A DNA stretch of 64,000 nucleotides from NCBI RefSeq assembly GCF_009741275.1, contig NZ_WOWS01000008.1, positions 1 through 64,000 on the forward strand, read 5' to 3'. Source of the stretch: Winogradskyella endarachnes. Lineage in GTDB: Bacteria; Bacteroidota; Bacteroidia; Flavobacteriales; Flavobacteriaceae. Numbering within the stretch: position 1 is the stretch's first letter; each line of letters begins with the position of its first letter. Made by a program: the position numbers and the translations under genes. Positions 1 through 64,000 of the stretch are shown piece by piece. Under the pieces are notes generated by a model, which made no database searches, was not told the DNA's origin, and was given only the letters and a program-made list of their open reading frames with translations.

Positions 1-178
1 AAATAAAGCGCAATCATTAACCATGATTCTTCAATAGTATCAATCGTTTATTGCCTAAACTTTTATTATAATAACTCTAAGTGCACAATACTAATCCTAT
101 AAAAAGAAATCCCAGACTAATCCAAAGTTAATATTATAGTGTATTATCTAAATTCTATTTATTTTATAGAAACTTCAC
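1..178. other. non-coding left edge
   Basis: AT-rich stretch before the thrS promoter. A minus-strand ATG at 22-24 opens a few codons that run off the window, too little to call a gene. I see no RNA gene, repeat or clear terminator here. Confidence 0.4.
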
Positions 179-179
179 T

Positions 180-209
180 TTGTCTATTATATATATAGGT
201 TTATCTTTG
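180..209 (+). promoter_or_regulatory. thrS promoter (Bacteroidota type)
   Basis: A TATCTTTG element at 202-209 matches the Bacteroidota -7 consensus TAnnTTTG. A TTG at 180-182, 19 bases upstream, fits the -33 element. Transcription would start near 215, leaving a leader of about 20 bases before the thrS ATG at 233. Confidence 0.6.
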
Positions 210-232
210 CAAGCTAAAATTTATAACTTATA

Positions 233-2173
233 ATGATTAAAATTACTCTACCTGATGGTTCTGTTAGATCTTACGAAAAAGATATAACACCTTTTGAAGT
301 GGCGAAAGATATTAGTGAAGGATTTGCAAGAAATGTAATATCTGCTAAATTTAATAGCACAACTATAGAAATCACCACACCTTTAACCACTGATGGTAGC
401 TTAACTTTATACACCTTTAGGGATGATGCCGGAAAAAAGGCATTTTGGCACTCTTCTGCACATGTGTTGGCTCAGGCTTTGGAAGAACTATATCCTAATG
501 TAAAATTATGGGTGGGTCCTGCTATAGAAAATGGGTTTTATTATGATGTGGATTTAGAAGATGGTTCAATATCTGAGAAAGATTTCAAAGCTATAGAAAA
601 TAAAATGATTGAAATAGCTAGAGGAAAACACGATTTTAAGATGAGAAATGTTTCAAAATCTGAAGCGCTCTCCTATTATGAAGGTAAAAATAATTATAAA
701 GTAGACTTAATTAACAACCTTGAAGATGGCACAATCAGTTTTTGTGACCATTCCACATTTACTGATTTATGTCGTGGAGGCCATATTCCTAATACAGGAA
801 TTATAAAAGCTGTTAAAATATTAAGTGTTGCAGGTGCTTATTATAAAGGAGATGAAAACAATAAACAGTTAACTAGAGTTTATGGTATTTCATTTCCAAA
901 ACAAAAAGAGTTAACCGAGTATCTCCACTTATTAGAAGAAGCAAAAAAAAGAGACCATAGAAAACTTGGTAAAGAATTAGAACTTTTTACTTTTTCTCAA
1001 AGAGTTGGTCAAGGTTTACCTTTATGGTTACCAAAAGGAGCTGCTTTGCGAGAGAGATTAGAAAATTTCTTAAAAGCTGCACAAAAAAAGGCGGGTTATG
1101 AAATGGTAGTAACGCCACATATTGGGCAAAAAGAGCTTTATGAAACCTCTGGTCATTATGCTAAATACGGAGAGGATAGTTTTCAGCCTATAACAACTCC
1201 AGCTGAAGGAGAAGAATTCTTGTTAAAACCAATGAATTGCCCACATCATTGTGAAATCTATAATAGTAAACCTTTTTCATATAAAGAATTGCCAAAGCGA
1301 TTTGCAGAATTTGGTACTGTGTATAGATACGAACAAAGTGGAGAATTACATGGTTTAACTAGAGTAAGAGGGTTTACTCAAGATGATGCACATATTTTTT
1401 GTACCCCAGAACAATTAGATTCAGAATTTAAAGAGGTAATAGATTTAGTTCTTTATGTTTTTGGCTCTTTAGGCTTTGAGAACTTTACAGCACAAGTTTC
1501 ATTAAGAGATCCTGAAAACCCGGAAAAATATATAGGTACTGATGAAAACTGGGATAAAGCAGAAAAAGCAATTTTAAATGCAGCAATAGACAAAGGTTTA
1601 GATTATGTAGTTGAAACTGGCGAAGCTGCATTTTATGGACCAAAGTTAGACTTTATGGTTAAAGATGCCTTAGGAAGACAATGGCAACTAGGCACCATAC
1701 AGGTAGATTATAATTTGCCAGAACGTTTTGATCTAACTTACAAAGGTAGTGATAATGAAATGCACAGACCCGTAATGATACACCGTGCACCTTTTGGAAG
1801 TTTAGAACGTTTTGTCGCTATATTATTAGAACATACAGGTGGTAATTTCCCACTTTGGCTAATGCCAGAGCAAGCAATTATTATATCAATTAGTGAGAAA
1901 TATGAAAAATACGCCGAAAAAGTTTTAAATGTGCTAGAAAATCACGAAATTCGCGCCCTTACAGACAATAGAAATGAAACAGTGGGTAAGAAAATTCGCG
2001 AAGCAGAAATGCAAAAGTTTCCATTTATGATTATTGTAGGTGAACAAGAAGAAAAGGATGAAACAATAACAGTGCGTGAACATGGAGGAGAAGACCTTGG
2101 CACAATTACTGTTGAAGACTTTACCAAAATAGTTAATGATAGAGTAAGTAAAAGTTTAAAAACTTTTAAATAG
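233..2173 (+). CDS. thrS: threonyl-tRNA synthetase
   Basis: Class II synthetase that charges tRNA-Thr in the cytoplasm. The 646 residues show the full family layout: an N-terminal TGS domain (about 1-60), the editing domain with HxxxH at His73/His77 and CRGGH further on, the catalytic core with the zinc-binding Cys336 (in MNCPHH) and the later His of MIHRAP, and the anticodon-binding domain from about 540. Length is normal. The ATG at 233 starts directly at the TGS domain. It is the first gene of the conserved thrS-infC-rpmI-rplT cluster and has its own promoter. The next reading frame (infC) opens about 20 bases after the stop. Confidence 0.97.
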   Translation: MIKITLPDGSVRSYEKDITPFEVAKDISEGFARNVISAKFNSTTIEITTPLTTDGSLTLYTFRDDAGKKAFWHSSAHVLAQALEELYPNVKLWVGPAIENGFYYDVDLEDGSISEKDFKAIENKMIEIARGKHDFKMRNVSKSEALSYYEGKNNYKVDLINNLEDGTISFCDHSTFTDLCRGGHIPNTGIIKAVKILSVAGAYYKGDENNKQLTRVYGISFPKQKELTEYLHLLEEAKKRDHRKLGKELELFTFSQRVGQGLPLWLPKGAALRERLENFLKAAQKKAGYEMVVTPHIGQKELYETSGHYAKYGEDSFQPITTPAEGEEFLLKPMNCPHHCEIYNSKPFSYKELPKRFAEFGTVYRYEQSGELHGLTRVRGFTQDDAHIFCTPEQLDSEFKEVIDLVLYVFGSLGFENFTAQVSLRDPENPEKYIGTDENWDKAEKAILNAAIDKGLDYVVETGEAAFYGPKLDFMVKDALGRQWQLGTIQVDYNLPERFDLTYKGSDNEMHRPVMIHRAPFGSLERFVAILLEHTGGNFPLWLMPEQAIIISISEKYEKYAEKVLNVLENHEIRALTDNRNETVGKKIREAEMQKFPFMIIVGEQEEKDETITVREHGGEDLGTITVEDFTKIVNDRVSKSLKTFK

Positions 2174-2193
2174 ATAAATAAAGTTTAATTTAA

Positions 2194-2760
2194 ATTACAG
2201 AAGCCATAGCAATACGTAGAAACAGAAAGAACTATAATAGACGTGTATCTCAAGAAGATAAGCACCGTATTAATTCTAAAATCAGATCTGAAGAAGTAAG
2301 ACTAGTCGGAGACAATGTAGAAATAGGAGTTTACCCTATAAAAAAGGCATTGTTAATAGCTGACGAACAAGGTTTAGATCTTGTTGAGATTTCGCCAAAT
2401 GCGACACCTCCTGTTTGTAAAGTTATGGATTATAAAAAATTCCTTTACGAACAGAAGAAAAGAGAAAAAGCGTTAAAATCTAAAGCAACTAAAGTTGTAG
2501 TAAAAGAAATTCGTTTTGGTCCTCAAACAGATGATCACGATTACGAATTTAAAAAGAAACACGCTGAGAAATTCTTAAAAGACGGCGCAAAGTTAAAAGC
2601 CTTTGTATTCTTTAAAGGAAGATCCATTGTATTTAAAGAACAAGGACAGATTTTATTATTAAAACTTGCCCAAGATCTTGAAGAATATGGAAAAGTAGAA
2701 CAAATGCCTAAACTAGAAGGAAAGCGAATGATAATGTTCATTGCACCTAAAAAGAAATAA
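2194..2760 (+). CDS. infC: translation initiation factor IF-3, non-ATG start
   Basis: IF-3 binds the 30S subunit and checks initiator tRNA and start codon. The protein shows the N-domain ([25 protein letters not shown]), lysine-rich linker (YEQKKREK) and C-domain ([26 protein letters not shown]). The first ATG/GTG/TTG in frame is the TTG at 2350, but that would delete conserved N-domain sequence which is plainly encoded upstream ([20 protein letters not shown]). An in-frame TAA at 2191-2193 closes the frame, so the start must be ATT at 2194 or ATA at 2206 (giving an AIRRN-type N-terminus); coordinates use the longer option. E. coli infC also uses a rare AUU start, which allows IF-3 to limit its own translation; the same control is inferred here. 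Confidence 0.93.
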
Positions 2761-2823
2761 AATCGCTGAACTAATTATTCAGCAATACGATAATAAGCGA
2801 AACGTAATATAAAAGAGGACAAA

Positions 2824-3021
2824 ATGCCTAAAATGAAAACAAAATCGAGTGCTAAGAAACGTTTTAAACTAACTGGCACTGGTAAGATAAAAAGAAAGCA
2901 TGCTTTTAAGAGTCATATTTTGACAAAAAAATCTAAAAAGCGTAAGCTAGCGTTAACTCATGATGCATTAGTTGATAAAGCAGATGAGAACAATATTAAA
3001 ACAATGTTACGTTTAAAGTAA
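2824..3021 (+). CDS. rpmI: 50S ribosomal protein L35
   Basis: Small basic protein of the large ribosomal subunit, 65 residues, the usual length. It begins [14 protein letters not shown], the family signature, and carries the conserved [24 protein letters not shown] core. It lies between infC and rplT in the order known from most bacteria. The 63-base gap after infC holds a short hairpin (GCTGAA/TTCAGC at 2765-2783), and GAGGA lies just before the ATG. Confidence 0.97.
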
Positions 3022-3124
3022 TAATGTTTTAGTCGGTTAAAACAATTTATAAACCCTGGAGTTAGGCAAAATTATTTAGCAAGTGTCATAAACTGACCGC
3101 CTACTACAAAAAAACAATTTAGAA

Positions 3125-3469
3125 ATGCCAAGATCAGTAAATTCAGTAGCAAAGAGAGCCAGAAGAAAAAAGGTTCTTAAGCAAGCAAAAGGTTACTTCG
3201 GAAGACGTAAAAACGTTTGGACAGTAGCAAAAAATGCGGTTGACAAAGCGATGCAATACTCGTACAGAGACCGTAGAAATAAAAAGAGAACATTTCGTTC
3301 GTTATGGATTATGCGTATTAACGCAGGTGCAAGACAACATGGGATGAGCTATTCAAAATTTATGGGAGGATTAAAAGCTAACAATATTGACTTAAACCGT
3401 AAGGTTTTAGCTGATTTAGCAATGAATCACCCAGAAGCTTTTGAAGCTATTATAAACAAAGTTAAATAA
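3125..3469 (+). CDS. rplT: 50S ribosomal protein L20
   Basis: Early-assembly protein of the large subunit, 114 residues, normal length. The start [15 protein letters not shown] and the internal RDRRNKKR and [14 protein letters not shown] are diagnostic. In Firmicutes and Enterobacteria L20 represses its own operon; here the 103-base space between rpmI and rplT is longer than expected for two co-translated ribosomal genes and might carry such a control. A strong terminator follows at 3507-3541, ending the operon. Confidence 0.97.
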
Positions 3470-3506
3470 GGCTTTTAGCCAAATTAATAACAACATTTCG
3501 CTTATA

Positions 3507-3541
3507 AAATCCGGTTCATTAATTTGAATCGGATTTTTTAT
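3507..3541 (+). terminator. terminator of the thrS-rplT operon
   Basis: Inverted repeat AAATCCGGTTC / GAATCGGATTT (11 pairs with one G-T pair) around an 8-base loop, followed by a T-rich tail. It sits 37 bases after the rplT stop. The 5' extension of the next open frame runs through it, which argues for the later ATG at 3572 as that gene's start. Confidence 0.85.
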
Positions 3542-3571
3542 TTTAACATATTAGTTTTAAAAGCTCTACAT

Positions 3572-4375
3572 ATGAAACATATAAAAATGATAGTTACTGA
3601 CATGGATGGAACACTATTAAACTCTAATCACAAGGTTAGTAAACGTTTCTTTAAAATATTTGAACATCTACAGCAACATAACATCTTGTTTGTTGCCGCA
3701 AGTGGACGACCATATTATAGTATTGTTGAGAAATTAAAATCAATAAAAAAAGATATTACAATAGTTGTTGAAAATGGAGGTTTGATTATAAAGGATGAAA
3801 ACGTCATTCTCGCTCACACTTTAAATTTTAATACATTACGCCAATTATATAATTTAGTGATTAATATTAATGACACCTACCCTATCTTTTGTTCAAAGGA
3901 TAAAGCATTTATTCTTAAAACCAATGATAGAATGATTGAAACCTTTTCTGAATACTATTCTGACTACACAATTATAGACTCATTAGACGATATAAATAAA
4001 GACATTATTAAAATAGCTTTATATCACAGTTTAAATTCTGAAGAACATATTTTTCCATATGTATCACATTTAAGTCCAGAATTAAGTGTTGTTGTATCAG
4101 GTAACAATTGGGTAGATATATCTGAGGCTAAAACAAATAAAGGCTATGCAATTACGTTAATACAGAAGCATTATGGAATATCTCCAGAAGAGACTATGGC
4201 TTTTGGCGATTACAATAATGATTTGGAATTATTGAAATGTGCTAAGTATAGTTATGCAATGGCAAATGCCCATTCAAATGTTAAGGCTATTGCTAATTTT
4301 GAAACTTTGAGCAATGACAATTTTGGAGTAGAGATGGTATTAGAGAAATTAATTTCCGAACGCAGTTATAACTAA
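3572..4375 (+). CDS. Cof-type HAD hydrolase
   Basis: Haloacid dehalogenase-superfamily phosphatase of the Cof (type IIB cap) subfamily, 267 residues, probably acting on small sugar phosphates or FMN-like metabolites. Seen in the sequence: nucleophile motif TDMDGTLL near the N-terminus, SGRP (motif II), a lysine in the KGYAI context (motif III) and GDYNND (motif IV). The open frame reaches back to TTG at 3524, but those codons lie in the upstream terminator, so the ATG at 3572 is chosen. The end overlaps the convergent YjbQ gene by 27 bases. The substrate cannot be told from sequence. Confidence 0.9.
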   Translation: MKHIKMIVTDMDGTLLNSNHKVSKRFFKIFEHLQQHNILFVAASGRPYYSIVEKLKSIKKDITIVVENGGLIIKDENVILAHTLNFNTLRQLYNLVININDTYPIFCSKDKAFILKTNDRMIETFSEYYSDYTIIDSLDDINKDIIKIALYHSLNSEEHIFPYVSHLSPELSVVVSGNNWVDISEAKTNKGYAITLIQKHYGISPEETMAFGDYNNDLELLKCAKYSYAMANAHSNVKAIANFETLSNDNFGVEMVLEKLISERSYN

Positions 4376-4771
4376 ATTTCTTCCTCTAGCGTTATTTCTA
4401 TGTTCACATAGATAAATACCTTGCCAAATTCCTAAGTTTAATTTACCATTTGTTATTGGAATAATCACGGAATGCCCCATTAATGATGCCTTTATATGTG
4501 CTGGCATATCATCTAATCCTTCAAACGTATGTTTATAATAAGGTTGGTTTTCAGGAACCATTTTATTCATGTGACTTTCAAAATCTAATCTTACAGTATA
4601 ATCAGCGTTCTCGTTTATAGTTAAACCTGCAGATGTGTGTTTAATAAAGACTTGAAATTGCCCTATCTTAAACTTACAAATTTCAGGCATTACACTTAGA
4701 ACATCATCTGTTATTATATGAAAACCTCTAGAATAAGGCTGAAGTCTAATTTCTTTCTGAAAGAATTCCAT
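4349..4771 (-). CDS. YjbQ/UPF0047 family protein
   Basis: Small 140-residue beta-rich protein of the YjbQ family (secondary thiamine-phosphate synthase-like). Family marks: FIKHTSAGLTINENAD, the MPAHIKASLMGHS stretch and the C-terminal LGIWQGIYLCEHR. Some homologues show weak thiamine-phosphate synthase activity, but the true role is not established. It converges on and overlaps the HAD gene by 27 bases, so both stop regions share sequence. The decayed EF-hand gene lies immediately upstream on the same strand. Confidence 0.9.
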   Translation of the reverse strand: MEFFQKEIRLQPYSRGFHIITDDVLSVMPEICKFKIGQFQVFIKHTSAGLTINENADYTVRLDFESHMNKMVPENQPYYKHTFEGLDDMPAHIKASLMGHSVIIPITNGKLNLGIWQGIYLCEHRNNARGRNLVITAFGN

Positions 4772-4798
4772 ATCATTTAAGTTATATTCACTACAATA

Positions 4799-5068
4799 TT
4801 ACTCTGAAATTTGATTAATTGCTAATAAAAATTCTTCCTAATTAACAAGTTCATCACCATCTTGATCATAACCTTCAATTAGCTTTGAAGACACCTTACC
4901 ACGAATAAAACCATTAATTTCAGCTTTTTTTTAAAATTTTACGATTTCTTTCTTATTTAAAGTACCATTTCCATCCTTATCAAAAAAGTTAAAGGCGCAT
5001 TCTGGTGTTTCAAAATGACTAGTAAATAGAATTTGAATTTTACTGACAACAGCTTTTTTAGTAGTCAT
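4799..5068 (-). pseudogene. EF-hand protein gene broken by two stop codons
   Basis: Reading the minus strand from the ATG at 5068 gives a 90-codon frame ending in TAA at 4799-4801, interrupted by TAA at codon 46 (4931-4933) and TAG at codon 77 (4838-4840). On either side lie two textbook EF-hand loops in one frame: DKDGNGTLNKKE (Asp30-Glu41) and DQDGDELVN-stop-EE (Asp68-Glu79), with normal spacing. Each stop is one base from a sense codon that suits the position (TTA Leu, TGG Trp). No frameshift is needed. It would have followed the secreted protein gene ending at 5093. I read this as a recently inactivated calcium-binding protein; sequencing error cannot be excluded, but two separate errors are unlikely. 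Confidence 0.8.
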
Positions 5069-5092
5069 AAAGTTTTGATTTCAACTCTTAAA

Positions 5093-6358
5093 TTAAGTTT
5101 TCTGCTTCTTCTTTTTAGCAGCAGGAAATAATACATTATTTAAGATTAAACGGTAGCCTGGTGATGTTGGGTGAAGGTCTAATTCGGTTTTTGGGTCTCC
5201 TACTCTATGTGTATAATCTTCTGGGTCATGACCACCATAAAATGTAAAAAAACCTTTTCCTTTTATGCCATGTATGTATTTTGCCTCACCATTTGTTCTG
5301 TTTTCTCCCATTACTAAAACATTAGATTTAATCTCTTCTCTTGTAAAAGATGTGGTTTGTCCCATAAAACCTTTAACTAAAGCTGTGTGGTTTTGAGTTA
5401 ACATCGTTGGTATTGGATCCCACTTAGCCGAATATTCCATTAAAGAAAAATAATCAGTTGTTTTAGGGATTTTACGTTTTTGAGTCATATCTATCGAAGA
5501 AAACTCGTAAACGTTTGGGCTTCTTTCTAATGTAAAATCTTTGAAAGCAAACGTTGGTGAATAATCTATTTTAGATTGATAACCTGGATCGCTAGCATCA
5601 CCATCAAACATTGGCTCACAAATATCTACACCTTCTGCAGATAATGCTATATCAAAACTATCCGTTGCAGAACACATGGCAAACATAAAACCACCTCCTA
5701 CTACATAATCTCTAATTTTTAAGGCGACTGCTAATTTCTCTTCGGACACTTTAGAATAACCTAATTTATTTGCTAAGGCTTCCGCATTATTCTTTTCTTC
5801 TATATACCAAGCTGCGGAACGGTATGTTCTATAAAATTTACCGTATTGACCTGTAAAGTCTTCATGATGTAAGTGCAACCAATCGTAAAGTAACAATTCA
5901 TCATTTAAAACCTCTTCATCATAGATAGTTTCATAAGGAATTTCTGCATAAGTTAAAACCATAGTAACTGCATCATCCCAAGGTTGTTTTCCGTTAGGTG
6001 TATAAACTGCTATTTTAGGTGCTTTTTCTAATACTACCGCTTCTTGATTAACTGAAGGGCTAGCAATATCTTTTAGTATTTTTTCTACTTGACTATTAGA
6101 AATTACTTCAAATGATACACCTCTAATTTGACATTCTCTCTGAATTATTTCTGCATCTGGTAATAAAAAAGAGCCTCCTCTATAATTTAATAGCCATTTT
6201 ACTTTAAGCTCTCTTTCTAGTGTCCAATAGGTTACACCATACGCTTTTAAATGATTTTTTTGTGTTTCGGCATCCATTGGTATTAGTATATAAGATGCAT
6301 AAGTCTTTATACTTAACAGCAATAAAAAACTGAATATTATAATTTTTTTCAATTTCAT
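5093..6358 (-). CDS. secreted protein with class I amidotransferase-like fold
   Basis: A 421-residue protein with an N-terminal signal peptide (LKKIIIFSFLLLLSIKTYA), so exported. It contains GGSFLLPDAEI, PKIAVYTPNGKQPWDDAV and VGGGFMFAMCSATDSFD, where the Gly-rich turn and Cys resemble the nucleophile elbow of class I glutamine amidotransferase-like proteins. The C-terminus KGKGFFTFYGGHDPEDYTHRVGDP with later YRLILNNVLFPA resembles the GATase1/ThuA-type end. Homologues in Flavobacteria are often labelled asparagine synthetase B; I see no ATP-pyrophosphatase domain or N-terminal Cys, so that name looks wrong. Function unknown; a periplasmic hydrolase is possible. The EF-hand pseudogene follows 24 bases downstream. 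Confidence 0.7.
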   Translation of the reverse strand: MKLKKIIIFSFLLLLSIKTYASYILIPMDAETQKNHLKAYGVTYWTLERELKVKWLLNYRGGSFLLPDAEIIQRECQIRGVSFEVISNSQVEKILKDIASPSVNQEAVVLEKAPKIAVYTPNGKQPWDDAVTMVLTYAEIPYETIYDEEVLNDELLLYDWLHLHHEDFTGQYGKFYRTYRSAAWYIEEKNNAEALANKLGYSKVSEEKLAVALKIRDYVVGGGFMFAMCSATDSFDIALSAEGVDICEPMFDGDASDPGYQSKIDYSPTFAFKDFTLERSPNVYEFSSIDMTQKRKIPKTTDYFSLMEYSAKWDPIPTMLTQNHTALVKGFMGQTTSFTREEIKSNVLVMGENRTNGEAKYIHGIKGKGFFTFYGGHDPEDYTHRVGDPKTELDLHPTSPGYRLILNNVLFPAAKKKKQKT

Positions 6359-6478
6359 TAATATTTAACGAAATATAACTATTATTTAGTCTATAACTAT
6401 AGATTTTATCATTCTTTTAAGAGGACAGAAATGAAACTTGTTACAAATTAAATTTCTTAAAACTTTTTATTTCTCTAT

Positions 6479-7513
6479 TTAATCGAATTGAGATTCATTA
6501 CCAGAGAGTAAGCTTGCGATAAGTTTAGTACCTTCAAACTGTTCTAAAATAATTTTTATAAAAACGGTTATTGGTATTGCCATAATTAAACCTGGAATTC
6601 CCCAAAGGAAGCCCCAAAACATCAGCATTACCAATACTGCAATAACATTTATAGAAAATGATTTTCCCATAAAAATTGGTTCTAATATTGCTCCAAATGT
6701 TACTTGCACCATTGATATAGCAACAATAAAGAAAAACAAAGTACTTGTTGGGTCTAGTTCTACAAATGCAAAAATTGACAATAATATTACAGAAATAAAG
6801 GAACCAACCATTTGAACAAAGTTTATAGCAAATGCAAATAATCCCCAAAATATAGGAAAACTAACATCAAAAAACACACACATTAAACCTGTAAACAAGC
6901 CCGTTAATGCACTGACCAAAAACTTCACTTTAATGAATTTAATTAAATCATTCTCTATCTTCATAAACGTTTTTACAGAAGTATGTTTGCGTTTTAATAT
7001 GGTATTATTTAGTAGTTTATGAACATTAATAGATTCTGCAAGCCAGAGTACTACAAAGAATACTGTCATTAACAAACCCGTAAGAAATGAATTTAAAAAA
7101 CCTAAGGTAGAACCCAGATTATCCTTAGCAAAAAATTGACCAATAAAGCTATGCTCTTGTTCAAATTCTATTCCAAAATTATCGAATAAATAAACCTTTA
7201 AGTCTGCTAATTTTAACTCTGCTTTAGATAAAAACTCAGTGTTATTAGCCAAAATTTGTCTACTAGATAATTGTATTAATTCTACACCTATTTTTAGACC
7301 AATTGATACCAAAAGCAACACAATAATTATACTTACTACTTTAGGTATATTTCTTCTACTAAGCCATCTCATAATTGGCAAAAATAGTAGAGCTATAAAC
7401 ATTGAAAAAATCAATGGTATAAAAATAAATGAGAGAATCTTTAGTAAATAAAATACTAAAGGAACCGCTATAATTAGCAATAAAATATTAGTGGTACGTC
7501 TTTGATCTAACAT
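6479..7513 (-). CDS. AI-2E family (PerM-like) permease
   Basis: Inner-membrane protein of 344 residues with about seven to eight hydrophobic segments. The layout fits the AI-2E transporter/PerM family: an N-terminal pair of helices (LLLIIAVPLVFYLLKILSF), a soluble central part, and the C-terminal GAILEPIFMGKSFSINVIAV plus FWGFLWGIPGLIMAIP, a family signature. The named role (autoinducer-2 export) was shown for one E. coli member; other members export ions or have no known cargo, so the substrate is left open. A CAAAGATA at 7542-7549 (TATCTTTG on the minus strand) is a likely promoter element 30 bases upstream. Confidence 0.88.
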   Translation of the reverse strand: MLDQRRTTNILLLIIAVPLVFYLLKILSFIFIPLIFSMFIALLFLPIMRWLSRRNIPKVVSIIIVLLLVSIGLKIGVELIQLSSRQILANNTEFLSKAELKLADLKVYLFDNFGIEFEQEHSFIGQFFAKDNLGSTLGFLNSFLTGLLMTVFFVVLWLAESINVHKLLNNTILKRKHTSVKTFMKIENDLIKFIKVKFLVSALTGLFTGLMCVFFDVSFPIFWGLFAFAINFVQMVGSFISVILLSIFAFVELDPTSTLFFFIVAISMVQVTFGAILEPIFMGKSFSINVIAVLVMLMFWGFLWGIPGLIMAIPITVFIKIILEQFEGTKLIASLLSGNESQFD

Positions 7514-7584
7514 GAGACAGATTTGGATTTTAATAAGCTGTCAAAGATAGGTTAAATTACCTATTTATATTCCTTAAAAAGTTG

Positions 7585-9120
7585 TTAAAAAGGAACTCCA
7601 TCATCTTCTGGAGCATCAAAAGCATCAGAAGGAGAAATAAAACTATCTGGTGTAAAAGTATTATCATTTGCAGCTTCATTCATTTTAGAATGATATTCTT
7701 CTCCAAAAGGCGTGTCGAAATCATCTAAATTATCAAATTTACCTAAATGACCTAAGAACTTTAATCTAATGTTTTCTAAACCACCATTTCTATGTTTTGC
7801 TACAATAAATTCACCTTGTCCTGCTGTTGGAGAACGTTCTTCATCATCCCATTCATCAATTTTATAATATTCTGGTCTGTATATGAAGGATACAATATCT
7901 GCATCTTGCTCAATTGCCCCAGATTCACGTAAATCAGATAATAAAGGTCTTTTACTACCACCACGGGTTTCTACAGCTCGAGATAACTGTGATAATGCTA
8001 TAACTGGTACATTTAATTCTTTAGCTAATGCTTTTAAGTTACGCGAAATCATGGATATTTCTTGTTCTCGATTACCTCCTTTTTGACTGCCACCGGCTGT
8101 CATTAACTGCAAGTAATCTATCATAATCATTTTTATTCCGTATTGCGATGCTAAACGACGTGCTTTTGCTCTTAAATCGAAAATAGATAACGAAGGTGTA
8201 TCATCTATAAATAATGGCGCTTTTTCTAAAGTTTTAACTTTTACGTTAAGTTGTTCCCACTCGTGTTTTTCTAATTTTCCTGTTCTTAATTTTTCTGAGG
8301 ACAAGCCAGTTTCACTAGATATTAAACGTGTAATTAACTGTACCGATGACATTTCTAAGGAGAAAAATGCTACAGGTGTATTAGTGTTAACTGCAATGTT
8401 TCTTGCCATTGTAAGGGTAAACGCTGTTTTACCCATACCAGGACGAGCCGCTACAATTACTAAATCTGAAGGCTGCCAACCAGATGTTAATTTATCTAAT
8501 TTATCAAAACCAGAAGCAATACCGCTCATTCCTTCTTTATTAGAAATCTCTTCAATCTTTTTCTTGGCTTGTATTACTAAACTTTGTGCAGATTCAGTAG
8601 ATTTCTTTACATTGCCTTGGGTGACCTCATACAATTTAGCCTCAGCTGTGTCTAAAAGGTCAAAAACATCTTTAGTTTCATCATAAGCTTCCTCAATTAT
8701 TTCGTTTGAAATTTTAATCAAACTTCTTTGAATAAACTTTTGAAGAATTATACGTGCATGAAACTCAATATGCGCAGATGATGATACACGTTGGGTTAAT
8801 GAAATAAGATAAAAATCACCTCCTATAACATCAAGTTTCTGGTCTTTTTTTAATTGGCTAGATACGGTTAATAAATCTATAGGTTCGCTGTTTTCAAACA
8901 ACTTAAAAATAGATTCAAAGATAAATTTATGTGCTTCTTTATAAAATGCATCTGGACTTAAAATATCAATAACCTCATCAACACCTTTCTTATCAATCAT
9001 CATAGCGCCAAGTACAACTTCTTCTAAATCAGTTGCTTGAGGCGGTATCTTACCTTTCTCTAAATTAATTAGAGTACTTTTATCTACTTTATAGCCAGTT
9101 AATGGATTGGGTTGTTTCAT
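7585..9120 (-). CDS. dnaB: replicative DNA helicase
   Basis: Hexameric 5'-3' helicase that unwinds the replication fork. The 511-residue protein has the N-terminal primase-interacting domain (QATDLEEVVLGAMMID), the linker, and the RecA-like motor with Walker A (ARPGMGKTAF), Walker B (MIMIDYLQLM) and the RESGAIEQDADIV arginine-finger region. The open frame begins at TTG 9129, but the ATG at 9120 (KQPNPLTG) is chosen as the usual start. The C-terminal tail is acidic and low in complexity, as is common in Bacteroidota. No intein insertion is present, which is worth stating because dnaB is a frequent intein host. Confidence 0.97.
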   Translation of the reverse strand: MKQPNPLTGYKVDKSTLINLEKGKIPPQATDLEEVVLGAMMIDKKGVDEVIDILSPDAFYKEAHKFIFESIFKLFENSEPIDLLTVSSQLKKDQKLDVIGGDFYLISLTQRVSSSAHIEFHARIILQKFIQRSLIKISNEIIEEAYDETKDVFDLLDTAEAKLYEVTQGNVKKSTESAQSLVIQAKKKIEEISNKEGMSGIASGFDKLDKLTSGWQPSDLVIVAARPGMGKTAFTLTMARNIAVNTNTPVAFFSLEMSSVQLITRLISSETGLSSEKLRTGKLEKHEWEQLNVKVKTLEKAPLFIDDTPSLSIFDLRAKARRLASQYGIKMIMIDYLQLMTAGGSQKGGNREQEISMISRNLKALAKELNVPVIALSQLSRAVETRGGSKRPLLSDLRESGAIEQDADIVSFIYRPEYYKIDEWDDEERSPTAGQGEFIVAKHRNGGLENIRLKFLGHLGKFDNLDDFDTPFGEEYHSKMNEAANDNTFTPDSFISPSDAFDAPEDDGVPF

Positions 9121-9233
9121 AAGTAACAAAAATAACTAAATAGTAAAGATGAAATGCTTAAGATGGGTTTACAATCTTAACATGTCATCAACAATTTAAC
9201 TGTTAATAACTTAAATATATTGTTGATAGTGAC

Positions 9234-9267
9234 AAAAAAAACCGAAGTCTAAACTTCAGTTTTTTTA
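9234..9267 (-). terminator. terminator of accA
   Basis: Inverted repeat AACTGAAGT / ACTTCGGTT on the minus strand with a short loop, flanked by A and T runs. It lies 22 bases after the accA stop and before the dnaB promoter region. Confidence 0.8.
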
Positions 9268-9288
9268 CGTTGCCTATGTTTAGTGTAA

Positions 9289-10242
9289 TTAGTCTTTATA
9301 GACTCCCATTGCATCGTATTTTTCCATACGTTGATTCACTAAATCATTTGGTGATAAGTTTTTAAGTTCTTCATAAGACTTTACTATAGCATCAGTTACA
9401 GACTTAAAAGTTTTTGTTCTATCTCTATGTGCACCTCCTAATGGTTCTTTAATAATTTGATCCACTAGTTTCATGCGTTTCATATCTTTTGCTGTTAGTC
9501 TTAAAGCTTCAGCTGCTTGTTCTTTATACTCCCAACTTCTCCATAAAATAGATGAACAAGATTCTGGAGATATAACAGAATACCAAGTATTCTCTAACAT
9601 CATTACACGATCACCGACACCTATACCTAAAGCTCCACCAGATGCACCTTCACCAATAATTATAGTGATAATTGGTACTTTAAGACGTGCCATTTCTAAT
9701 ATGTTTCTTGCAATTGCTTCACCTTGCCCACGCTCTTCTGCTTCTAAACCAGGATATGCGCCTGGTGTATCAATAAGAGTAACAACCGGAATTCCGAATT
9801 TCTCTGCAGATTTCATTAAACGCAATGCTTTACGGTAACCTTCTGGATTAGACATTCCGAAATTACGATATTGCCTAGTTTTAGTATTAAAACCTTTTTG
9901 TTGACCAATAAACATATATGTTTGGTCACCAATTTTGCCTAAACCACCTATCATGGCTTTGTCATCCTTTACATTTCTGTCTCCATGTAATTCTAAAAAA
10001 GTATCACCACAAAGTGCTGTAATATAATCTAAGGTATAAGGTCTGTTTGGATGCCTAGACATCTGCACACGTTGCCATGCCGTAAGATTTTTATAAATAT
10101 CCTTTTTTGTAGCCTCTAATTTTCTTTCAATCTGTTTACAGGTTTCTGAAACATCTACTTCACTTTCCTTTCCAATAATTTCACACTTATCAAGCTGTTC
10201 TTCAAGCTCTTTTATTGGTAATTCAAACTCTAAGTATTCCAT
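9289..10242 (-). CDS. accA: acetyl-CoA carboxylase carboxyltransferase alpha subunit
   Basis: With AccD, moves the carboxyl group from biotin on AccB to acetyl-CoA, the committed step of fatty acid synthesis. The 317 residues match the family length; seen are the N-terminal helical hairpin ([10 protein letters not shown]), [13 protein letters not shown], the oxyanion/CoA region [20 protein letters not shown] and [15 protein letters not shown]. The gene stands alone between terminators, separate from accD and the biotin subunits. A CAAACCTA at 10282-10289 (TAGGTTTG on the minus strand) is a possible promoter element. Confidence 0.96.
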
Positions 10243-10386
10243 ACAATTTGAAGTTAGTTTTTTTGTTTAGTTAGTTGGTTACAAACCTACGTATTCTTAT
10301 TCACTTTTAAGAAAAATTATTTTAATAAGTCGGTTCAATTTCTTTGAACATCAAAAATAGGCATTATCACAGACACTATAAAAACT

Positions 10387-11295
10387 TTAACTTGTAATTT
10401 CGTTTGATTTAATTTTTCTGCTTTTATAATTTTTAAAAATGGCATCAAACAAAACAGTGATTAATATAAGGATTGCGCCAAGATAAAATTGTGATGACAT
10501 TTTTTCTGTTTCTGGAAATAAAACTAAAGCAATGGCTATACCATAAATAGGTTCTAGGTTATAACTTAATATTACAGTAAAAGGACTTATATAGCGCATA
10601 ACATCTACCGAACCTATAAATGCATATGCTGTGCATACTGATGCCAAAATGAATAAGTACAACCAATCTTCATTGGGTAATGTAAAGAACTCTGCATTAA
10701 ATCTTTTACCAGATAATACTATAAATATTGTTAAAAACACCACACCACTAACAAACTCATAGAAGGAGATAACTGTTGCTCTATATTGCTCAATAAACCT
10801 ACCGTTTATTACCGCAAATAATGTAGAGAATAATGCCGAAAATAACCCTAAGATGATTCCGTTTATGTAGCCCATTTCGCTACTTGTTATTAAAAGTACA
10901 CCCAAAATTACAACTACACCAAAAACAATCTCATAACCTAAGATTCGTCGTTTAAAAAAAAGAGGTTCTATAAACGAAGCAAAGAAAGCTCCTGACGAAA
11001 ACATTGCTAACGCAATAGAAACGTTGGCCTGATTAATAGCTTCAAAAAAAGTAATCCAATGCAATGCTATAATGACACCTGCTATGGAAAATTGCAATAA
11101 AGTTCTTTTAGATACCTTAATATTTAGTTTAATAATCTTTATAAAAATAAACATTATAATACCAGCCATTGCCATTCTATACCACACAAGTTCTAAGGCA
11201 CCAATGGTAATTTTTTTACCTAATATAGCCGTAAAGCCAGCTATAAGAACTAGAAAATGTAAGTGTAAATAGTACTTTAATTTAACGTTTGGCAT
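10387..11295 (-). CDS. EamA/DMT-family transporter
   Basis: Ten-helix inner-membrane protein of the drug/metabolite transporter superfamily, 302 residues, formed by two EamA repeats of five helices each. The N-terminal LHFLVLIAGFTAILGKKITIGALELVWYR and the second-repeat EPIYGIAIALVLFPETE are typical. Members export metabolites such as amino acids; the cargo is not predictable. The start overlaps the stop of the upstream LptF/LptG gene by 14 bases, so the two are likely translated together from the tgt-led operon. The C-terminus is basic and cytoplasmic. Confidence 0.88.
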   Translation of the reverse strand: MPNVKLKYYLHLHFLVLIAGFTAILGKKITIGALELVWYRMAMAGIIMFIFIKIIKLNIKVSKRTLLQFSIAGVIIALHWITFFEAINQANVSIALAMFSSGAFFASFIEPLFFKRRILGYEIVFGVVVILGVLLITSSEMGYINGIILGLFSALFSTLFAVINGRFIEQYRATVISFYEFVSGVVFLTIFIVLSGKRFNAEFFTLPNEDWLYLFILASVCTAYAFIGSVDVMRYISPFTVILSYNLEPIYGIAIALVLFPETEKMSSQFYLGAILILITVLFDAIFKNYKSRKIKSNEITS

Positions 11296-12358
11296 TACGC
11301 AATAGATAGATTGCTAAAATACCAAATATTAGATTAGGAAACCAAACCGCTATAATTGCTGGGAAGTTAGATTGCTCTGCCATAACCCCAAATACTTTAT
11401 CGAAAAAGACATAAATCATAGCTATTGCAATACCAAAGGCGAGATTTACACCCATTCCTCCTCGTCGTTTAACGGAAGACACTGCTACCGCAATAATAGA
11501 AAGTATATAAATAGAAACAGGTAAACTCCATTTTTTTAATTTAACCACTTCATATCTGCCAATATTTGGTGAGCCCCTTCGTTTTTCTGCCGCAATAAAA
11601 TCTAGCAATTCACCGTAAGGTTTTGTTTCTGCTGCGTATTCAACTGGAGTTAAATCTTCGAGTTCAAAAGGAAAATCCATATTTCTTTTTCGTTCCTTTT
11701 CAACGGTTTCAATACCATTTTCAAACGACCTTTTAATAAAAGTAGTAAGCCTATATGTGCTATCTTCTTCATTATAGCGAATATTATCTGCAAAAATTTT
11801 ATATTTTAACTCATTACCTTCAAAATGTTCGTAGGTAAAATTAACACCACTTTTATTACTTGGCACAAAATTACTTACATAGATATAATCATTATCATTG
11901 ATTTGCTGATAGACATCTCTCGTTTGTTGAACATTTTTATTCTTTTTTAAGTACTTAAACTTAAATTCATTAAAACCTTTACTCGCAATAGGTGCCAAAT
12001 ACATTCCTAAAAACAATGCAAAAGCTGCCACAATTGTTGCGCCAATCATATAAGGTCTTAAAAATCTTGAAAACGATACACCAGAACTTAAAAAAGCAAC
12101 GATCTCAGTATTATTCGCCAACTTAGAAGTAAACCAAATAACCGATAAGAATAAAAATAATGGAAATAAAAGATTTGCAAAATAAACTGTAAAATTGGCA
12201 TAATAGAAAGCAACCTCTCCAAATGGTGCATTGTTTTCTAACATTTTACCTACTTTTTCAGCTAAATCTACTGTTATTCCGATAGGAACAAACAGTAATA
12301 ACATCATTAAAAATGTAAATAAATAGCGTTTTAATATGTACCAATCTAAGATTTTCAA
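11282..12358 (-). CDS. LptF/LptG family lipopolysaccharide export permease
   Basis: Membrane subunit of the Lpt system that extracts lipopolysaccharide from the inner membrane and passes it across the periplasm. The 358 residues show the family topology: helices near the N-terminus (LDWYILKRYLFTFLMMLL), a large periplasmic beta-jellyroll domain (about 130-260) and further helices at the C-terminus (GMGVNLAFGIAIAMIYVFFDKV). The N-terminal ILDWYILKRYL is characteristic. Sequence alone does not decide between LptF and LptG; only one member lies in the window. It follows tgt by 33 bases and overlaps the EamA gene by 14 bases. Confidence 0.9.
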   Translation of the reverse strand: MKILDWYILKRYLFTFLMMLLLFVPIGITVDLAEKVGKMLENNAPFGEVAFYYANFTVYFANLLFPLFLFLSVIWFTSKLANNTEIVAFLSSGVSFSRFLRPYMIGATIVAAFALFLGMYLAPIASKGFNEFKFKYLKKNKNVQQTRDVYQQINDNDYIYVSNFVPSNKSGVNFTYEHFEGNELKYKIFADNIRYNEEDSTYRLTTFIKRSFENGIETVEKERKRNMDFPFELEDLTPVEYAAETKPYGELLDFIAAEKRRGSPNIGRYEVVKLKKWSLPVSIYILSIIAVAVSSVKRRGGMGVNLAFGIAIAMIYVFFDKVFGVMAEQSNFPAIIAVWFPNLIFGILAIYLLRNAKR

Positions 12359-12391
12359 TTTGCTTATTTTTTAAATAAAAATATATAAATT

Positions 12392-13522
12392 TTATAGTCG
12401 GTTGTCCATTTGCTTAACCATTTTTTCTTTCCATGCTCTAAAATCACCAGCAATAATATGCTTTCTCGCTTCTCTTGTTAGCCATAAATAGAATCCTAGG
12501 TTATGTATGGTAGCAATTTGCTTTCCTAATAATTCATTAACGGTAAACAAATGTCTTAAATATGCTTTACTATATTCTGTATCTACAAAAGTTATACCCA
12601 TTTCATCTATTGGCGAAAAATCATTGGCCCATTTTAAATTTTTAATATTTATAGATCCATGAGCTGTAAATAACATGCCGTTTCTTGCATTTCTTGTAGG
12701 CATTACACAATCAAACATATCTACGCCTAACGCAATATTTTCTAATATATTGATAGGTGTACCAACGCCCATTAAATATCGCGGTTTATCTTCTGGTAAA
12801 ATGTTACAAACAACTTCTGTCATGGCATACATTTCCTCTGCTGGCTCACCCACGGAAAGCCCTCCTATGGCATTACCTTCTGCGCCTGCATTAGCAATAT
12901 ACTCTGCAGATTGTTGCCTTAAATCTTTATAGGTACTACCTTGTACTATAGGAAAAAACGTTTGGTTATAATCATAACTTAATGGTGTTTTCTTAAGATG
13001 CGTTAAACAACGTTCTAACCAACGATGCGTCATATTCATAGAACGTTTTGCATAGTTATAATCGCATGGGTAAGGCGTACACTCATCAAAAGCCATAATG
13101 ATGTCGGCACCTATTTTACGTTGAATTTCCATAACATTTTCAGGTGTAAATACATGGTAGCTTCCATCTATATGAGATTTAAACTTTACACCTTCTTCCT
13201 TAATTTTTCTATTAGAAGATAAAGAGTAAACTTGGTAACCACCAGAATCTGTTAAAATGTTTCTATCCCAATTCATAAATTTATGCAAACCACCGGCTTG
13301 CTCTAAAATTGGCGTTTGCGGTCTTAGATATAAATGATAGGTATTACCTAAAATAATATCTGGATTAATATCATTTTTCAATTCTCTCTGATGCACACCT
13401 TTTACAGAAGCTACTGTACCAACAGGCATAAAAATTGGTGTCTCTATGGTGCCATGATCTGTAGTTATAGAACCCGCTCTAGCTTTTGTTTCTTTATCTG
13501 TTGCTACTCTCTTAAATTTCAT
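12392..13522 (-). CDS. tgt: tRNA-guanine transglycosylase
   Basis: Swaps guanine-34 for the queuosine precursor preQ1 in tRNAs with GUN anticodons. The 376 residues carry the base-binding DSGGYQVYSLS, MAFDECTPYP, GGLSVGEP and FDCVMPTRNARNG with the catalytic Asp. The C-terminal zinc site known from E. coli and Zymomonas (CxCxxC followed by His in TIHNL) is altered: TIHNL is present but the three cysteines are absent, and there is no Cys anywhere after the one in DCVMPT. A CAAATATA at 13633-13640 (TATATTTG on the minus strand) is a possible promoter about 105 bases upstream. The gene leads the tgt-lptF/G-EamA series. Confidence 0.95.
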   Translation of the reverse strand: MKFKRVATDKETKARAGSITTDHGTIETPIFMPVGTVASVKGVHQRELKNDINPDIILGNTYHLYLRPQTPILEQAGGLHKFMNWDRNILTDSGGYQVYSLSSNRKIKEEGVKFKSHIDGSYHVFTPENVMEIQRKIGADIIMAFDECTPYPCDYNYAKRSMNMTHRWLERCLTHLKKTPLSYDYNQTFFPIVQGSTYKDLRQQSAEYIANAGAEGNAIGGLSVGEPAEEMYAMTEVVCNILPEDKPRYLMGVGTPINILENIALGVDMFDCVMPTRNARNGMLFTAHGSINIKNLKWANDFSPIDEMGITFVDTEYSKAYLRHLFTVNELLGKQIATIHNLGFYLWLTREARKHIIAGDFRAWKEKMVKQMDNRL

Positions 13523-13809
13523 CTATTGTACTTATTGCTTTGTCGCGAATATGAGTTGTAAATAATTAAATATTTCAATTATTTTTGAATGTAAATTACC
13601 TATATCCTATTCATTAAATATAAGTTGGACGGCAAATATATAGAACTCTTTAAGAATCCGTCTTAAATTAAATTTAAATTGCAATAAGAATTTTAGAAAT
13701 ATTCATTTTGTTAGCAAATATTGTATTTAGTTAATAAGTGCATTAAATCTACTTTTGAAAGACCTCTGTAATAAGTTATTTTTGTAGCATAAAACATAAG
13801 CAACATAAC
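13523..13809. promoter_or_regulatory. divergent region between tgt and transketolase
   Basis: AT-rich gap of 287 bases. For the plus strand a TATTTTTG at 13777-13784 with TTG at 13755-13757 (19-base spacing) forms a good Bacteroidota promoter for the transketolase genes. For the minus strand TATATTTG (as CAAATATA, 13633-13640) may serve tgt. I see no gene or stable RNA. Confidence 0.55.
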
Positions 13810-14655
13810 ATGCCAAACATTAAAGAATTAAACGATTTTACAACTCAAGTTCGTAGAGATATTATACGAATGGTACACAAAGTAAACTCTGGTCATCCAG
13901 GTGGATCACTAGGTTGTGCGGAATTTTTCGTTTCTCTATATCAAGATATATTAGATACCAAAGATGGTTTTGATATGGATGGTATTGGAGAAGATTTATT
14001 CTTTCTCTCAAACGGACATATATCTCCAGTTTATTACAGTGTTTTAGCTAGATCTGGATATTTTCCGGTAGAGGAATTAAACACCTTTAGATTACTAAAC
14101 ACAAGATTACAAGGTCACCCAACTACTCACGAAGGTTTACCTGGAGTGCGTATTGCTTCTGGATCATTAGGGCAAGGTATGTCTGTTGCCATTGGTGCAG
14201 CACAAGCAAAAAAGCTTAATAACGACGACCACCTTGTGTATAGTCTTCATGGAGATGGTGAGTTACAAGAAGGACAGAATTGGGAGGCAATAATGTATGC
14301 TTCTGCTAAAAAAGTAGATAACTTAATTTCTACTATAGATTTAAACCAGCAACAAATTGATGGTTCTACAGATGATGTTCTACCAATGGGAAGCTTAAGA
14401 GCAAAATTTGAAGCTTTTGGATGGCTTGTTATTGATATTGAAAAAGGAAACGATATTGAAGCTATTTTAAAAGGAATGGCTGAAGCGAAATCTTTAACAG
14501 GTAACGGAAAACCAGTTTGTGTCTTATTACATACAATAATGGGTAATGGTATCGATTTTATGATGCATACTCACGCTTGGCATGGTAAAGCACCTAACGA
14601 TGAGCAACTGGCTACTGGCTTAGCTCAAAATCCTGAAACTTTAGGAGATTATTAA
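13810..14655 (+). CDS. transketolase, N-terminal subunit
   Basis: Half of a split transketolase: the thiamine-diphosphate/pyrophosphate-binding domain, 281 residues. Seen are HKVNSGHPGGSLGCAEFF, SNGHISPVYYSVLA, GSLGQGMSVAIGAA and the ThDP motif starting GDGELQEGQNWEA and running to DLNQQQIDG. It acts in the non-oxidative pentose phosphate pathway with the C-terminal half encoded next. The two genes are 43 bases apart. Many Bacteroidota and Archaea carry transketolase as two proteins, so the split is normal and not a frameshift: each half has its own start and complete domain ends. Confidence 0.95.
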   Translation: MPNIKELNDFTTQVRRDIIRMVHKVNSGHPGGSLGCAEFFVSLYQDILDTKDGFDMDGIGEDLFFLSNGHISPVYYSVLARSGYFPVEELNTFRLLNTRLQGHPTTHEGLPGVRIASGSLGQGMSVAIGAAQAKKLNNDDHLVYSLHGDGELQEGQNWEAIMYASAKKVDNLISTIDLNQQQIDGSTDDVLPMGSLRAKFEAFGWLVIDIEKGNDIEAILKGMAEAKSLTGNGKPVCVLLHTIMGNGIDFMMHTHAWHGKAPNDEQLATGLAQNPETLGDY

Positions 14656-14698
14656 AAAAAGACTAATTAAACATATACCCGCTTTTGTGGGCATTATT

Positions 14699-15652
14699 AT
14701 GAAAACATACACATATACAGAAAAAAAAGATACAAGAAGTGGATTTGGAGCAGGTTTAGCAGAACTTGGTAGAACAAACCCAAATGTGGTTGCCTTATGT
14801 GCTGACCTTATTGGATCTTTAAAAATGAATGAATTTATTGATGAAAATCCTGAGCGTTTTTTCCAAATAGGTATTGCAGAAGCCAATATGATGGGTATTG
14901 CTGCTGGTTTAACCATTGGTGGAAAAATTCCTTTTACTGGTACATTTGCTAATTTCTCTACTGGTAGAGTTTACGATCAGATTCGTCAATCTATTGCTTA
15001 TTCTGGAAAAAATGTAAAAATTTGTGCATCTCACGCAGGACTAACTTTAGGTGAAGATGGTGCAACACACCAAATATTAGAAGATATTGGGTTAATGAAA
15101 ATGTTACCAGGAATGGTTGTAATTAATCCATGTGATTACAACCAAACTAAAGCAGCAACTATTGCAATTGCAGATTATGAAGGTCCTGTATATTTAAGAT
15201 TTGGTCGTCCATCAGTACCTATTTTTACACCTGCTGATCAGAAATTTGAAATAGGAAAAGCTATTCAACTTACTGAAGGTACAGATGTAACTATAGTGGC
15301 TACAGGTCATTTAGTTTGGGAAGCATTAGAAGCTTCTAAAGTATTAAACGAAGCAGGTATTTCTGCAGAAGTTATTAATATTCATACTATTAAGCCATTA
15401 GATGATAAAGCAATTTTAGATTCTGTAGAAAAAACTGGTTGTATTGTTACCGCAGAAGAACACAACCATCTTGGTGGATTAGGTGAAAGTGTAGCTAGAG
15501 TTTTAGCGCAACACAAACCAACACCTCAAGAGTTTGTTGCAACTAACGATACCTTTGGAGAATCTGGCACACCTGCTCAGCTTATGGAGAAATATGGATT
15601 AAACGCTAATGCCATTGTTAAAGCGGTAAATAAAGTAATCAATAGAAAATAA
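14699..15652 (+). CDS. transketolase, C-terminal subunit
   Basis: Pyrimidine-binding and C-terminal domains of split transketolase, 317 residues. Motifs: RSGFGAGLAELGR, FFQIGIAEANMMGIAAGL (catalytic Glu that activates ThDP), YDQIRQSIAYSGKNV and, in the C-domain, GHLVWEALEASKVL and TAEEHNHLGGLG. The open frame starts at GTG 14687, but ATG at 14699 (KTYTYTEKKDTRSGFG) fits homologues better and is used. It must pair with the upstream N-terminal subunit to form the active site at the dimer interface. Confidence 0.95.
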   Translation: MKTYTYTEKKDTRSGFGAGLAELGRTNPNVVALCADLIGSLKMNEFIDENPERFFQIGIAEANMMGIAAGLTIGGKIPFTGTFANFSTGRVYDQIRQSIAYSGKNVKICASHAGLTLGEDGATHQILEDIGLMKMLPGMVVINPCDYNQTKAATIAIADYEGPVYLRFGRPSVPIFTPADQKFEIGKAIQLTEGTDVTIVATGHLVWEALEASKVLNEAGISAEVINIHTIKPLDDKAILDSVEKTGCIVTAEEHNHLGGLGESVARVLAQHKPTPQEFVATNDTFGESGTPAQLMEKYGLNANAIVKAVNKVINRK

Positions 15653-15709
15653 TTTTGTTTTGGCATCGTTTTTGAAAGTACATACTTAAATCTAAAAAAA
15701 ACGAACATT

Positions 15710-16306
15710 ATGAGAAATTTAAAAAAATCAGTTATTTCAACTGCACTTTTACTATTTATTGGGTTAGGTTTATCTGCCCAAAACAAAAGTTCATTTGGTT
15801 TTAAAGGTGGTTTAAACTATGGTGCCAATGGCGATTATTTTGATTCAGTGAATCTTAATTATAACAATCCTGATGAAAATATTGGCTATCATATTGGTAT
15901 TTTCGGTAAAATTGGTAATAAAATTTATTTAAGGCCAGAAATTGTTTATACAGTTACCAAAAGTGATTATGAGAATAATGACTTTAATATAAAAAAAATA
16001 GATGTTCCTGTTTTAGTAGGTATTAAAGTATTAGGACCAGTAAGTGTATTTGCAGGACCGTCTGCACAATATATACTTGAAACTGATTTTCATGGCATTG
16101 ATATTGATGATCTACAAGACGATTTTACGGTAGGGCTTAACTTTGGGATTGGCTTAAATTTCAATAAAATAGGAATCGATTTAAGATACGAAAGAGGATT
16201 TGGTGAAAACGAGGCCTCATTTATTGAAAATAATATCACTTCTATTAACAGTAGAATTGATACAAGACCAGAACAATTGATACTTAGTTTATCTATTGGA
16301 CTTTAA
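15710..16306 (+). CDS. porin-family outer-membrane beta-barrel protein
   Basis: A 198-residue exported protein with a clear signal peptide ending LGLSAQ, followed by FGFKGGLNYG and repeated amphipathic strands ending in the aromatic/leucine pattern LILSLSIGL. This is the pattern of small eight-stranded barrels (PorT/OmpW-like) that are abundant in Flavobacteria. No enzymatic motif is visible and the role is unknown. It lies alone, 57 bases after transketolase, and is closed by a bidirectional terminator. Confidence 0.75.
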   Translation: MRNLKKSVISTALLLFIGLGLSAQNKSSFGFKGGLNYGANGDYFDSVNLNYNNPDENIGYHIGIFGKIGNKIYLRPEIVYTVTKSDYENNDFNIKKIDVPVLVGIKVLGPVSVFAGPSAQYILETDFHGIDIDDLQDDFTVGLNFGIGLNFNKIGIDLRYERGFGENEASFIENNITSINSRIDTRPEQLILSLSIGL

Positions 16307-16327
16307 TTATAAAATAAGATAAATAAG

Positions 16328-16358
16328 AAAAGCCACTCTAAATTGAGTGGCTTTTTTT
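16328..16358. terminator. bidirectional terminator
   Basis: Perfect inverted repeat AAAGCCACTC / GAGTGGCTTT with a short loop, A run on the left and T run on the right. It lies between two convergent genes and can serve both strands. Confidence 0.9.
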
Positions 16359-16378
16359 ATGTCTATTAAAAAATACTT

Positions 16379-17452
16379 TTATTCTTCCTCCTCCTCATTA
16401 TAATCTATTGCAATTGTTGCATCTAAATAATCTGGTGTTCCGTCACCGTTAGAATCAACAACCGTTACTGTATTAATGGTAATTACACCAGCAACTTCTG
16501 ATCGAGAATACTCGTATTCATTCGTAGCAAGTATTGGTTCTTCTTCATTCTCGTTAGTATCAACTACATATTCCGTAGATATTAATTCATTAAAGGTAGA
16601 AACATCATCTCCATCATCATCAAAATCTATATAATTAGGAAAACCATCTTCATCTGTATCATCATCAAAAGCTTCTGTATTATCATCTAAATCTTCTAAA
16701 TATGACGGTATCCCATCATTATCATGATCTTCTAATTCATATTGTAATAATTCAAATTTAAACATTAAATTATCATAAGAAGAGCCTGTACTTGTTCCTG
16801 CAAAGTAACCTAAACCAGAAGGTACAAACATAACTCCTAATCCAAAATTATTATAATCAACAATACCATCAACCAAATCAAAACCATCTGCAGTGTTAAA
16901 CATTGGCATTACCAATTGCCATGCTCTGATGGTACCAAAAGTAGAAAACCCATCTCCTTGTAATAATAAATCTCCTGGTGTTGTAATAACATCAAATATA
17001 CCTCCATCATCGTTTATAGAAGTTCCTTCGTAACGCACTCTAACTTCATCTGTAAAATTTGGTGAGTCACCACTACCCTGATTTAAATGTAAAACATAAT
17101 ATTCGTAATCTGCCTCTAAATAAGTGGTTGTATAAGTAGTAACAGCATCTATTAATAACGTGTTATTATCTGGGTCTGGCATATCTAAATACTCACCTGT
17201 AGTCTCATCTATTGGTAACTCAGTAATAATAATATCCGTGTATTTTGGATTTGTACTAGATGCTATGTATGCAGAATTGTAATAATGTGTAGATAAATAC
17301 AATACTATAGAATCGTTATCTTTAACTTGTTGTTCTGTTCTATCTTCTAACTCTACCGTTGTAGTTCCGCCATCATCATCGTTGTCACAAGAAATTAATA
17401 AAGAAAATAATGCAAGAAATATAATACTTAATCTTAAGGTTTTTACTTTCAT
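16379..17452 (-). CDS. FKBP-type peptidyl-prolyl isomerase lipoprotein with Asp-rich tail
   Basis: A 357-residue lipoprotein: the signal sequence ends LLIS-Cys22 followed by acidic residues. The middle part has FKBP hallmarks (VRVRYEGTSINDDGGIFD, a VMPMF stretch, FVPSGLGYF, LMFKFELLQYE), so a proline isomerase on the periplasmic or cell-surface side. After it comes an acidic stretch of DxDxDGxPxYxDxDDD repeats like calcium-binding thrombospondin type 3 units, then SNGDGTPDYLDA and a run of Glu at the C-terminus. The frame opens at TTG 17461 but the ATG at 17452 gives a proper signal peptide. Several FKBP aromatic core residues look changed, so catalysis is not certain. Confidence 0.8.
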   Translation of the reverse strand: MKVKTLRLSIIFLALFSLLISCDNDDDGGTTTVELEDRTEQQVKDNDSIVLYLSTHYYNSAYIASSTNPKYTDIIITELPIDETTGEYLDMPDPDNNTLLIDAVTTYTTTYLEADYEYYVLHLNQGSGDSPNFTDEVRVRYEGTSINDDGGIFDVITTPGDLLLQGDGFSTFGTIRAWQLVMPMFNTADGFDLVDGIVDYNNFGLGVMFVPSGLGYFAGTSTGSSYDNLMFKFELLQYELEDHDNDGIPSYLEDLDDNTEAFDDDTDEDGFPNYIDFDDDGDDVSTFNELISTEYVVDTNENEEEPILATNEYEYSRSEVAGVITINTVTVVDSNGDGTPDYLDATIAIDYNEEEEE

Positions 17453-17542
17453 AAAATTCAATTTAATATGTTTAAAACTACCACAGTTTTAAAACGTCGT
17501 TCATTATTGCTTAATTTTAAGTCGCAAGATACAATAATATAA

Positions 17543-17550
17543 TATTTTTG
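17543..17550 (+). promoter_or_regulatory. -7 element for the S4-protein operon
   Basis: TATTTTTG matches the Bacteroidota TAnnTTTG consensus, 36 bases before the ATG at 17587. No good -33 TTG at the usual distance. Confidence 0.45.
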
Positions 17551-17586
17551 CACTCATCTATGAAAGTAGTTTTTTATTAAAACATT

Positions 17587-17958
17587 ATGCGAATTGATAA
17601 ATATTTATGGTGTGTACGTTATTACAAAACACGCAGCATTGCAACCAAAGCGTGCAAAAAAGGACAGGTAAAAGTAAATGGTGCTGCAGTTAAACCATCG
17701 AGAGAAATTTACCCAACTGATAAAATTGAACTTAGAAAAGACCAGATTACATATCAATTAACGGTGAACGATTTACCTCCAAACCGCGTTGGTGCTAAAC
17801 TTGTAGATATTTACAGAGTAGATACAACACCTAAGTCTGCTTTTGAAGCTAAAGAATTACTTAAATACAGTAAAGACTATTATAGGAAAAAAGGCACAGG
17901 CAGACCTACTAAAAAAGACCGTAGAGATATCGACGATTTTTATGATGAGGAAGAATAA
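17587..17958 (+). CDS. S4-domain RNA-binding protein (Hsp15-like)
   Basis: A 123-residue protein starting directly with an S4 RNA-binding fold: MRIDKYLWCVRYYKTRSIATKACKKG-like, then VKVNGAAVKPSREIYPTDKIEL. This is the signature of Hsp15/HslR, which binds free 50S subunits carrying nascent chains and helps ribosome recycling. The rest is a basic tail (KKGTGRPTKKDRR) ending in an acidic patch. Its 3' end overlaps the methyltransferase gene by 17 bases, so the pair is translationally coupled. Confidence 0.9.
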   Translation: MRIDKYLWCVRYYKTRSIATKACKKGQVKVNGAAVKPSREIYPTDKIELRKDQITYQLTVNDLPPNRVGAKLVDIYRVDTTPKSAFEAKELLKYSKDYYRKKGTGRPTKKDRRDIDDFYDEEE

Positions 17959-18538
17959 TCACAATATTACATATTGGAAAAATCGGTATAATAATAAAAA
18001 AACAGGTTGGAATATTGGTAAAATTTCAACACCTTTAAAAGTATATATCGATCAACTTAAAGACACATCTTTAAAAATATTAATTCCAGGTGCAGGCAAC
18101 AGCTATGAAGCAGAATATCTATGGAAAAAAGGTTTTAAAAATGTATATGTACTAGATTTTGTAAAACAGCCTTTAAATAATTTAAAAGCTAGAGTATCTA
18201 ACTTTCCAGATAATCAATTATTACATATTGATTTTTTTGAACTTGAAAATCGTTTCGATATCATTATAGAGCAAACTTTTTTCTGTGCTTTAAACCCTAA
18301 CTTAAGAAAAGCCTATAAAAATAAAATGTTAGACCTTCTTAAACCAAAAGGAAAACTAGTGGGATTACTTTTTAATTTTGAATTATCTAAAAATGGACCT
18401 CCATTTGGCGGCAGTAAAAACGAATATAAAGACCTATTTAGCATACAATTTAATATAAAAACATTAGAACCTTCAATTAATTCTATAAAAGAAAGAGAAG
18501 GTAAAGAACTGTTTTTTATCTTTGAAAAAAAGACCTAA
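17942..18538 (+). CDS. TPMT-family SAM-dependent methyltransferase
   Basis: About 198 residues resembling the thiopurine S-methyltransferase family: NITYWKNRYNNKKTGWNIGKISTPL at the N-terminus, the SAM-binding LKILIPGAGNSYEAEYLWKKG followed by the acidic VYVLDF, and GLLFNFELSKNGPPFGGS near the end. Bacterial members methylate thiol, halide or metalloid compounds; the substrate here is unknown. The open frame extends to 17843 inside the S4 gene, but that part is out-of-frame shadow; the start is one of two adjacent ATGs (17942 or 17945). The stop overlaps the next ATG by one base (TAATG). Confidence 0.85.
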   Translation: MMRKNNHNITYWKNRYNNKKTGWNIGKISTPLKVYIDQLKDTSLKILIPGAGNSYEAEYLWKKGFKNVYVLDFVKQPLNNLKARVSNFPDNQLLHIDFFELENRFDIIIEQTFFCALNPNLRKAYKNKMLDLLKPKGKLVGLLFNFELSKNGPPFGGSKNEYKDLFSIQFNIKTLEPSINSIKEREGKELFFIFEKKT

Positions 18539-19041
18539 TGGCACTAACAAAAAATACAATTTTAAGTCATAAACAAATTGAACATAAAATAAAACGAATT
18601 GCATATCAAATATATGAAAGTAATGTTGATGAAACAGAACTTATTATAGCTGGTATAGAAAGCAACGGATTTATTTTAGCTAAAAAAATAAAAGAACAAT
18701 TAGATAAAATTTCTTCCATTGAGTCTACACTTTGTAAAGTAAGTATAAATAAACCCGAACCTACTAAACCAATTAAAACTTCTATAAAAAAAGAAGATTA
18801 CGCCAATAAATCTCTTGTACTTATAGATGATGTATTAAACTCAGGAAGTACATTAATTTATGGTATTAAACATTTTTTAGATGTACCCTTAAAACAATTT
18901 AAAACAGCTGTTTTAGTAAATAGAAATCATAAAAAGTTTCCTGTTAAAGCAGATTTTAAAGGTATTTCTTTGTCCACTTCATTATTTGAGCACGTGCATG
19001 TTAATCTATCTAAGCAACCTTATGAGGCTTATTTAGATTAA
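18538..19041 (+). CDS. phosphoribosyltransferase-family protein
   Basis: A 167-residue type I phosphoribosyltransferase fold. The PRPP-binding loop is clear: LVLIDDVLNSGSTLIYGI, with the two acidic residues and the following GST. The hood region is short and gives no base specificity; PyrR-like and purine transferase-like proteins share this layout. Coupled to the methyltransferase by TAATG. The last 9 bases overlap the convergent shikimate kinase gene. Confidence 0.85.
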   Translation: MALTKNTILSHKQIEHKIKRIAYQIYESNVDETELIIAGIESNGFILAKKIKEQLDKISSIESTLCKVSINKPEPTKPIKTSIKKEDYANKSLVLIDDVLNSGSTLIYGIKHFLDVPLKQFKTAVLVNRNHKKFPVKADFKGISLSTSLFEHVHVNLSKQPYEAYLD

Positions 19042-19554
19042 ATAGGTTAAAATGTTTTCTAGTACTTGTTTTAAAGACTGATTATCTGTACTAATTGTAT
19101 GTTTTGCAGTCATATAATAAGGTGAACGTTCAAATAAATGTTTACCAACAAACTCTAACATATCTTCTTCTGAGTTAATATGACTTATTAATGGCCTATC
19201 TACTTTTGCAGCAAATAAACGTTTTGATAAAAGCGGAATAGATAGTTTTAAATAAAATGAAACCACATTAGAATTAGAATTTATTAAATTCATATTATTG
19301 CTATAACAAGGCGTCCCTCCTCCTAACGATAAAACTATATTATCTAATTGGTCGATAATTTCACTCAAATAATGCGTTTCCTTTTTTCTAAAATAAATTT
19401 CGCCTTTAGACTGAAACAAATCTGTAATTGTAGTATTCTCTTTTTCAGAAATAAAGTCATCTAAATCTAAAAAATTATAGTTTAATACAGATGCTAATTC
19501 TTTACCAAGTGTAGATTTACCCGAGCCCATATATCCTAATAAAACTATAATCAT
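19033..19554 (-). CDS. aroK: shikimate kinase
   Basis: Phosphorylates shikimate at the 3-hydroxyl in aromatic amino acid synthesis. The 173 residues show Walker A (GYMGSGKSTLG), the shikimate-binding LDLDDFI, the GEIYFRKKE motif, SLGGGTPC and the lid arginine in AAKVDRPLI. Length and order match the family. Stand-alone gene, convergent with the phosphoribosyltransferase gene and overlapping it by 9 bases. Confidence 0.95.
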   Translation of the reverse strand: MIIVLLGYMGSGKSTLGKELASVLNYNFLDLDDFISEKENTTITDLFQSKGEIYFRKKETHYLSEIIDQLDNIVLSLGGGTPCYSNNMNLINSNSNVVSFYLKLSIPLLSKRLFAAKVDRPLISHINSEEDMLEFVGKHLFERSPYYMTAKHTISTDNQSLKQVLENILTYLI

Positions 19555-19627
19555 AATACTTAAAAATTGATTATTAAACCTTTACGCTTTGAAGGAACAA
19601 AAAAACAAAAAAAATCCTAAAAATGTA

Positions 19628-19657
19628 TTGTTAAATTAAAGAAAGCTTATATATTTG
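19628..19657 (+). promoter_or_regulatory. promoter of first tRNA-Lys
   Basis: TATATTTG at 19650-19657 (TAnnTTTG) with TTG at 19628-19630, 19 bases apart. It sits 23 bases before the tRNA. The second tRNA-Lys has the same TATATTTGCACCC context. Confidence 0.65.
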
Positions 19658-19680
19658 CACCCTCGTTAGAAAAACGTAAC

Positions 19681-19753
19681 GACCAGTTAGCTCAGTTGGC
19701 AGAGCATCTCCCTTTTAAGGAGAGGGTCCTGGGTTCGAGCCCCAGACTGGTCA
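19681..19753 (+). tRNA. tRNA-Lys (TTT), copy 1
   Basis: A 73-base cloverleaf: acceptor GACCAGT/ACTGGTC pairs fully, D-loop with AGCTCAGTTGG, anticodon loop CTTTTAA with TTT, T-arm GGTTCGAGCC. The CCA end is not encoded. Identical over its whole length to the copy at 20039-20111. Followed by its own terminator. Confidence 0.97.
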
Positions 19754-19758
19754 CTAAA

Positions 19759-19789
19759 AAGTTAAGCTACCAAGCTTAGCTTTTTTTTT
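19759..19789 (+). terminator. terminator of tRNA-Lys copy 1
   Basis: Inverted repeat AAGTTAAGCT / AGCTTAGCTT (10 pairs, one G-T) with a 4-base loop, then nine T. Nearly the same hairpin follows copy 2. Confidence 0.85.
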
Positions 19790-20038
19790 GTGCAAATTCT
19801 AATTTAAATTGTAGTAAAACTAACTTATCATTTTAATTTTTATATAAATTAGAGAAAATTACACAAAACCAAAAAAAAACGCTTAAAACACTCAATAACA
19901 ACACATTAAAAAGAATAAAATCAAATTTATAATGGCATAAAAATTGAAACTTCAAAAAAAAAATAAATTTTTATAAAATCTATTCTTTCTATTTATATAA
20001 AGGTTTTATATTTGCACCCGCGTTGTTAAAAATATAAC
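19790..20038. other. AT-rich spacer between the tRNA-Lys copies
   Basis: About 250 bases, very AT-rich with long A runs. It carries TATATTTG at 20007-20014, the -7 element of the second tRNA-Lys, 25 bases before that tRNA. No open frame or RNA fold stands out. Confidence 0.5.
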
Positions 20039-20111
20039 GACCAGTTAGCTCAGTTGGCAGAGCATCTCCCTTTTAAGGAGAGGGTCCTGGGTTCGAGCCC
20101 CAGACTGGTCA
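20039..20111 (+). tRNA. tRNA-Lys (TTT), copy 2
   Basis: 73 of 73 bases identical to copy 1, with the same TTT anticodon and no encoded CCA. The copy lies 358 bases downstream, with matching promoter context and terminator, indicating a tandem duplication of the whole transcription unit rather than of the tRNA alone. Confidence 0.97.
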
Positions 20112-20115
20112 CTAT

Positions 20116-20148
20116 AAAAAGTTAAGCTACTAAGCTTAACTTTTTTTT
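20116..20148 (+). terminator. terminator of tRNA-Lys copy 2
   Basis: Perfect inverted repeat AAAAAGTTAAGCT / AGCTTAACTTTTT with a 4-base loop and T run. tRNA-Leu follows 21 bases later, so some read-through may reach it, or it has a separate start. Confidence 0.85.
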
Positions 20149-20168
20149 ATCTTATTGCATGCATTTTT

Positions 20169-20252
20169 GCGCACGTGGCGGAATTGGTAGACGCGCCAGC
20201 TTGAGGGGCTGGTGGACATTAGTCCGTGGAAGTTCGAGTCTTCTCGTGCGCA
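20169..20252 (+). tRNA. tRNA-Leu (GAG)
   Basis: An 84-base class II tRNA: acceptor GCGCACG/CGTGCGC, anticodon stem CCAGC/GCTGG around loop TTGAGGG with anticodon GAG, a long variable arm (TGGACATTAGTCCG region) and T-arm GTTCGAGTC. A T run follows directly and may end transcription. The CCA end is not encoded. Confidence 0.96.
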
Positions 20253-20364
20253 CTTTTTTCTAGGTATTCCTTATTCTTTTTACTACATTCTATAAAATGT
20301 TCTTTTTACATTTTATTTAAAATATCGGTTTTTAAAATGGCTAAAAACTTGGGTATCTAGTCCA

Positions 20365-20465
20365 AATCTTTAAAATTTCTAATCCTGAAGACAAATATAA
20401 AATTCATAAATAATCTTTAAAATTAGTTAACTTATAAAAATATAATGTATTTTTGTTTAACTTAT
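20365..20465 (+). promoter_or_regulatory. control region of the carotenoid operon
   Basis: Contains a Bacteroidota -7 element TATTTTTG (20448-20455) 21 bases before the regulator ATG. Around it are two sets of direct repeats: AATCTTTAAAATT at 20365-20377 and 20412-20424, and TTAACTTAT at 20427-20435 and 20457-20465. The second pair is 30 bases apart, three helical turns, and brackets the -7 element. CarH-type regulators are known to bind direct repeats over their own promoter, so these are candidate operators. Confidence 0.5.
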
Positions 20466-20476
20466 TTTATAAATAA

Positions 20477-21388
20477 ATGAACAATATTAAAAATCGTTTC
20501 AGTATTAAAGACTTAGAAAACCTAACAGGTATTAAAGCACATACTATTAGAATATGGGAGAAACGATACAATTTGTTAGAACCTAAGCGAACTGATACCA
20601 ATATCCGTTATTACGATTTAGAGAATTTTCAAAAACTATTAAATATTAGTTTTCTTAATAATAACGGTTATAAAATATCAAAAATTAGCAAAATTAGTGA
20701 GCCCGAAATTTTAGAACTCGTTAAAACTATTGCCATAAACGAAGATTCTAACAATCATGCCATTAATTCTTTTAAACTGGCAATGCTTAATTTTGATCAA
20801 AAGTTGTTTTTTAAAACATACGATTCCCTGTTAACAGAAAAACCTTTTAGTTATATTTTTCATGAGGTTTTTGTACCAATGCTTAACAGTATAGGTATTC
20901 TTTGGCAAACCGATACTATAACACCTGCCCACGAACATTTTATTTGCTCCTTAATTAGACAGAAAATAATCTCTAATACCGAAAAAGCACACCAAAAATC
21001 CGTTAATGAGTCTAAAAAGACTTTTGTTTTATACTTACCAGATAACGAAATACACGAGTTAGGTTTATTATACATAAATTACGAAATTATAAATAATGGT
21101 TTTCACTCCATTTTCCTTGGACCAAGTGTTCCTGTAGAGAACCTAAAACATCTTCAAGACTTTTACAACGATATTACATATATTTCTTACTTCACAATTA
21201 AGCCAGAGAAAGAAAATGTAATACAGTATATTGAAACTTTTACAAACGAAATTCTAAAATCTAGTAATTCTAAATTTTGGATTTTAGGACATATGTTAAC
21301 TCAAGTTAATCTTGAAAATTTGCCAGAAAGCATAAAAACCTTTAACAGTATTAAAACGTTAACTGAAACCCTATTAATAAATGACTAA
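20477..21388 (+). CDS. MerR-family B12-binding regulator (CarH/LitR-like)
   Basis: A 303-residue light-sensing repressor candidate. Residues 1-75 form a MerR winged helix (FSIKDLENLTGIKAHTIRIWEKRY). Residues about 95-175 form the B12 cap with the W-x9-EH motif (Trp143, Glu153, His154), which in CarH shields adenosylcobalamin. Residues about 180-300 form the cobalamin-binding Rossmann domain with ExHxxG (Glu191, His193, Gly196) and FLGPSVP. In known CarH proteins light breaks the Co-C bond and frees DNA, switching on carotenoid genes. Here Gln144 follows the Trp where Thermus CarH has His132, the ligand of the light-state adduct. The stop overlaps crtI by 8 bases, so regulator and pathway form one operon. 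Confidence 0.88.
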   Translation: MNNIKNRFSIKDLENLTGIKAHTIRIWEKRYNLLEPKRTDTNIRYYDLENFQKLLNISFLNNNGYKISKISKISEPEILELVKTIAINEDSNNHAINSFKLAMLNFDQKLFFKTYDSLLTEKPFSYIFHEVFVPMLNSIGILWQTDTITPAHEHFICSLIRQKIISNTEKAHQKSVNESKKTFVLYLPDNEIHELGLLYINYEIINNGFHSIFLGPSVPVENLKHLQDFYNDITYISYFTIKPEKENVIQYIETFTNEILKSSNSKFWILGHMLTQVNLENLPESIKTFNSIKTLTETLLIND

Positions 21389-22841
21389 AACAGTAAGTAT
21401 TATTGGTTCAGGATTTTCTGCATTATCAGCATCTTGCTATTTAGCAAAAGCTGGTTTTAAAGTTTCGATTTATGAAAAAAATGCCACTGTTGGAGGAAGA
21501 GCCAGACAATTAAAAAAAGAAGGTTTTACTTTTGATATGGGTCCAAGTTGGTATTGGATGCCAGATATTTTTGAAAAATTCTTTAATGATTTTGGTAAAA
21601 AAACAAGTGATTTTTACGAACTAGATAAATTAAGTCCGGCCTATAAAATATTCTTTTCAGATGATGTTATAACCATAGGTGACCAAATGGATAAAATCTG
21701 CACGGAATTTGAACGTATTGAACCTGGGAGTTCTAAACCATTACGTAAATTTATAGCTAAAGCCCAAGACCATTATAATATTGCTATAAACAAAGTAGTT
21801 TTAAAGCCTGGTCTTTCACCATTTGAATTGGTTACAAAAGAAACCATAACACGCTTAGATCAATTTTATAAAACCATTAGTTCTGAGGTTCGTAAAAAAT
21901 TTAAGAATCCAAAATTGATATCAACTTTAGAATTTCCGGTACTATTTCTTGGCGCTAAACCAAATAAAACACCATCGTTTTATAGTTTTATGAACTTTGC
22001 CGATTTTGGCTTAGGAACATGGCATCCCAAAGGTGGTATGTACCAAATTGTAATAGCCATGAAATCTCTGGCCGAAAGTTTAGGTGTCTCAATGCATACC
22101 CATTGTGCTGTTGAAAAGATTGGTGTAAATAACAAAAAAGCAAAATATATAATTGTTAATGGTGAAACTATTCTATCTGATGTTGTTTTAAGTGGAGCAG
22201 ATTATCATCATTCTGAAACACTGTTAGACTCTAAACATAGACAGTACACCGAAGAATATTGGAAAAGTAAAACTTTTGCACCATCTTCTTTACTGTTTTA
22301 TGTTGGTTTTAATAAACAATTAAAAAATGTAGAACACCATAATTTGTTCTTTGACACTAATTTTGAAGCACATGCAAAAGACATTTACGATAATCCAAAG
22401 TGGCCAAAAGACCCTCTTTTTTATGTAAACTTCCCTTCGGTAACAGATAAAAGTATGGCACCAGATGGCTGTGAAACTGGATTTTTTTTAATTCCAATTG
22501 CTCCAGGACTAGAAGATACAGAAGAATTAAGACAACAATATTTAGATATTATTTTAAACCGATTAGAAGACCGAACTAAACAAAGTATTAAGAATAATAT
22601 TCTATTTATTGACTCTTATTGTGTTAATGATTTTATTGAAGATTACAATTCTTATAAAGGGAACGCATACGGAATGGCAAATACATTAATGCAGACTGCT
22701 TTTTTAAGACCTAAATTAAAAAGTAAAAAGGTTGAAGCATTATATTTTACGGGTCAACTAACCGTGCCAGGACCAGGTGTACCACCAGCATTAATATCAG
22801 GTAAATTAGTTGCAGAACTTATTGAAAAAAATGAACTATAA
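21381..22841 (+). CDS. crtI: phytoene desaturase
   Basis: FAD-dependent membrane-associated enzyme that converts phytoene to lycopene by four desaturations. The 486 residues carry the dinucleotide-binding IIGSGFSALSASCYLAKAG with the following YEKNATVGGRAR, the FDMGPSWYWMPD substrate region and the C-terminal FTGQLTVPGPGVPPALISG signature of CrtI. Length matches the family. The start overlaps the end of the regulator by 8 bases; crtB begins 23 bases after the stop. Other CrtI-like desaturases (CrtN, CrtD) share the fold, but the crtB neighbour favours CrtI. Confidence 0.95.
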   Translation: MTKTVSIIGSGFSALSASCYLAKAGFKVSIYEKNATVGGRARQLKKEGFTFDMGPSWYWMPDIFEKFFNDFGKKTSDFYELDKLSPAYKIFFSDDVITIGDQMDKICTEFERIEPGSSKPLRKFIAKAQDHYNIAINKVVLKPGLSPFELVTKETITRLDQFYKTISSEVRKKFKNPKLISTLEFPVLFLGAKPNKTPSFYSFMNFADFGLGTWHPKGGMYQIVIAMKSLAESLGVSMHTHCAVEKIGVNNKKAKYIIVNGETILSDVVLSGADYHHSETLLDSKHRQYTEEYWKSKTFAPSSLLFYVGFNKQLKNVEHHNLFFDTNFEAHAKDIYDNPKWPKDPLFYVNFPSVTDKSMAPDGCETGFFLIPIAPGLEDTEELRQQYLDIILNRLEDRTKQSIKNNILFIDSYCVNDFIEDYNSYKGNAYGMANTLMQTAFLRPKLKSKKVEALYFTGQLTVPGPGVPPALISGKLVAELIEKNEL

Positions 22842-22864
22842 CACCACCAAAACATAACTAAATT

Positions 22865-23704
22865 ATGAAATCAATTTTCGACAATGTATCTAAAGAATGT
22901 AGTAAAGCTGTAACAAACGCCTACAGCACGTCATTTTCTTTAGCTACCAAAATGTTATCAAATAGTATTAGGCAAGATATCTATAACATTTATGGGTTTG
23001 TAAGATTTGCAGACGAAATTGTCGACTCTTTTCACGATTATAATAAAGAGGTTTTATTTAATAATTTTGAAAGAGATTTAGAAGATGCTTTAGAAAATAA
23101 GATTAGTCTAAACCCTATTCTAAATGCTTTTCAAGAAACTTATCATACCTATAAAATTGATAAGCATATGGTAGACTCATTTATGGATAGTATGCGCTTA
23201 GACCTTCATAAAAACAATTACCTAACACAACAAGAATTTAAAGATTATATATATGGTTCCGCTGATGTTGTTGGACTAATGTGTTTAAAAGTTTTTGTTA
23301 ATGGTGATAATGACAAATACGAAAGTCTTAAAGATTCCGCAATGAGTTTAGGTTCTGCGTTTCAAAAAGTGAACTTTTTACGCGATTTAAAAGCTGATTT
23401 TGAAGATTTAAACCGCTCCTATTTTCCCAATACAGATTTAAGTCAATTAAATGAATCTTCAAAAAGACAAATTATAACAGAAATTGAATCTGATTTTGCA
23501 AAAGGACTAGAAGGTATTAAACGTTTACCTCTTGAAGCAAGATTTGGTGTTTTTATGGCATACCGCTATTACAATAAATTATTAGAAAAACTAAAGAAAA
23601 CACCCGCTCTACAGATAAAATCTACAAGAATTAGAGTACCCAATTATAAAAAAGTTGAGTTACTTACTCGTAGTTATGTAAAATATCAATTAAATTTACT
23701 TTAA
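22865..23704 (+). CDS. crtB: phytoene synthase
   Basis: Joins two geranylgeranyl diphosphates head to head to form 15-cis-phytoene. The 279 residues have the first aspartate-rich motif D50EIVD54 (in FVRFADEIVDSF), the YSTSFSLATKM N-terminal signature and the second motif around RDLKAD (Arg173-Asp178, in VNFLRDLKADFEDL). Third gene of the operon, between crtI and crtZ with gaps of 23 and 14 bases. The geranylgeranyl diphosphate synthase gene (crtE) is not in the window. Confidence 0.95.
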   Translation: MKSIFDNVSKECSKAVTNAYSTSFSLATKMLSNSIRQDIYNIYGFVRFADEIVDSFHDYNKEVLFNNFERDLEDALENKISLNPILNAFQETYHTYKIDKHMVDSFMDSMRLDLHKNNYLTQQEFKDYIYGSADVVGLMCLKVFVNGDNDKYESLKDSAMSLGSAFQKVNFLRDLKADFEDLNRSYFPNTDLSQLNESSKRQIITEIESDFAKGLEGIKRLPLEARFGVFMAYRYYNKLLEKLKKTPALQIKSTRIRVPNYKKVELLTRSYVKYQLNLL

Positions 23705-23718
23705 TATATAGTATAGCT

Positions 23719-24165
23719 ATGCAAACCATTTTTTGGATAATAATTTTTTTAGGAACATTTTTTATTATGGAGTTTAATGCTTGGTTTACGCACAAGTATA
23801 TAATGCATGGATTTTTATGGAGTTTGCATAAAGACCATCACCATAAAGACCATGATAGTTGGTTTGAGCGCAATGACACGTTTTTCATTTTTTACGCCAT
23901 TGTAAGTATAACTTGTTTTTATTTATGGAGCTATGGAGACGTATGGTACACTTTACCTATTGGTCTTGGAATATTAGTTTATGGAATAGCTTATTTTATT
24001 GTACATGATATATTTATCCATCAACGTTTTAAATTGTTTAGAAATGTGGATAATAAATATGCAAGAGGCTTAAGACGTGCTCATAAAATTCATCACAAAC
24101 ACCTTGGTAAAAAAGATGGAGAAAATTTTGGAATGCTTATAGTACCATTTAAGTACTTTAAATAA
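23719..24165 (+). CDS. crtZ: beta-carotene hydroxylase
   Basis: Membrane di-iron hydroxylase of the fatty acid hydroxylase superfamily that converts beta-carotene to zeaxanthin. In 148 residues it shows all histidine clusters: HKYIMH, HKDHHHKDH, HDIFIHQR and HKIHHKH, with hydrophobic helices between them. Last gene of the carH-crtI-crtB-crtZ operon. Its stop at 24165 directly abuts the stop of the convergent thioredoxin gene at 24166, with no space for a separate terminator. Confidence 0.94.
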   Translation: MQTIFWIIIFLGTFFIMEFNAWFTHKYIMHGFLWSLHKDHHHKDHDSWFERNDTFFIFYAIVSITCFYLWSYGDVWYTLPIGLGILVYGIAYFIVHDIFIHQRFKLFRNVDNKYARGLRRAHKIHHKHLGKKDGENFGMLIVPFKYFK

Positions 24166-24735
24166 TTATTCTGAAAGTAATGCGTTGAGTTGATTTTTTA
24201 CTTTCTCACTATTCCAGTTAACAGCGCCAGTTTCATCAATAACAATTTCTCCTTTTTTATTTATTACCAATGTTCTTGGTATAGAACTCGTTTTTAATTC
24301 TGAAGGCGTCGTTATTAAAGGATTAAACACCTCAAAATTAAAATTCCGCTTTGTTTTAAAGCTTTCAACTGTTTCAAACTTATCTTGTGTAACAAATAGG
24401 AATACTACTTTATCACCATAATCGTTATACAAATTTTGTAAACTTGGCATTTCTGCTATACAAGGAGGACACCATGTAGCCCAAAAATTAATTAATATTA
24501 CTTCACCTTTTAAATCTTCAAAGTTCAAGGTTCTATTCCTATCTGATTTTAATAACCATTTTGAATTTGTTATTGTTAATCTATTCTTTTCCTCTACTAT
24601 AGATGAATGATTTACATAACTTAATCCTTTATGCATCCATACTTGAATAAATTGTCTAGACTGTGGTATAATCATTAAAATTATAAATAACAGAAAAATA
24701 AAATTTACGATTTTACTCTTTAATGATTTAGTCAT
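24166..24735 (-). CDS. TlpA-like membrane-anchored thioredoxin
   Basis: A 189-residue protein with one N-terminal membrane helix (NFIFLLFIILMIIP) and a periplasmic thioredoxin domain. The redox motif is WCPPC (Cys89, Cys92) in FWATWCPPCIAEMPSL, typical of TlpA/ResA, which reduce disulfides in the periplasm. The cis-Pro loop is visible at SSIPRTLVINKKGEIV. The partner is unknown; ResA-type proteins serve cytochrome c maturation, but no cytochrome assembly gene is near. Separated from the upstream lipoprotein gene by a strong hairpin. Confidence 0.9.
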   Translation of the reverse strand: MTKSLKSKIVNFIFLLFIILMIIPQSRQFIQVWMHKGLSYVNHSSIVEEKNRLTITNSKWLLKSDRNRTLNFEDLKGEVILINFWATWCPPCIAEMPSLQNLYNDYGDKVVFLFVTQDKFETVESFKTKRNFNFEVFNPLITTPSELKTSSIPRTLVINKKGEIVIDETGAVNWNSEKVKNQLNALLSE

Positions 24736-24756
24736 TTTAAAAATAATTTAAATAGA

Positions 24757-24791
24757 AGAAGCGTAATAACAAACAAATGTTATTACGCTTC
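24757..24791 (-). terminator. terminator of the lipoprotein gene
   Basis: Perfect 14-pair inverted repeat GAAGCGTAATAACA / TGTTATTACGCTTC with a 6-base loop, 24 bases after the stop at 24816. The T tail on the minus strand is moderate. Confidence 0.8.
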
Positions 24792-24815
24792 AAATCTAAC
24801 AAATTAAAACTTAAT

Positions 24816-25694
24816 TTAATTTCTCGTTACAACACCAGAAATAACAGAAACTGGCCCAGCCTCTAAATCAATTGTTGTATGTACCATAGCATCAGTAGGA
24901 ACCATATCTGCTAACGGCTTTAGAGTAAAAGGTAGTTCACTATTATCTGGACTTGGCTCTACAGAAATTACAATTGTAGTACCTCTTAAATCCGTTGGAA
25001 AAGTAAATCCATCTGGTGCATTTTGTAAATAATCTTCTCCAGGATATGCTGGTCCATCACTTGTATCTCCTTTAAACATAGAAGTTGAGGCATTATCATC
25101 TGCTGCTGCTGGGTCCGTAAAAGTACCCGTACTTATCGGTGTACCATCAATAACAGCCCAACCTTCATAAACCCAACCAGCGGTTAATGTTGGTAAATTT
25201 AAACCTGTAACTGCTGCTCCACTAGAGTTATCTAGAAACCATACTCCACTTTCTTCATTTGAATCGTCTGCATCTGTTGGTGTAGCCAAAATGTAGGTTC
25301 CTGTAGACGTGCTAAAATCTGCTACAATACCATTTGAATCTACACTTGCTGTTACACCAGAAAAATCGCCAGCTAAAATTTTTGTATCTGCTGGAGCTGG
25401 ATCAGTATCTACTGCTGGTTCTATAGAAAGCACAAAAGTTGTTGCGTTATCTAATTGCTCCGAATCTACAGAAAAAGTTTGTGGAAAATCTACACTACTA
25501 AATGTTCCTGTTGATACAGGTGAACCATCTACAATTATCCATCCTTCATAAACATAATCGTCTCCTAAAGCCTCTAAACCATCAAAATTAAGGATTAAAT
25601 CTGAATTTGAATTAACAACATTGTTGTCGTCGTCGTCACTACATGAGCTGGCAAAAATCCCTAATGCCAAAGCTGCTAAAATCATTTTTTTCAT
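24816..25694 (-). CDS. lipoprotein with two RskA-like repeat domains
   Basis: A 292-residue lipoprotein (signal ending FASS-Cys18, then SDDDDNN). It contains two copies of one domain: DYVYEGWIIVDGSPVSTGTFSS at about 45-66 and WVYEGWAVIDGTPISTGTFTD at about 172-193, each followed by a strand pair ending in VLSIEP or VISVEP. The YEGW-DG-PVSTGTF pattern resembles the periplasmic domain of anti-sigma-K (RskA) proteins, but there is no cytoplasmic sigma-binding part, so it is not an anti-sigma factor. Role unknown; probably facing the periplasm or outside. A CAAAATTA at 25720-25727 is a possible promoter element. Confidence 0.7.
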   Translation of the reverse strand: MKKMILAALALGIFASSCSDDDDNNVVNSNSDLILNFDGLEALGDDYVYEGWIIVDGSPVSTGTFSSVDFPQTFSVDSEQLDNATTFVLSIEPAVDTDPAPADTKILAGDFSGVTASVDSNGIVADFSTSTGTYILATPTDADDSNEESGVWFLDNSSGAAVTGLNLPTLTAGWVYEGWAVIDGTPISTGTFTDPAAADDNASTSMFKGDTSDGPAYPGEDYLQNAPDGFTFPTDLRGTTIVISVEPSPDNSELPFTLKPLADMVPTDAMVHTTIDLEAGPVSVISGVVTRN

Positions 25695-25764
25695 TGCTTG
25701 TTTGTTTTTAATTATAAGTCAAAATTAAAAAAGCAATTTCCTATAAAATGTTAGGTAGCTAACA

Positions 25765-26436
25765 TTAGGCAGATTTTTTTAAGATTCTTATTTCTTTTCT
25801 GTTAAAATCTAAGTAATTTTCTTCTTTTAATTCATTTAAAAGAATATTTATAGTTGGTCTCGAAGTCCCTATTAAAGACGCTATATCTTTTTGCGTATAA
25901 GGATGATTTATAATATGGTCACCCGTTTTCTCACAGTCGTAACCAAAATCTAAACAAAGTTCATTTAAAAATTCCATCAACCTAGTTTTTGTGTCCTTAA
26001 ATAATAGTAACTGAAGCCTACGCTCTAACTTTTTAAATTTAAGACCAATAAATTTATAGACTTTAAAACTAAAAGTTTGATTGTCTCGCATTAAGTTATG
26101 CATGGTGTCAACACCTATTGAACAAATAGATGTACTATTATCAATAGATTGTGCAAATTCATCTCGTTTTTCGTCACCTAGTATGGCTTTTTCTCCAAAC
26201 AGCTCACCTTTAGTAAGTATAGCTTTTACAATTTCTTCGCCATCTTCACTGTAGTAACCAATTTTTACTTTGCCTTTTTCTATGAGGTATAGTTTATTGG
26301 CTGAATCTAATTCAAAATAGATATAATCATTCTTTCTAAAAGCACAAAAATCGTGCTCTTTTTTATAAGCTTTAAATTTATGAGGACAGAGTACCTTAAA
26401 TAGGTTAACATCGTCAAAGAACCACAGTGACTGCAT
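25765..26436 (-). CDS. Crp/Fnr-family transcription regulator
   Basis: A 223-residue regulator: an N-terminal cyclic-nucleotide-binding fold (DYIYFELDSANKLYLIEKGKVKIG, then KGELFGEKAILG) and a C-terminal winged helix (YTQKDIASLIGTSRPTINILLNELKEENYL). No Cys cluster of the FNR type is visible at the N-terminus, so oxygen sensing through an iron-sulfur cluster is unlikely. The open frame extends to 26520, but those codons run through the aconitase terminator; the ATG at 26436 is used. Targets cannot be inferred from position. Confidence 0.88.
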   Translation of the reverse strand: MQSLWFFDDVNLFKVLCPHKFKAYKKEHDFCAFRKNDYIYFELDSANKLYLIEKGKVKIGYYSEDGEEIVKAILTKGELFGEKAILGDEKRDEFAQSIDNSTSICSIGVDTMHNLMRDNQTFSFKVYKFIGLKFKKLERRLQLLLFKDTKTRLMEFLNELCLDFGYDCEKTGDHIINHPYTQKDIASLIGTSRPTINILLNELKEENYLDFNRKEIRILKKSA

Positions 26437-26494
26437 TATTTTAAGTGTATTTGTTAGATGGATTTTGAGTCGGTCTAAACATCTAAAACTTACA

Positions 26495-26527
26495 AAATAA
26501 AAAAGCCCTTGATTTCTCAAGAGCTTT
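26495..26527 (-). terminator. terminator of aconitase (AcnA type)
   Basis: Minus-strand hairpin AAAGCTCTTGA / TCAAGGGCTTT (one G-T pair) with a 4-base loop and a T run, 20 bases after the aconitase stop. Confidence 0.85.
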
Positions 26528-26547
26528 GTTTAAATTTTTAATATTAA

Positions 26548-28815
26548 TTAAGCATTCTCTTTCTTTATTAAATTTAATGCAGAACCTTCATTATACCAAT
26601 CAATTTGTGCTTGATTATAAGTGTGGTTTAGAACAATAGTATCTTTGCTTCCATCTGCATGAACAACTTCTACATTTAGAGGCTTATCTGGTGCAAACTC
26701 ATTTAAATCTAAGAAGTTAAATGTATCATCTTCTTGAATTAAATCGTAATCTGTTTCATTTGCAAAAGTTAAACCTAACATACCTTGCTTCTTAAGGTTT
26801 GTTTCATGAATACGTGCAAAAGATTTTACAATAACAGCTACAACTCCGAGATGTCTTGGCTCCATGGCTGCATGCTCTCTAGAAGATCCTTCTCCATAGT
26901 TATGATCCCCAACAACAATAGATTTAATATTAGCTGCTTTATATGCTCTTGCAGTATCTGGTACACCTCCAAAATCTCCTGTTAATTGATTTTTAACAAA
27001 ATTCGTTTTCTTTCCAAAAGCATTTACAGCTCCAATTAAACAATTGTTAGAAATATTATCTAGATGACCTCTAAACCGTAACCATGGTCCTGCCATAGAA
27101 ATATGGTCTGTTGTACATTTTCCGAACGCTTTAATTAATAATTTAGCTCCTTTTATCTCATTTCCAATAGGTTCAAAAGGGGTTAATAACTGCAATCTCT
27201 CTGAAGTAGGGCTAACAGAAACTACTACATTACTTCCATCTTCTACAGGCGCCAAATAACCGTTTTCTTTCACTTCAAACCCTTTAGGTGGTAATTCCCA
27301 TCCTGTTGGCTCTTCAAACATTACTTCTTCACCATTTTCGTTTATTAATTTATCCGTCATTGGATTAAAATCTAAACGACCTGCAACCGCAATAGCAGCG
27401 GTTAATTCTGGAGAGGCGACAAAAGCATGTGTATTTGGGTTACCATCTGCACGTTTTGCAAAATTTCTATTAAATGAATGTACTATACTATTTTTAGGAG
27501 CATTTTTTGGGTCACTATATCTTGCCCATTGCCCTATGCAAGGTCCGCATGCATTAGTAAAAATTTTTGCATCTAATTCTTCAAAAATTCCTAAAATTCC
27601 ATCTCTATCTGCTGTATATCTTACTTGCTCAGAACCGGGATTAATACCTAATTCTGCTTTCATTTTTAACCCTTTATCCAAGGCTTGTTGTGCTATAGAT
27701 GAAGCTCTAGATAAATCCTCGTAAGATGAATTAGTACAAGACCCTATTAAACCCCATTCTACTTGTATAGGCCAATCGTTAGCTTTAGCCTTTTCTGTCA
27801 TTTCTTTTCCGGCTGTTGTTGATAAGTCTGGTGTAAATGGGCCATTTAATAACGGGCCTAGTTTAGATAAATCTATCTCTATAACTTGATCAAAATAAGC
27901 TTCTGGATTTTCATAGACCTCTGCATCACCCGTTAAATAAGATTTAATTTTGTTAGCCGCATCTGCTATATCTGCTCTATCAGTTGCTCGTAAATAGCGT
28001 TCCATAGAATCATCGTATCCAAAAGTAGAGGTTGTAGCTCCTATTTCTGCGCCCATATTACATATTGTTCCTTTTCCTGTGCAAGACATTGCAGTTGCCC
28101 CAGGACCAAAATATTCTACAATTGCTCCTGTTCCTCCTTTTACAGTTAAAATTTCTGCCACTTTTAATATAACATCCTTAGGTGCTGTCCATCCCGATAG
28201 TTTTCCTGTTAATTTAACACCAATTAATTTAGGGAATTTAAGTTCCCAAGGCATGCCGGCCATTACGTCTACTGCATCTGCTCCACCTACTCCAATAGCT
28301 ACCATTCCTAATCCACCAGCATTAACAGTATGAGAATCTGTACCTATCATCATACCTCCAGGGAAAGCATAATTTTCTAAAACTACTTGGTGAATAATAC
28401 CTGCGCCAGGTTTCCAAAAGCCAATTCCGTATTTATTAGATACCGACTCTAAGAAATTAAATACCTCGCTACTAGTATTATTAGCATGTTTTAAATCTGT
28501 CTCAGCTCCATCTTTTGCTTGTATTAAATGATCACAATGCACAGTTGTTGGTACGGCAACTTTAGGCTTACCAGCTTGCATAAACTGTAATAAAGCCATT
28601 TGTGCAGTTGCATCTTGACATGCAACACGATCTGGAGCAAAATCTACATAATCTTTTCCTCTTGTGAATTCTGTACTAGGTTTTCCGTCCCATAAGTGTG
28701 AGTAAAGAATCTTCTCTGAAAGCGTTAAAGGCTTACCAACAATTTCCTTAGCTGCATCAACACGCTCTTTTATTTTGCTGTAAACACCTTTAATCATATC
28801 AATATCAAATGCCAT
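26548..28815 (-). CDS. acn: aconitate hydratase, mitochondrial/AcnA type
   Basis: Iron-sulfur enzyme of the TCA cycle interconverting citrate and isocitrate. The 755 residues resemble the mitochondrial-type enzyme: cluster-binding cysteines in [12 protein letters not shown] and [12 protein letters not shown], the [12 protein letters not shown] region, and the swivel domain with [22 protein letters not shown]. Length is right for this class. A second, structurally different aconitase (AcnB type) lies just upstream on the same strand, separated by about 210 bases and a strong terminator, so the two are independent transcription units. Confidence 0.96.
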
Positions 28816-28973
28816 AGTATTTTATTTTTTTTATTGTTTCCACTAATATACAAAATGCAATATGACTTTAAAAGTGAATAACATATATATATCAGTATAG
28901 TAGCATAGGTATAATCTATTACTAATATTTTTAAATTGATCTACTACCGATTACCTACATTATTAAATTTTAA

Positions 28974-29010
28974 ATAAAAAAAAGCTCGAATCAATGATTC
29001 GAGCTTTTGT
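28974..29010 (-). terminator. terminator of acnB
   Basis: Perfect 14-pair inverted repeat AAAAGCTCGAATCA / TGATTCGAGCTTTT with a tight loop and flanking A/T runs, 20 bases after the acnB stop. Confidence 0.9.
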
Positions 29011-29029
29011 TAATAATTATTATAAATAC

Positions 29030-31804
29030 TTATCTTACTAATTGCTTCGTAGAAGGCTTAAATTTTGTTAATACAATGCCATCTACTGCAGCTTCATATT
29101 CCGCCATTGTAGGTGTTCTTCCTAAAATAGTTGAAAGTACAACTACTGGAGTAGATGATAGTAAAGATTCTCCTTTTTTATCACCAGTATCTTTTACAAC
29201 TCTACCCTGAAATAAACGTGTAGAGGTTGCCATAACCGTATCTCCAGGTTCTGCTTTTTCTTGATTACCCATACAAAGGTTACATCCTGGACGCTCTAAA
29301 TATAACATATTCTCATACTTAGTACGAGCTAATCCTTTTGGAGCATTGTCATCAAACTCAAACCCTGAATATCTTTGTAGTACTTCCCAATCTCCTTCTT
29401 CTTTTAACTCATCTACAATATTATAAGTAGGTGGCGCAACTACTAATGGTGCTTTAAATTCTACTTTACCATGTTGTGCTTCAACATTTTTTAACATTTG
29501 CGCTAATATTTTCATATCACCTTTATGAACCATACAAGACCCTACAAATCCTAAGTCTACTTTTTTGGTTCCTCCATAATAAGATAAAGGACGAATATTA
29601 TCATGTGTATAACGCTTAGAAACATCTTCATTATTAACATCTGGATCTGCAATCATTGGTTCTGCAATCTCATCTAAATCAATAATAACTTCTGCATAAT
29701 ATTTAGCATCTGCATCTGGTCTTAAAGAAGGCTTAATGCCTGTTTTAAGCTCTGTTATTCTCGTTTCTGCTTTATCTACAAGTCCTTTAAGTACTTGTTT
29801 TTCATTATCCATACCCTTTTCAATCATGATTTGGATACGACCTTTTGCTATTTCTAATGATTCAATTAAAGTATCATCTTCAGAAATACAGATTGAAGCT
29901 TTAGCTTTCATTTCTGCAGTCCAATCTGTGAATGTAAAGGCTTCATCTGAAGTCAATGTTCCAATATGAACCTCAATCACTCGACCTTGAAATACATTTT
30001 CACCACCAAATTGTTTTAGCATTTGTTGTTGTGTAGCATGTACCACATCACGGAAATCCATGTATGACCTCATCTCACCCTTAAAGGTAACTTTTACTGA
30101 TTCAGGAATTGGCATACTTGCCTCACCCGTAGCTAATGCTAATGCTACTGTACCTGAGTCTGCTCCAAAGGCAACACCTTTAGACATACGTGTATGTGAA
30201 TCTCCTCCAATAATAATATCCCAATCACCAACAGTTATATCATTAAGAACTTTATGGATAACATCTGTCATTGGAAAATATTTTCCTTTTGGATCACGAC
30301 CAGTAATTAGACCAAAGTCGTTCATAAACTTCATTAATCTAGGAATATTGGCTTTAGATTTATCATCCCATACTGATGCAGTATGACAACCAGATTGATA
30401 AGCTCCATCTACAATTGGAGAAATAACTGTTGCAGCCATCATTTCTAGTTCTTGTGACGTCATTAAACCAGTAGTATCTTGAGAACCTACAATATTTACT
30501 TCTGCACGTACGTATGATCCTGCATGCAATGTTGCACCTGAAGTACCAACAGCATTTTTATTAAATATTTTTTCTACAGCTGTTAAACCTTGACCTTCTA
30601 TAGACACTTCTTTTGATGGCGCGTAAACTTGCGGTACATCTATACCTAATACTTTACATGCAAAAGTTTGTAATTTTTTACCAAAAACTACGGCATAAGA
30701 CCCACCAGCTTTCATGAACTCCATTTTTTGAGGCGTAAATGCTGCTGACACGTCTTTTAACTCAACATTACCGTGGTATAATTTTTTCTCTTTTGTATTT
30801 ATGGTTAATATAGTACCAGTTTCTACAGAATACATTTGTTCTAATACTGGTTCTCCATCTTCATCAACAATAGTGTTTCCGTTTTCATCTTTTTTAGATA
30901 CCCAGTTTTTAAGATCTAAACCAATACCTCCAGTTACTCCAACAGTAGTTAAAAATATTGGTGCTATACCATTTGTACCTGCAATTACTGGAGCAATATT
31001 AATAAATGGCACATAAGGACTAGACGGAATCCCTGTCCATAATGCCACATTATTGACACCTGACATTCTAGAAGAACCAACTCCCATGGTTCCTTTTTCT
31101 GCAATTAACATTACACGCTTATCTGGGTGTTTTTCTTTTAATGCCAATACTTCTTTTTGCATTTCTTTATTATGCTCAAAAATACATTGTCCGTGTAATT
31201 CTCTATCTGAACGCGAATGCGCATCACCACCTGGAGATAATAAATCTGTAGAAATATCTCCAACACCAGCTATATAAGTTACAACTTCAATTTTTTCTTC
31301 TACATCTGGAAGTTTTGTAAAAAACTCTGCTTTAGAATAACTGTCTATAATGTCTTTAGCTATTTCATTTCCATTATTATAAGCTTCTTCCAATCTGTCT
31401 GTATCTGCTTCGTAAAGAAATACCTGAGTTTTTAAAACTTCGGCAGCTTGTTTTGCTATATTTTTGTCATCCCCTAAAGCTATATCTAATAATACTTTAA
31501 CAGATGGTCCTCCTTTCATGTGAGATAATTGTTCAAAAGCAAAATCAATTGAAATTTCTGGTATAACAGATTCACCTAAAATTATTTCTTTTAAAAACTT
31601 AGATTTTACCGTTGCCGCGCTTGTGGTACCTGGTAAAACGTTATAAATAAAAAAGTTTAAAGACTCTTCTCTATACTCATTATTTGCGTCTTTAATTTGA
31701 TCTATAATAGCACTTAATAAATCAGCGCCATCAATTGGTTTTGGATGAAGACCTATAGCTTTTCTGTCTTCAATCTCTTTTAGATAATCTTTATAAATGT
31801 TCAT
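29030..31804 (-). CDS. acnB: aconitate hydratase B / 2-methylisocitrate dehydratase
   Basis: The AcnB class, 924 residues, with the N-terminal HEAT-like domain (about 1-160), the swivel domain placed before the catalytic domains (opposite to AcnA), and cluster cysteines in FVGSCMVHKGD and PGCNLCMGNQEKA. It works in the TCA cycle and can act on 2-methylisocitrate. In E. coli AcnA is the stress and stationary-phase enzyme and AcnB the main growth enzyme; the same division is a guess here. A minus-strand TAGATTTG (31835-31842) is a likely promoter element. Confidence 0.96.
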   Translation of the reverse strand: MNIYKDYLKEIEDRKAIGLHPKPIDGADLLSAIIDQIKDANNEYREESLNFFIYNVLPGTTSAATVKSKFLKEIILGESVIPEISIDFAFEQLSHMKGGPSVKVLLDIALGDDKNIAKQAAEVLKTQVFLYEADTDRLEEAYNNGNEIAKDIIDSYSKAEFFTKLPDVEEKIEVVTYIAGVGDISTDLLSPGGDAHSRSDRELHGQCIFEHNKEMQKEVLALKEKHPDKRVMLIAEKGTMGVGSSRMSGVNNVALWTGIPSSPYVPFINIAPVIAGTNGIAPIFLTTVGVTGGIGLDLKNWVSKKDENGNTIVDEDGEPVLEQMYSVETGTILTINTKEKKLYHGNVELKDVSAAFTPQKMEFMKAGGSYAVVFGKKLQTFACKVLGIDVPQVYAPSKEVSIEGQGLTAVEKIFNKNAVGTSGATLHAGSYVRAEVNIVGSQDTTGLMTSQELEMMAATVISPIVDGAYQSGCHTASVWDDKSKANIPRLMKFMNDFGLITGRDPKGKYFPMTDVIHKVLNDITVGDWDIIIGGDSHTRMSKGVAFGADSGTVALALATGEASMPIPESVKVTFKGEMRSYMDFRDVVHATQQQMLKQFGGENVFQGRVIEVHIGTLTSDEAFTFTDWTAEMKAKASICISEDDTLIESLEIAKGRIQIMIEKGMDNEKQVLKGLVDKAETRITELKTGIKPSLRPDADAKYYAEVIIDLDEIAEPMIADPDVNNEDVSKRYTHDNIRPLSYYGGTKKVDLGFVGSCMVHKGDMKILAQMLKNVEAQHGKVEFKAPLVVAPPTYNIVDELKEEGDWEVLQRYSGFEFDDNAPKGLARTKYENMLYLERPGCNLCMGNQEKAEPGDTVMATSTRLFQGRVVKDTGDKKGESLLSSTPVVVLSTILGRTPTMAEYEAAVDGIVLTKFKPSTKQLVR

Positions 31805-31834
31805 ATATTAGAGTTATTTCTTTTTAAAAGGACA

Positions 31835-31842
31835 CAAATCTA
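31835..31842 (-). promoter_or_regulatory. acnB -7 element
   Basis: CAAATCTA on the plus strand, TAGATTTG on the minus strand, matching TAnnTTTG about 31 bases before the acnB ATG. No clear -33 TTG. The rest of the gap up to 32053 is AT-rich with nothing else recognised. Confidence 0.5.
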
Positions 31843-32053
31843 CAAATTAAAAGAGTAATTAAAAAATATGTAACAAAATTGGAGTGAGAATAAAAAAAAA
31901 CCACAAATAATCTATTTTCTTTGAGGGCAAATAAGTATTTAACAGAAAATATTATTAATACTCAATATTTTAACAAATTTGCAAATTTTCACAATTAATA
32001 CGTTATAGTTATTAAATTATAACGATTATAAATAGCTACAATAAAGGTAGAGT

Positions 32054-33007
32054 TTAAAATAAATTTTGAATAATAGCTTCGTCTGTAATACCTTCAGCTT
32101 CGGCTTTAAAATTTTTAATAATACGATGTCTTAAAATACCAATGGCAACAGCTTGGACATCTTCTATATCTGGTGAAAATTTTCCTTTTGTTGCTGCATA
32201 GGTTTTTGCACCTAATATTAAGTTTTGAGAAGCTCTAGGGCCTGCGCCCCAATCTATAAATTCTTTTACAATTGGCGCTGCAGTATCTTCCTTTGGTCTT
32301 GTTTTAGCTACTAAAGACACCGCATACTCTATAACATTATCTGCCACGGGAATACGACGTATGACGTTTTGAAAATCTATTATTTCTTCTGCCGTAAACA
32401 AAGCATTTACAGTTGTTTTCACGTCTGTAGTGGTAGCTTTTACAACATTAACTTCTTCTTTAAATGTTGGGTATTTTAAATTTATAGCAAACATAAATCG
32501 GTCTAATTGGGCTTCTGGTAAAGGATATGTACCTTCTTGCTCAATAGGATTTTGAGTTGCTAAAACAAAATAAGGCAAATTTAACTTATATTGATGCCCA
32601 GCCACGGTAACGGACCTTTCTTGCATTGCTTCTAATAAAGCAGCCTGTGTTTTTGGAGGTGTTCTATTAATTTCATCTGCTAGAATAATATTGGAAAAAA
32701 TAGGTCCTTTTATAAACTTGAACTGTCTATTTTCATCTAAAATTTCACTACCAAGTATATCACTTGGCATTAAGTCTGGTGTAAATTGAATACGTTTAAA
32801 ATCTAATCCTAATGCTTTAGATATTGTATTTACCATTAAGGTTTTTGCTAAACCAGGAACACCTATTAAAAGTGAATGTCCTCCAGAAAAAATAGATATT
32901 AATATTTGATCTACAACCTCTTCTTGACCAATAATAATTTTAGCTACTTCCTCTTTTAAAGCAGCAAATTTCTTTACAAAGTTTTCAATTTTAGCAACGT
33001 CAGACAT
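32054..33007 (-). CDS. MoxR-family AAA+ ATPase
   Basis: A 317-residue AAA+ ATPase with Walker A GVPGLAKT, Walker B IILADEINR, sensor 1 LATQNPIEQEGTYPLPEAQLDRF and the C-terminal lid domain. MoxR proteins act as chaperones that load cofactors or assemble complexes, usually next to von Willebrand factor A-domain genes. No such partner is nearby; instead it follows the row of periplasmic isomerase-type genes by 6 bases and is probably cotranscribed with them. The partner is therefore open. Confidence 0.92.
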   Translation of the reverse strand: MSDVAKIENFVKKFAALKEEVAKIIIGQEEVVDQILISIFSGGHSLLIGVPGLAKTLMVNTISKALGLDFKRIQFTPDLMPSDILGSEILDENRQFKFIKGPIFSNIILADEINRTPPKTQAALLEAMQERSVTVAGHQYKLNLPYFVLATQNPIEQEGTYPLPEAQLDRFMFAINLKYPTFKEEVNVVKATTTDVKTTVNALFTAEEIIDFQNVIRRIPVADNVIEYAVSLVAKTRPKEDTAAPIVKEFIDWGAGPRASQNLILGAKTYAATKGKFSPDIEDVQAVAIGILRHRIIKNFKAEAEGITDEAIIQNLF

Positions 33008-33013
33008 AAGCTA

Positions 33014-34453
33014 TTATTTTTTTAACCAGTTACTTTGAAAATCACAATCTCTATACTCACCATTAATTTTAATGTAAGTTTCTGAGATGGTTTTTTTCTG
33101 CCATTCTTCAACAGCTTTAATCTGTTTATCTTGTAATGCTAAATTTTTTATTTTTAAATAATCTTTTGCAAAGTCTGCTTCATGATCATCAATACGATCT
33201 GTTACCGTTAAAATCTTAAATTTAATTCTATTAATACGATCCTCATCTTGTAAAACTTCACTAATTTCTCCATCTTTTAAATCTTGAATTTGAGAATATA
33301 ATTCTGGCTCAATTCTTGTTAATTCAAAATTAAAATCTTGGGTCGTAGGATTTGTTAATTGGCCTCCTTCGTATTTAGATTCTTCCTCATCACTAAACTC
33401 TCTTGCAGCTTCAGCAAAAGTTAAAGTTCCGTCTAAAATTTTCTTTCTAACTTCTTCTATTTCATCCTTTGCTTTTTTAATAGCTTCTTGAGTTATTTCT
33501 GGACGCAATAAAATGTGCCTAACATCGTACTCTTGCCCTCTAATTTTCTCTAAATAAATAATGTGAAAACCAAAGTCCGTTTCAAAAGGCTCTGAAATTT
33601 CGCCTTCTTGCATAGAAAAAGCAACATTTCTAAACTCTTTAACCATTCTTGGCCGTTTTCTGTTTAGTGTGTATTTACCACCTGTTGATTTAGAAGCTGT
33701 ATCATCTGTATAAAATAGAACTTTAGTTGTGAAGCTAGATCCGTTTTCTTCAACATCTGTTTTAAACCCTTTTAGTTTATCTATTACAGCTTGTTTTGCT
33801 TCTTCTGTTACCTCAGGTATAACAACAATTTGGGCTATTTTTAACTCTGTACCAAATGTAGGTCTTTCGTCTTTTGGAATTTCATTAAAAAATGTACGAA
33901 CCTCTTCTGGTGTTACTTCTATATCACCTGTAACTTTAGCCTGCATTTCTTGGGCGAGATAATTGTTTTTGTTTATCTCATACATTTCATCTTTTAAAGC
34001 TTGCTCGGAGTCTTTTTTGTAATACTCTAGCATTTTCTCTAAATCACCATTAAGTTGACTTAATATACCCTGAAATTGCTGATCAACACGCGATTGAATC
34101 TGTAGTTCATTTACCATTATACTATCTTGAATAGCTTGGTGTGCATATAATTTACTTTCTAGCAAACTACCAAAAAGCTCACATCTTGTTAAATCTCCTA
34201 AATCTGCTCCTTGCGCCTTAAATTGCTCAATTTCTCTATCTAAATCAGACTCTAATAATATAAAATCGCCAACAACAGCTGCTACACCATCTGCTTTAAT
34301 ACGTGTTTTATTAGAAACAGTGTCTTTAACTTTTTCTAAAGTTGGTTTTTCGTCTTCAATAATCTCTTGAGCATTGATAAAACCGAAGAACATAATGCAA
34401 ACCAAAAAGGTCGCTTTAGTTATAAATTTGAAATTGATTGTTTTTAATAGCAT
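33014..34453 (-). CDS. SurA-like periplasmic chaperone/prolyl isomerase
   Basis: About 479 residues with a signal peptide (ATFLVCIMFFGFINAQ). The N-terminal part resembles the SurA chaperone domain (VGDFILLESDLDREIEQFKAQG), followed by two parvulin (PpiC) domains: KIAQIVVIPEV to FGFHIIYLEKI, and YDVRHILLRPEI with FAEAAREFSDEE...GGQL. It should carry unfolded outer-membrane proteins across the periplasm. The frame opens at 34468, but ATG 34453 gives the better signal peptide; it overlaps the upstream lipoprotein gene by 38 bases. Middle-to-last position in a four-gene minus-strand operon. Confidence 0.9.
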   Translation of the reverse strand: MLLKTINFKFITKATFLVCIMFFGFINAQEIIEDEKPTLEKVKDTVSNKTRIKADGVAAVVGDFILLESDLDREIEQFKAQGADLGDLTRCELFGSLLESKLYAHQAIQDSIMVNELQIQSRVDQQFQGILSQLNGDLEKMLEYYKKDSEQALKDEMYEINKNNYLAQEMQAKVTGDIEVTPEEVRTFFNEIPKDERPTFGTELKIAQIVVIPEVTEEAKQAVIDKLKGFKTDVEENGSSFTTKVLFYTDDTASKSTGGKYTLNRKRPRMVKEFRNVAFSMQEGEISEPFETDFGFHIIYLEKIRGQEYDVRHILLRPEITQEAIKKAKDEIEEVRKKILDGTLTFAEAAREFSDEEESKYEGGQLTNPTTQDFNFELTRIEPELYSQIQDLKDGEISEVLQDEDRINRIKFKILTVTDRIDDHEADFAKDYLKIKNLALQDKQIKAVEEWQKKTISETYIKINGEYRDCDFQSNWLKK

Positions 34454-35267
34454 CTTTTGTAATATCATTTTCTAATTGCTTGATGAGCTCTAATTTCCTT
34501 TTGTTAATAACAATTTTTTTTATCGATGAATTTACATAATTCAAAGGTGCATAATCATTTTGAAGTCGCACGTCATTAACTTGCATCAAATATAGGTTTA
34601 ATGAATCTTTGAGTTGTAAGAAATTAGTTTTTTTTAACAGTTGATTTTTATTAGCTTCAGTTATTATAGGAATTTTATCTGCTACACGATTCAGTTTTAA
34701 CCAAAGTGAATCATTTAAAGCATACGAAACAAATTGTACCGAAATAGAATCTAAATAGCTCTTATCTTGTGCTTTAAATCGTTTAAATCGTTTTTTTATA
34801 GTGTCTAAATTTACCGGATTTAATGGTAAACTAATATATCTAAATTGTATTAAATCGTCATTAAGCTTGAAAGATTCTTTATTTTCTTGGTAAAACAATT
34901 GTGCTTCTTCTGGCTGCACTAACGTATCAATATTTTTTTTTACTAAACCTTCTAAATATGCCTTTGTAAATAAATCTACTTTGTATTGCTCTACTAATTT
35001 AGAAAAATCGGACTGCTTTTCTTCAGATAAATTAACCAAGGCACCATCCATTAAAAGTAATTGTCTTGCCCATCGATTTACATAAGCATTTACTATTAGT
35101 GTACTATCTTCTTTAGAAGTTCCTTTTGGCACAATGTCTTCTAAATCTTCTTTATAAAGATAAGTTTCATTAACTCTAGCAATAGGCTTACGGTCGTCAG
35201 ATTTTTTAAAAAAATCACAACTTGTAAAAAGTAAACTTATTAGTACTATGTATATAATATTTTTCAA
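34416..35267 (-). CDS. lipoprotein related to periplasmic prolyl isomerases, no catalytic domain seen
   Basis: A 283-residue lipoprotein: LLFTS-Cys17 then DFFKKSDDRKP. The start of the mature part (RKPIARVNETYLYKEDLEDIVPKGTSKEDS) resembles the N-terminal chaperone part of PpiC/SurA-type proteins, but I cannot find a parvulin domain (no H-I-L/FG-hH pattern), so it is probably a chaperone subunit without isomerase activity. It lies between two genes that do have parvulin domains, 10 bases after one and overlapping the other by 38 bases. Confidence 0.75.
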   Translation of the reverse strand: MKNIIYIVLISLLFTSCDFFKKSDDRKPIARVNETYLYKEDLEDIVPKGTSKEDSTLIVNAYVNRWARQLLLMDGALVNLSEEKQSDFSKLVEQYKVDLFTKAYLEGLVKKNIDTLVQPEEAQLFYQENKESFKLNDDLIQFRYISLPLNPVNLDTIKKRFKRFKAQDKSYLDSISVQFVSYALNDSLWLKLNRVADKIPIITEANKNQLLKKTNFLQLKDSLNLYLMQVNDVRLQNDYAPLNYVNSSIKKIVINKRKLELIKQLENDITKDAIKNNQFQIYN

Positions 35268-35277
35268 TTAAACGTAT

Positions 35278-37227
35278 TTAATTTATTAATTTAGATTTAA
35301 CTGATTTTAATACACCATCGTTTATTTGCACATTATAACGACTGTATAAATCTTGAATCCAATTTGATTCTAATACGGCTTGATAATCATTAACAACAAG
35401 TCCTCTCGCTTCCTCAAACGTTTTAACTCTAGAAGGTATTACTTCTTTAACGTTAATAATATGATAGGCTTCATTGTGATTGTTATATACATCTGAAAGT
35501 CCTTGTTTTGCTTTAAAATCTGTTGGTAGTATAGGATTGGTAACGTTATAAATCCCTTTAGTAAATATCACATTTTCTTGATCATTTTTATTTAAGGCTT
35601 CCTTTATTTCTTCTTCAGATTTTCCTTTTTTCATAAGTTTGCGGAGCTTCTTTAAATTAGATTTATCTGAAGAAGTTGCTATTACAACATCTACTCTATC
35701 TTCCCACTTATAGTTAGATTTATTATCGTTATAGTAGGTTTCTAAACCTAATGTGTCTTTAGACGCTTTGTTCCAGATTTCTTTTTCCATTAAATCAAAC
35801 AATAAAAGACCATCTCTATACTCCTTTAAAATATTTGCATAATCCTTGTTTTCTAATTCTAGATTCTCCTCTCTGTATTTAAAAACAGAGGTTTCAAAAA
35901 AGGCATCAAATTCTTTATCTACAATGGTAGCAAAAGGTAATTTATTATTTGCATAAAGACGTTGAGAATTAAATAGGTGTTTTGCAAAAGCGTTGTAAGT
36001 AAAAGGACTGTTATTAATAGTAAAAATTGGTTCTGCTTTATTTAAATCTTTTGGTACTTCCCAGCCACGTGTATAAAACTTATCATTTAATAAATTAGTA
36101 AAATAAGATTTTGCCTTTGAGTTATACTCTATTTTGTATTTTTTCTTCAGCTTAGCAAGCATTGCCTCATTAATTAATTTAGACCTAGAGTCTCTTTTTA
36201 CACGTGTTACTAAAAATGCTTTAACATCTTCAAAAGGTGCTATTTCTTTTAAATCTATGCGTTTTACAATGTGCCAACCGTAAGCAGTTTTAAACGGTTT
36301 GCTGTAATCTCCATTATTTTTTAAACTAAAGGCTTCATCTTCAAATTTAGTAGAACTCAACTGACCACTTTTAAAAGGTGTTAACTTACCACCATTATTA
36401 GCAGAGCTTTTATCTTCTGAAAATTGCTTCGCTAAGGCTTCAAATGATTCACCTTGATTTAACTTTTTATAAATAGTCTGAATTCGATTTTCAGGATTTG
36501 TAAGAGAATCTTTCTGAGATTCACTAATCATTATATGTGCTGCAGTAATAGTTCCTCTTGATGTACGCTTATCATTTATCATTACAACATGATACCCAAA
36601 TTGGGTTCTAAATGGCATAGAAATTTCACCTACAGGTGTGTTATAGGCAGCCGATTCAAAATCATAAACCATTTTAAAAGCAGAAAAATAACCTAAATCT
36701 TCTAAGAAAACTGTTTCACCATTGTGCATGTCTGCCTGTACAGTTTTGTAACCTTCTTTTAAAACTCGATCTCTTATCGCCAAAACTTGGTTATATGCAG
36801 CAATTGTATCTTTAGCATTTGCATCTAAGCGAACTAGTGCATGTGATGCGTTTATATCTATTTTACTTCGCTTATAAGCTTCTTCAACTAATTCATCGGT
36901 TACTTTATTTTCTGAAATGTAATTTTTTATAAGTTGCTTTTTATATCTTGTAAACTCGCGTTTATAATTTTTGTCTTCATCTAGTTTAAGATGTTTTGCC
37001 TCCTGAAGTTTTAGTTGATATTCCGTGAATAATTTTAAATAACCATCTATATCTTTTTGGCTTTCATCTTTTACTAAATCAAGGTTTTTATTATAAACTC
37101 TTAAAAACTCTGATGCCTTAATAGACGCATCACCTACTTTCAGTAAAACTTCATCGTTTTCTTGAGAAAATGAAATGTTTAGTACCAAAAGCACTACAAA
37201 TAACCACTTAAACTTTAATGACTTCAT
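35278..37227 (-). CDS. periplasmic protein with two parvulin domains
   Basis: A 649-residue exported isomerase/chaperone (signal peptide ending LNISFS). After an N-terminal helical part come two PpiC domains, ASHALVRLDAN to FGYHVVMINDKR and ITAAHIMISES to YGWHIVKRIDLK, with the usual FxxLAKQFSED stretch in the second. The C-terminal 250 residues form another helical region of SurA type. First gene of the operon, with its own promoter at 37282-37311. Likely works in outer-membrane protein folding together with the two genes downstream. Confidence 0.88.
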   Translation of the reverse strand: MKSLKFKWLFVVLLVLNISFSQENDEVLLKVGDASIKASEFLRVYNKNLDLVKDESQKDIDGYLKLFTEYQLKLQEAKHLKLDEDKNYKREFTRYKKQLIKNYISENKVTDELVEEAYKRSKIDINASHALVRLDANAKDTIAAYNQVLAIRDRVLKEGYKTVQADMHNGETVFLEDLGYFSAFKMVYDFESAAYNTPVGEISMPFRTQFGYHVVMINDKRTSRGTITAAHIMISESQKDSLTNPENRIQTIYKKLNQGESFEALAKQFSEDKSSANNGGKLTPFKSGQLSSTKFEDEAFSLKNNGDYSKPFKTAYGWHIVKRIDLKEIAPFEDVKAFLVTRVKRDSRSKLINEAMLAKLKKKYKIEYNSKAKSYFTNLLNDKFYTRGWEVPKDLNKAEPIFTINNSPFTYNAFAKHLFNSQRLYANNKLPFATIVDKEFDAFFETSVFKYREENLELENKDYANILKEYRDGLLLFDLMEKEIWNKASKDTLGLETYYNDNKSNYKWEDRVDVVIATSSDKSNLKKLRKLMKKGKSEEEIKEALNKNDQENVIFTKGIYNVTNPILPTDFKAKQGLSDVYNNHNEAYHIINVKEVIPSRVKTFEEARGLVVNDYQAVLESNWIQDLYSRYNVQINDGVLKSVKSKLIN

Positions 37228-37281
37228 TTAAACTAACTTTTAATTTGAAACTTAATGAATTTGACTAATTTTTTGAACTGA

Positions 37282-37311
37282 GCAAAAATAACATAAATAG
37301 CTAATCTTACA
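37282..37311 (-). promoter_or_regulatory. promoter of the periplasmic isomerase operon
   Basis: Minus strand TATTTTTG (37282-37289) with TTG (37309-37311) 19 bases upstream, the Bacteroidota arrangement. The leader to the ATG at 37227 would be about 45-50 bases. Confidence 0.6.
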
Positions 37312-37483
37312 AGGTCTTTAAAATGCAATATTTATTCAATCATTGCTAGTTACGTAGTAAAAACCATACCAGTTTAACAACTCTAAAGTTTTAACGTTTA
37401 TTTTAACAAATAAAACTATACAAACATCGATAAGTCAAAATAATTGTTTGCTCTTTTTCTACATTTGTTTAAAATCCCTTAGT

Positions 37484-37942
37484 ATGCAATACGTAACCGA
37501 AGTCCTTATTAAGAAATCGATTTCAGAAGTTATAGAAAAACTAGACTCTATAGATAATTTAAAACATTGGCAAGAAGGTTTAGTAAGTACCGAACATATT
37601 TCTGGAGTACCAAGTGAACTTGGATCAATAATGCGATTAAGATATAGTTTTGGTAAACGTAAAATGGAAATTATTGAAACCGTAACTAAGCAAAATTTTC
37701 CTAATGAATTTCATGCCTCTTACACTACAAAAGGTATGCGTAACATACAAGAAAATTATTTTAAGTCTACACAAGAAAATTATACAAAATGGACGTCTAA
37801 AAACGAGTTTCAACCTACTAGTTTTAAAATGAGTGCTATGCTATTTTTAATGCCAACAGCTTTTAAAAAACAAACGGAAACATACCTCAACAATTTTAAA
37901 AATTTTGTTGAAAACGGCATTTCAGTTTCTACATCTGTTTAA
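37484..37942 (+). CDS. SRPBCC-fold protein
   Basis: A 152-residue protein with the pattern of START/polyketide cyclase-like lipid-binding folds: an opening strand (QYVTEVLIKKSISEVIEKLDS), a helix with NLKHWQEGL and a long C-terminal helix (AFKKQTETYLNNFKNFVEN). Such proteins bind hydrophobic ligands in the cytoplasm; no catalytic residues are evident. The frame opens earlier at 37448 but the ATG at 37484 starts at the fold. It precedes a small conserved-looking gene by 14 bases, suggesting a pair. Confidence 0.7.
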   Translation: MQYVTEVLIKKSISEVIEKLDSIDNLKHWQEGLVSTEHISGVPSELGSIMRLRYSFGKRKMEIIETVTKQNFPNEFHASYTTKGMRNIQENYFKSTQENYTKWTSKNEFQPTSFKMSAMLFLMPTAFKKQTETYLNNFKNFVENGISVSTSV

Positions 37943-37956
37943 TTTTATCACTCAAT

Positions 37957-38196
37957 ATGCGATTATTAAAACTGATTTGGGATTTTAGAGGGCCTGCAGC
38001 TAAAAAAACAGCAGAGCACCATGTAATACATCTTAAAGAATATATCGATATTAATCATTTAGACATATCTATTGTAGATATTGAAACTGTAAGTGAGATG
38101 CATACTCTTGCCTATTTAGTGGTTGCAGAATCTAATATGAAACCAATTAGAGATGCTTTAAAACCACATAGAGGACAGGTTTATTCTGGTAATTAG
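37957..38196 (+). CDS. small protein of unknown function
   Basis: A 79-residue soluble protein that I do not recognise. It starts MRLLKLIWDFRGPAAKKTAEHHVIHLKEYI and has alternating strand/helix character, with two His near the middle of the first half (EHHVIHL). The pattern (helix, strand VDIETVS, helix, strand AYLVVAES) could be a small alpha/beta fold. Its codon use is like that of its neighbours, and it sits 14 bases after the SRPBCC gene, which supports it as a real gene. Its stop lies inside a short tandem repeat. Confidence 0.65.
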   Translation: MRLLKLIWDFRGPAAKKTAEHHVIHLKEYIDINHLDISIVDIETVSEMHTLAYLVVAESNMKPIRDALKPHRGQVYSGN

Positions 38197-38219
38197 ATGG
38201 TTAGATGGTTAGATGGTTA
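38193..38219. repeat. 8-base tandem repeat, about 3.3 copies
   Basis: TTAGATGG repeated three times plus TTA, starting within the stop codon of the 79-residue gene. It lies between that gene and the crtY stop and might vary in copy number between strains. Confidence 0.85.
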
Positions 38220-38245
38220 ATTTGAAAAAAATATTTAATTAACCT

Positions 38246-39394
38246 TTATCTAATAAAGAATAGGCGTTTAAAAAATGCTTGAATAAATCGTTTTGGCGGA
38301 ACAGATACAATAATTTTTAAATCTTCAAGCAAAGTAGATTCTTCATCTAAAAATCTAAAAATAGTTTTAAAGTTTGCCTTCTTAAACATTGACGTAAACA
38401 TTGTAGCTCCTTCATCATTATGGTTTGCTAAAACATCTAGAAATATTAAATCGTAAAACCAAAATTTCGATTTAATATGAAACTTAGACAAATCGTTTTC
38501 CGCTTTTAAAAATGAAATTAGTTTATTTGTTTTTTTAGACGTGTTGGTAAACGTATAACCTGTACTGGCTTTTGTCCATCCTCCTGAAGTTCCTATATTT
38601 AAAACATGCTTTGAATTTAAGTCTGAAAATTTAAAGGACGTCATTGGTATATTTCCTTTTTCAGTTTCTAAAACCTTATACTCTGTTATTTTTTTTTTCT
38701 TTAAATAATCTTTAATAGCATCTTCGTATTCAGATTGTTCTAGGAGTGTTTTAGAAAACAATGTATATTCAAACAATGCTGTTTTTTTATCAATAGGTAA
38801 AACATACATAAAGCGGGTATTACCTTTTTGGGCTACTGAAAAATCCATAAAAGTTGCCGTAGTATCATCAAATAATTCTTCGTAAACTTCTACAACCCAG
38901 CCAACAAAATGTTGATGTATCAGTGGGTATTTTTCTTGTTGGGAATACGCTTTAGTATTAGGCAAACTATTAAATAATTTAAGTCCTAAATAATTCCCTT
39001 TTTCTGTTATAACCTCAACCTTATTTTCTAATTCTGTAAAGTACTTAACACCATCTTCAACAAAAGTAAAATTTGGTTTCTCGTTAATAGTTTTCCAAAG
39101 CGAAGTATAAAAAGCTTCACTTCTAATCATTTTATACTGATATGATGAAATAGGAATAGTTTTAGAAAACTGTTCGCCTCCAAAATAAATATGAGACCAC
39201 GTTTTAGAAACCAACTTATCCCATTCTCCCGTAGATTCTTCCCAAAAACACCAAGTTCTATCGTTTCCTTTATTAGAAAATTTATCAATAATTAATACCG
39301 ATTTATCACTAAAAAACATATCATTAGCCATACGATATGCCAACATTAAACCTGCCGCACCTGCTCCTAAAATAATATAATCGTATGTTTTCAA
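38246..39394 (-). CDS. crtY: lycopene beta-cyclase
   Basis: Closes both ends of lycopene to give beta-carotene. The 382-residue form starts at TTG 39394 (KTYDYIILGAGAAGLMLAYRM), just before the dinucleotide-binding GAGAAG motif; the frame extends to another TTG at 39466 but those residues do not fit the family. Other cyclase marks: DRTWCFWEE near residue 50, FMDFSV, MPTSF-like MTSFKF and GTSGGWTKASTGYTF. The gene stands alone, 14 kb from crtI-crtB-crtZ and on the other strand, so its control may differ from that of the light-switched operon. Confidence 0.9.
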   Translation of the reverse strand: MKTYDYIILGAGAAGLMLAYRMANDMFFSDKSVLIIDKFSNKGNDRTWCFWEESTGEWDKLVSKTWSHIYFGGEQFSKTIPISSYQYKMIRSEAFYTSLWKTINEKPNFTFVEDGVKYFTELENKVEVITEKGNYLGLKLFNSLPNTKAYSQQEKYPLIHQHFVGWVVEVYEELFDDTTATFMDFSVAQKGNTRFMYVLPIDKKTALFEYTLFSKTLLEQSEYEDAIKDYLKKKKITEYKVLETEKGNIPMTSFKFSDLNSKHVLNIGTSGGWTKASTGYTFTNTSKKTNKLISFLKAENDLSKFHIKSKFWFYDLIFLDVLANHNDEGATMFTSMFKKANFKTIFRFLDEESTLLEDLKIIVSVPPKRFIQAFFKRLFFIR

Positions 39395-39522
39395 GGTTAT
39401 AAAATGGAAATTGAAATGTAAAATTAGCGGATTTATTCTTAAAAAGGGAATTAGATTCTGGCACAAAGGCTAATATTATTTTATTTAACTTTATTTTAGA
39501 TTAAAAAACAACCTATTAACTT

Positions 39523-40287
39523 ATGTGTTACGATATTAAAGCTAGTACAGAAACGCAACTAAAACGTGCAGAACGCAAAGGCGATTTAGCAGCCGTTAGC
39601 GAAATTTTAGAACGCTTAATTCCGCTTACAGATTTACCACTTTTTCATGTGTCTGGCTTTACGCACCCAGAGCTTTTAATATACACTAATGATTCGCCAT
39701 ACTTTCCAGTAGTAGCAACTTGGGGATTAGTACCTCAATGGATAAAAGACAATGCACATAAACAAAAAATATGGAATAGCACGCTGAATGCGAGAGGAGA
39801 AACTATTTTTGAAAAACCATCCTTTAAACAATCTGCAAACCATAAGCGCTGTATTATTTATGTAGATGGCTTTTATGAATATCACCATTTCAATAATAAA
39901 ACATATCCGTTTTACATTCAGAGAAAAGATGAGCAGCCCATGGCTTTAGCTGGTTTATGGAACGAATGGATAAACCCTGAACATGGTGGAAAAATGAACA
40001 CATTCTCTATTGTTACCACAGTAGGAAATACTTTAATGACAAAAATTCATAATAACCCTAAACTAAAAGGCCCAAGAATGCCTTTAATTTTAAAAGATGA
40101 ATTAGAAGAACAATGGCTTCAACCAATTGCTAAAAAAACTAACCAAAAAGCACTAGAAAACCTAATTAAAAGCTATCCAGACAACCAGTTAAAAGCCCAT
40201 ACAGTTAGTAAACTTAGAGGCAAAAGTTATATTGGTAATGTAGAAGAAATCTCTGAAGAAGTATACTATAAAGAATTGGTTTTTTAG
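39523..40287 (+). CDS. SOS response-associated peptidase (SRAP/YedK/HMCES)
   Basis: A 254-residue SRAP-domain protein that forms a covalent thiazolidine link with abasic sites in single-stranded DNA through Cys2. All four key residues are visible: Cys2 (MCYDIKAS), Asn89 (STLNARGET), Glu119 (DGFYEYHH) and His176 (IHNNPKLKGPRMP). This protects replication forks from breaks at abasic sites. Length is normal. Divergent from crtY; no obvious SOS box that I can judge. Confidence 0.94.
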   Translation: MCYDIKASTETQLKRAERKGDLAAVSEILERLIPLTDLPLFHVSGFTHPELLIYTNDSPYFPVVATWGLVPQWIKDNAHKQKIWNSTLNARGETIFEKPSFKQSANHKRCIIYVDGFYEYHHFNNKTYPFYIQRKDEQPMALAGLWNEWINPEHGGKMNTFSIVTTVGNTLMTKIHNNPKLKGPRMPLILKDELEEQWLQPIAKKTNQKALENLIKSYPDNQLKAHTVSKLRGKSYIGNVEEISEEVYYKELVF

Positions 40288-40439
40288 TGATACAACAAAA
40301 AGACAAGCGCTTAAGCACCTGGCAGTTTAATGGTAAACTTAATTTGAAATTGTAAAAAAATTCTGCTAAATTCGTTCTACCTTCAACCATACAAATTTGA
40401 AGTCCAAAAACCGCTTTAAACTTTCTAAACTAATAATTA

Positions 40440-41006
40440 ATGAGAAAACTTCTACTACTATTGCTCATAGCGTTAACTTCTAACTTAGTTGAAGCCCAAT
40501 TTATTAAAGAAAAATCAATAACGGCCTCAATTGGTTATGGCATTACTGTACCAGAACATAGTTATGATGATGTTTCATCTGGAGGATTTTTTATACAAGG
40601 TGAATATATTTTAAAAATTCGCAGTTGGATAGACTTAAAACCTTATGCTGGTTTTGTTATTACAGACTCTGATGGAAAAGATTTAAATGGTAATCCCTCA
40701 TCTGAATTTGCGCAAACAACCGCGTTTTTATTAGGTGGAAAAGTAAGATTTAAAGCACCAATTCCGTATGTAGCACCTTTTTTAGAATTTGGCTTTGGTG
40801 CCTCTATTGGTAAATTTGAAACTTTTACAGCCTTTTCAGACATCAATCGAACTGGTATTGCCTATCATATCCCTTACAGTATTGGGCTAGAATTAGGTAA
40901 AAACCATGGCGTAGATTTAGGATTTTCTTATTTCAACCAACCAGGTGTAGAACAAGTAACAGGTGCGATAAATGTAGGCATTAATTTTCCATTAGACTCT
41001 AAATAG
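40440..41006 (+). CDS. small outer-membrane beta-barrel protein
   Basis: A 188-residue exported protein with a signal peptide ending NLVEAQ, then alternating strands with aromatic girdles (GYGITVPEHSYDD, IDLKPYAGFVI, PYVAPFLEFGFGASIG) and a C-terminal strand GAINVGINFPL. The pattern is of a small outer-membrane barrel. Nothing indicates a ligand. Stand-alone, followed at 10 bases by the end of the convergent AraC-family gene. Confidence 0.7.
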   Translation: MRKLLLLLLIALTSNLVEAQFIKEKSITASIGYGITVPEHSYDDVSSGGFFIQGEYILKIRSWIDLKPYAGFVITDSDGKDLNGNPSSEFAQTTAFLLGGKVRFKAPIPYVAPFLEFGFGASIGKFETFTAFSDINRTGIAYHIPYSIGLELGKNHGVDLGFSYFNQPGVEQVTGAINVGINFPLDSK

Positions 41007-41016
41007 GTTTATATCC

Positions 41017-41778
41017 TTAAACTTTAGTTTTGAAATTTGAAGGACTAACACCAACATTTTTTTTAAAAAATCTCGAAAAACTACTCCCTGAATCAAAGCC
41101 TAGTTTAAAAGCTAGCTCTTTGGTTGTTATTTCACTTTTTACCAACTGACGTTTTGCTTCAGTTATTTGACGTTGCTGAATCACTTGCTTAGCTGTTAAA
41201 TTTAATTTTTCCTTTAATATTTGATTTAATCGCTTATTACTTACACCAATTTTATTAGCATAATAATCGGTTGAAGTTTCTATTAAAAAATGTGTTTCCA
41301 TAAGTTCTAAGAACTCAAAAACCCGCTTCTGGTTTAAATCTTGTTCTAAAAACCCATTGTTTTGATACCTTATTAAATGTAAAAGAAAAACCTTCAATAC
41401 GCTTTTAAACATTACATAAGAAGATATCTCATTTAGATACTCAGCCTTTAATAAATCAATTATTTGATTAATTTGATAGACTTCCTCAGAAGCCGATAAT
41501 ACAAATTGTGGATACTTATTAAAAAGCGCAAAAACATCTAAAGCATATTCAATATCATCCTCATCGATAAGGTCGCGTTCAAAATTTATTAAAACACCTG
41601 TATTATCATTAAACAGTTCAACTTTAAAGACTTCATTTAATGGTTTAAAATGCACCATTAAAGAACCATTTGGTCTTTTCTCTACATAAATACCCATGGA
41701 ATTATCTGAAAGCAACGCAGTGTTACTTTCAAATTTATCGCGCATCAGTATTCTATTTTTCCAAAGTTTATGGTTCAT
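41017..41778 (-). CDS. AraC-family transcription regulator
   Basis: A 253-residue regulator with an N-terminal sensing part (MVHFKPLNEVFKVELFNDN) and a C-terminal pair of helix-turn-helix units: NKIGVSNKRLNQILKEKLN and ELAFKLGFDSGSSFSRFFKKNVGVSPSNF, the AraC signature. It lies 45 bases downstream of the MFS transporter on the same strand, so it probably controls that transporter and is cotranscribed with it. The inducer is unknown. Confidence 0.9.
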   Translation of the reverse strand: MNHKLWKNRILMRDKFESNTALLSDNSMGIYVEKRPNGSLMVHFKPLNEVFKVELFNDNTGVLINFERDLIDEDDIEYALDVFALFNKYPQFVLSASEEVYQINQIIDLLKAEYLNEISSYVMFKSVLKVFLLHLIRYQNNGFLEQDLNQKRVFEFLELMETHFLIETSTDYYANKIGVSNKRLNQILKEKLNLTAKQVIQQRQITEAKRQLVKSEITTKELAFKLGFDSGSSFSRFFKKNVGVSPSNFKTKV

Positions 41779-41823
41779 TTACTTTTAAAGTATACTTCAA
41801 AAGTAATAAGAATTAATTCAAGT

Positions 41824-42966
41824 TTAAGCTTTCCTTATGTTTTGAAACATAATAAAAATCGTAATAGCAATTATAAAAGCCAATGCAGATGCAATAGAAT
41901 AAATAGCTAAATAGTTTTCTGAAATATATTCTATAAACGTAGATAAAAACTGACCTCCAAAAACACCCATAGAAAACAAGCCTAAATTTTTACCTTGATT
42001 ATGAGGAGAACTAATTTCTACCATCATATGATTTAGTAACGGTATTGTAAACCCAAAACCAATTCCTATAAAAATTGCAGTAAGCATTAAAAATGGTAAA
42101 CTTGTGGCTAATGCAAGTACTAAATAACCAAGCATAAAAAACAAGAATCCGGTTGATACGGTTTTATCTGCTCCAATAGTTTTTACCATTCTTGGCATTT
42201 GGCTCGCTGTAATAATAGCTATTAAAGAAATAAATGCCATAAGATAACCCGTTTGAGACTCGGTAAAACCAAATGAATTTGGCAAATAAAGCGGCAAAGT
42301 AACAAACCCAATAAAAAAAAGCATCATCGCTAATAACGATGCCGCAAATATTAATTTAACTTGTGCTTTACTTTTAGTATTACTGCCTAATGTTGCTTCT
42401 TCATTATAATTTTTAGTCTCTGGTTTTGGTAACGTCTTTAATACCAAAATTAAACAGAGCAGCGCAATTAAATAAATGTAAAAAGGATATTGCCAATGTA
42501 ATTCTCCTAATACACCTCCAATTGCTAAAAACACAACGCCTCCTAACTCAATAGACATACCTTGCCAAGCAATCATTTTCATTCTTTGTTCGCTAAGAAA
42601 AAACTCGGCAATATAAGCTGTAGAAGCAACCTGTAGTGCAACTGTTGCTGCACCTAATAAAATTCTATCTAAAATTAAGAGGTAGTCATTAGCAATAAAA
42701 GCACCAATTAATCCTAATACAGCATATGGTATAAGTCCGAAGCATAATAATTTTATAATGCCTAATTTATTAAGTAATCTTCCTATTAATGGTGCAAAAA
42801 TAACAACACCTAATGATGGTAGTGTAATTAACCAACTAGGAGAAAAGCTTAAATTTTTATGTATTGATATAGCTGATAATGAAGGTGCTATTACAGTACC
42901 AACCATTATAGTTAAACTACTAACTAATAGTAGTGTGAAGATGCCAAAGTTTGATATTTTTTTCAT
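41824..42966 (-). CDS. MFS transporter
   Basis: A 380-residue major facilitator with about twelve hydrophobic segments. Typical are the loop-2 motif APLIGRLLNKLG after the second helix, the DRILLGAATVAL helix and the central acidic/basic cytoplasmic loop (KPETKNYNEEATLGSNTKSK). Short drug:H+ antiporter-like members have this size. It leads the pair with the AraC-type regulator. Cargo unknown; efflux of a small toxic compound is a fair guess. Confidence 0.88.
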   Translation of the reverse strand: MKKISNFGIFTLLLVSSLTIMVGTVIAPSLSAISIHKNLSFSPSWLITLPSLGVVIFAPLIGRLLNKLGIIKLLCFGLIPYAVLGLIGAFIANDYLLILDRILLGAATVALQVASTAYIAEFFLSEQRMKMIAWQGMSIELGGVVFLAIGGVLGELHWQYPFYIYLIALLCLILVLKTLPKPETKNYNEEATLGSNTKSKAQVKLIFAASLLAMMLFFIGFVTLPLYLPNSFGFTESQTGYLMAFISLIAIITASQMPRMVKTIGADKTVSTGFLFFMLGYLVLALATSLPFLMLTAIFIGIGFGFTIPLLNHMMVEISSPHNQGKNLGLFSMGVFGGQFLSTFIEYISENYLAIYSIASALAFIIAITIFIMFQNIRKA

Positions 42967-43098
42967 GATGCAAATTTCAAACTATTATGGCGAAATGAGA
43001 TTACCGATTTTCTAAGATGATATGCAAAAATGGAAATTCAAGATTTTTGGATGTTAAGATAAAATCACTTTGGTAAAGGTACACTTCAAATTAAAGCA

Positions 43099-43128
43099 TA
43101 AAAAAACAGCACCTTAAAGATGCTGTTT
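43099..43128 (-). terminator. terminator of guaB
   Basis: Minus-strand hairpin AAACAGCA / TGCTGTTT followed by a T run, 28 bases after the guaB stop. Confidence 0.85.
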
Positions 43129-43155
43129 CAATTTTATATAATTAAATCTAAATTA

Positions 43156-44628
43156 TTAACGCGAATAATTAGGAGCTTCCTTTGTAATAGTAACATCGTG
43201 AGGGTGGCTTTCGTTAATACCAGAACTAGTAATTTTTACAAAGCGTCCATTCTCTTTTAAGGTAGCAACATCTTTTGCACCACAGTAACCCATTCCGGCT
43301 CTTAGTCCACCTACAAATTGATGAATACTTTCTACTAATTCACCTTTATATGGCACACGACCTACAATACCTTCTGGCACTAATTTTTTAATATCATCTT
43401 CAACATCCTGAAAGTAACGATCTTTACTTCCTTGTTTCATGGCTTCTACAGAACCCATACCTCTATAAGACTTAAATTTTCGTCCTTCGTAAATAATAGT
43501 TTCACCAGGACTTTCTTTTGTACCTGCTAAAAGTGAACCTAGCATAACTGTATCTGCGCCAGCTGCAATAGCTTTAGGAATATCACCTGTATAGCGAATT
43601 CCACCATCAGCAATAACTGGGACACCAGTTCCTTTTATAGCTGCAGCAACTTCTAAAACTGCAGAAAATTGTGGGAATCCAACACCTGCCACTACTCTAG
43701 TTGTACAAATAGAACCTGGACCAATACCAACTTTTACAGCATCTGCACCAGCTTCTACTAAATATTTAGCGGCTTCACCAGTTGCAATGTTTCCTACAAT
43801 AACGTCTAACTTTGGAAATTTCTTCTTTATTTCTTTTAGTACCATAACCACACCTTTGGTGTGTCCGTGTGCTGTATCTATAATTACAGCATCTACACCT
43901 GCATTTACTAATGCAGATGCTCTTTCTACCGCATCACCAGTAACACCAATGGCAGCTGCAACACGTAATCTTCCGTAAGAATCTTTATTTGCATTTGGCT
44001 TCTGTGTAACCTTGGTGATGTCTCTAAATGTAATTAATCCTTTTAAAATAAAATTATCATCAACAATAAGTAATTTTTCAATTTTATTCTGTTGAAGAAT
44101 TTTTTCAGCATCTTTTAAAGACGTCCCAACGGCAGCAGTAACTAAATTCTCTTTAGTCATTACTTCAACTATAGGTTTTGCATTCTCATGCTCAAAACGT
44201 AAATCTCTATTGGTAACAATACCTGTAAGCTTTCCGTTTTCATCTACAATTGGTATACCACCAATACTATGTTCTGCCATATTAGATTTGGCATCAAAAA
44301 CAGTAGCTGTTAGTGGTAATGTTACAGGATCTATAATCATTCCGCTTTCTGCACGTTTTACTCTACGCACTTTATCAGCTTGCTGCTCAATAGTCATGTT
44401 TTTGTGTAACACACCTATGCCTCCTTCTTGTGCCATGGCAATTGCCATTTTACTTTCTGTAACCGTATCCATAGCTGCAGAAATTATGGGAACATTTATG
44501 GTTATGTTTTTAGTGAATTTTGATTGAATATTAACTTCTCGAGGAAGAACTTCAGAAAAAGCTGGGACTAAGAGTACGTCATCGTAAGTAAGACCTTCTC
44601 CAAGTATTTTATTTTCGTGTGCTGTCAT
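43156..44628 (-). CDS. guaB: IMP dehydrogenase
   Basis: Oxidises IMP to XMP with NAD+, the first committed step to GMP. The 490 residues form a TIM barrel interrupted by a two-CBS regulatory domain at about 95-215 ([27 protein letters not shown] and [19 protein letters not shown]). Catalytic Cys lies in [15 protein letters not shown]; the IMP phosphate site is in [13 protein letters not shown] and [13 protein letters not shown]; the flap is near residue 400. Length is standard. Stand-alone with its own terminator; TAAATTTG on the minus strand at 44652-44659 is a likely promoter element 24 bases before the ATG. Confidence 0.97.
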
Positions 44629-44770
44629 GGCAATTAAGATATAATTGCGTGCAAATTTACGCTTTTTTTTGACATAATAGCCACATTAATGAAACGATAA
44701 CATAAGCGCCTAAGAATTTAATATTTAGCAAAAATTTGAAACAAAATTTCATTATTAACACATTATTTAA

Positions 44771-44818
44771 ATTTAGTCTAAATAAAGTTGTTTTTCTAAA
44801 CTATTAAAAATAGATTTG
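44771..44818 (+). promoter_or_regulatory. promoter and palindrome upstream of imelysin 1
   Basis: TAGATTTG (44811-44818) fits the -7 consensus and TTG at 44788-44790 fits -33, 20 bases apart. Just upstream is a perfect 6-1-6 palindrome ATTTAGTCTAAAT (44771-44783), placed where a repressor or activator could touch the polymerase. An iron regulator site is possible but unproven; such a palindrome can also occur by chance in AT-rich DNA. Confidence 0.55.
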
Positions 44819-44848
44819 CCGTTTTAAACACTAACAATCATATTTAAA

Positions 44849-46057
44849 ATGAAAAGAAATTCAATTTTATTATTAGCCTTATCTCTTAGTTTAGTTTTCG
44901 CTTGTTCAAGTGATGACGATAACAACAGCAGTAACAACGATGTTTCAAAATCAGCTGTTGTGTCTAACTATGCAGATATGGTATACCAATCTTATTTAGA
45001 TAGTTATAATGCAGCAGTTACAATGCAAACTGCTATTGAAGCCTTTGTTGCCAACCCTTCTGAAGCTACATTTACAGCTGCCAAAGATGCGTGGTTAGAC
45101 GCTAGAGAGCCTTACGGACAAACTGAGGTTTACAGAGAAGCCAATGGTCCTGTTGATACAGAATCAGACGCTTGGTCTTTAGGTACAGAAGGACAAATGA
45201 ATGCTTGGCCAATTGACGAAAGTTATATTGATTATGTAGCTACAGGAACAGAAGATTACGCTGGAGATTACGGAAGTATTATTGGTGATACAAGTATTAC
45301 CATAGACGAAGCTACAATTGCTGGATTAAATGAAGGTGTCGATGATAAATCTATTAGCACAGGATGGCACGCTATTGAGTTTTTACTTTGGGGACAAGAT
45401 AATACAGTACCTGCAGATTATTTAGCTGGTCAGCGTTCTTATACAGATTACACTACTGCTGATAATGCAGACAGAAGAGCATTATATTTAACAGTTTCTA
45501 CAGATTTATTAGTTGGTGACTTATTAGATCTAGTAAATACATGGGCAGAAGGTGGAACTTACAGAACTGTTTTTGAAAGTTTAGATACTGATACTGCTTT
45601 ACAACAAGCTATAAATGGTGCTTTCTTTATTGCTGGTGATGAGTTAAGTTCTGAGCGTATGATTGCGCCTGTTGACTCTACTGACGGTATTGATGCAAGT
45701 GGACAAGAAGATGAACATTCTTGTTTTTCTGATAATACAAACAGAGATGTTTATGCTAATGCACAAGGTGTAATTAATGTTATTTATGGGTCTTACGGAT
45801 CTATTGAAGGTGCTTCTTTTTACGATTTAGTAAACCAAGCAGACGCTGCACAAGCATTAGCTTTACAAACTGCTGCCACTGATGCCATGACAAAAATTAA
45901 TATTATTGGTGATAATGCACTTCCTTTTGATTATCTAATTACTCAAGAAACTTCTGATGACCTTTCTGGTCCTGTAATGCAAGCTGTTGAAGCTTTATTT
46001 ACATTAGCAGATGAAATTAGTGCATCAGCATCTGTAATTGGTATTAACCTTAACTAA
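44849..46057 (+). CDS. imelysin-family lipoprotein 1 (IrpA-like, GxHxxE intact)
   Basis: A 402-residue lipoprotein (lipobox LVFA-Cys19, then SSDDDNN). It shows the imelysin/IrpA features: AWLDAREPYGQTEVYREANGPVD at 81-103 and the conserved GxHxxE at Gly172, His174 and Glu177 (TGWHAIEFLLWGQD). Members of this family (peptidase M75, IrpA, EfeO C-domain) are linked to iron acquisition and the motif is thought to bind metal; peptidase activity is doubtful. First gene of the left arm of the locus, with its own promoter and a strong hairpin after it. Of three imelysins in this locus only this one keeps the full motif. Confidence 0.92.
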   Translation: MKRNSILLLALSLSLVFACSSDDDNNSSNNDVSKSAVVSNYADMVYQSYLDSYNAAVTMQTAIEAFVANPSEATFTAAKDAWLDAREPYGQTEVYREANGPVDTESDAWSLGTEGQMNAWPIDESYIDYVATGTEDYAGDYGSIIGDTSITIDEATIAGLNEGVDDKSISTGWHAIEFLLWGQDNTVPADYLAGQRSYTDYTTADNADRRALYLTVSTDLLVGDLLDLVNTWAEGGTYRTVFESLDTDTALQQAINGAFFIAGDELSSERMIAPVDSTDGIDASGQEDEHSCFSDNTNRDVYANAQGVINVIYGSYGSIEGASFYDLVNQADAAQALALQTAATDAMTKINIIGDNALPFDYLITQETSDDLSGPVMQAVEALFTLADEISASASVIGINLN

Positions 46058-46086
46058 TATATTTTAAATATTTATTTTAGTATACA

Positions 46087-46127
46087 TGGATAAATCCCGA
46101 GCTTTGCGCTTTGGGATTTATCCATTT
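46087..46127 (+). terminator. strong hairpin after imelysin 1
   Basis: Inverted repeat TGGATAAATCCC / GGGATTTATCCA (12 pairs) around a loop that can fold further (AGC/GCT), followed by TTTT. It lies between imelysin 1 and the di-haem oxidoreductase gene and may lower expression of the downstream genes or protect the upstream message. Confidence 0.85.
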
Positions 46128-46143
46128 TAAAACCTTTTAGATT

Positions 46144-47553
46144 TTGTTTAAGAGATACACACAATTGATATTTTTATTAGCTATTACAATCGGACTTACT
46201 TCTTGTAAATCTGAAGATGATAATTACTCATCTGTAGGAGACCTTTACGAAGAAGGTGAAGAGTATTTAACAGGAACATTAGGTGTTAATAGTACTAGTG
46301 CCAATGCATTTGGTTTTGAAATTGATGGCTTATCTTTTACCGAAATCGGACAATTCTCTACAGGTAATTCTTTATTTAATCAAAATTGGGTGTCCGCACC
46401 AGCTTCTACCACAGCAAGAGATGGACTAGGTCCTACTTTTAATGCGAGAGCTTGTGCTGGATGTCATTTTAAAGATGGACGAGGTGGTCCTTTGGTTAAT
46501 GGCCAAAATTCAGATGGTTTTTTAATGCGAATTAGTATGCCAGGACAAGATATTTATGGCAATAATAATCCTGTTCCTAATTACGGAACGCAACTACAAG
46601 ATAGAGCTAATAATGATATTCCGTATGAAGCTAAAGTTAATGTTACCTATGAATACATTAATGGAGAATACGCAGATGGCACTACTTACCAATTACAAAA
46701 ACCTATTTATTCTTTTTCAGATGAACAATTTGGGAGTTTAGCAGGTGTACAAATGTCTCCAAGAGTAGCACAACAAACTATTGGTTTAGGTCTTGTAAGC
46801 GCCTTACCAGATAGTGAAATATTGCAGTTTGCTGATGAATTTGATGCTGACAATGATGGTATTTCAGGTAAACCTAATTACGTATACGATGTAGAGACTG
46901 AAACTGATAAAATTGGAAAATATGGTTGGAAAGCCAATATGCCTACGTTAAAACAACAAATTGCAGGCGCTATGAGTGGCGATATGGGTTTAACAACGTC
47001 TCTTTTTCCGGAAACAATTTGTCCTTCACCTCAACAAGATTGTATCGATGCGCCTAATGGAGGAGAACCAGAAGTTACAGATGAACAATTAGAACGCGTT
47101 TTATTTTACCAATCTACATTAGCAGTACCTAATAGACGTAACGTTACAGAAGAATCCGTATTAAAAGGAAAAGTCCTTTTTAACGCGTTAAATTGTATTA
47201 CTTGCCATGCTATAAACCAAACTACAGGGACTTCTGCGGTAAGTTCACTTTTAGAAAATGTTACTATAAGACCATATTCAGACTTTTTATTACATGATAT
47301 GGGAGACGATTTAGCAGATAACAGGCCAGATTTTGATGCCAATGGAAATGAATGGCGCACACAACCACTTTGGGGAATTGGCCTCATTTCTACTGTTAAC
47401 GACCATACTTTTTTACTGCATGATGGCAGAGCACGTAATGTAGAAGAAGCTATACTTTGGCATGGTGGTGAAGCTGAAACAATTAAAAATGCATTTAAAA
47501 ATTTAACAGAAGCAGAACGTCAAAACGTTATTGACTTTGTGAACTCATTATAA
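46144..47553 (+). CDS. di-haem oxidoreductase (DUF1111 type) lipoprotein
   Basis: A 469-residue exported protein (signal ending IGLTS-Cys, a lipobox) with two c-type haem sites: CAGCH at Cys104-His108 in FNARACAGCHFKDGRGGP and CITCH at Cys351-His355. The family (di-haem oxidoreductase, formerly thiol oxidoreductase) is distantly related to di-haem peroxidases. The frame opens right after a TAG at 46138-46140 and the only usual start is TTG 46144. In many Proteobacteria the same family sits beside imelysins, so the link is recurrent. Likely an electron-transfer or metal-redox partner at the cell envelope. Imelysin 2 follows 5 bases after the stop. Confidence 0.9.
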   Translation: MFKRYTQLIFLLAITIGLTSCKSEDDNYSSVGDLYEEGEEYLTGTLGVNSTSANAFGFEIDGLSFTEIGQFSTGNSLFNQNWVSAPASTTARDGLGPTFNARACAGCHFKDGRGGPLVNGQNSDGFLMRISMPGQDIYGNNNPVPNYGTQLQDRANNDIPYEAKVNVTYEYINGEYADGTTYQLQKPIYSFSDEQFGSLAGVQMSPRVAQQTIGLGLVSALPDSEILQFADEFDADNDGISGKPNYVYDVETETDKIGKYGWKANMPTLKQQIAGAMSGDMGLTTSLFPETICPSPQQDCIDAPNGGEPEVTDEQLERVLFYQSTLAVPNRRNVTEESVLKGKVLFNALNCITCHAINQTTGTSAVSSLLENVTIRPYSDFLLHDMGDDLADNRPDFDANGNEWRTQPLWGIGLISTVNDHTFLLHDGRARNVEEAILWHGGEAETIKNAFKNLTEAERQNVIDFVNSL

Positions 47554-47558
47554 TTATC

Positions 47559-48635
47559 ATGAAAAAACTATCATTCATTTTAACCTTTTCATTACTCTTA
47601 TGTTTTAATTGTAATAGTAATGACGACTCTAACGATGGATTTAAAGTTAACACTCTATTAGAAGATTTAACTAACCAACAGATAATACCTTCAATAGACG
47701 CATTTGTAAATGCTAGTAATTCTTTTGAAATAGCTATACATAATTACATTGATAATCCTACAACTTCTAATTTAGAAATTGCAAGAAATGAATGGCAACT
47801 GACTGCTATTGCTTATGAAAAAACTTATGTACATCACATAGGCAGTGCTAGAGACCAATTTATACACACGTCAATCTACAATTGGCCAACAGTAGAAGGT
47901 GCCATAGAATTTTTTATATCAGATAATGATACTATAGACGAGGCGTTTATGGCAACAATTAGTGCTCAAGCAAAATCACTTGCAGCTATAGAATATCTAT
48001 TGTTTGCAGAAGATGAAGCAACAACAAACACTAGCTTTATAGATTCTGAAAAAAGACGTAATTACCTTAGTTTATCTGCTGCTTATTTAACATCTAGAGC
48101 TGAGAAACTTCAAGATATATGGTCTACTACTGGTGAAAATTATGCAACAACGTTTATTAACAGTGATGATTCTGGAATTCAAGGTTCCTTTAACCAATAC
48201 TATAACGGCATACATAATGCTTTAGATGTTACCAAAACAACTAAGGTTGGTAAACCTGCTGGTTTAGAAAATTCTCAAGTTATAAACCCAGAACTTACCC
48301 AAGCGTATTATAGTGAAACTTCAAAAGCGCTTGTACAAGCGAGTATTGAGAGTGTAGAAACAGCTTATTTTAACCTTGAAGGTATTGGTGTAGATGATTA
48401 TGTATTTTCTATTACAAATACAACCGATTTAAATGATGCTATACAAAACAAAATCAACGAAATCTATGTTGCGCTTAATGCTATTACAATTCCACTAAAC
48501 GAAGCTGTAGAGCAAAACCACGACTTAGTAGAAGACTTACATTCTAAACTTGAAGAATTGCGTATTCTTTTTGCTGTAGATGTAAGAAGTATTTTATCTA
48601 TTGTTATTACAACTACAGATACAGATGGCGATTAA
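47559..48635 (+). CDS. imelysin-family lipoprotein 2 (metal motif altered)
   Basis: A 358-residue lipoprotein (Cys18 after LLLCFN). The imelysin layout is visible: ARNEWQLTAIAYEKTYVHHIGSARDQ at about 75-100 and the motif region SLAAIEYLLF at 140-149, where GxHxxE has become SxAxxE: Glu145 is kept but the His is Ala142. The C-terminus SILSIVITTTDTDGD is shared with imelysin 3 (VIDYVDGDGD). It follows the di-haem gene by 5 bases and its last 4 bases overlap the convergent TonB receptor gene. Confidence 0.88.
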   Translation: MKKLSFILTFSLLLCFNCNSNDDSNDGFKVNTLLEDLTNQQIIPSIDAFVNASNSFEIAIHNYIDNPTTSNLEIARNEWQLTAIAYEKTYVHHIGSARDQFIHTSIYNWPTVEGAIEFFISDNDTIDEAFMATISAQAKSLAAIEYLLFAEDEATTNTSFIDSEKRRNYLSLSAAYLTSRAEKLQDIWSTTGENYATTFINSDDSGIQGSFNQYYNGIHNALDVTKTTKVGKPAGLENSQVINPELTQAYYSETSKALVQASIESVETAYFNLEGIGVDDYVFSITNTTDLNDAIQNKINEIYVALNAITIPLNEAVEQNHDLVEDLHSKLEELRILFAVDVRSILSIVITTTDTDGD

Positions 48636-51064
48636 ATTTTAATTTCTAAAGTTGCATACCAATTTCTCGGTGGCGATGGTAATATTCCAGGACCTGGATA
48701 ACCGGTTGCGCGCCGTGTAAAATAAGTGTTATTTAAAAGGTTATTGATACCTGTCTCTAGTTTAAATTGTTTGTATTGATACGATAGAGAAAAGTCTAAA
48801 ATATCATATTCTGGTATTAAACCAATAATACCAGAGCTTCCTAGTGGATCACTCCCTGAGTTTGGTGCATCAGAAAATTGGTCAGAAATATAAGTGTATT
48901 GCACACTGGTTTGAAAATTTTGATACCCGAACTTTAATCCAGTCTTTAAGTTAAGTTGCGGTACAAATTCTACCTGGTTCCCTTCTATGCCTGTTTCTTC
49001 AGACTTTGTATATTCTGAATGAATCAAAGATGTATTTATAAAATAGTTAAATCTATACTTACTGCTATCTATAAAGAGTTTATTTAAATTAAAATCAATT
49101 AAAGATTCTAAACCAAAAATAAACGCATCTCCTATATTATCTCTTACTTTTCTAACACTATTATCATTTTGTACTTCTAATGTAATACCAATTCTATCGT
49201 TGTAGAACAAACTAAAGGCGCTAATATCAAAAGAAACCATGCCTTTATAATTACCTCTAAAACCTAAATCTCCTGTTAATCCTGTTTCATCTTCTAAAGG
49301 TCTTACACTAAAATTAGGATTAACTAAATTAATATCAGAAAAGGTTACTGACCTGTAATTCTGTGAAGCATTAGCATAAAACTCTACATTTTCATTTGGC
49401 TTGTAACTTGTGCCTAAGCCAAATAACACAAAAGAACGTTCGTTTAGCTCATCGGAAAACTCTGTTTCATTAAGAATAACGTTGCCTGCTCCATCTAAGT
49501 TAATACGTTTAGAATAACCATCACTTTCTGTTTTTATATACTCTAATCTAAATCCTGGTGTAACTGACCATTTATCATTTAAATAAAAAATATTCTCACC
49601 AAAAACAGCCACATTAAGATTAGGGTTACTAAAGTTAGATTGGTTTTCATAATTTGGATAGTCTTCTAATTGTAATTGGAAATCTGGACCGATTCCATCA
49701 GAACCTGGCCCTTGTATTGAAGTATTATCTGCTTTATAGAATTTTGTTCCTATAAGCGCTGTGGCTTCTTTTCCGAAGAACTTATATTTATTTAATAGTC
49801 TTGCTTCAAAACCAAAATTGTTATACTCGCCTATTATTAAGTCGCGCTCTTCAAAATTATCAGGAATATCCTGTCTGTTGGTTCTAAAACCTAAAGCATT
49901 TCGTTCTGCATCTAATCCAAAAAAGTTGAATGTAAAGTTGGTATTTTCAGAAAACTCATGCGCTATTTTAAAACTATAAAGTAACCAATCTACCTGAAAC
50001 CAATTTCGGGTTCTATTACTTTGAAATGCGTCTTCATTAAACATAGCATCACTTAAACCACCTGCTTGCTGTGCTAAATAGCGCATGTATGTTAATTCGC
50101 CAGAAAGCTTTGTTTTATTAAACAATTGATAGCCCAAATGCATAAAGGCATTTTTAGATTCAAATTCAGAGTTTGGTCTAAATCCATCGCCTTTTTTATA
50201 ATTGAAATAGGTATAATAACTGAACTTTTCTTTAGTACCACTTAGACTTGTAAAGTTGGTATACAATCCGTTGCTTCCAAAGGTGTTTCTGGTAATAAAT
50301 TCAATAGTTTTATTAGGGTTTGGCTTTTTAAATATAAAATTAATAAGCCCTCCAAATTGTGTTCCATACTGTAAAGATGCTGCACCTCTTACCACTTGAA
50401 TTTGCTCTAACGCTTCAGCAGGTGGAGTGTAATAACTCTCTGGATATCCTAAAACATCTGCACTAATATCATAACCATTTTGTCTAGTGTTAAAGTTAGA
50501 CGTTCGGTTTGGGTCTAAACCTCTACCTCCTATATTTAATTGCAAGCCTGCATCATCATTCTGAAAGATATTTAATCCTGCCACTTGACTATATATTTGT
50601 CTAGCATTATTAGAAGCTAAATTCGCCATAGATTGGCCAACTAAAATCACTTCTGTTTTCTTGCCTGCGTAAATGGCTGTTTCTTCAACATCATTTAATC
50701 TACTCAATTCAAAAACTTTGGCTTTTCGAGCTGTAATTTCTACAGCTGTAAGTTGTTCTCCTAAAGCTACAAGGGATTGATTTACAGTTGTGTCTCCATT
50801 TACCGAAACAACAACTTCCTCTACTTGAAATTCATAAGAAAAGAACACTAATGTTATTTTTTGTTTGGTAGTTGTAAATTCAAAATAGCCTTTATTATCA
50901 GTCTTAGCTAACAAGCCAGAAGCTTTTTCAAATATTTCAACATTAGATAATGCTGTGTTAGATTCTTGTGATGTTACAAATCCCGAAACTTTACTTTGAG
51001 CTAAAGCCGCAGAAATTGTAATTAATACAAGTAATAATGTGTTATAAACCTTTAATTTCATCAT
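48632..51064 (-). CDS. FecA-like TonB-dependent outer-membrane receptor
   Basis: An 810-residue outer-membrane receptor for energy-driven uptake. Order: signal peptide (ending AALAQ), a carboxypeptidase-regulatory-like beta domain (KVSGFVTSQESNTALSNVEIF, about 23-100), plug domain with IYSQVAGLNIFQ and EALEQIQVVRGAASLQYGTQFGGLINF, and a 22-strand barrel ending in an aromatic-terminated strand (WYATLEIKI). The plug stretch YYTPPAEALEQIQVVRG closely recalls FecA, the ferric dicitrate receptor, so an iron chelate is the likely cargo. Start overlaps the end of the carboxylase-like gene by 23 bases, so the two are translated together. Confidence 0.92.
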   Translation of the reverse strand: MMKLKVYNTLLLVLITISAALAQSKVSGFVTSQESNTALSNVEIFEKASGLLAKTDNKGYFEFTTTKQKITLVFFSYEFQVEEVVVSVNGDTTVNQSLVALGEQLTAVEITARKAKVFELSRLNDVEETAIYAGKKTEVILVGQSMANLASNNARQIYSQVAGLNIFQNDDAGLQLNIGGRGLDPNRTSNFNTRQNGYDISADVLGYPESYYTPPAEALEQIQVVRGAASLQYGTQFGGLINFIFKKPNPNKTIEFITRNTFGSNGLYTNFTSLSGTKEKFSYYTYFNYKKGDGFRPNSEFESKNAFMHLGYQLFNKTKLSGELTYMRYLAQQAGGLSDAMFNEDAFQSNRTRNWFQVDWLLYSFKIAHEFSENTNFTFNFFGLDAERNALGFRTNRQDIPDNFEERDLIIGEYNNFGFEARLLNKYKFFGKEATALIGTKFYKADNTSIQGPGSDGIGPDFQLQLEDYPNYENQSNFSNPNLNVAVFGENIFYLNDKWSVTPGFRLEYIKTESDGYSKRINLDGAGNVILNETEFSDELNERSFVLFGLGTSYKPNENVEFYANASQNYRSVTFSDINLVNPNFSVRPLEDETGLTGDLGFRGNYKGMVSFDISAFSLFYNDRIGITLEVQNDNSVRKVRDNIGDAFIFGLESLIDFNLNKLFIDSSKYRFNYFINTSLIHSEYTKSEETGIEGNQVEFVPQLNLKTGLKFGYQNFQTSVQYTYISDQFSDAPNSGSDPLGSSGIIGLIPEYDILDFSLSYQYKQFKLETGINNLLNNTYFTRRATGYPGPGILPSPPRNWYATLEIKI

Positions 51065-52406
51065 TGAATGGTAGTATCCAGTTTTTATGTTTAAATGATT
51101 CTTTCTCTTGGTATAAATCTACATTTGGGTCAATATAAGGCTGACTCAGTCTTCCGTTTAATGCTACAAAACAATCTACAAATACCTGAACATTTTGATG
51201 ACCTTGACTTTTAAAATGATCGCCTAGATAGTGAGCGTATTCCAAAATAAAATCGGGTTGAAAGCTCATTTGTTTTTCTTGAAATGGCGTTAAAAAATCG
51301 AGATTATCTACATAGAAAAAATCTTTTGTTTCGCTATTTACAATTTTGAAATTAGCGTAGCCTGCTTTTTCCATAAGCATTACGCGCCATGAAAATCTAT
51401 AGCCTTCCTCTGTCCAAAACAACTCATTAGGATACAATACATATCGCCAAGGGAACACAAGTTGAACTACAAAAAACAAAGCTAATATTGGAATGATAAT
51501 TTTTCTTTTTGAATAGAAATAAGACTGTTCGCTCAACCTACGAGTTTTCAATTTTAAAGATTGTATTACACCTCTAAATACATTAAGAATTTTCTCGTGA
51601 ACATTAGCATCAAAGAATATTAATGTCGAGATTATCATGATATACGGAAACATGCCAATTGGAAACAATATCCTTGTAAACACATGAAAAATAACCACCA
51701 ATACAAAGGCTAGTGTTCTCGTTTTCTTATAGAGCAATAAAAATGGTATTGCCAAATCATATAACATACCAGACCAACTCATGGCAAAGTGAAACCACTC
51801 TTTGTGCATTAGGGTTTGACCAATAATAGGAATATCATACTTAGAGGGCAACCAAATTTTTAGAGGCATAGCTTTAAACAACCAATCGCTATTTAGTTTT
51901 GCTAAGCCTGCATAAAAATAAACTGTTCCGAGTAACAGTTTGATGATATCTATAGTCCATTTTGGGATTTGCTTATAGTGTGTCTTTTTTAGATATGCAT
52001 CTACAGAAAAATAAGCATTTGCAGGCAAAAAGCACATTAAAAAACTGAGTACACTTATAAAATAATAGTGATTGAGATAGGTGGTTTTATCCATTAACTC
52101 AATGTACGTAAAACTCAGAAAGAAGGTAATAATTGCTATTCTGTATTTAAAACCAATAAGAATAAAAAGAGCCGCTAGACCACATAAAGCAAATAGCAAA
52201 TATGTATAGCTACCAATAGGTTTTACCCATTGAAAACCGTAGTAAGAAAACTGAAATTTTGGTTGCAGGTACAATTTATCTATCCAACCCAAGCTCCAAA
52301 ATCTAATAATGCTTGCTAACATCATAACACCAAACCCAATCCTAAACACAGCCAAAGGCGCTGCATTTGTATTAGAGTCTAAATACAATTTTAATTTTGC
52401 AAGCAT
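51042..52406 (-). CDS. HTTM membrane protein resembling vitamin K-dependent gamma-carboxylase
   Basis: A 454-residue protein with about seven to eight membrane helices in the first 330 residues and a soluble C-terminal domain. The core matches human gamma-glutamyl carboxylase closely in pattern: DKTTYLNHYYFISVLSF (106-122), ANAYFSVDAYL (129-139), VYFYAGLAKLNSDW (162-175) and FPIGMFPY (about 254-261). Lys170 aligns with the catalytic base Lys218 of the human enzyme and His113 with His160, so the active site may be intact. Most bacterial members are just called HTTM proteins with no known function. It is cotranscribed with the TonB receptor (23-base overlap). A role in modifying envelope proteins or using menaquinone is inference. 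Confidence 0.85.
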   Translation of the reverse strand: MLAKLKLYLDSNTNAAPLAVFRIGFGVMMLASIIRFWSLGWIDKLYLQPKFQFSYYGFQWVKPIGSYTYLLFALCGLAALFILIGFKYRIAIITFFLSFTYIELMDKTTYLNHYYFISVLSFLMCFLPANAYFSVDAYLKKTHYKQIPKWTIDIIKLLLGTVYFYAGLAKLNSDWLFKAMPLKIWLPSKYDIPIIGQTLMHKEWFHFAMSWSGMLYDLAIPFLLLYKKTRTLAFVLVVIFHVFTRILFPIGMFPYIMIISTLIFFDANVHEKILNVFRGVIQSLKLKTRRLSEQSYFYSKRKIIIPILALFFVVQLVFPWRYVLYPNELFWTEEGYRFSWRVMLMEKAGYANFKIVNSETKDFFYVDNLDFLTPFQEKQMSFQPDFILEYAHYLGDHFKSQGHQNVQVFVDCFVALNGRLSQPYIDPNVDLYQEKESFKHKNWILPFNDEIKGL

Positions 52407-52422
52407 TTAATTTTAAATACAA

Positions 52423-52450
52423 AAAGAGGTTGCCATTAGACAACCTCTTT
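52423..52450 (-). terminator. hairpin between imelysin 3 and the carboxylase-like gene
   Basis: Inverted repeat AAAGAGGTTG / CAACCTCTTT (10 pairs) with an 8-base loop and T tail on the minus strand. It separates the two lipoprotein genes upstream from the carboxylase/receptor pair downstream; partial read-through would give graded expression. Confidence 0.85.
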
Positions 52451-52470
52451 GGTTAGTTTTTTATAATCAA

Positions 52471-53598
52471 TTAATCGCCATCACCATCTACATAATCAAT
52501 AACAAAATTTAAAGCTTGTTTCATATCAACTTTTAATTTTGGTACGGCAGCTTGAATAATATCATAAGCAGCTGTCATTTGAATACTGTTATCACTTAAC
52601 TGTTGCGTATAATCATCATTAAGACTGTTAATAGCATTTCGTCCTGCGGCAAACTGATTATTAATTTCAGTAACTAAATCTTCTCGGTCTAAAAATTCTA
52701 AATACACACTAAAAGATGAGCCGCTAATAGAACTTACACTATTATATGGTATGCCATTAAATAAATTCTCAATTCCTGATAATGCCTCTAAACTTAATTC
52801 TTTTGAAACATCCTTTTTATAAAATGCCTCAACGGTTTCTGGAAGTGTACCACCATTAGAGAAAATACCTGCAGGAATTCCTATTTTTTGAGCTCTAAAA
52901 TCTTTCTCATAAGAATAAACAATATCATTAGCTAACTTATTAAAAGACCCATTAACGCCACTATCTGTATTAGCAATAAATGTACTTCTAAAACTCGATT
53001 CCCAGTTATTAATTATCGCAGTATTTAAGGTTATCATTTGATTAACTACATCTGTTAAATAGGTAGTAAAACCTTCAAAATCGCTATTTGTAGTAAATTT
53101 ATCTAAAGGTAAAGTATCATTAGTTGCTACACCATGAATTAAAAAATCTAAAGCCGGAAACCCTTGAGCATCATGATAATTAGCAGTATTTAAATCATAA
53201 CTTCCAGTGTTTACTGCATTTTCAATATCAGCCACAGTTACAGGATAAATATTAAAGAAACTTACAAAGCCTCTTTCTCCTCCACCTAAATTATCTGCTT
53301 CGCCTAAATTATAAATTTGTACATGTTGCCAAACTTTATACGCTTCTAACCAAGCGTCGCTTAAAGCATCTAAATTAGCCGTAGACTTATCAGTTATAAA
53401 ACTGGTTGTGGCCGCATCTACAGAAGCTAGTTTAGATTGTAAATCTTGAAATGCTGGCATGATAATATTATCAGCCACATTAGTAAGCAATGCAGTTCTG
53501 TCAAAACCATCATCATTATTAGAGCTTCCATTATCGTCTGATGAACTACACGAAATAGCTATAACAACAATTACAAAAAGTATAATTTTTTTTAACAT
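52471..53598 (-). CDS. imelysin-family lipoprotein 3 (metal motif altered)
   Basis: A 375-residue lipoprotein (VVIAIS-Cys17, then SSSDDNG). Imelysin features include DAWLEAYKVWQHVQIYNLGEAD at about 81-102 and the motif region AQGFPALDFLIHG, where GxHxxE is replaced by GxPxxD (Gly146, Pro148, Asp151). The frame opens at 53637 within a terminator; ATG 53598 starts a proper lipoprotein signal. A TATCTTTG (minus strand, 53621-53628) lies 23 bases upstream as a likely -7 element, so this gene may have its own promoter besides read-through from the DUF4856-like gene. Confidence 0.88.
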   Translation of the reverse strand: MLKKIILFVIVVIAISCSSSDDNGSSNNDDGFDRTALLTNVADNIIMPAFQDLQSKLASVDAATTSFITDKSTANLDALSDAWLEAYKVWQHVQIYNLGEADNLGGGERGFVSFFNIYPVTVADIENAVNTGSYDLNTANYHDAQGFPALDFLIHGVATNDTLPLDKFTTNSDFEGFTTYLTDVVNQMITLNTAIINNWESSFRSTFIANTDSGVNGSFNKLANDIVYSYEKDFRAQKIGIPAGIFSNGGTLPETVEAFYKKDVSKELSLEALSGIENLFNGIPYNSVSSISGSSFSVYLEFLDREDLVTEINNQFAAGRNAINSLNDDYTQQLSDNSIQMTAAYDIIQAAVPKLKVDMKQALNFVIDYVDGDGD

Positions 53599-53620
53599 CT
53601 GTATTTTTCTTTTTCGGGTG

Positions 53621-53628
53621 CAAAGATA
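53621..53628 (-). promoter_or_regulatory. -7 element of imelysin 3
   Basis: Minus strand TATCTTTGCACCC matches TAnnTTTG and shares the TTTGCACCC context of the tRNA-Lys promoters. A TTG 16 bases upstream is a weak -33. Confidence 0.5.
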
Positions 53629-53631
53629 AAT

Positions 53632-53668
53632 AAGCATAAGCTTTCAACCTAATGAAAACTTATGCTTT
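53632..53668 (-). terminator. terminator of the DUF4856-like gene
   Basis: Imperfect inverted repeat AAGCATAAG...CTTATGCTT extended by TTTC/GAAA around a short loop, with an A/T-rich tail, 27 bases after the stop at 53695. Confidence 0.75.
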
Positions 53669-53694
53669 AAAATTTTAGTTTAATTATTTAACGT

Positions 53695-54885
53695 TTAGCT
53701 TGCTGCTTCAGTTACAGTAAAGCTAAAACGATCGGCAATATCTTCTGAAATACTGTCTAAAGTTTCTGTGGTTACGTCCCAAAATCCATTACCTTCTAAA
53801 AGTTCTGACATAAAAGCATCTACTTCAGTTTTTGACAAATATGGTACATCTGTTCCTGGTTGACGTGTAAATTGTAAACTATAAACAAAACCTAAACCTT
53901 CTGATAAATCGTGGAATACAGATGCATAATCTGATCCTAAACCAGCCTTACCTGCTTGCAAGTAATATACGGCTCTAACTCCTATAACTATTGATATTTT
54001 TTCTCTGATAATTGCCGCTTGCTCATCTCTTACCTCATAGTTTTTAGCAACAATTGCTGCTCGCCCTAATTTAAAGGCATCATAGATGTCTTGTGCTATG
54101 CCTGCAAAATCATCATCGCCTTCTACACGAGATAAATATTTATTTAGAAAACTATCTACATTTAATTGTGGTGCTAATGCATCATCCACTCCATATAAAT
54201 AACCAAAGGCTTCGTCCCATTTATGCTCCATAGTAGTATAGTTATTAGTACCATCTAAGACATCATTATCATTGTCTTCTACATTATTACCGGCATCTAA
54301 AACTGCTGTACTTAAGTAATTATTAAGGATTTGGTCTGCCATTAAACCACCAATTAGACCTTTAGTAATTGCTTGATTAAACTCTACTCCTTTTGCACTA
54401 ACATAACGCGTTGAGCCACCGCCTGCTTCTTGTATTTTTCCTGCTGTACCAGCAACAGCATCTGTGTTCCAATTAGGAAACACTTCACTCACTTGACTAG
54501 CAATCCATGCATCAAATTGTGCCTTTATAGCCGTAGCATCTGTAGTATTAGCAGAAAAATAATCTGTTGAGGCTGCTGTTTTACTTCTAATATCTTTTCC
54601 TGAGGTGTTTAATTCACTTGTAGAAAAATAATCTCCTGTATTTGTAAACATACCATCTAACTCAGCTTCAGATTTACTTGCATCACTGAGTGCTGACACC
54701 AACTCCTCACCCATTTCTATACGTGTTGTTTGTCCTCCGTAATTTACAGTGGTTATTCCATTTCTTTCAAATTGATAGGTTGCTGGCGCTTCTACTTGCG
54801 GTTCTGTTGTTCCATTGTCATCATCGCTAGAACATGAGGTTAAAATAGCTCCGACTACTAATAAACTTAATACAATTTTTTTCAT
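53695..54885 (-). CDS. DUF4856-like lipoprotein
   Basis: A 396-residue lipoprotein (GAILTS-Cys18, then SSDDDNG). The mature part opens YQFERNGITTVNYGGQTTRIEMGEEL, and further on has KGVEFNQAITKGLIGGLMADQI, a KWDEAFGYLYG stretch and AGKAGLGSDYASVFHDLSEGLGFVYSLQF. I recognise this as the DUF4856 type, which repeatedly accompanies imelysins in Bacteroidota; its role is unknown. It is the first gene of the right arm, with a promoter at 54943-54973. Mostly helical; the helical repeats are reminiscent of imelysin itself. Confidence 0.82.
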   Translation of the reverse strand: MKKIVLSLLVVGAILTSCSSDDDNGTTEPQVEAPATYQFERNGITTVNYGGQTTRIEMGEELVSALSDASKSEAELDGMFTNTGDYFSTSELNTSGKDIRSKTAASTDYFSANTTDATAIKAQFDAWIASQVSEVFPNWNTDAVAGTAGKIQEAGGGSTRYVSAKGVEFNQAITKGLIGGLMADQILNNYLSTAVLDAGNNVEDNDNDVLDGTNNYTTMEHKWDEAFGYLYGVDDALAPQLNVDSFLNKYLSRVEGDDDFAGIAQDIYDAFKLGRAAIVAKNYEVRDEQAAIIREKISIVIGVRAVYYLQAGKAGLGSDYASVFHDLSEGLGFVYSLQFTRQPGTDVPYLSKTEVDAFMSELLEGNGFWDVTTETLDSISEDIADRFSFTVTEAAS

Positions 54886-54942
54886 TTTTGGTTGATTAAT
54901 TATTCTTATTTAGACTTGATATGAATTACTTTGTCTGAAATT

Positions 54943-54973
54943 ACAAATGTATAACAGAACATCAATTCTGCAA
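54943..54973 (-). promoter_or_regulatory. promoter of the right arm of the imelysin locus
   Basis: Minus strand TACATTTG (54943-54950) with TTG (54971-54973) 20 bases upstream. Between it and the ATG lie ATTTAGAC (54908-54915) and GTCTGAAAT (54932-54940), an inverted pair that echoes half of the palindrome at the left-arm promoter. Confidence 0.55.
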
Positions 54974-55075
54974 ATTTTATTTAGATTAATTTTAAATAGA
55001 ATATATGGTTAAGAATTAAAACGAAATGAAAAAACTACTACAGGCACGTTCACCTACTAGATAAGAAATAAATTA

Positions 55076-55939
55076 CTAATGATACGTTGAGAAAATTTTA
55101 GTAGCCTCATTGTGAGAACTTTCAAAACACATGGCATTAAGATTGTGTGCTTTTTTCTGTGTGAAGTAAGACAACATTTTTTCCGTTGGCATGTTTCCTG
55201 TTAAATCATCTTTTGCCATTGGGCAACCACCATAGCCTTGTATAGCTCCATCAAATCTAAGACAACCAGCATTGTAGGCTGCATCAATTTTTTCAAACCA
55301 CGTGGTTGGTGTGGTATGCAAATGCGCTCCAAATTCTATCTTGGAATAGGCAGGAATTAAATTTGAAAACAAATAATCAATATTCTCGGCATCTGAACTA
55401 CCAATGGTATCGCTTAAAGACAGGATTTTTACACCCATTTTAGATAAGCGCTCTGTCCACTCACCTACGATATCTACATTCCAAGGATCACCATACGGAT
55501 TACCAAATCCCATAGAAATATACACTACAACTTGCTTATTATTCTTATCTGCAATTTCTAAAATCTCAGAAAGTGTAACTACAGATTGTGCAATAGTTTT
55601 GTGCGTATTCCGCATTTGAAAATTCTCTGAAATAGAAAATGGAAAACCTAAATAGTCAATCTCTGCATGTTTTGAAGCATCTACTGCACCTCTTGTATTA
55701 GCAATAATAGCTAATAACTTACTCACTGTTTTACTTAAATCTAATTGCGCTAAAACCTCCGCCGTATCTACCATTTGCGGAATGGCTTTTGGAGATACAA
55801 AACTTCCAAAATCTATAGTATCAAAACCAACTCTTAGTAAAGATTGAATATATTGTACCTTCTTTTCGGTTGGTATAAATGCCTTAATACCTTGCATAGC
55901 ATCTCTAGGACATTCTATAATTTTAACAGGTTTATTCAT
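55076..55939 (-). CDS. hydroxymethylglutaryl-CoA lyase
   Basis: Cleaves HMG-CoA into acetyl-CoA and acetoacetate, the last step of leucine breakdown. The 287 residues fold as a TIM barrel of the HMGL family: ECPRDAMQGI (the substrate-binding Arg-Asp), VDFGSFVSPKAIPQM-like IDFGSFVSPKAIPQM, LSDTIG, GAHLHTT (metal-binding His pair) and YGGCPMAKDDLTGN (catalytic Cys). Normal length for bacterial members. Stand-alone on the minus strand, 30 bases downstream of the membrane protease gene. Confidence 0.94.
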   Translation of the reverse strand: MNKPVKIIECPRDAMQGIKAFIPTEKKVQYIQSLLRVGFDTIDFGSFVSPKAIPQMVDTAEVLAQLDLSKTVSKLLAIIANTRGAVDASKHAEIDYLGFPFSISENFQMRNTHKTIAQSVVTLSEILEIADKNNKQVVVYISMGFGNPYGDPWNVDIVGEWTERLSKMGVKILSLSDTIGSSDAENIDYLFSNLIPAYSKIEFGAHLHTTPTTWFEKIDAAYNAGCLRFDGAIQGYGGCPMAKDDLTGNMPTEKMLSYFTQKKAHNLNAMCFESSHNEATKIFSTYH

Positions 55940-55969
55940 TGGTTCAAATATACGGTTAAGTATACTGAT

Positions 55970-56734
55970 TTAAAAGCCAATTTTTGAATTGAAAAATGCA
56001 GCACCTAAAAACCCAAACCAGATAGAATAACCTAAAATTCCACCTATTAATCCGGAAATAATAAAGGTAAATCTAAATTTTAAAGGAATAATCTTAAAAA
56101 CCACATAACACGAAATCGCAAATCCTATGATTACAGTTATTATAGGTATTATCCAATCATTAAATCCTAAATATCTCGAAATTCTAAATTCATCACCATA
56201 AAAATTCAACTTATCATAAAGTAATGAACTGTGTGAGGCACTTACAAAATTAAAGATTTCACGTAATGCAAATAATGCCATAAAAACGGCAAGCCAGTCA
56301 ATTAACTCAAAAGCTTGTTTCCATTTTTTTCGTCGTACAAATAATATAAGTAATCCTATACAACTTGTCATAAGTGTTTGTGCTGGTCCTCCAATGGTTA
56401 TCAAAATGGTATGACTTTCTTTAATTGGAGGATATTTTTTTTCTAATAACAGGCTTAATTCTTCAACTTTAGACTTTACTTCAGCTGGCCAATTATTGTA
56501 ATTATTATAATCATACTTATCTACAAACTGATTTATCTCCTTTAAATTTTCATCTTCCAAATAACCGTTTCTATAATAATTAATACTACCATAGTCTAAT
56601 GTGGTATCGTAACCAAAATATTTTGCTACTGCTATGTGTCCAAATTCATGAGTGAGTGTTCCAATTATAATAAATAGAATAAAAGAGGTAACAATAATTA
56701 ATGAGAACTTAGGTAGAAAATTAAATTTTAGCAT
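55970..56734 (-). CDS. M50-like membrane metalloprotease
   Basis: A 254-residue membrane protein with a HEFGH zinc motif (His29-Glu30-Phe31-Gly32-His33) at the end of its first helix and a GGPAQTL turn (about 115-121) in another helix. This placement is that of site-2 protease-like (M50) or M50-B-like families, which act within the membrane. About five to six helices in total. No LDG motif that I can see, so the third zinc ligand is unclear. No PDZ domain. Substrate unknown. The gene starts 4 bases after the LysE-type gene. Confidence 0.75.
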   Translation of the reverse strand: MLKFNFLPKFSLIIVTSFILFIIIGTLTHEFGHIAVAKYFGYDTTLDYGSINYYRNGYLEDENLKEINQFVDKYDYNNYNNWPAEVKSKVEELSLLLEKKYPPIKESHTILITIGGPAQTLMTSCIGLLILFVRRKKWKQAFELIDWLAVFMALFALREIFNFVSASHSSLLYDKLNFYGDEFRISRYLGFNDWIIPIITVIIGFAISCYVVFKIIPLKFRFTFIISGLIGGILGYSIWFGFLGAAFFNSKIGF

Positions 56735-56738
56735 TTTA

Positions 56739-57356
56739 CTAAGTTAATATAAAAACCGCAATACCAATAAATACAACAATCTGCAGCCATTTTAAAATTA
56801 ACCCAGAATTATTATGGTTTAGGGTATAACTTTTTATTTGACCTGCCAACAAAGCAATTGAAGAAAAAACCAAAAACGATACCAGCATAAAAATGCCTCC
56901 TAAGATATAAAATTGAATGACAGTACTCATGGTCTCACTAAACAAAAAACCAGGAAAGAAGGCCAAAAAGAAAATGGTTACTTTAGGATTGAGTACATTC
57001 ATAAAAAAACCTTGCACAAATAATTGTTTCAAACTTTTTTTAGGCACATTTTCTGCCTTTAAACTAATACTAGCATCAGATTTAAAAACCTTATATGCTA
57101 AGTAAAGCAAGTAACAAGCACCTAAAAATTTAATAGTAAAAAACAGATTTTCATTGGCACGTATTATGGCAGAAACACCAAATGCCAATAATGTAGTATG
57201 TACTATACAACCTGTAATTAAACCACAAACGGTTGCCATACCATAAGATTTACCGTTACTTATACTTTGTACTAACACGTATATATTATCTGGTCCTGGT
57301 GAAATAGCCAAAACAGATGTAGCCAATGCAAATGATATAAGAATATCTAAACTCAA
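56739..57356 (-). CDS. LysE-family translocator
   Basis: A 205-residue exporter of the LysE/RhtB family with about six helices. The N-terminal SPGPDNIYVLVQS is the family signature, followed by GLITGCIVHTTLLAFG, the second helix FLGACYLLYLAYKVFKS and LNPKVTIFFLAFFPGF. Members export amino acids such as lysine, homoserine or threonine. The exact cargo is unknown. It follows pyrD by 25 bases and is followed at 4 bases by the membrane protease gene. Confidence 0.92.
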   Translation of the reverse strand: MSLDILISFALATSVLAISPGPDNIYVLVQSISNGKSYGMATVCGLITGCIVHTTLLAFGVSAIIRANENLFFTIKFLGACYLLYLAYKVFKSDASISLKAENVPKKSLKQLFVQGFFMNVLNPKVTIFFLAFFPGFLFSETMSTVIQFYILGGIFMLVSFLVFSSIALLAGQIKSYTLNHNNSGLILKWLQIVVFIGIAVFILT

Positions 57357-57381
57357 ATAAGAATACTAAGAATAAAATAAT

Positions 57382-58410
57382 TTATTTCAACAACGCTTTA
57401 TTAATGCGTTTTATCAAAGTAGGTCCTTCATAAATAAATCCTGTATAAACCTGTACCAAATCTGCTCCTGCATTAATTTTTTCTAACGCATCTTCAGCAG
57501 AGTGTATACCTCCAACACCTATAATAGGAAATGCTTTATTGCTTTTATCTGCTAAGTACTTAATTACTTTGGTAGATTTTGATTTTATGGGTTGTCCGCT
57601 TAAACCTCCATTACCAATAGCTTCTAATTGTTGCGTCGAAGCTTTTAAGCCTGTTCTGTCAGTAGAGGTGTTACTAGCAATAACGCCATCTAAATTAGTT
57701 TCTGCAATAAGTTCAATAATTTCATCTAACTGCACATTATTTAAATCTGGTGCTATTTTAAGAAGAATTGGCTTTTGTTTTGAAAATGTTGAATTTGCTT
57801 TCTGAACACTAGAGATCAACTCTAATAAATAATCCTTATCGTTTAATTTGGCATGGCTTCCTACATTAGGACAACTTACATTCAAAACAAAATAATCTAC
57901 ATAAGGATGCAATGCGTTAAAACACTCTAAGTAATCTTTAGTATAATCCTCTGGTAACGTTTGGGTATTTTTACCAATGTTTCCTCCTATTATAAGTTGT
58001 CCTTTATTTTTTTTAAGTTGGGAAATAGCCGCTTCTAAACCTTCATTATTAAAACCCATTCGGTTAATAATACCTTTATCTGCTTTTAATCGAAACAAAC
58101 GTTGCTTAGGGTTTCCTTCTTGAGCTTTAGGTGTAACAGTACCAATTTCAATAAAACCAAAACCAAAGTTTGCTAAATCATTATATAAAACCGCATTTTT
58201 ATCAAATCCTGCTGCTAAACCAACCGGGTTTTTAAATGTTAACCCAAATAATTCTCGTTCTAATCGTTTGTCGTTAATTACGTATAAGCTTTTAAATAAA
58301 CTTTTAATTCCAGGAATTTTAGATAAGTTTCTAATTAAAGAAAAAGTAAAGTAATGGACTTTCTCTGGATCAAAACAGAATAAAATGGGTCTAATAATAG
58401 CTTTATACAT
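57382..58410 (-). CDS. pyrD: dihydroorotate dehydrogenase (quinone)
   Basis: Class 2, membrane-associated enzyme of pyrimidine synthesis that passes electrons to quinone. The 342 residues open with the helical membrane-binding part ([20 protein letters not shown]), then [54 protein letters not shown] with the catalytic Ser, and [28 protein letters not shown]. The ATG at 58410 is used in place of the upstream one at 58431 because it fits the family start. Menaquinone is the expected acceptor in Bacteroidota. Confidence 0.96.
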
Positions 58411-58512
58411 AGCATAGATTTTGCAATGCAAAAATACACATCTTCTTTATTAATGAAGTAATAATTTTATCATAAACTGTCCAATATCATTTTATTAACT
58501 TTTTAATTTAAT

Positions 58513-58520
58513 TAACTTTG
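58513..58520 (+). promoter_or_regulatory. -7 element of the universal stress protein gene
   Basis: TAACTTTG matches TAnnTTTG, 28 bases before the ATG at 58549. A -33 element is not clear. Confidence 0.5.
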
Positions 58521-58548
58521 AAAAACTAATCAAAATAAAATTACAATC

Positions 58549-59379
58549 ATGAAAAAAATTATTGTCCCAGTAGATTTCTCTGAGTATTCTGAATATGCTT
58601 TAGAAACAGCAGCTGCATTAGCAAAACAGCATCAATCAGAATTAATAGTTATGCATATGTTAGAGATGTCTGAATCTATTCTATCATCTAGTAGTGATAA
58701 ACGTGGTGAAGAAAATGCATTTATGCTTATGGTTGCCAATAAAAAGTTTGAAGCATTCTTAGACAAACCATTTTTAGAAAATATTAATGTTACACCTTTA
58801 GTTAAATACCATAAAGTTTTAAAAGAGGTAGCTTTAGTTGCCAAGGAAGAAGATGCAGATATTATTGTAATGGGTTCTAGAGGTCATAGTGATCATGACG
58901 GTATTTTTACTGGATCTAACACTGAAAAAGTTGTGAGATATAGTGAAACACCTGTTTTAGTTGTAAAATCGCCATTAACATCTGTAGATTTTAATCATAT
59001 TGTTTTAGCATGCGATTTCTCAGAAGAAAGTGGTCCTTCCGTAAAAGAAGCTATTAAGTTGCTGTCTAAATTAGGTGAAAAAATTACCTTACTACATATT
59101 AATGCTCCTACTTTAGGATTTTTAAGTACTGATGAAATAGATGATAAGATTGCCAAATTTTTAGAAATTGCAAATCTTGATGCATCAGAATTAAATATTG
59201 ATAGAATTTCTGATCACAATGTAGAAGATGGTATTCTTAGCTATGCAAAAAGAGAAAATGCAGATGCTTTGTCTATGATAACGCATGGTAGAACTGGTTT
59301 AAGTCATTTCTTTGGCGGAAGTATTTCTGAAGATGTTGTAAACCACACTAAACTACCTGTTATAACTTTTAAACTTTAA
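58549..59379 (+). CDS. tandem universal stress protein
   Basis: A 276-residue protein with two UspA domains. The first starts [24 protein letters not shown] and ends with the nucleotide motif around [31 protein letters not shown]; the second starts [20 protein letters not shown] and ends with [28 protein letters not shown]. Both ends resemble the ATP-binding G-2x-G-9x-G(S/T) pattern, the first being more complete. Cytoplasmic stress-tolerance factor; its exact effect is unknown. The stop lies 10 bases before pepT. Confidence 0.93.
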
Positions 59380-59389
59380 TAAAAAATTT

Positions 59390-60619
59390 ATGCAGCATAT
59401 TATAGATCGCTTTATAAGTTATATCACTATAGATACAGAATCTGACCCAAATTCTCACACCACACCAAGTACAGAAAAACAATGGGATTTAGCTAATAAA
59501 TTAGTTGAAGAACTAAAAGCTATTGGCTTAAGTGATGTTACCATAGACGACAATGCTTACATAATGGCAACTTTACCTAGTAATGTAGACCATGAAGTAC
59601 CTACAATTGGTTTTATTTCGCATTTTGATACGTCTCCAGATTTTACTGGTGCTAACATAAAACCTCAAATAATTGAGAATTATGATGGTAAAGACATTAT
59701 TCTTAATGCTGAACAGAACATCGTTTTATCTCCAGATTATTTTGAAGATTTATTAATGTACAAAGGTCAAACGTTAATTACAACAGATGGCACTACCCTT
59801 TTGGGTGCAGATGACAAAGCCGGAATTACCGAAATTGTTACAGCCATGGAATACCTTATTAATCATCCTGAAATTAAACACGGAACCATTAAAGTTGGTT
59901 TTACACCAGATGAAGAAATTGGTAGAGGCGCTCACAAATTTGATGTAGAAAAATTTGGTGCAGAATGGGCATATACCATGGATGGCAGCCAAGTTGGCGA
60001 GCTAGAATATGAAAACTTTAATGCTGCTGGTGCAAAAATTACTGTAAAAGGTAAAATTGTACATCCTGGTTATGCAAAAGGCAAAATGATTAACTCAATG
60101 TATTATGCTTCTGAATTTATAAACGCCTTACCAAGATTAGAGACACCAGAACATACGGAAGGCTATGAAGGTTTTTTTCATTTACATCATATAGAAGGTG
60201 AAGTTGAACAAACTACCCTTCAATATATAATAAGAGATCACGACAAAACAAAATTTGAAGCACGCAAAGCTTTAATGCAAAAGATAGTTGATGATTTAAA
60301 TACCACCTATGAAAGCGAAGTTTTTACGTTAGAACTGAAGGACCAATACTTCAACATGAAAGAAAAAGTGGAGCCTGTAATGCATATTGTAGACATTGCA
60401 GAAGAAGCTATGAAAGCTGTTGGTGTTACTCCACTAATAAAAGCTATTAGAGGCGGAACCGATGGTTCTCAACTTTCTTATATGGGTTTGCCATGCCCTA
60501 ACATTTTTGCAGGTGGGCATAACTTCCATGGTCGTTATGAGTATGTACCAGTAGAAAGTATACAAAAAGCCATTGAAGTTATTGTAAAAATTGCAGAGAT
60601 AACGGCTTTAAAAAAATAA
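59390..60619 (+). CDS. pepT: peptidase T (tripeptide aminopeptidase)
   Basis: Di-zinc M20B exopeptidase that removes the N-terminal residue of tripeptides. The 409 residues contain [14 protein letters not shown] (first zinc His and catalytic Asp), [13 protein letters not shown] (bridging Asp), [10 protein letters not shown] (catalytic Glu and zinc Glu), the [13 protein letters not shown] dimerisation lid region and [12 protein letters not shown] (C-terminal zinc His). Normal length. Located 10 bases after the universal stress protein gene and closed by a terminator. Confidence 0.95.
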
Positions 60620-60640
60620 ATACACCTTACTCATATTACT

Positions 60641-60687
60641 AATAAGCAGCGAATTAAAAATTATTTTAGTTTGCTGCTTATTTTTTT
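60641..60687 (+). terminator. terminator of pepT
   Basis: AATAAGCAGC / GCTGCTTATT stem with an inner AT-rich part that can pair further, followed by a seven-T run. 22 bases after the pepT stop. Confidence 0.85.
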
Positions 60688-60729
60688 GTACGTAATTTTA
60701 AACCTCTTATTTAATTTAAACCGAAACCT

Positions 60730-61098
60730 ATGAGTACTACAACACCAGAACACGATGATCGTGTAGCTAAATTAACCTTTGCTTCAGTATATCCTCATTA
60801 TATTTCAAAAATTCAAAAGAAAGGAAGAACTTTAGCAGAATTACATGAAGTTATTGAATGGTTAACGGGTTATAATGAAATTAAACTTCAAGAACTTATA
60901 GATACTAAAGTTACGTTTAAAACCTTTTTTGAAAATGCAACTTTACATCCTAACGCCCATCTCATTAAAGGTGTAATTTGTGGTTATAGAATAGAAGATA
61001 TTGAAACACAATTAACAAGAGAAACCAGATATTTAGATAAACTAGTGGATGAATTAGCACGAGGCAGAAAAATGGAAAAAATTTTACGAACAGCATAA
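60730..61098 (+). CDS. DUF2200 family protein
   Basis: A 122-residue soluble protein. The pattern RVAKLTFASVYPHYISKIQKKGRTLAELHEVIEWLTGY, LHPNAHLIKGVICGYRIEDIE and the end LVDELARGRKMEKILR is that of DUF2200, a conserved family without an assigned function. Mostly helical. It stands alone between the pepT terminator and the type IX-secreted protein. Confidence 0.88.
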   Translation: MSTTTPEHDDRVAKLTFASVYPHYISKIQKKGRTLAELHEVIEWLTGYNEIKLQELIDTKVTFKTFFENATLHPNAHLIKGVICGYRIEDIETQLTRETRYLDKLVDELARGRKMEKILRTA

Positions 61099-61169
61099 CT
61101 TAAAAAACATAAAAGGTTTACAAATTGTATATTGAAACATAGTAGTCGTTTAAAAATTAAATTTTTGTT

Positions 61170-62771
61170 ATGGATTTAAAAAAAATAAAATTTAAGCATA
61201 CAATAACCATTATATTCACAGTTTATTTATTAGCAAGTTACGGTCAAAATCAAAACTTATCTAATGGTGTTATTTTTGATGGAGAACCTTACTTGTCTAT
61301 TAATCCTTTTAACTCACAGCACATCGTAGTAGCATGGATGGGTTGGGTTAACTTATCAAATAAGTTTAAAATTAAAATAAAATCGAGTTTTGATGGTGGA
61401 GAAACATGGAGTACAACCTCAGAATTACCACATACTGTTAGTGGATACACTTCTGCTGACCCATCAATAGATTTTAATCAAAATGGAGAAGTCTTTGTTT
61501 GTTATATTGATTTTACAGGAACAGAAGCTCCTGTAACTGGTGGAGTTTATGTAAGTAAGTCTACTGATGGAGGCTTAACATGGAATACTCCTACTGAAGT
61601 TATTAATACCAATTACGACGGAACAAAATGGCCAATTGATAGACCATGGATGGTCATTGATAAATCAGCTAGTGTTAATAGTGGTAACATTTATGTTACT
61701 ACCATGAATCTCAATAGAGACAACCCAAGTTTTAATCCTTATTTATCTATTTCAAACGATTCTGGTAATAGTTTTACAACCACATACATTGATGCTGTTG
61801 GGTGGTTAGCAGGCAGTATTAACCCCTTACCTATGTGTTCTCCTGCTGTAAGTTCTAATGGTATTTTTTACGGTGTTTATCCATCATTTGTGTTAACGCA
61901 AAGTCTATATGCTCAAGCTTTTTTAGCAACGTCAATTGATGCAGGTTCTACTTTTACCTATAACACAACAATAACGCACACAACTCCAACCAATATTGGT
62001 AATTATTCGTATGCAAAAAAAGCAAGTCTATTACTCTGCAACCCATCTAATGCTAGTCATTTAGCCTATATATACTTAAGTGCAGAACTTGGCGATTTAG
62101 ACGTTTTTTTAATTGAATCTCTTAATGCTGGCGTTAATTGGACCACACCAACACGAATTAATGATGATCCAATTGGTAATAATCGAATGCAAGATTTAAT
62201 TTGGGGTGATTTTGACTCAGATGGCGATTTAGTTATTAGCTGGCGAGATCGTAGAAATGGAACAGATGGTACTTTTCAAAATCCATCAGAAATTTGGGCA
62301 TCGTATAGAAGTCATACAGCAACGGAATTTTCACCAAATTTTCAAATCACCAATCAATTAGTGTCTTTTGACACAGATTTAGAACATGCCGGAAATGATT
62401 TTATGTCTATAAAAACTCAAGATGATATTCTATACGCAGCTTGGGGAGATCCAAGAGATGGTGAATTAAATATATGGTTTCAACGTTTGGCAACAGATGG
62501 AACGGTGTTATCTATTAACCAAATTTCTTCCGAAAAAATACCTGATATATTTATCTATCCTAATCCAACAATGTCTAAAATAAGTATTGAAAGTGATGCT
62601 TTAAAAAAAGTAATTATTTATGATTTATCGGGTAAAGTATTGCTTACCAAAACAAACAATAATAATATTAACGTTATTGAAATTAACACCGAAACATATC
62701 CTTCAGGAACTTATATCATTGAAGTCACCACCTCTGAAACAACATATACTAAAAAGGTAGTGAAACATTAA
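61170..62771 (+). CDS. type IX-secreted Asp-box (sialidase-like) protein
   Basis: A 533-residue exported protein (signal peptide near LLASYGQ). The body is a beta-propeller with five Asp-box repeats: SSFDGGETWST, STDGGLTWNT, SNDSGNSFTT, SIDAGSTFTY and SLNAGVNWTT, as in sialidase and BNR proteins. I do not see the arginine triad pattern (FRIP) of true sialidases, so catalysis is uncertain; carbohydrate or protein binding is equally possible. The last 75 residues (from IFIYPNPTMSKI to TTYTKKVVKH) are a type IX secretion tail of type A, directing it to the cell surface or outside. Confidence 0.88.
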   Translation: MDLKKIKFKHTITIIFTVYLLASYGQNQNLSNGVIFDGEPYLSINPFNSQHIVVAWMGWVNLSNKFKIKIKSSFDGGETWSTTSELPHTVSGYTSADPSIDFNQNGEVFVCYIDFTGTEAPVTGGVYVSKSTDGGLTWNTPTEVINTNYDGTKWPIDRPWMVIDKSASVNSGNIYVTTMNLNRDNPSFNPYLSISNDSGNSFTTTYIDAVGWLAGSINPLPMCSPAVSSNGIFYGVYPSFVLTQSLYAQAFLATSIDAGSTFTYNTTITHTTPTNIGNYSYAKKASLLLCNPSNASHLAYIYLSAELGDLDVFLIESLNAGVNWTTPTRINDDPIGNNRMQDLIWGDFDSDGDLVISWRDRRNGTDGTFQNPSEIWASYRSHTATEFSPNFQITNQLVSFDTDLEHAGNDFMSIKTQDDILYAAWGDPRDGELNIWFQRLATDGTVLSINQISSEKIPDIFIYPNPTMSKISIESDALKKVIIYDLSGKVLLTKTNNNNINVIEINTETYPSGTYIIEVTTSETTYTKKVVKH

Positions 62772-62802
62772 TTATAAAGTTGAAAGAATACTACTTTTTA
62801 CC

Positions 62803-63399
62803 ATGAAAAAAATTAATAACGTAGAGGAATACATCGAAGAAAACCCTCACTTTTCTAAAGAAATTAAAATACTACGAAATATTATTAATTCAACTGAATT
62901 AAAAGAAACTATAAAATGGCATATGCCAACGTATTGTTTAAAAGGTAAAAACGTTTTAGGTCTTGGTGCATTTAAAAATCATTTTTGCATTTGGTTTCAT
63001 CAAGGTGTATTTTTAAAAGACGATAAGCAATTGCTTTTTAATGCACAAGAAAACAAAACCAAAGCTATGCGGCAAATGCGGTTTAATTCTGCTACAGACA
63101 TTAATGAAGCAGTAATCTTAACCTATGTAAAAGAAGCAATAAAAAATCAACAATTAGGGCGCGTATTAAAACCACAACGTAAACCGAAGTCAGTGGAAAT
63201 TCCGGATGCATTAAAATCAACTTTTAAAACTAATAGTTTACTTAAAAGCACTTTTAAAGAGCTCTCCCCTTCTAAACAACGTGAATACTGCACGTATATA
63301 TCTGAAGCAAAACGAGATTCAACCAAACAAAAGCGACTAGATAAAATTATACCAATGATAACCTCAAAAAAAGGTTTAAATGATAAATATATTGGTTGA
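62803..63399 (+). CDS. DUF1801/YdeI-family protein
   Basis: A 198-residue cytoplasmic protein. The N-terminal half (YIEENPHFSKEIKILRNIINS, TIKWHMPTYCLKGKNVLGLGAFKNHFCIWF) is the DUF1801 fold; the C-terminal half (IPDALKSTF, FKELSPSKQREYCTYISEAKRDSTKQKRLDKII) is the bacteriocin-protection YdeI/OmdA-like helical part. The combination is common. Function uncertain. Convergent with yajC across a bidirectional terminator. Confidence 0.87.
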   Translation: MKKINNVEEYIEENPHFSKEIKILRNIINSTELKETIKWHMPTYCLKGKNVLGLGAFKNHFCIWFHQGVFLKDDKQLLFNAQENKTKAMRQMRFNSATDINEAVILTYVKEAIKNQQLGRVLKPQRKPKSVEIPDALKSTFKTNSLLKSTFKELSPSKQREYCTYISEAKRDSTKQKRLDKIIPMITSKKGLNDKYIG

Positions 63400-63441
63400 T
63401 GATTAGATTGATTAGAGATTAAAAAATACGTCGTTAAAAAA

Positions 63442-63475
63442 CAAAAAAGACTGTTCATTTAAGAACAGTCTTTTT
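63442..63475. terminator. bidirectional terminator
   Basis: Perfect inverted repeat AAAAAGACTGTTC / GAACAGTCTTTTT (13 pairs) with a 6-base loop, A run left and T run right, between convergent genes. Confidence 0.92.
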
Positions 63476-63497
63476 AAATATTATACTATGCTTTAGC

Positions 63498-63788
63498 TTA
63501 CTTTTTAGTAGCTGGCGTATTTAATTTATTACTCATTTCCATTGAAATTGCAGAACGGTCAAATTTAATTTTTCCGGCTAACGTTTCAATCACACAAGAA
63601 TGATCTTTATCATTTAACTCTACAACTTTTCCGTGCATTCCACTTTTTGTAACAATACGGTCTCCACGTTTTAATTCTGCGGCAAACTTTTTTTCTTGTT
63701 TAGTACGTTTCATTTGTGGTGCAATCATAAAGAAATACATCACTGCAAAAATGGCGATAAACGGTAAAAACGACCCTAATGATTCCAT
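63498..63788 (-). CDS. yajC: preprotein translocase accessory subunit YajC
   Basis: A 96-residue inner-membrane protein of the SecDF-YajC complex. One N-terminal helix (SFLPFIAIFAVMYFFMIAPQMKR) and a soluble domain with KKFAAELKRGDRIVTKSGMHGKVVEL, the family signature. It follows the DUF1573-type gene by 17 bases, an order usual in Flavobacteria. Confidence 0.95.
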   Translation of the reverse strand: MESLGSFLPFIAIFAVMYFFMIAPQMKRTKQEKKFAAELKRGDRIVTKSGMHGKVVELNDKDHSCVIETLAGKIKFDRSAISMEMSNKLNTPATKK

Positions 63789-63805
63789 TTAGTAAATTTA
63801 AATAA

Positions 63806-64000
63806 TTAATCGTGATTATGACCTTCGTGTCCTGGTTGCGTACTAGATTTTACAGGGCTTGTATTATTTACCGATAATGGATTAATTGTAGCCTTACCTG
63901 CTGGAGCCGCTTTAGCTGGTGCATTTGGGTCTTGAGCAATCTGTGCTGTAATTTTAACCATTTCTTTACCAGTCTCTGTATTTGTTGTCATTGTAATAGA
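63806..64000 (-). CDS. C-terminal end of a DUF1573-type protein (cut by window edge)
   Basis: The frame is open to the window end and continues beyond it; an internal ATG at 63991 is not the start. The visible 64 residues read SITMTTNTETGKEMVKITAQIAQ, the typical last strands of a DUF1573 immunoglobulin-like domain, then a Pro/Ala-rich tail and a His-containing end (GHEGHNHD). The position directly upstream of yajC agrees with the usual Flavobacterial gene order. The N-terminal part, expected to carry a signal peptide, lies outside. Confidence 0.75.
   Translation of the reverse strand, partial: SITMTTNTETGKEMVKITAQIAQDPNAPAKAAPAGKATINPLSVNNTSPVKSSTQPGHEGHNHD

What the first reader, a model, noticed from the sequence alone, without database searches (positions are those of the whole stretch)
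44849..54885. Seven-gene imelysin / di-haem / FecA-like receptor / gamma-carboxylase-like locus
Two convergent sets meet at 48632-48635: imelysin 1, di-haem oxidoreductase and imelysin 2 from the left; DUF4856-like lipoprotein, imelysin 3, carboxylase-like membrane protein and TonB receptor from the right. Imelysins are tied to iron uptake and the receptor plug resembles FecA, so an envelope iron system is likely. The di-haem protein could change the metal's redox state, the lipoproteins could bind it, and the receptor bring it in. The carboxylase-like enzyme has no place in known iron systems and is the new element. I know of similar neighbourhoods only as unexplained co-occurrence.
Basis: partly seen in the sequence, partly recalled or inferred. 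Interest (0 to 1): 0.8.

Follow-up and report, generated by a model that had tools for sequence, protein, structure and literature searches.

The report
Iron operon with vitamin-K carboxylase relative
A marine bacterium carries iron-regulated genes for capturing iron at its surface, and among them sits a well-preserved relative of the human vitamin K enzyme that modifies clotting proteins, which suggests that some bacteria may use that chemistry to help gather iron.

Summary
They form two convergent units. The left (ICMP-type imelysin, di-haem protein, second imelysin) resembles the known Fur-regulated PA4370-4372 operon. The right (DUF4856 lipoprotein, imelysin, HTTM/VKGC carboxylase relative, TonB receptor) is the interesting one: imelysin-VKGC-receptor are adjacent in 26 of the 28 VKGC-bearing genomes among 118 sampled Bacteroidota, and all four genes stand together in 72 of 80 named loci. 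The two best matches in the window to a Riemerella Fur-box pattern lie upstream of the two units; a similar box precedes the right unit in 22 of 25 other loci. In Riemerella a matching four-gene set is published as iron- and Fur-repressed. Residues matching the human carboxylase base and glutamate pocket (K218, N159, H160) are kept in 26 of 26 operon proteins. So an iron system is very likely. That the carboxylase makes gamma-carboxyglutamate on a partner is plausible but unshown: no substrate was found, VKOR does not track it, and some distant HTTM-only proteins keep the same residues.

The parts
44765..44783 (.). Fur-type box ATTTAAATTTAGTCTAAAT upstream of imelysin 1 (65 bp between box and ATG)
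   Evidence: one of 2 sites within 3 mismatches of the Riemerella Fur consensus in 64 kb; 13/14 half-site score, joint best in the window
44849..46057 (+). imelysin 1, lipoprotein of ICMP/LruB type, motif GWHAIE at residue 172
   Evidence: PF09375 4e-60; PDB 7xrx ICMP E 2e-55; NCBIfam LruB 165.6 bits, under its cut-off of 850; motif
46144..47553 (+). di-haem oxidoreductase (DHOR) lipoprotein, two CxxCH
   Evidence: PF06537 9e-99; CAGCH 104, CITCH 351
47559..48635 (+). imelysin 2, no GxHxxE, ends ...TDTDGD; lipobox less clear than in the others
   Evidence: PF09375 3.4e-32; motif, N-terminus and tail
48632..51064 (-). TonB-dependent receptor with N-terminal CarboxypepD_reg-like domain, siderophore/FecA-like
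   Evidence: PF00593, PF07715, PF13715; TIGR01783 138.6 bits, below its cut-off 223.5
51042..52406 (-). HTTM + VKGC lumenal-domain membrane protein; K170, N112, H113, Y336 match human GGCX K218, N159, H160, Y395
   Evidence: PF05090 1.1e-79, PF22777 1.3e-61; human GGCX E 2.9e-44 over residues 7-447; residues
52471..53637 (-). imelysin 3, lipoprotein, IPPA-like, motif GFPALD, ends ...DGD
53695..54885 (-). DUF4856 lipoprotein, first gene of the right-hand operon
   Evidence: PF16148 5e-147; AlphaFold model pLDDT 92.8, no Foldseek PDB match at E <= 0.001
54979..54997 (.). Fur-type box (ATTTAAAATTAATCTAAAT on the - strand), 93 bp before the DUF4856 ATG
   Evidence: 2 mismatches to the Riemerella consensus; 13/14. 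Genome-wide 2 sites at <=2 mismatches, but the reversed control pattern gave 4
54908..54926 (.). possible second, weaker box (12/14) nearer the DUF4856 start; five window sites score 12, so it may be chance
   Evidence: several relatives also show two boxes

Best explanation
Two Fur-repressed convergent units build an outer-envelope iron acquisition system. Shown here or in print: conserved gene order; Fur-type boxes upstream; iron and Fur repression of a matching gene set in a relative; lipoprotein-type N-termini; a VKGC with the base, the Asn-His pair and most of the quinone pocket of human GGCX. Inferred: when iron is short, the TonB receptor imports a ferric complex; the imelysins and DUF4856, lipoproteins of the outer membrane and some probably on its outer face, capture or hand over iron; the di-haem unit, where present, changes iron redox state. 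The membrane VKGC, active site facing the periplasm, uses menaquinol, O2 and CO2 to turn glutamates of a passing exported protein (imelysin 3, DUF4856 or the receptor are first candidates) into gamma-carboxyglutamate, adding malonate-type iron ligands. My probabilities: iron system 0.93; VKGC chemically active 0.6; substrate is a co-encoded protein 0.43 (the last two lowered slightly after the recount of the HTTM-only control).
For: Imelysin-VKGC-receptor adjacent on one strand in 26 of 28 VKGC genomes of a 118-genome phylum draw; VKGC x DUF4856 19 shared of 28 and 20, Fisher p 3e-14, phylogeny not corrected. Core four in 72 of 80 named loci, the best 80 of at least 570 by VKGC similarity and so close relatives. 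Box: the two best-scoring sites in 64 kb are at the two promoters; 22 of 25 other loci at p<0.05 against windows of the same locus; 72 of 72 named loci with DUF4856 in the usual place score >=12/14. Riemerella RAYM_09779/84/89/94 (receptor, VKGC, imelysin, hypothetical): table ratios, apparently log2, 2.11/2.64/3.07/2.41 on iron restriction and 1.90/1.39/1.93/1.36 in a fur deletion with iron (PMC5609570). K218, N159, H160, W223, F286, F294, F299 in 26 of 26; the same seven in 80 of 80 named-locus and 240 of 240 listed protein-hit sequences. GGCX roles from PMC12589487. At least two acidic residues at +2..+6 after the lipid Cys in 82 of 101 DUF4856 and 58 of 103 imelysin-3 rows, like published export signals (PMC5080379).
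Against: No substrate was identified: of the Glu of imelysin 3 only E244 and E270 are nearly invariant, no cluster. No VKOR in this genome and no association (4 of 28 VKGC genomes have it, 21 of 90 others; p 0.43). K217, which couples substrate binding in GGCX, is Ala and M401 of the quinone pocket is Val in 26 of 26; the alignment to GGCX stops at human residue 505 of 758. Control: of 10 HTTM-only regions fetched, 8 ORFs matched; the K218 Lys is kept in 8 of 8 and Asn-His in 4 of the 7 that cover it, the four being from one genus, so these residues alone do not prove carboxylation. One operon-type VKGC stands alone (L032). In Riemerella induction by iron restriction persists in the fur mutant, and no Fur box was listed there for this set in the passages read.
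Confidence: 0.48

Rival explanations
1. The VKGC acts on a small molecule or peptide that carries iron (a siderophore-like or citrate/glutamate-type ligand taken up by the receptor), not on a protein.
For: The GGCX domain for propeptide binding and K217 are missing; the receptor scores best on the siderophore-receptor model, under its cut-off; no conserved Glu cluster in imelysin 3.
Against: The core unit itself holds no biosynthesis gene for a ligand (flanks were not searched for one); the Asn-His pair and the lumenal domain that form the GGCX Glu site are kept.
Confidence: 0.18
2. The VKGC is a quinol-dependent oxygen or redox enzyme that protects the envelope or the quinone pool during iron starvation, and carboxylates nothing.
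For: The quinone pocket is kept except M401. A Leptospira imelysin/cytochrome/imelysin set is induced by H2O2, and its imelysins also under low iron. The Leptospira VKGC homologue is recalled, not read here (paper not held), to have lost carboxylation.
Against: The Glu-pocket residues N159 and H160 are kept as strictly as the quinone pocket; the passages read give no peroxide data for this operon.
Confidence: 0.14
3. The VKGC is catalytically idle and serves as a scaffold or partner for the receptor and lipoproteins.
For: No substrate found, no VKOR, K217 lost; VKGC and receptor genes overlap by 23 bp, so translation may be coupled.
Against: Invariance of the active-site residues over 26, 80 and 240 sequences, sets that overlap, is not expected of an idle protein.
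Confidence: 0.1
4. The locus serves a metal other than iron (zinc, manganese) or a general starvation response.
For: Only the Riemerella paper ties the box to Fur by experiment, and on other promoters; the genome has three Fur-family genes, so a Zur- or PerR-like reader is possible.
Against: Iron-restriction induction of the matching Riemerella set; ferritin-like and flavoreductase-like ORFs beside two copies that I looked at (scores under cut-off); imelysins are iron-regulated in other groups.
Confidence: 0.08
5. Chance neighbourhood without functional link.
For: A solo VKGC (L032) and a solo DUF4856 (L022) exist.
Against: 26 of 28 genomes from several families, and the box in front of the unit.
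Confidence: 0.02

Closest known systems
Fur-regulated imelysin operon PA4370-PA4372 of Pseudomonas aeruginosa / VC1264-VC1266 (PMC3143127, passages read)
   Same: ICMP imelysin, a DUF1111 di-haem protein (the older name of DHOR, recalled) and a second imelysin in one unit, iron-regulated; the left-hand unit of this window has the same composition
   Different: Here it faces a second operon with a third imelysin, DUF4856, VKGC and a TonB receptor; the paper's main text has no 'carboxylase' and no 'TonB'
RAYM_09779-09794 of Riemerella anatipestifer (PMC5609570, passages read)
   Same: TonB receptor, vitamin K-dependent gamma-carboxylase, imelysin lipoprotein and a hypothetical protein with successive tags, all up in iron restriction and in a fur deletion
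   Different: The carboxylase is named once in the main text, in that table; sequences were not compared here and RAYM_09794 was not shown to be DUF4856
Human gamma-glutamyl carboxylase GGCX (PDB 9wfn and others; PMC12589487)
   Same: Aligns over human residues 53-505, with catalytic base, Asn-His of the Glu pocket and most of the quinone pocket kept
   Different: 454 residues against 758; no K217, no C99/C450 pair in the window protein, nothing aligned beyond residue 505; no VKOR in the genome
LruB / LIMLP_14170-14180 of Leptospira (PMC7567364, PMC8638851, passages read)
   Same: Two imelysins with a cytochrome-type peroxidase between them, induced by H2O2, the imelysins also by low iron; imelysin 1 here scores best on the LruB model
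   Different: Below the LruB cut-off; 'carboxylase' does not occur in either paper's main text
EfeUOB
   Different: No EfeU permease and no cupredoxin domain found in the seven proteins

Membership tests
Vitamin K-dependent gamma-glutamyl carboxylase (GGCX) | HTTM membrane domain plus VKGC lumenal domain | tested here: met
   PF05090 268 bits, PF22777 207 bits, both over cut-off
Vitamin K-dependent gamma-glutamyl carboxylase (GGCX) | Catalytic base K218 and Glu pocket N159, H160, Y395 | tested here: met
   K, N, H in 26 of 26; Y395 is Y in 19 and F in 7, Y336 in the window. Not fully discriminating: HTTM-only controls keep Lys in 8 of 8 and Asn-His in 4 of 7
Vitamin K-dependent gamma-glutamyl carboxylase (GGCX) | Quinone head pocket (F286, F294, F299, V210, W223, M401) | tested here: met
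   first five 26 of 26 each; M401 is Val in 26 of 26
Vitamin K-dependent gamma-glutamyl carboxylase (GGCX) | Substrate coupling residue K217 and the propeptide-binding and Arch parts beyond residue 505 | tested here: not met
   K217 is Ala in 26 of 26; alignment ends at human 505
Vitamin K-dependent gamma-glutamyl carboxylase (GGCX) | Glu carboxylation and quinol epoxidation | not testable with these tools
   needs an enzyme assay or mass spectrometry
Classical vitamin K cycle | VKOR partner | tested here: not met
   PF07884 not found in G000; 4 of 28 VKGC genomes against 21 of 90 others
ICMP/LruB imelysins | Imelysin family with GxHxxE | tested here: met
   imelysin 1 only: GWHAIE at 172, ICMP E 2e-55
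IPPA-type imelysins (GxxxxE) | Imelysin fold, His of the motif lost, last Glu kept | tested here: inconclusive
FecA ferric dicitrate receptors | NCBIfam FecA equivalog score | tested here: not met
   100.7 bits against 1100
EfeUOB | EfeU permease and EfeO cupredoxin domain in the operon | tested here: not met
   not among the domains of the seven proteins; EfeU elsewhere in the genome was not searched
Fur regulon | Fur-type box upstream | tested here: met
   binding by Fur itself not tested for this promoter
Fur regulon | Iron- and Fur-dependent expression | not testable with these tools
   published only for the Riemerella set
DUF4856 as an imelysin relative | Shared fold or profile similarity | tested here: inconclusive
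   profile comparison aligned only 30 columns around the signal peptide; no Foldseek PDB match at E <= 0.001 for the model

The most novel reading that the evidence does not exclude
Bacteroidota run a bacterial, menaquinol-driven gamma-glutamyl carboxylation system devoted to iron: Fur switches on a periplasm-facing GGCX relative together with its exported client lipoproteins and receptor, and the new malonate side chains give the cell a surface iron-binding site made by post-translational carboxylation. This would be a bacterial parallel, perhaps a forerunner, of vitamin K-dependent protein modification.
Probability: 0.32. Interest if true: 0.92.

Novelty: new variant of a known kind. Interest (0 to 1): 0.72.

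Why it matters
To my knowledge (recalled, not a search result) no bacterial relative of the full vitamin K carboxylase has a known job. Here one has a fixed seat in an operon with iron-type control across much of a phylum, next to named candidate clients. That turns 'what does bacterial VKGC do' into a test in one non-pathogenic strain: starve for iron, delete one gene, look for carboxylated glutamate. It also gives a first handle on DUF4856, a name that no paper in the library holds.

Tried and rejected
Gla-domain-like substrate: conserved Glu were tabulated for imelysin 3, DUF4856 and the receptor. In imelysin 3 three positions reach 60% (139, 244, 270) and do not cluster. The conserved Glu of DUF4856 (E168, E220, E225, E329) fall in or next to helices of the model and look more like a metal site than a Gla domain (inference; no coordinates were available). 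The receptor has many conserved Glu, spread out; none was singled out.

C-terminal DGD as the VKGC target: 100 of 102 imelysin-3 ORFs end in DGD, and in the phylum draw I saw such tails only in genomes with VKGC (one weak imelysin match, G105:C3, not examined). But Psychrobacter IPPA (3pf0), a gammaproteobacterial protein, also ends in DGD, so the tail is probably an old trait of that imelysin type and I dropped it as evidence for a substrate.

VKOR partner: no association. Active-site residues as proof of activity: weakened by the control. Ten regions with HTTM-only matches were fetched, 8 ORFs matched the profile (L158 and L159 did not); Lys in 8 of 8, Asn-His in 4 (L155-L157, L160, one genus), absent in 3 (L161-L163), not covered in 1 (L164). 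Two VKGC matches of the draw, G045 and G101, were flagged with one in-frame TGA in the search; I used the open ORFs as they stand.

Literature on this neighbourhood. Several had more papers than listed (20 of 121, 20 of 6,023, 10 of 923), so the absence holds only for what was listed; the only paper seen with the gene set was the Riemerella one.

Corrections: an earlier count said a DUF4856-like gene is upstream in 25 of 26 loci; the right count is 24 of 26 (none seen in L025 and L031), of which 19 were found with the Pfam model and five (L026-L030) are positional equivalents with Pfam scores below cut-off or none.


Full report
What is there. Pfam assigns all seven above cut-off. The genome is a Winogradskyella or near relative: the best other matches of the VKGC and DUF4856 proteins, at 90 and 86% identity, bear that name. 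The three imelysins are the only PF09375 matches in the 3.6-Mb assembly.

Two units, not one. The left unit (imelysin 1, DHOR, imelysin 2) has the make-up of the Fur-regulated P. aeruginosa operon PA4370-PA4372 described in PMC3143127 (passages read): imelysin 1 has GWHAIE and matches ICMP (E 2e-55), DHOR has two CxxCH, imelysin 2 has lost the His. The right unit, transcribed towards it, is DUF4856, imelysin 3, VKGC, TonB receptor, with VKGC and receptor genes overlapping by 23 bp.

Conservation of the right unit. In one even draw of 118 Bacteroidota genomes, VKGC_lumenal occurs in 28, DUF4856 in 20, imelysin in 30, DHOR in 26. I fetched the surroundings of the 31 VKGC places outside the window (32 places in 28 genomes) and searched the ORFs with the window's proteins. 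In 26 of 28 genomes imelysin, VKGC and receptor lie side by side on one strand. DUF4856 precedes them in 19; five Kapabacteria-like loci (L026-L030; naming by the hits) have a lipoprotein in the same place with a sub-threshold DUF4856 score or none; in two none was seen (L025, L031). The 20th DUF4856 gene (L022) stands alone. The six other VKGC copies (L023, L024, L032-L035) are elsewhere; L023 and L034 lie beside a riboflavin kinase/FAD synthetase gene; L032 stands alone though it is of the operon type by sequence. Fisher tests, uncorrected for phylogeny: VKGC x DUF4856 p 3e-14, VKGC x imelysin p 4e-22. Among 80 named loci, the best by VKGC of at least 570, 72 hold all four genes; of the eight others, two lack only DUF4856 (L044, L045), three are rearranged Tenacibaculum loci (L109, L112, L120), two are on short contigs (L059, L093), and L121 has DUF4856 and VKGC without the other two.

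Link between the halves. The DHOR half is within the fetched stretch in 4 of 80 named loci. In the 118-draw, 8 genomes have an imelysin-linked DHOR, 5 of these have VKGC, and in 2 (G000, G084) the two units are side by side. Inside the genus, DHOR occurs in 5 of 60 genomes and in those 5 lies within about 8.4 kb of a VKGC gene. So the halves are separable but keep meeting.

Iron control. The Fur consensus printed for Riemerella anatipestifer (PMC5609570, passages read) finds two sites within three mismatches in 64 kb, one 65 bp before the imelysin 1 ATG and one 93 bp before the DUF4856 ATG; three matches counting both strands, against 0.45 expected and 1 of 100 shuffles reaching three. Scored as half-sites, these two are the best in the window at 13/14; five more score 12. 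At two mismatches or fewer the whole genome has two sites, one of them this one, but the reversed control pattern had four, so a genome-wide count at that level says nothing; the ORFs at the second site were only looked at by eye. In 25 other loci of the draw the region before the unit holds a box better than 95% of same-size windows of that locus in 22; L006 (0.056), L007 and L031 fail. In 72 of 72 named loci with DUF4856 in the usual place the score is 12/14 or more; in two AT-rich loci 3-6% of background windows reach 12 (L005, L006). These loci are related, so they are not independent. Published data: receptor, VKGC, imelysin and hypothetical protein RAYM_09779-09794 are up under iron restriction and in a fur deletion; induction by iron restriction is still present in the fur mutant, so Fur is not the only input. 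I could not compare those sequences with the window. The ratios are printed without unit in the table; I take them as log2 from the text's cut-off.

The carboxylase. The protein aligns with human GGCX over residues 7-447 (E 2.9e-44). Mapped onto the 2025 cryo-EM paper (PMC12589487, parts 1 and 2 of 3 read): the base K218, N159 and H160 of the Glu pocket and F286, F294, F299, V210 and W223 of the quinone pocket are identical in 26 of 26 operon proteins, and K218, N159, H160, W223 and the three Phe also in 80 of 80 named-locus and 240 of 240 listed protein-hit sequences (sets overlap, and the hit lists are the top 120 of thousands). Y395 is Tyr in 19 and Phe in 7 of 26; M401 is Val and K217 is Ala in 26 of 26. 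Nothing aligns with GGCX beyond residue 505. Control: distant HTTM-only proteins keep the Lys in 8 of 8 and Asn-His in 4 of the 7 that cover it, so these residues fit, but do not prove, Glu chemistry; the lumenal domain is what sets the operon proteins apart. VKOR neither occurs in this genome nor tracks VKGC, so the quinone epoxide, if made, is recycled otherwise or not at all.

How it probably works. Iron shortage lifts Fur; the receptor brings in a ferric complex; lipoproteins bind iron at the outer membrane; VKGC carboxylates Glu on an exported partner using menaquinol. The first steps rest on the evidence above and general knowledge of TonB receptors; the last is inference with moderate support. 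The main rivals are a small-molecule substrate and a pure redox role.

Novelty. Searches of the open-access library listed no paper that describes this unit as such (some lists were capped); the Riemerella paper names the carboxylase once, in its table. The parts are known families and iron-regulated imelysin operons are known; a conserved carboxylase in them is new to me. Hence 'new variant of a known kind', with a bolder reading kept open.

Noticed in passing
window 47559-48635 and 52471-53637 (C-termini): Imelysins 2 and 3 end in Asp-Gly-Asp; 100 of 102 imelysin-3 ORFs do, and so does Psychrobacter IPPA 3pf0. 'DGD' does not occur in the main text of the 2011 structure paper. An unexplained, almost invariant C-terminus.
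   Followed up: partly
L023:8342-9652 (own genome, C45): A second VKGC of another type lies directly after a riboflavin kinase/FAD synthetase gene and opposite a reprolysin-like protease with a type IX sorting tail; L034 repeats the ribF neighbour, and L024 and L035 look alike by eye. His replaces Y395 in 5 of the 6 non-operon copies.
   Followed up: partly
L155, L156, L157, L160 (G050, G008, G058, G003): HTTM proteins without the lumenal domain that keep both Lys and Asn-His occur in four genomes of one genus, and all four genomes also have VKOR. A possible HTTM/VKOR pairing unlike the iron operon.
   Followed up: no
L109, L112, L120 (Tenacibaculum finnmarkense, T. dicentrarchi): Rearranged form: a distant imelysin, a membrane protein (fatty acid hydroxylase family in L109), receptor, VKGC, then an ABC solute-binding protein (L109) and a permease (L112) by Pfam; the same layout in the others by eye. 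The binding protein looks ferric by eye, but NCBIfam gave no match over cut-off.
   Followed up: partly
L044:4757-6994, L045:6916-7506: In the two relatives that lack DUF4856, a flavodoxin/flavoreductase-like membrane protein and a non-heme ferritin-like gene (both under NCBIfam cut-offs) lie upstream of the operon.
   Followed up: partly
window 41017-42966: AraC-type regulator and MFS transporter gene pair beyond an IMP dehydrogenase-like gene (named by eye); a possible further transport locus, relation to the iron units unknown.
   Followed up: no
L022:8915-10120: A DUF4856 gene without VKGC, imelysin or receptor nearby, the single such case among 20 genomes.
   Followed up: no
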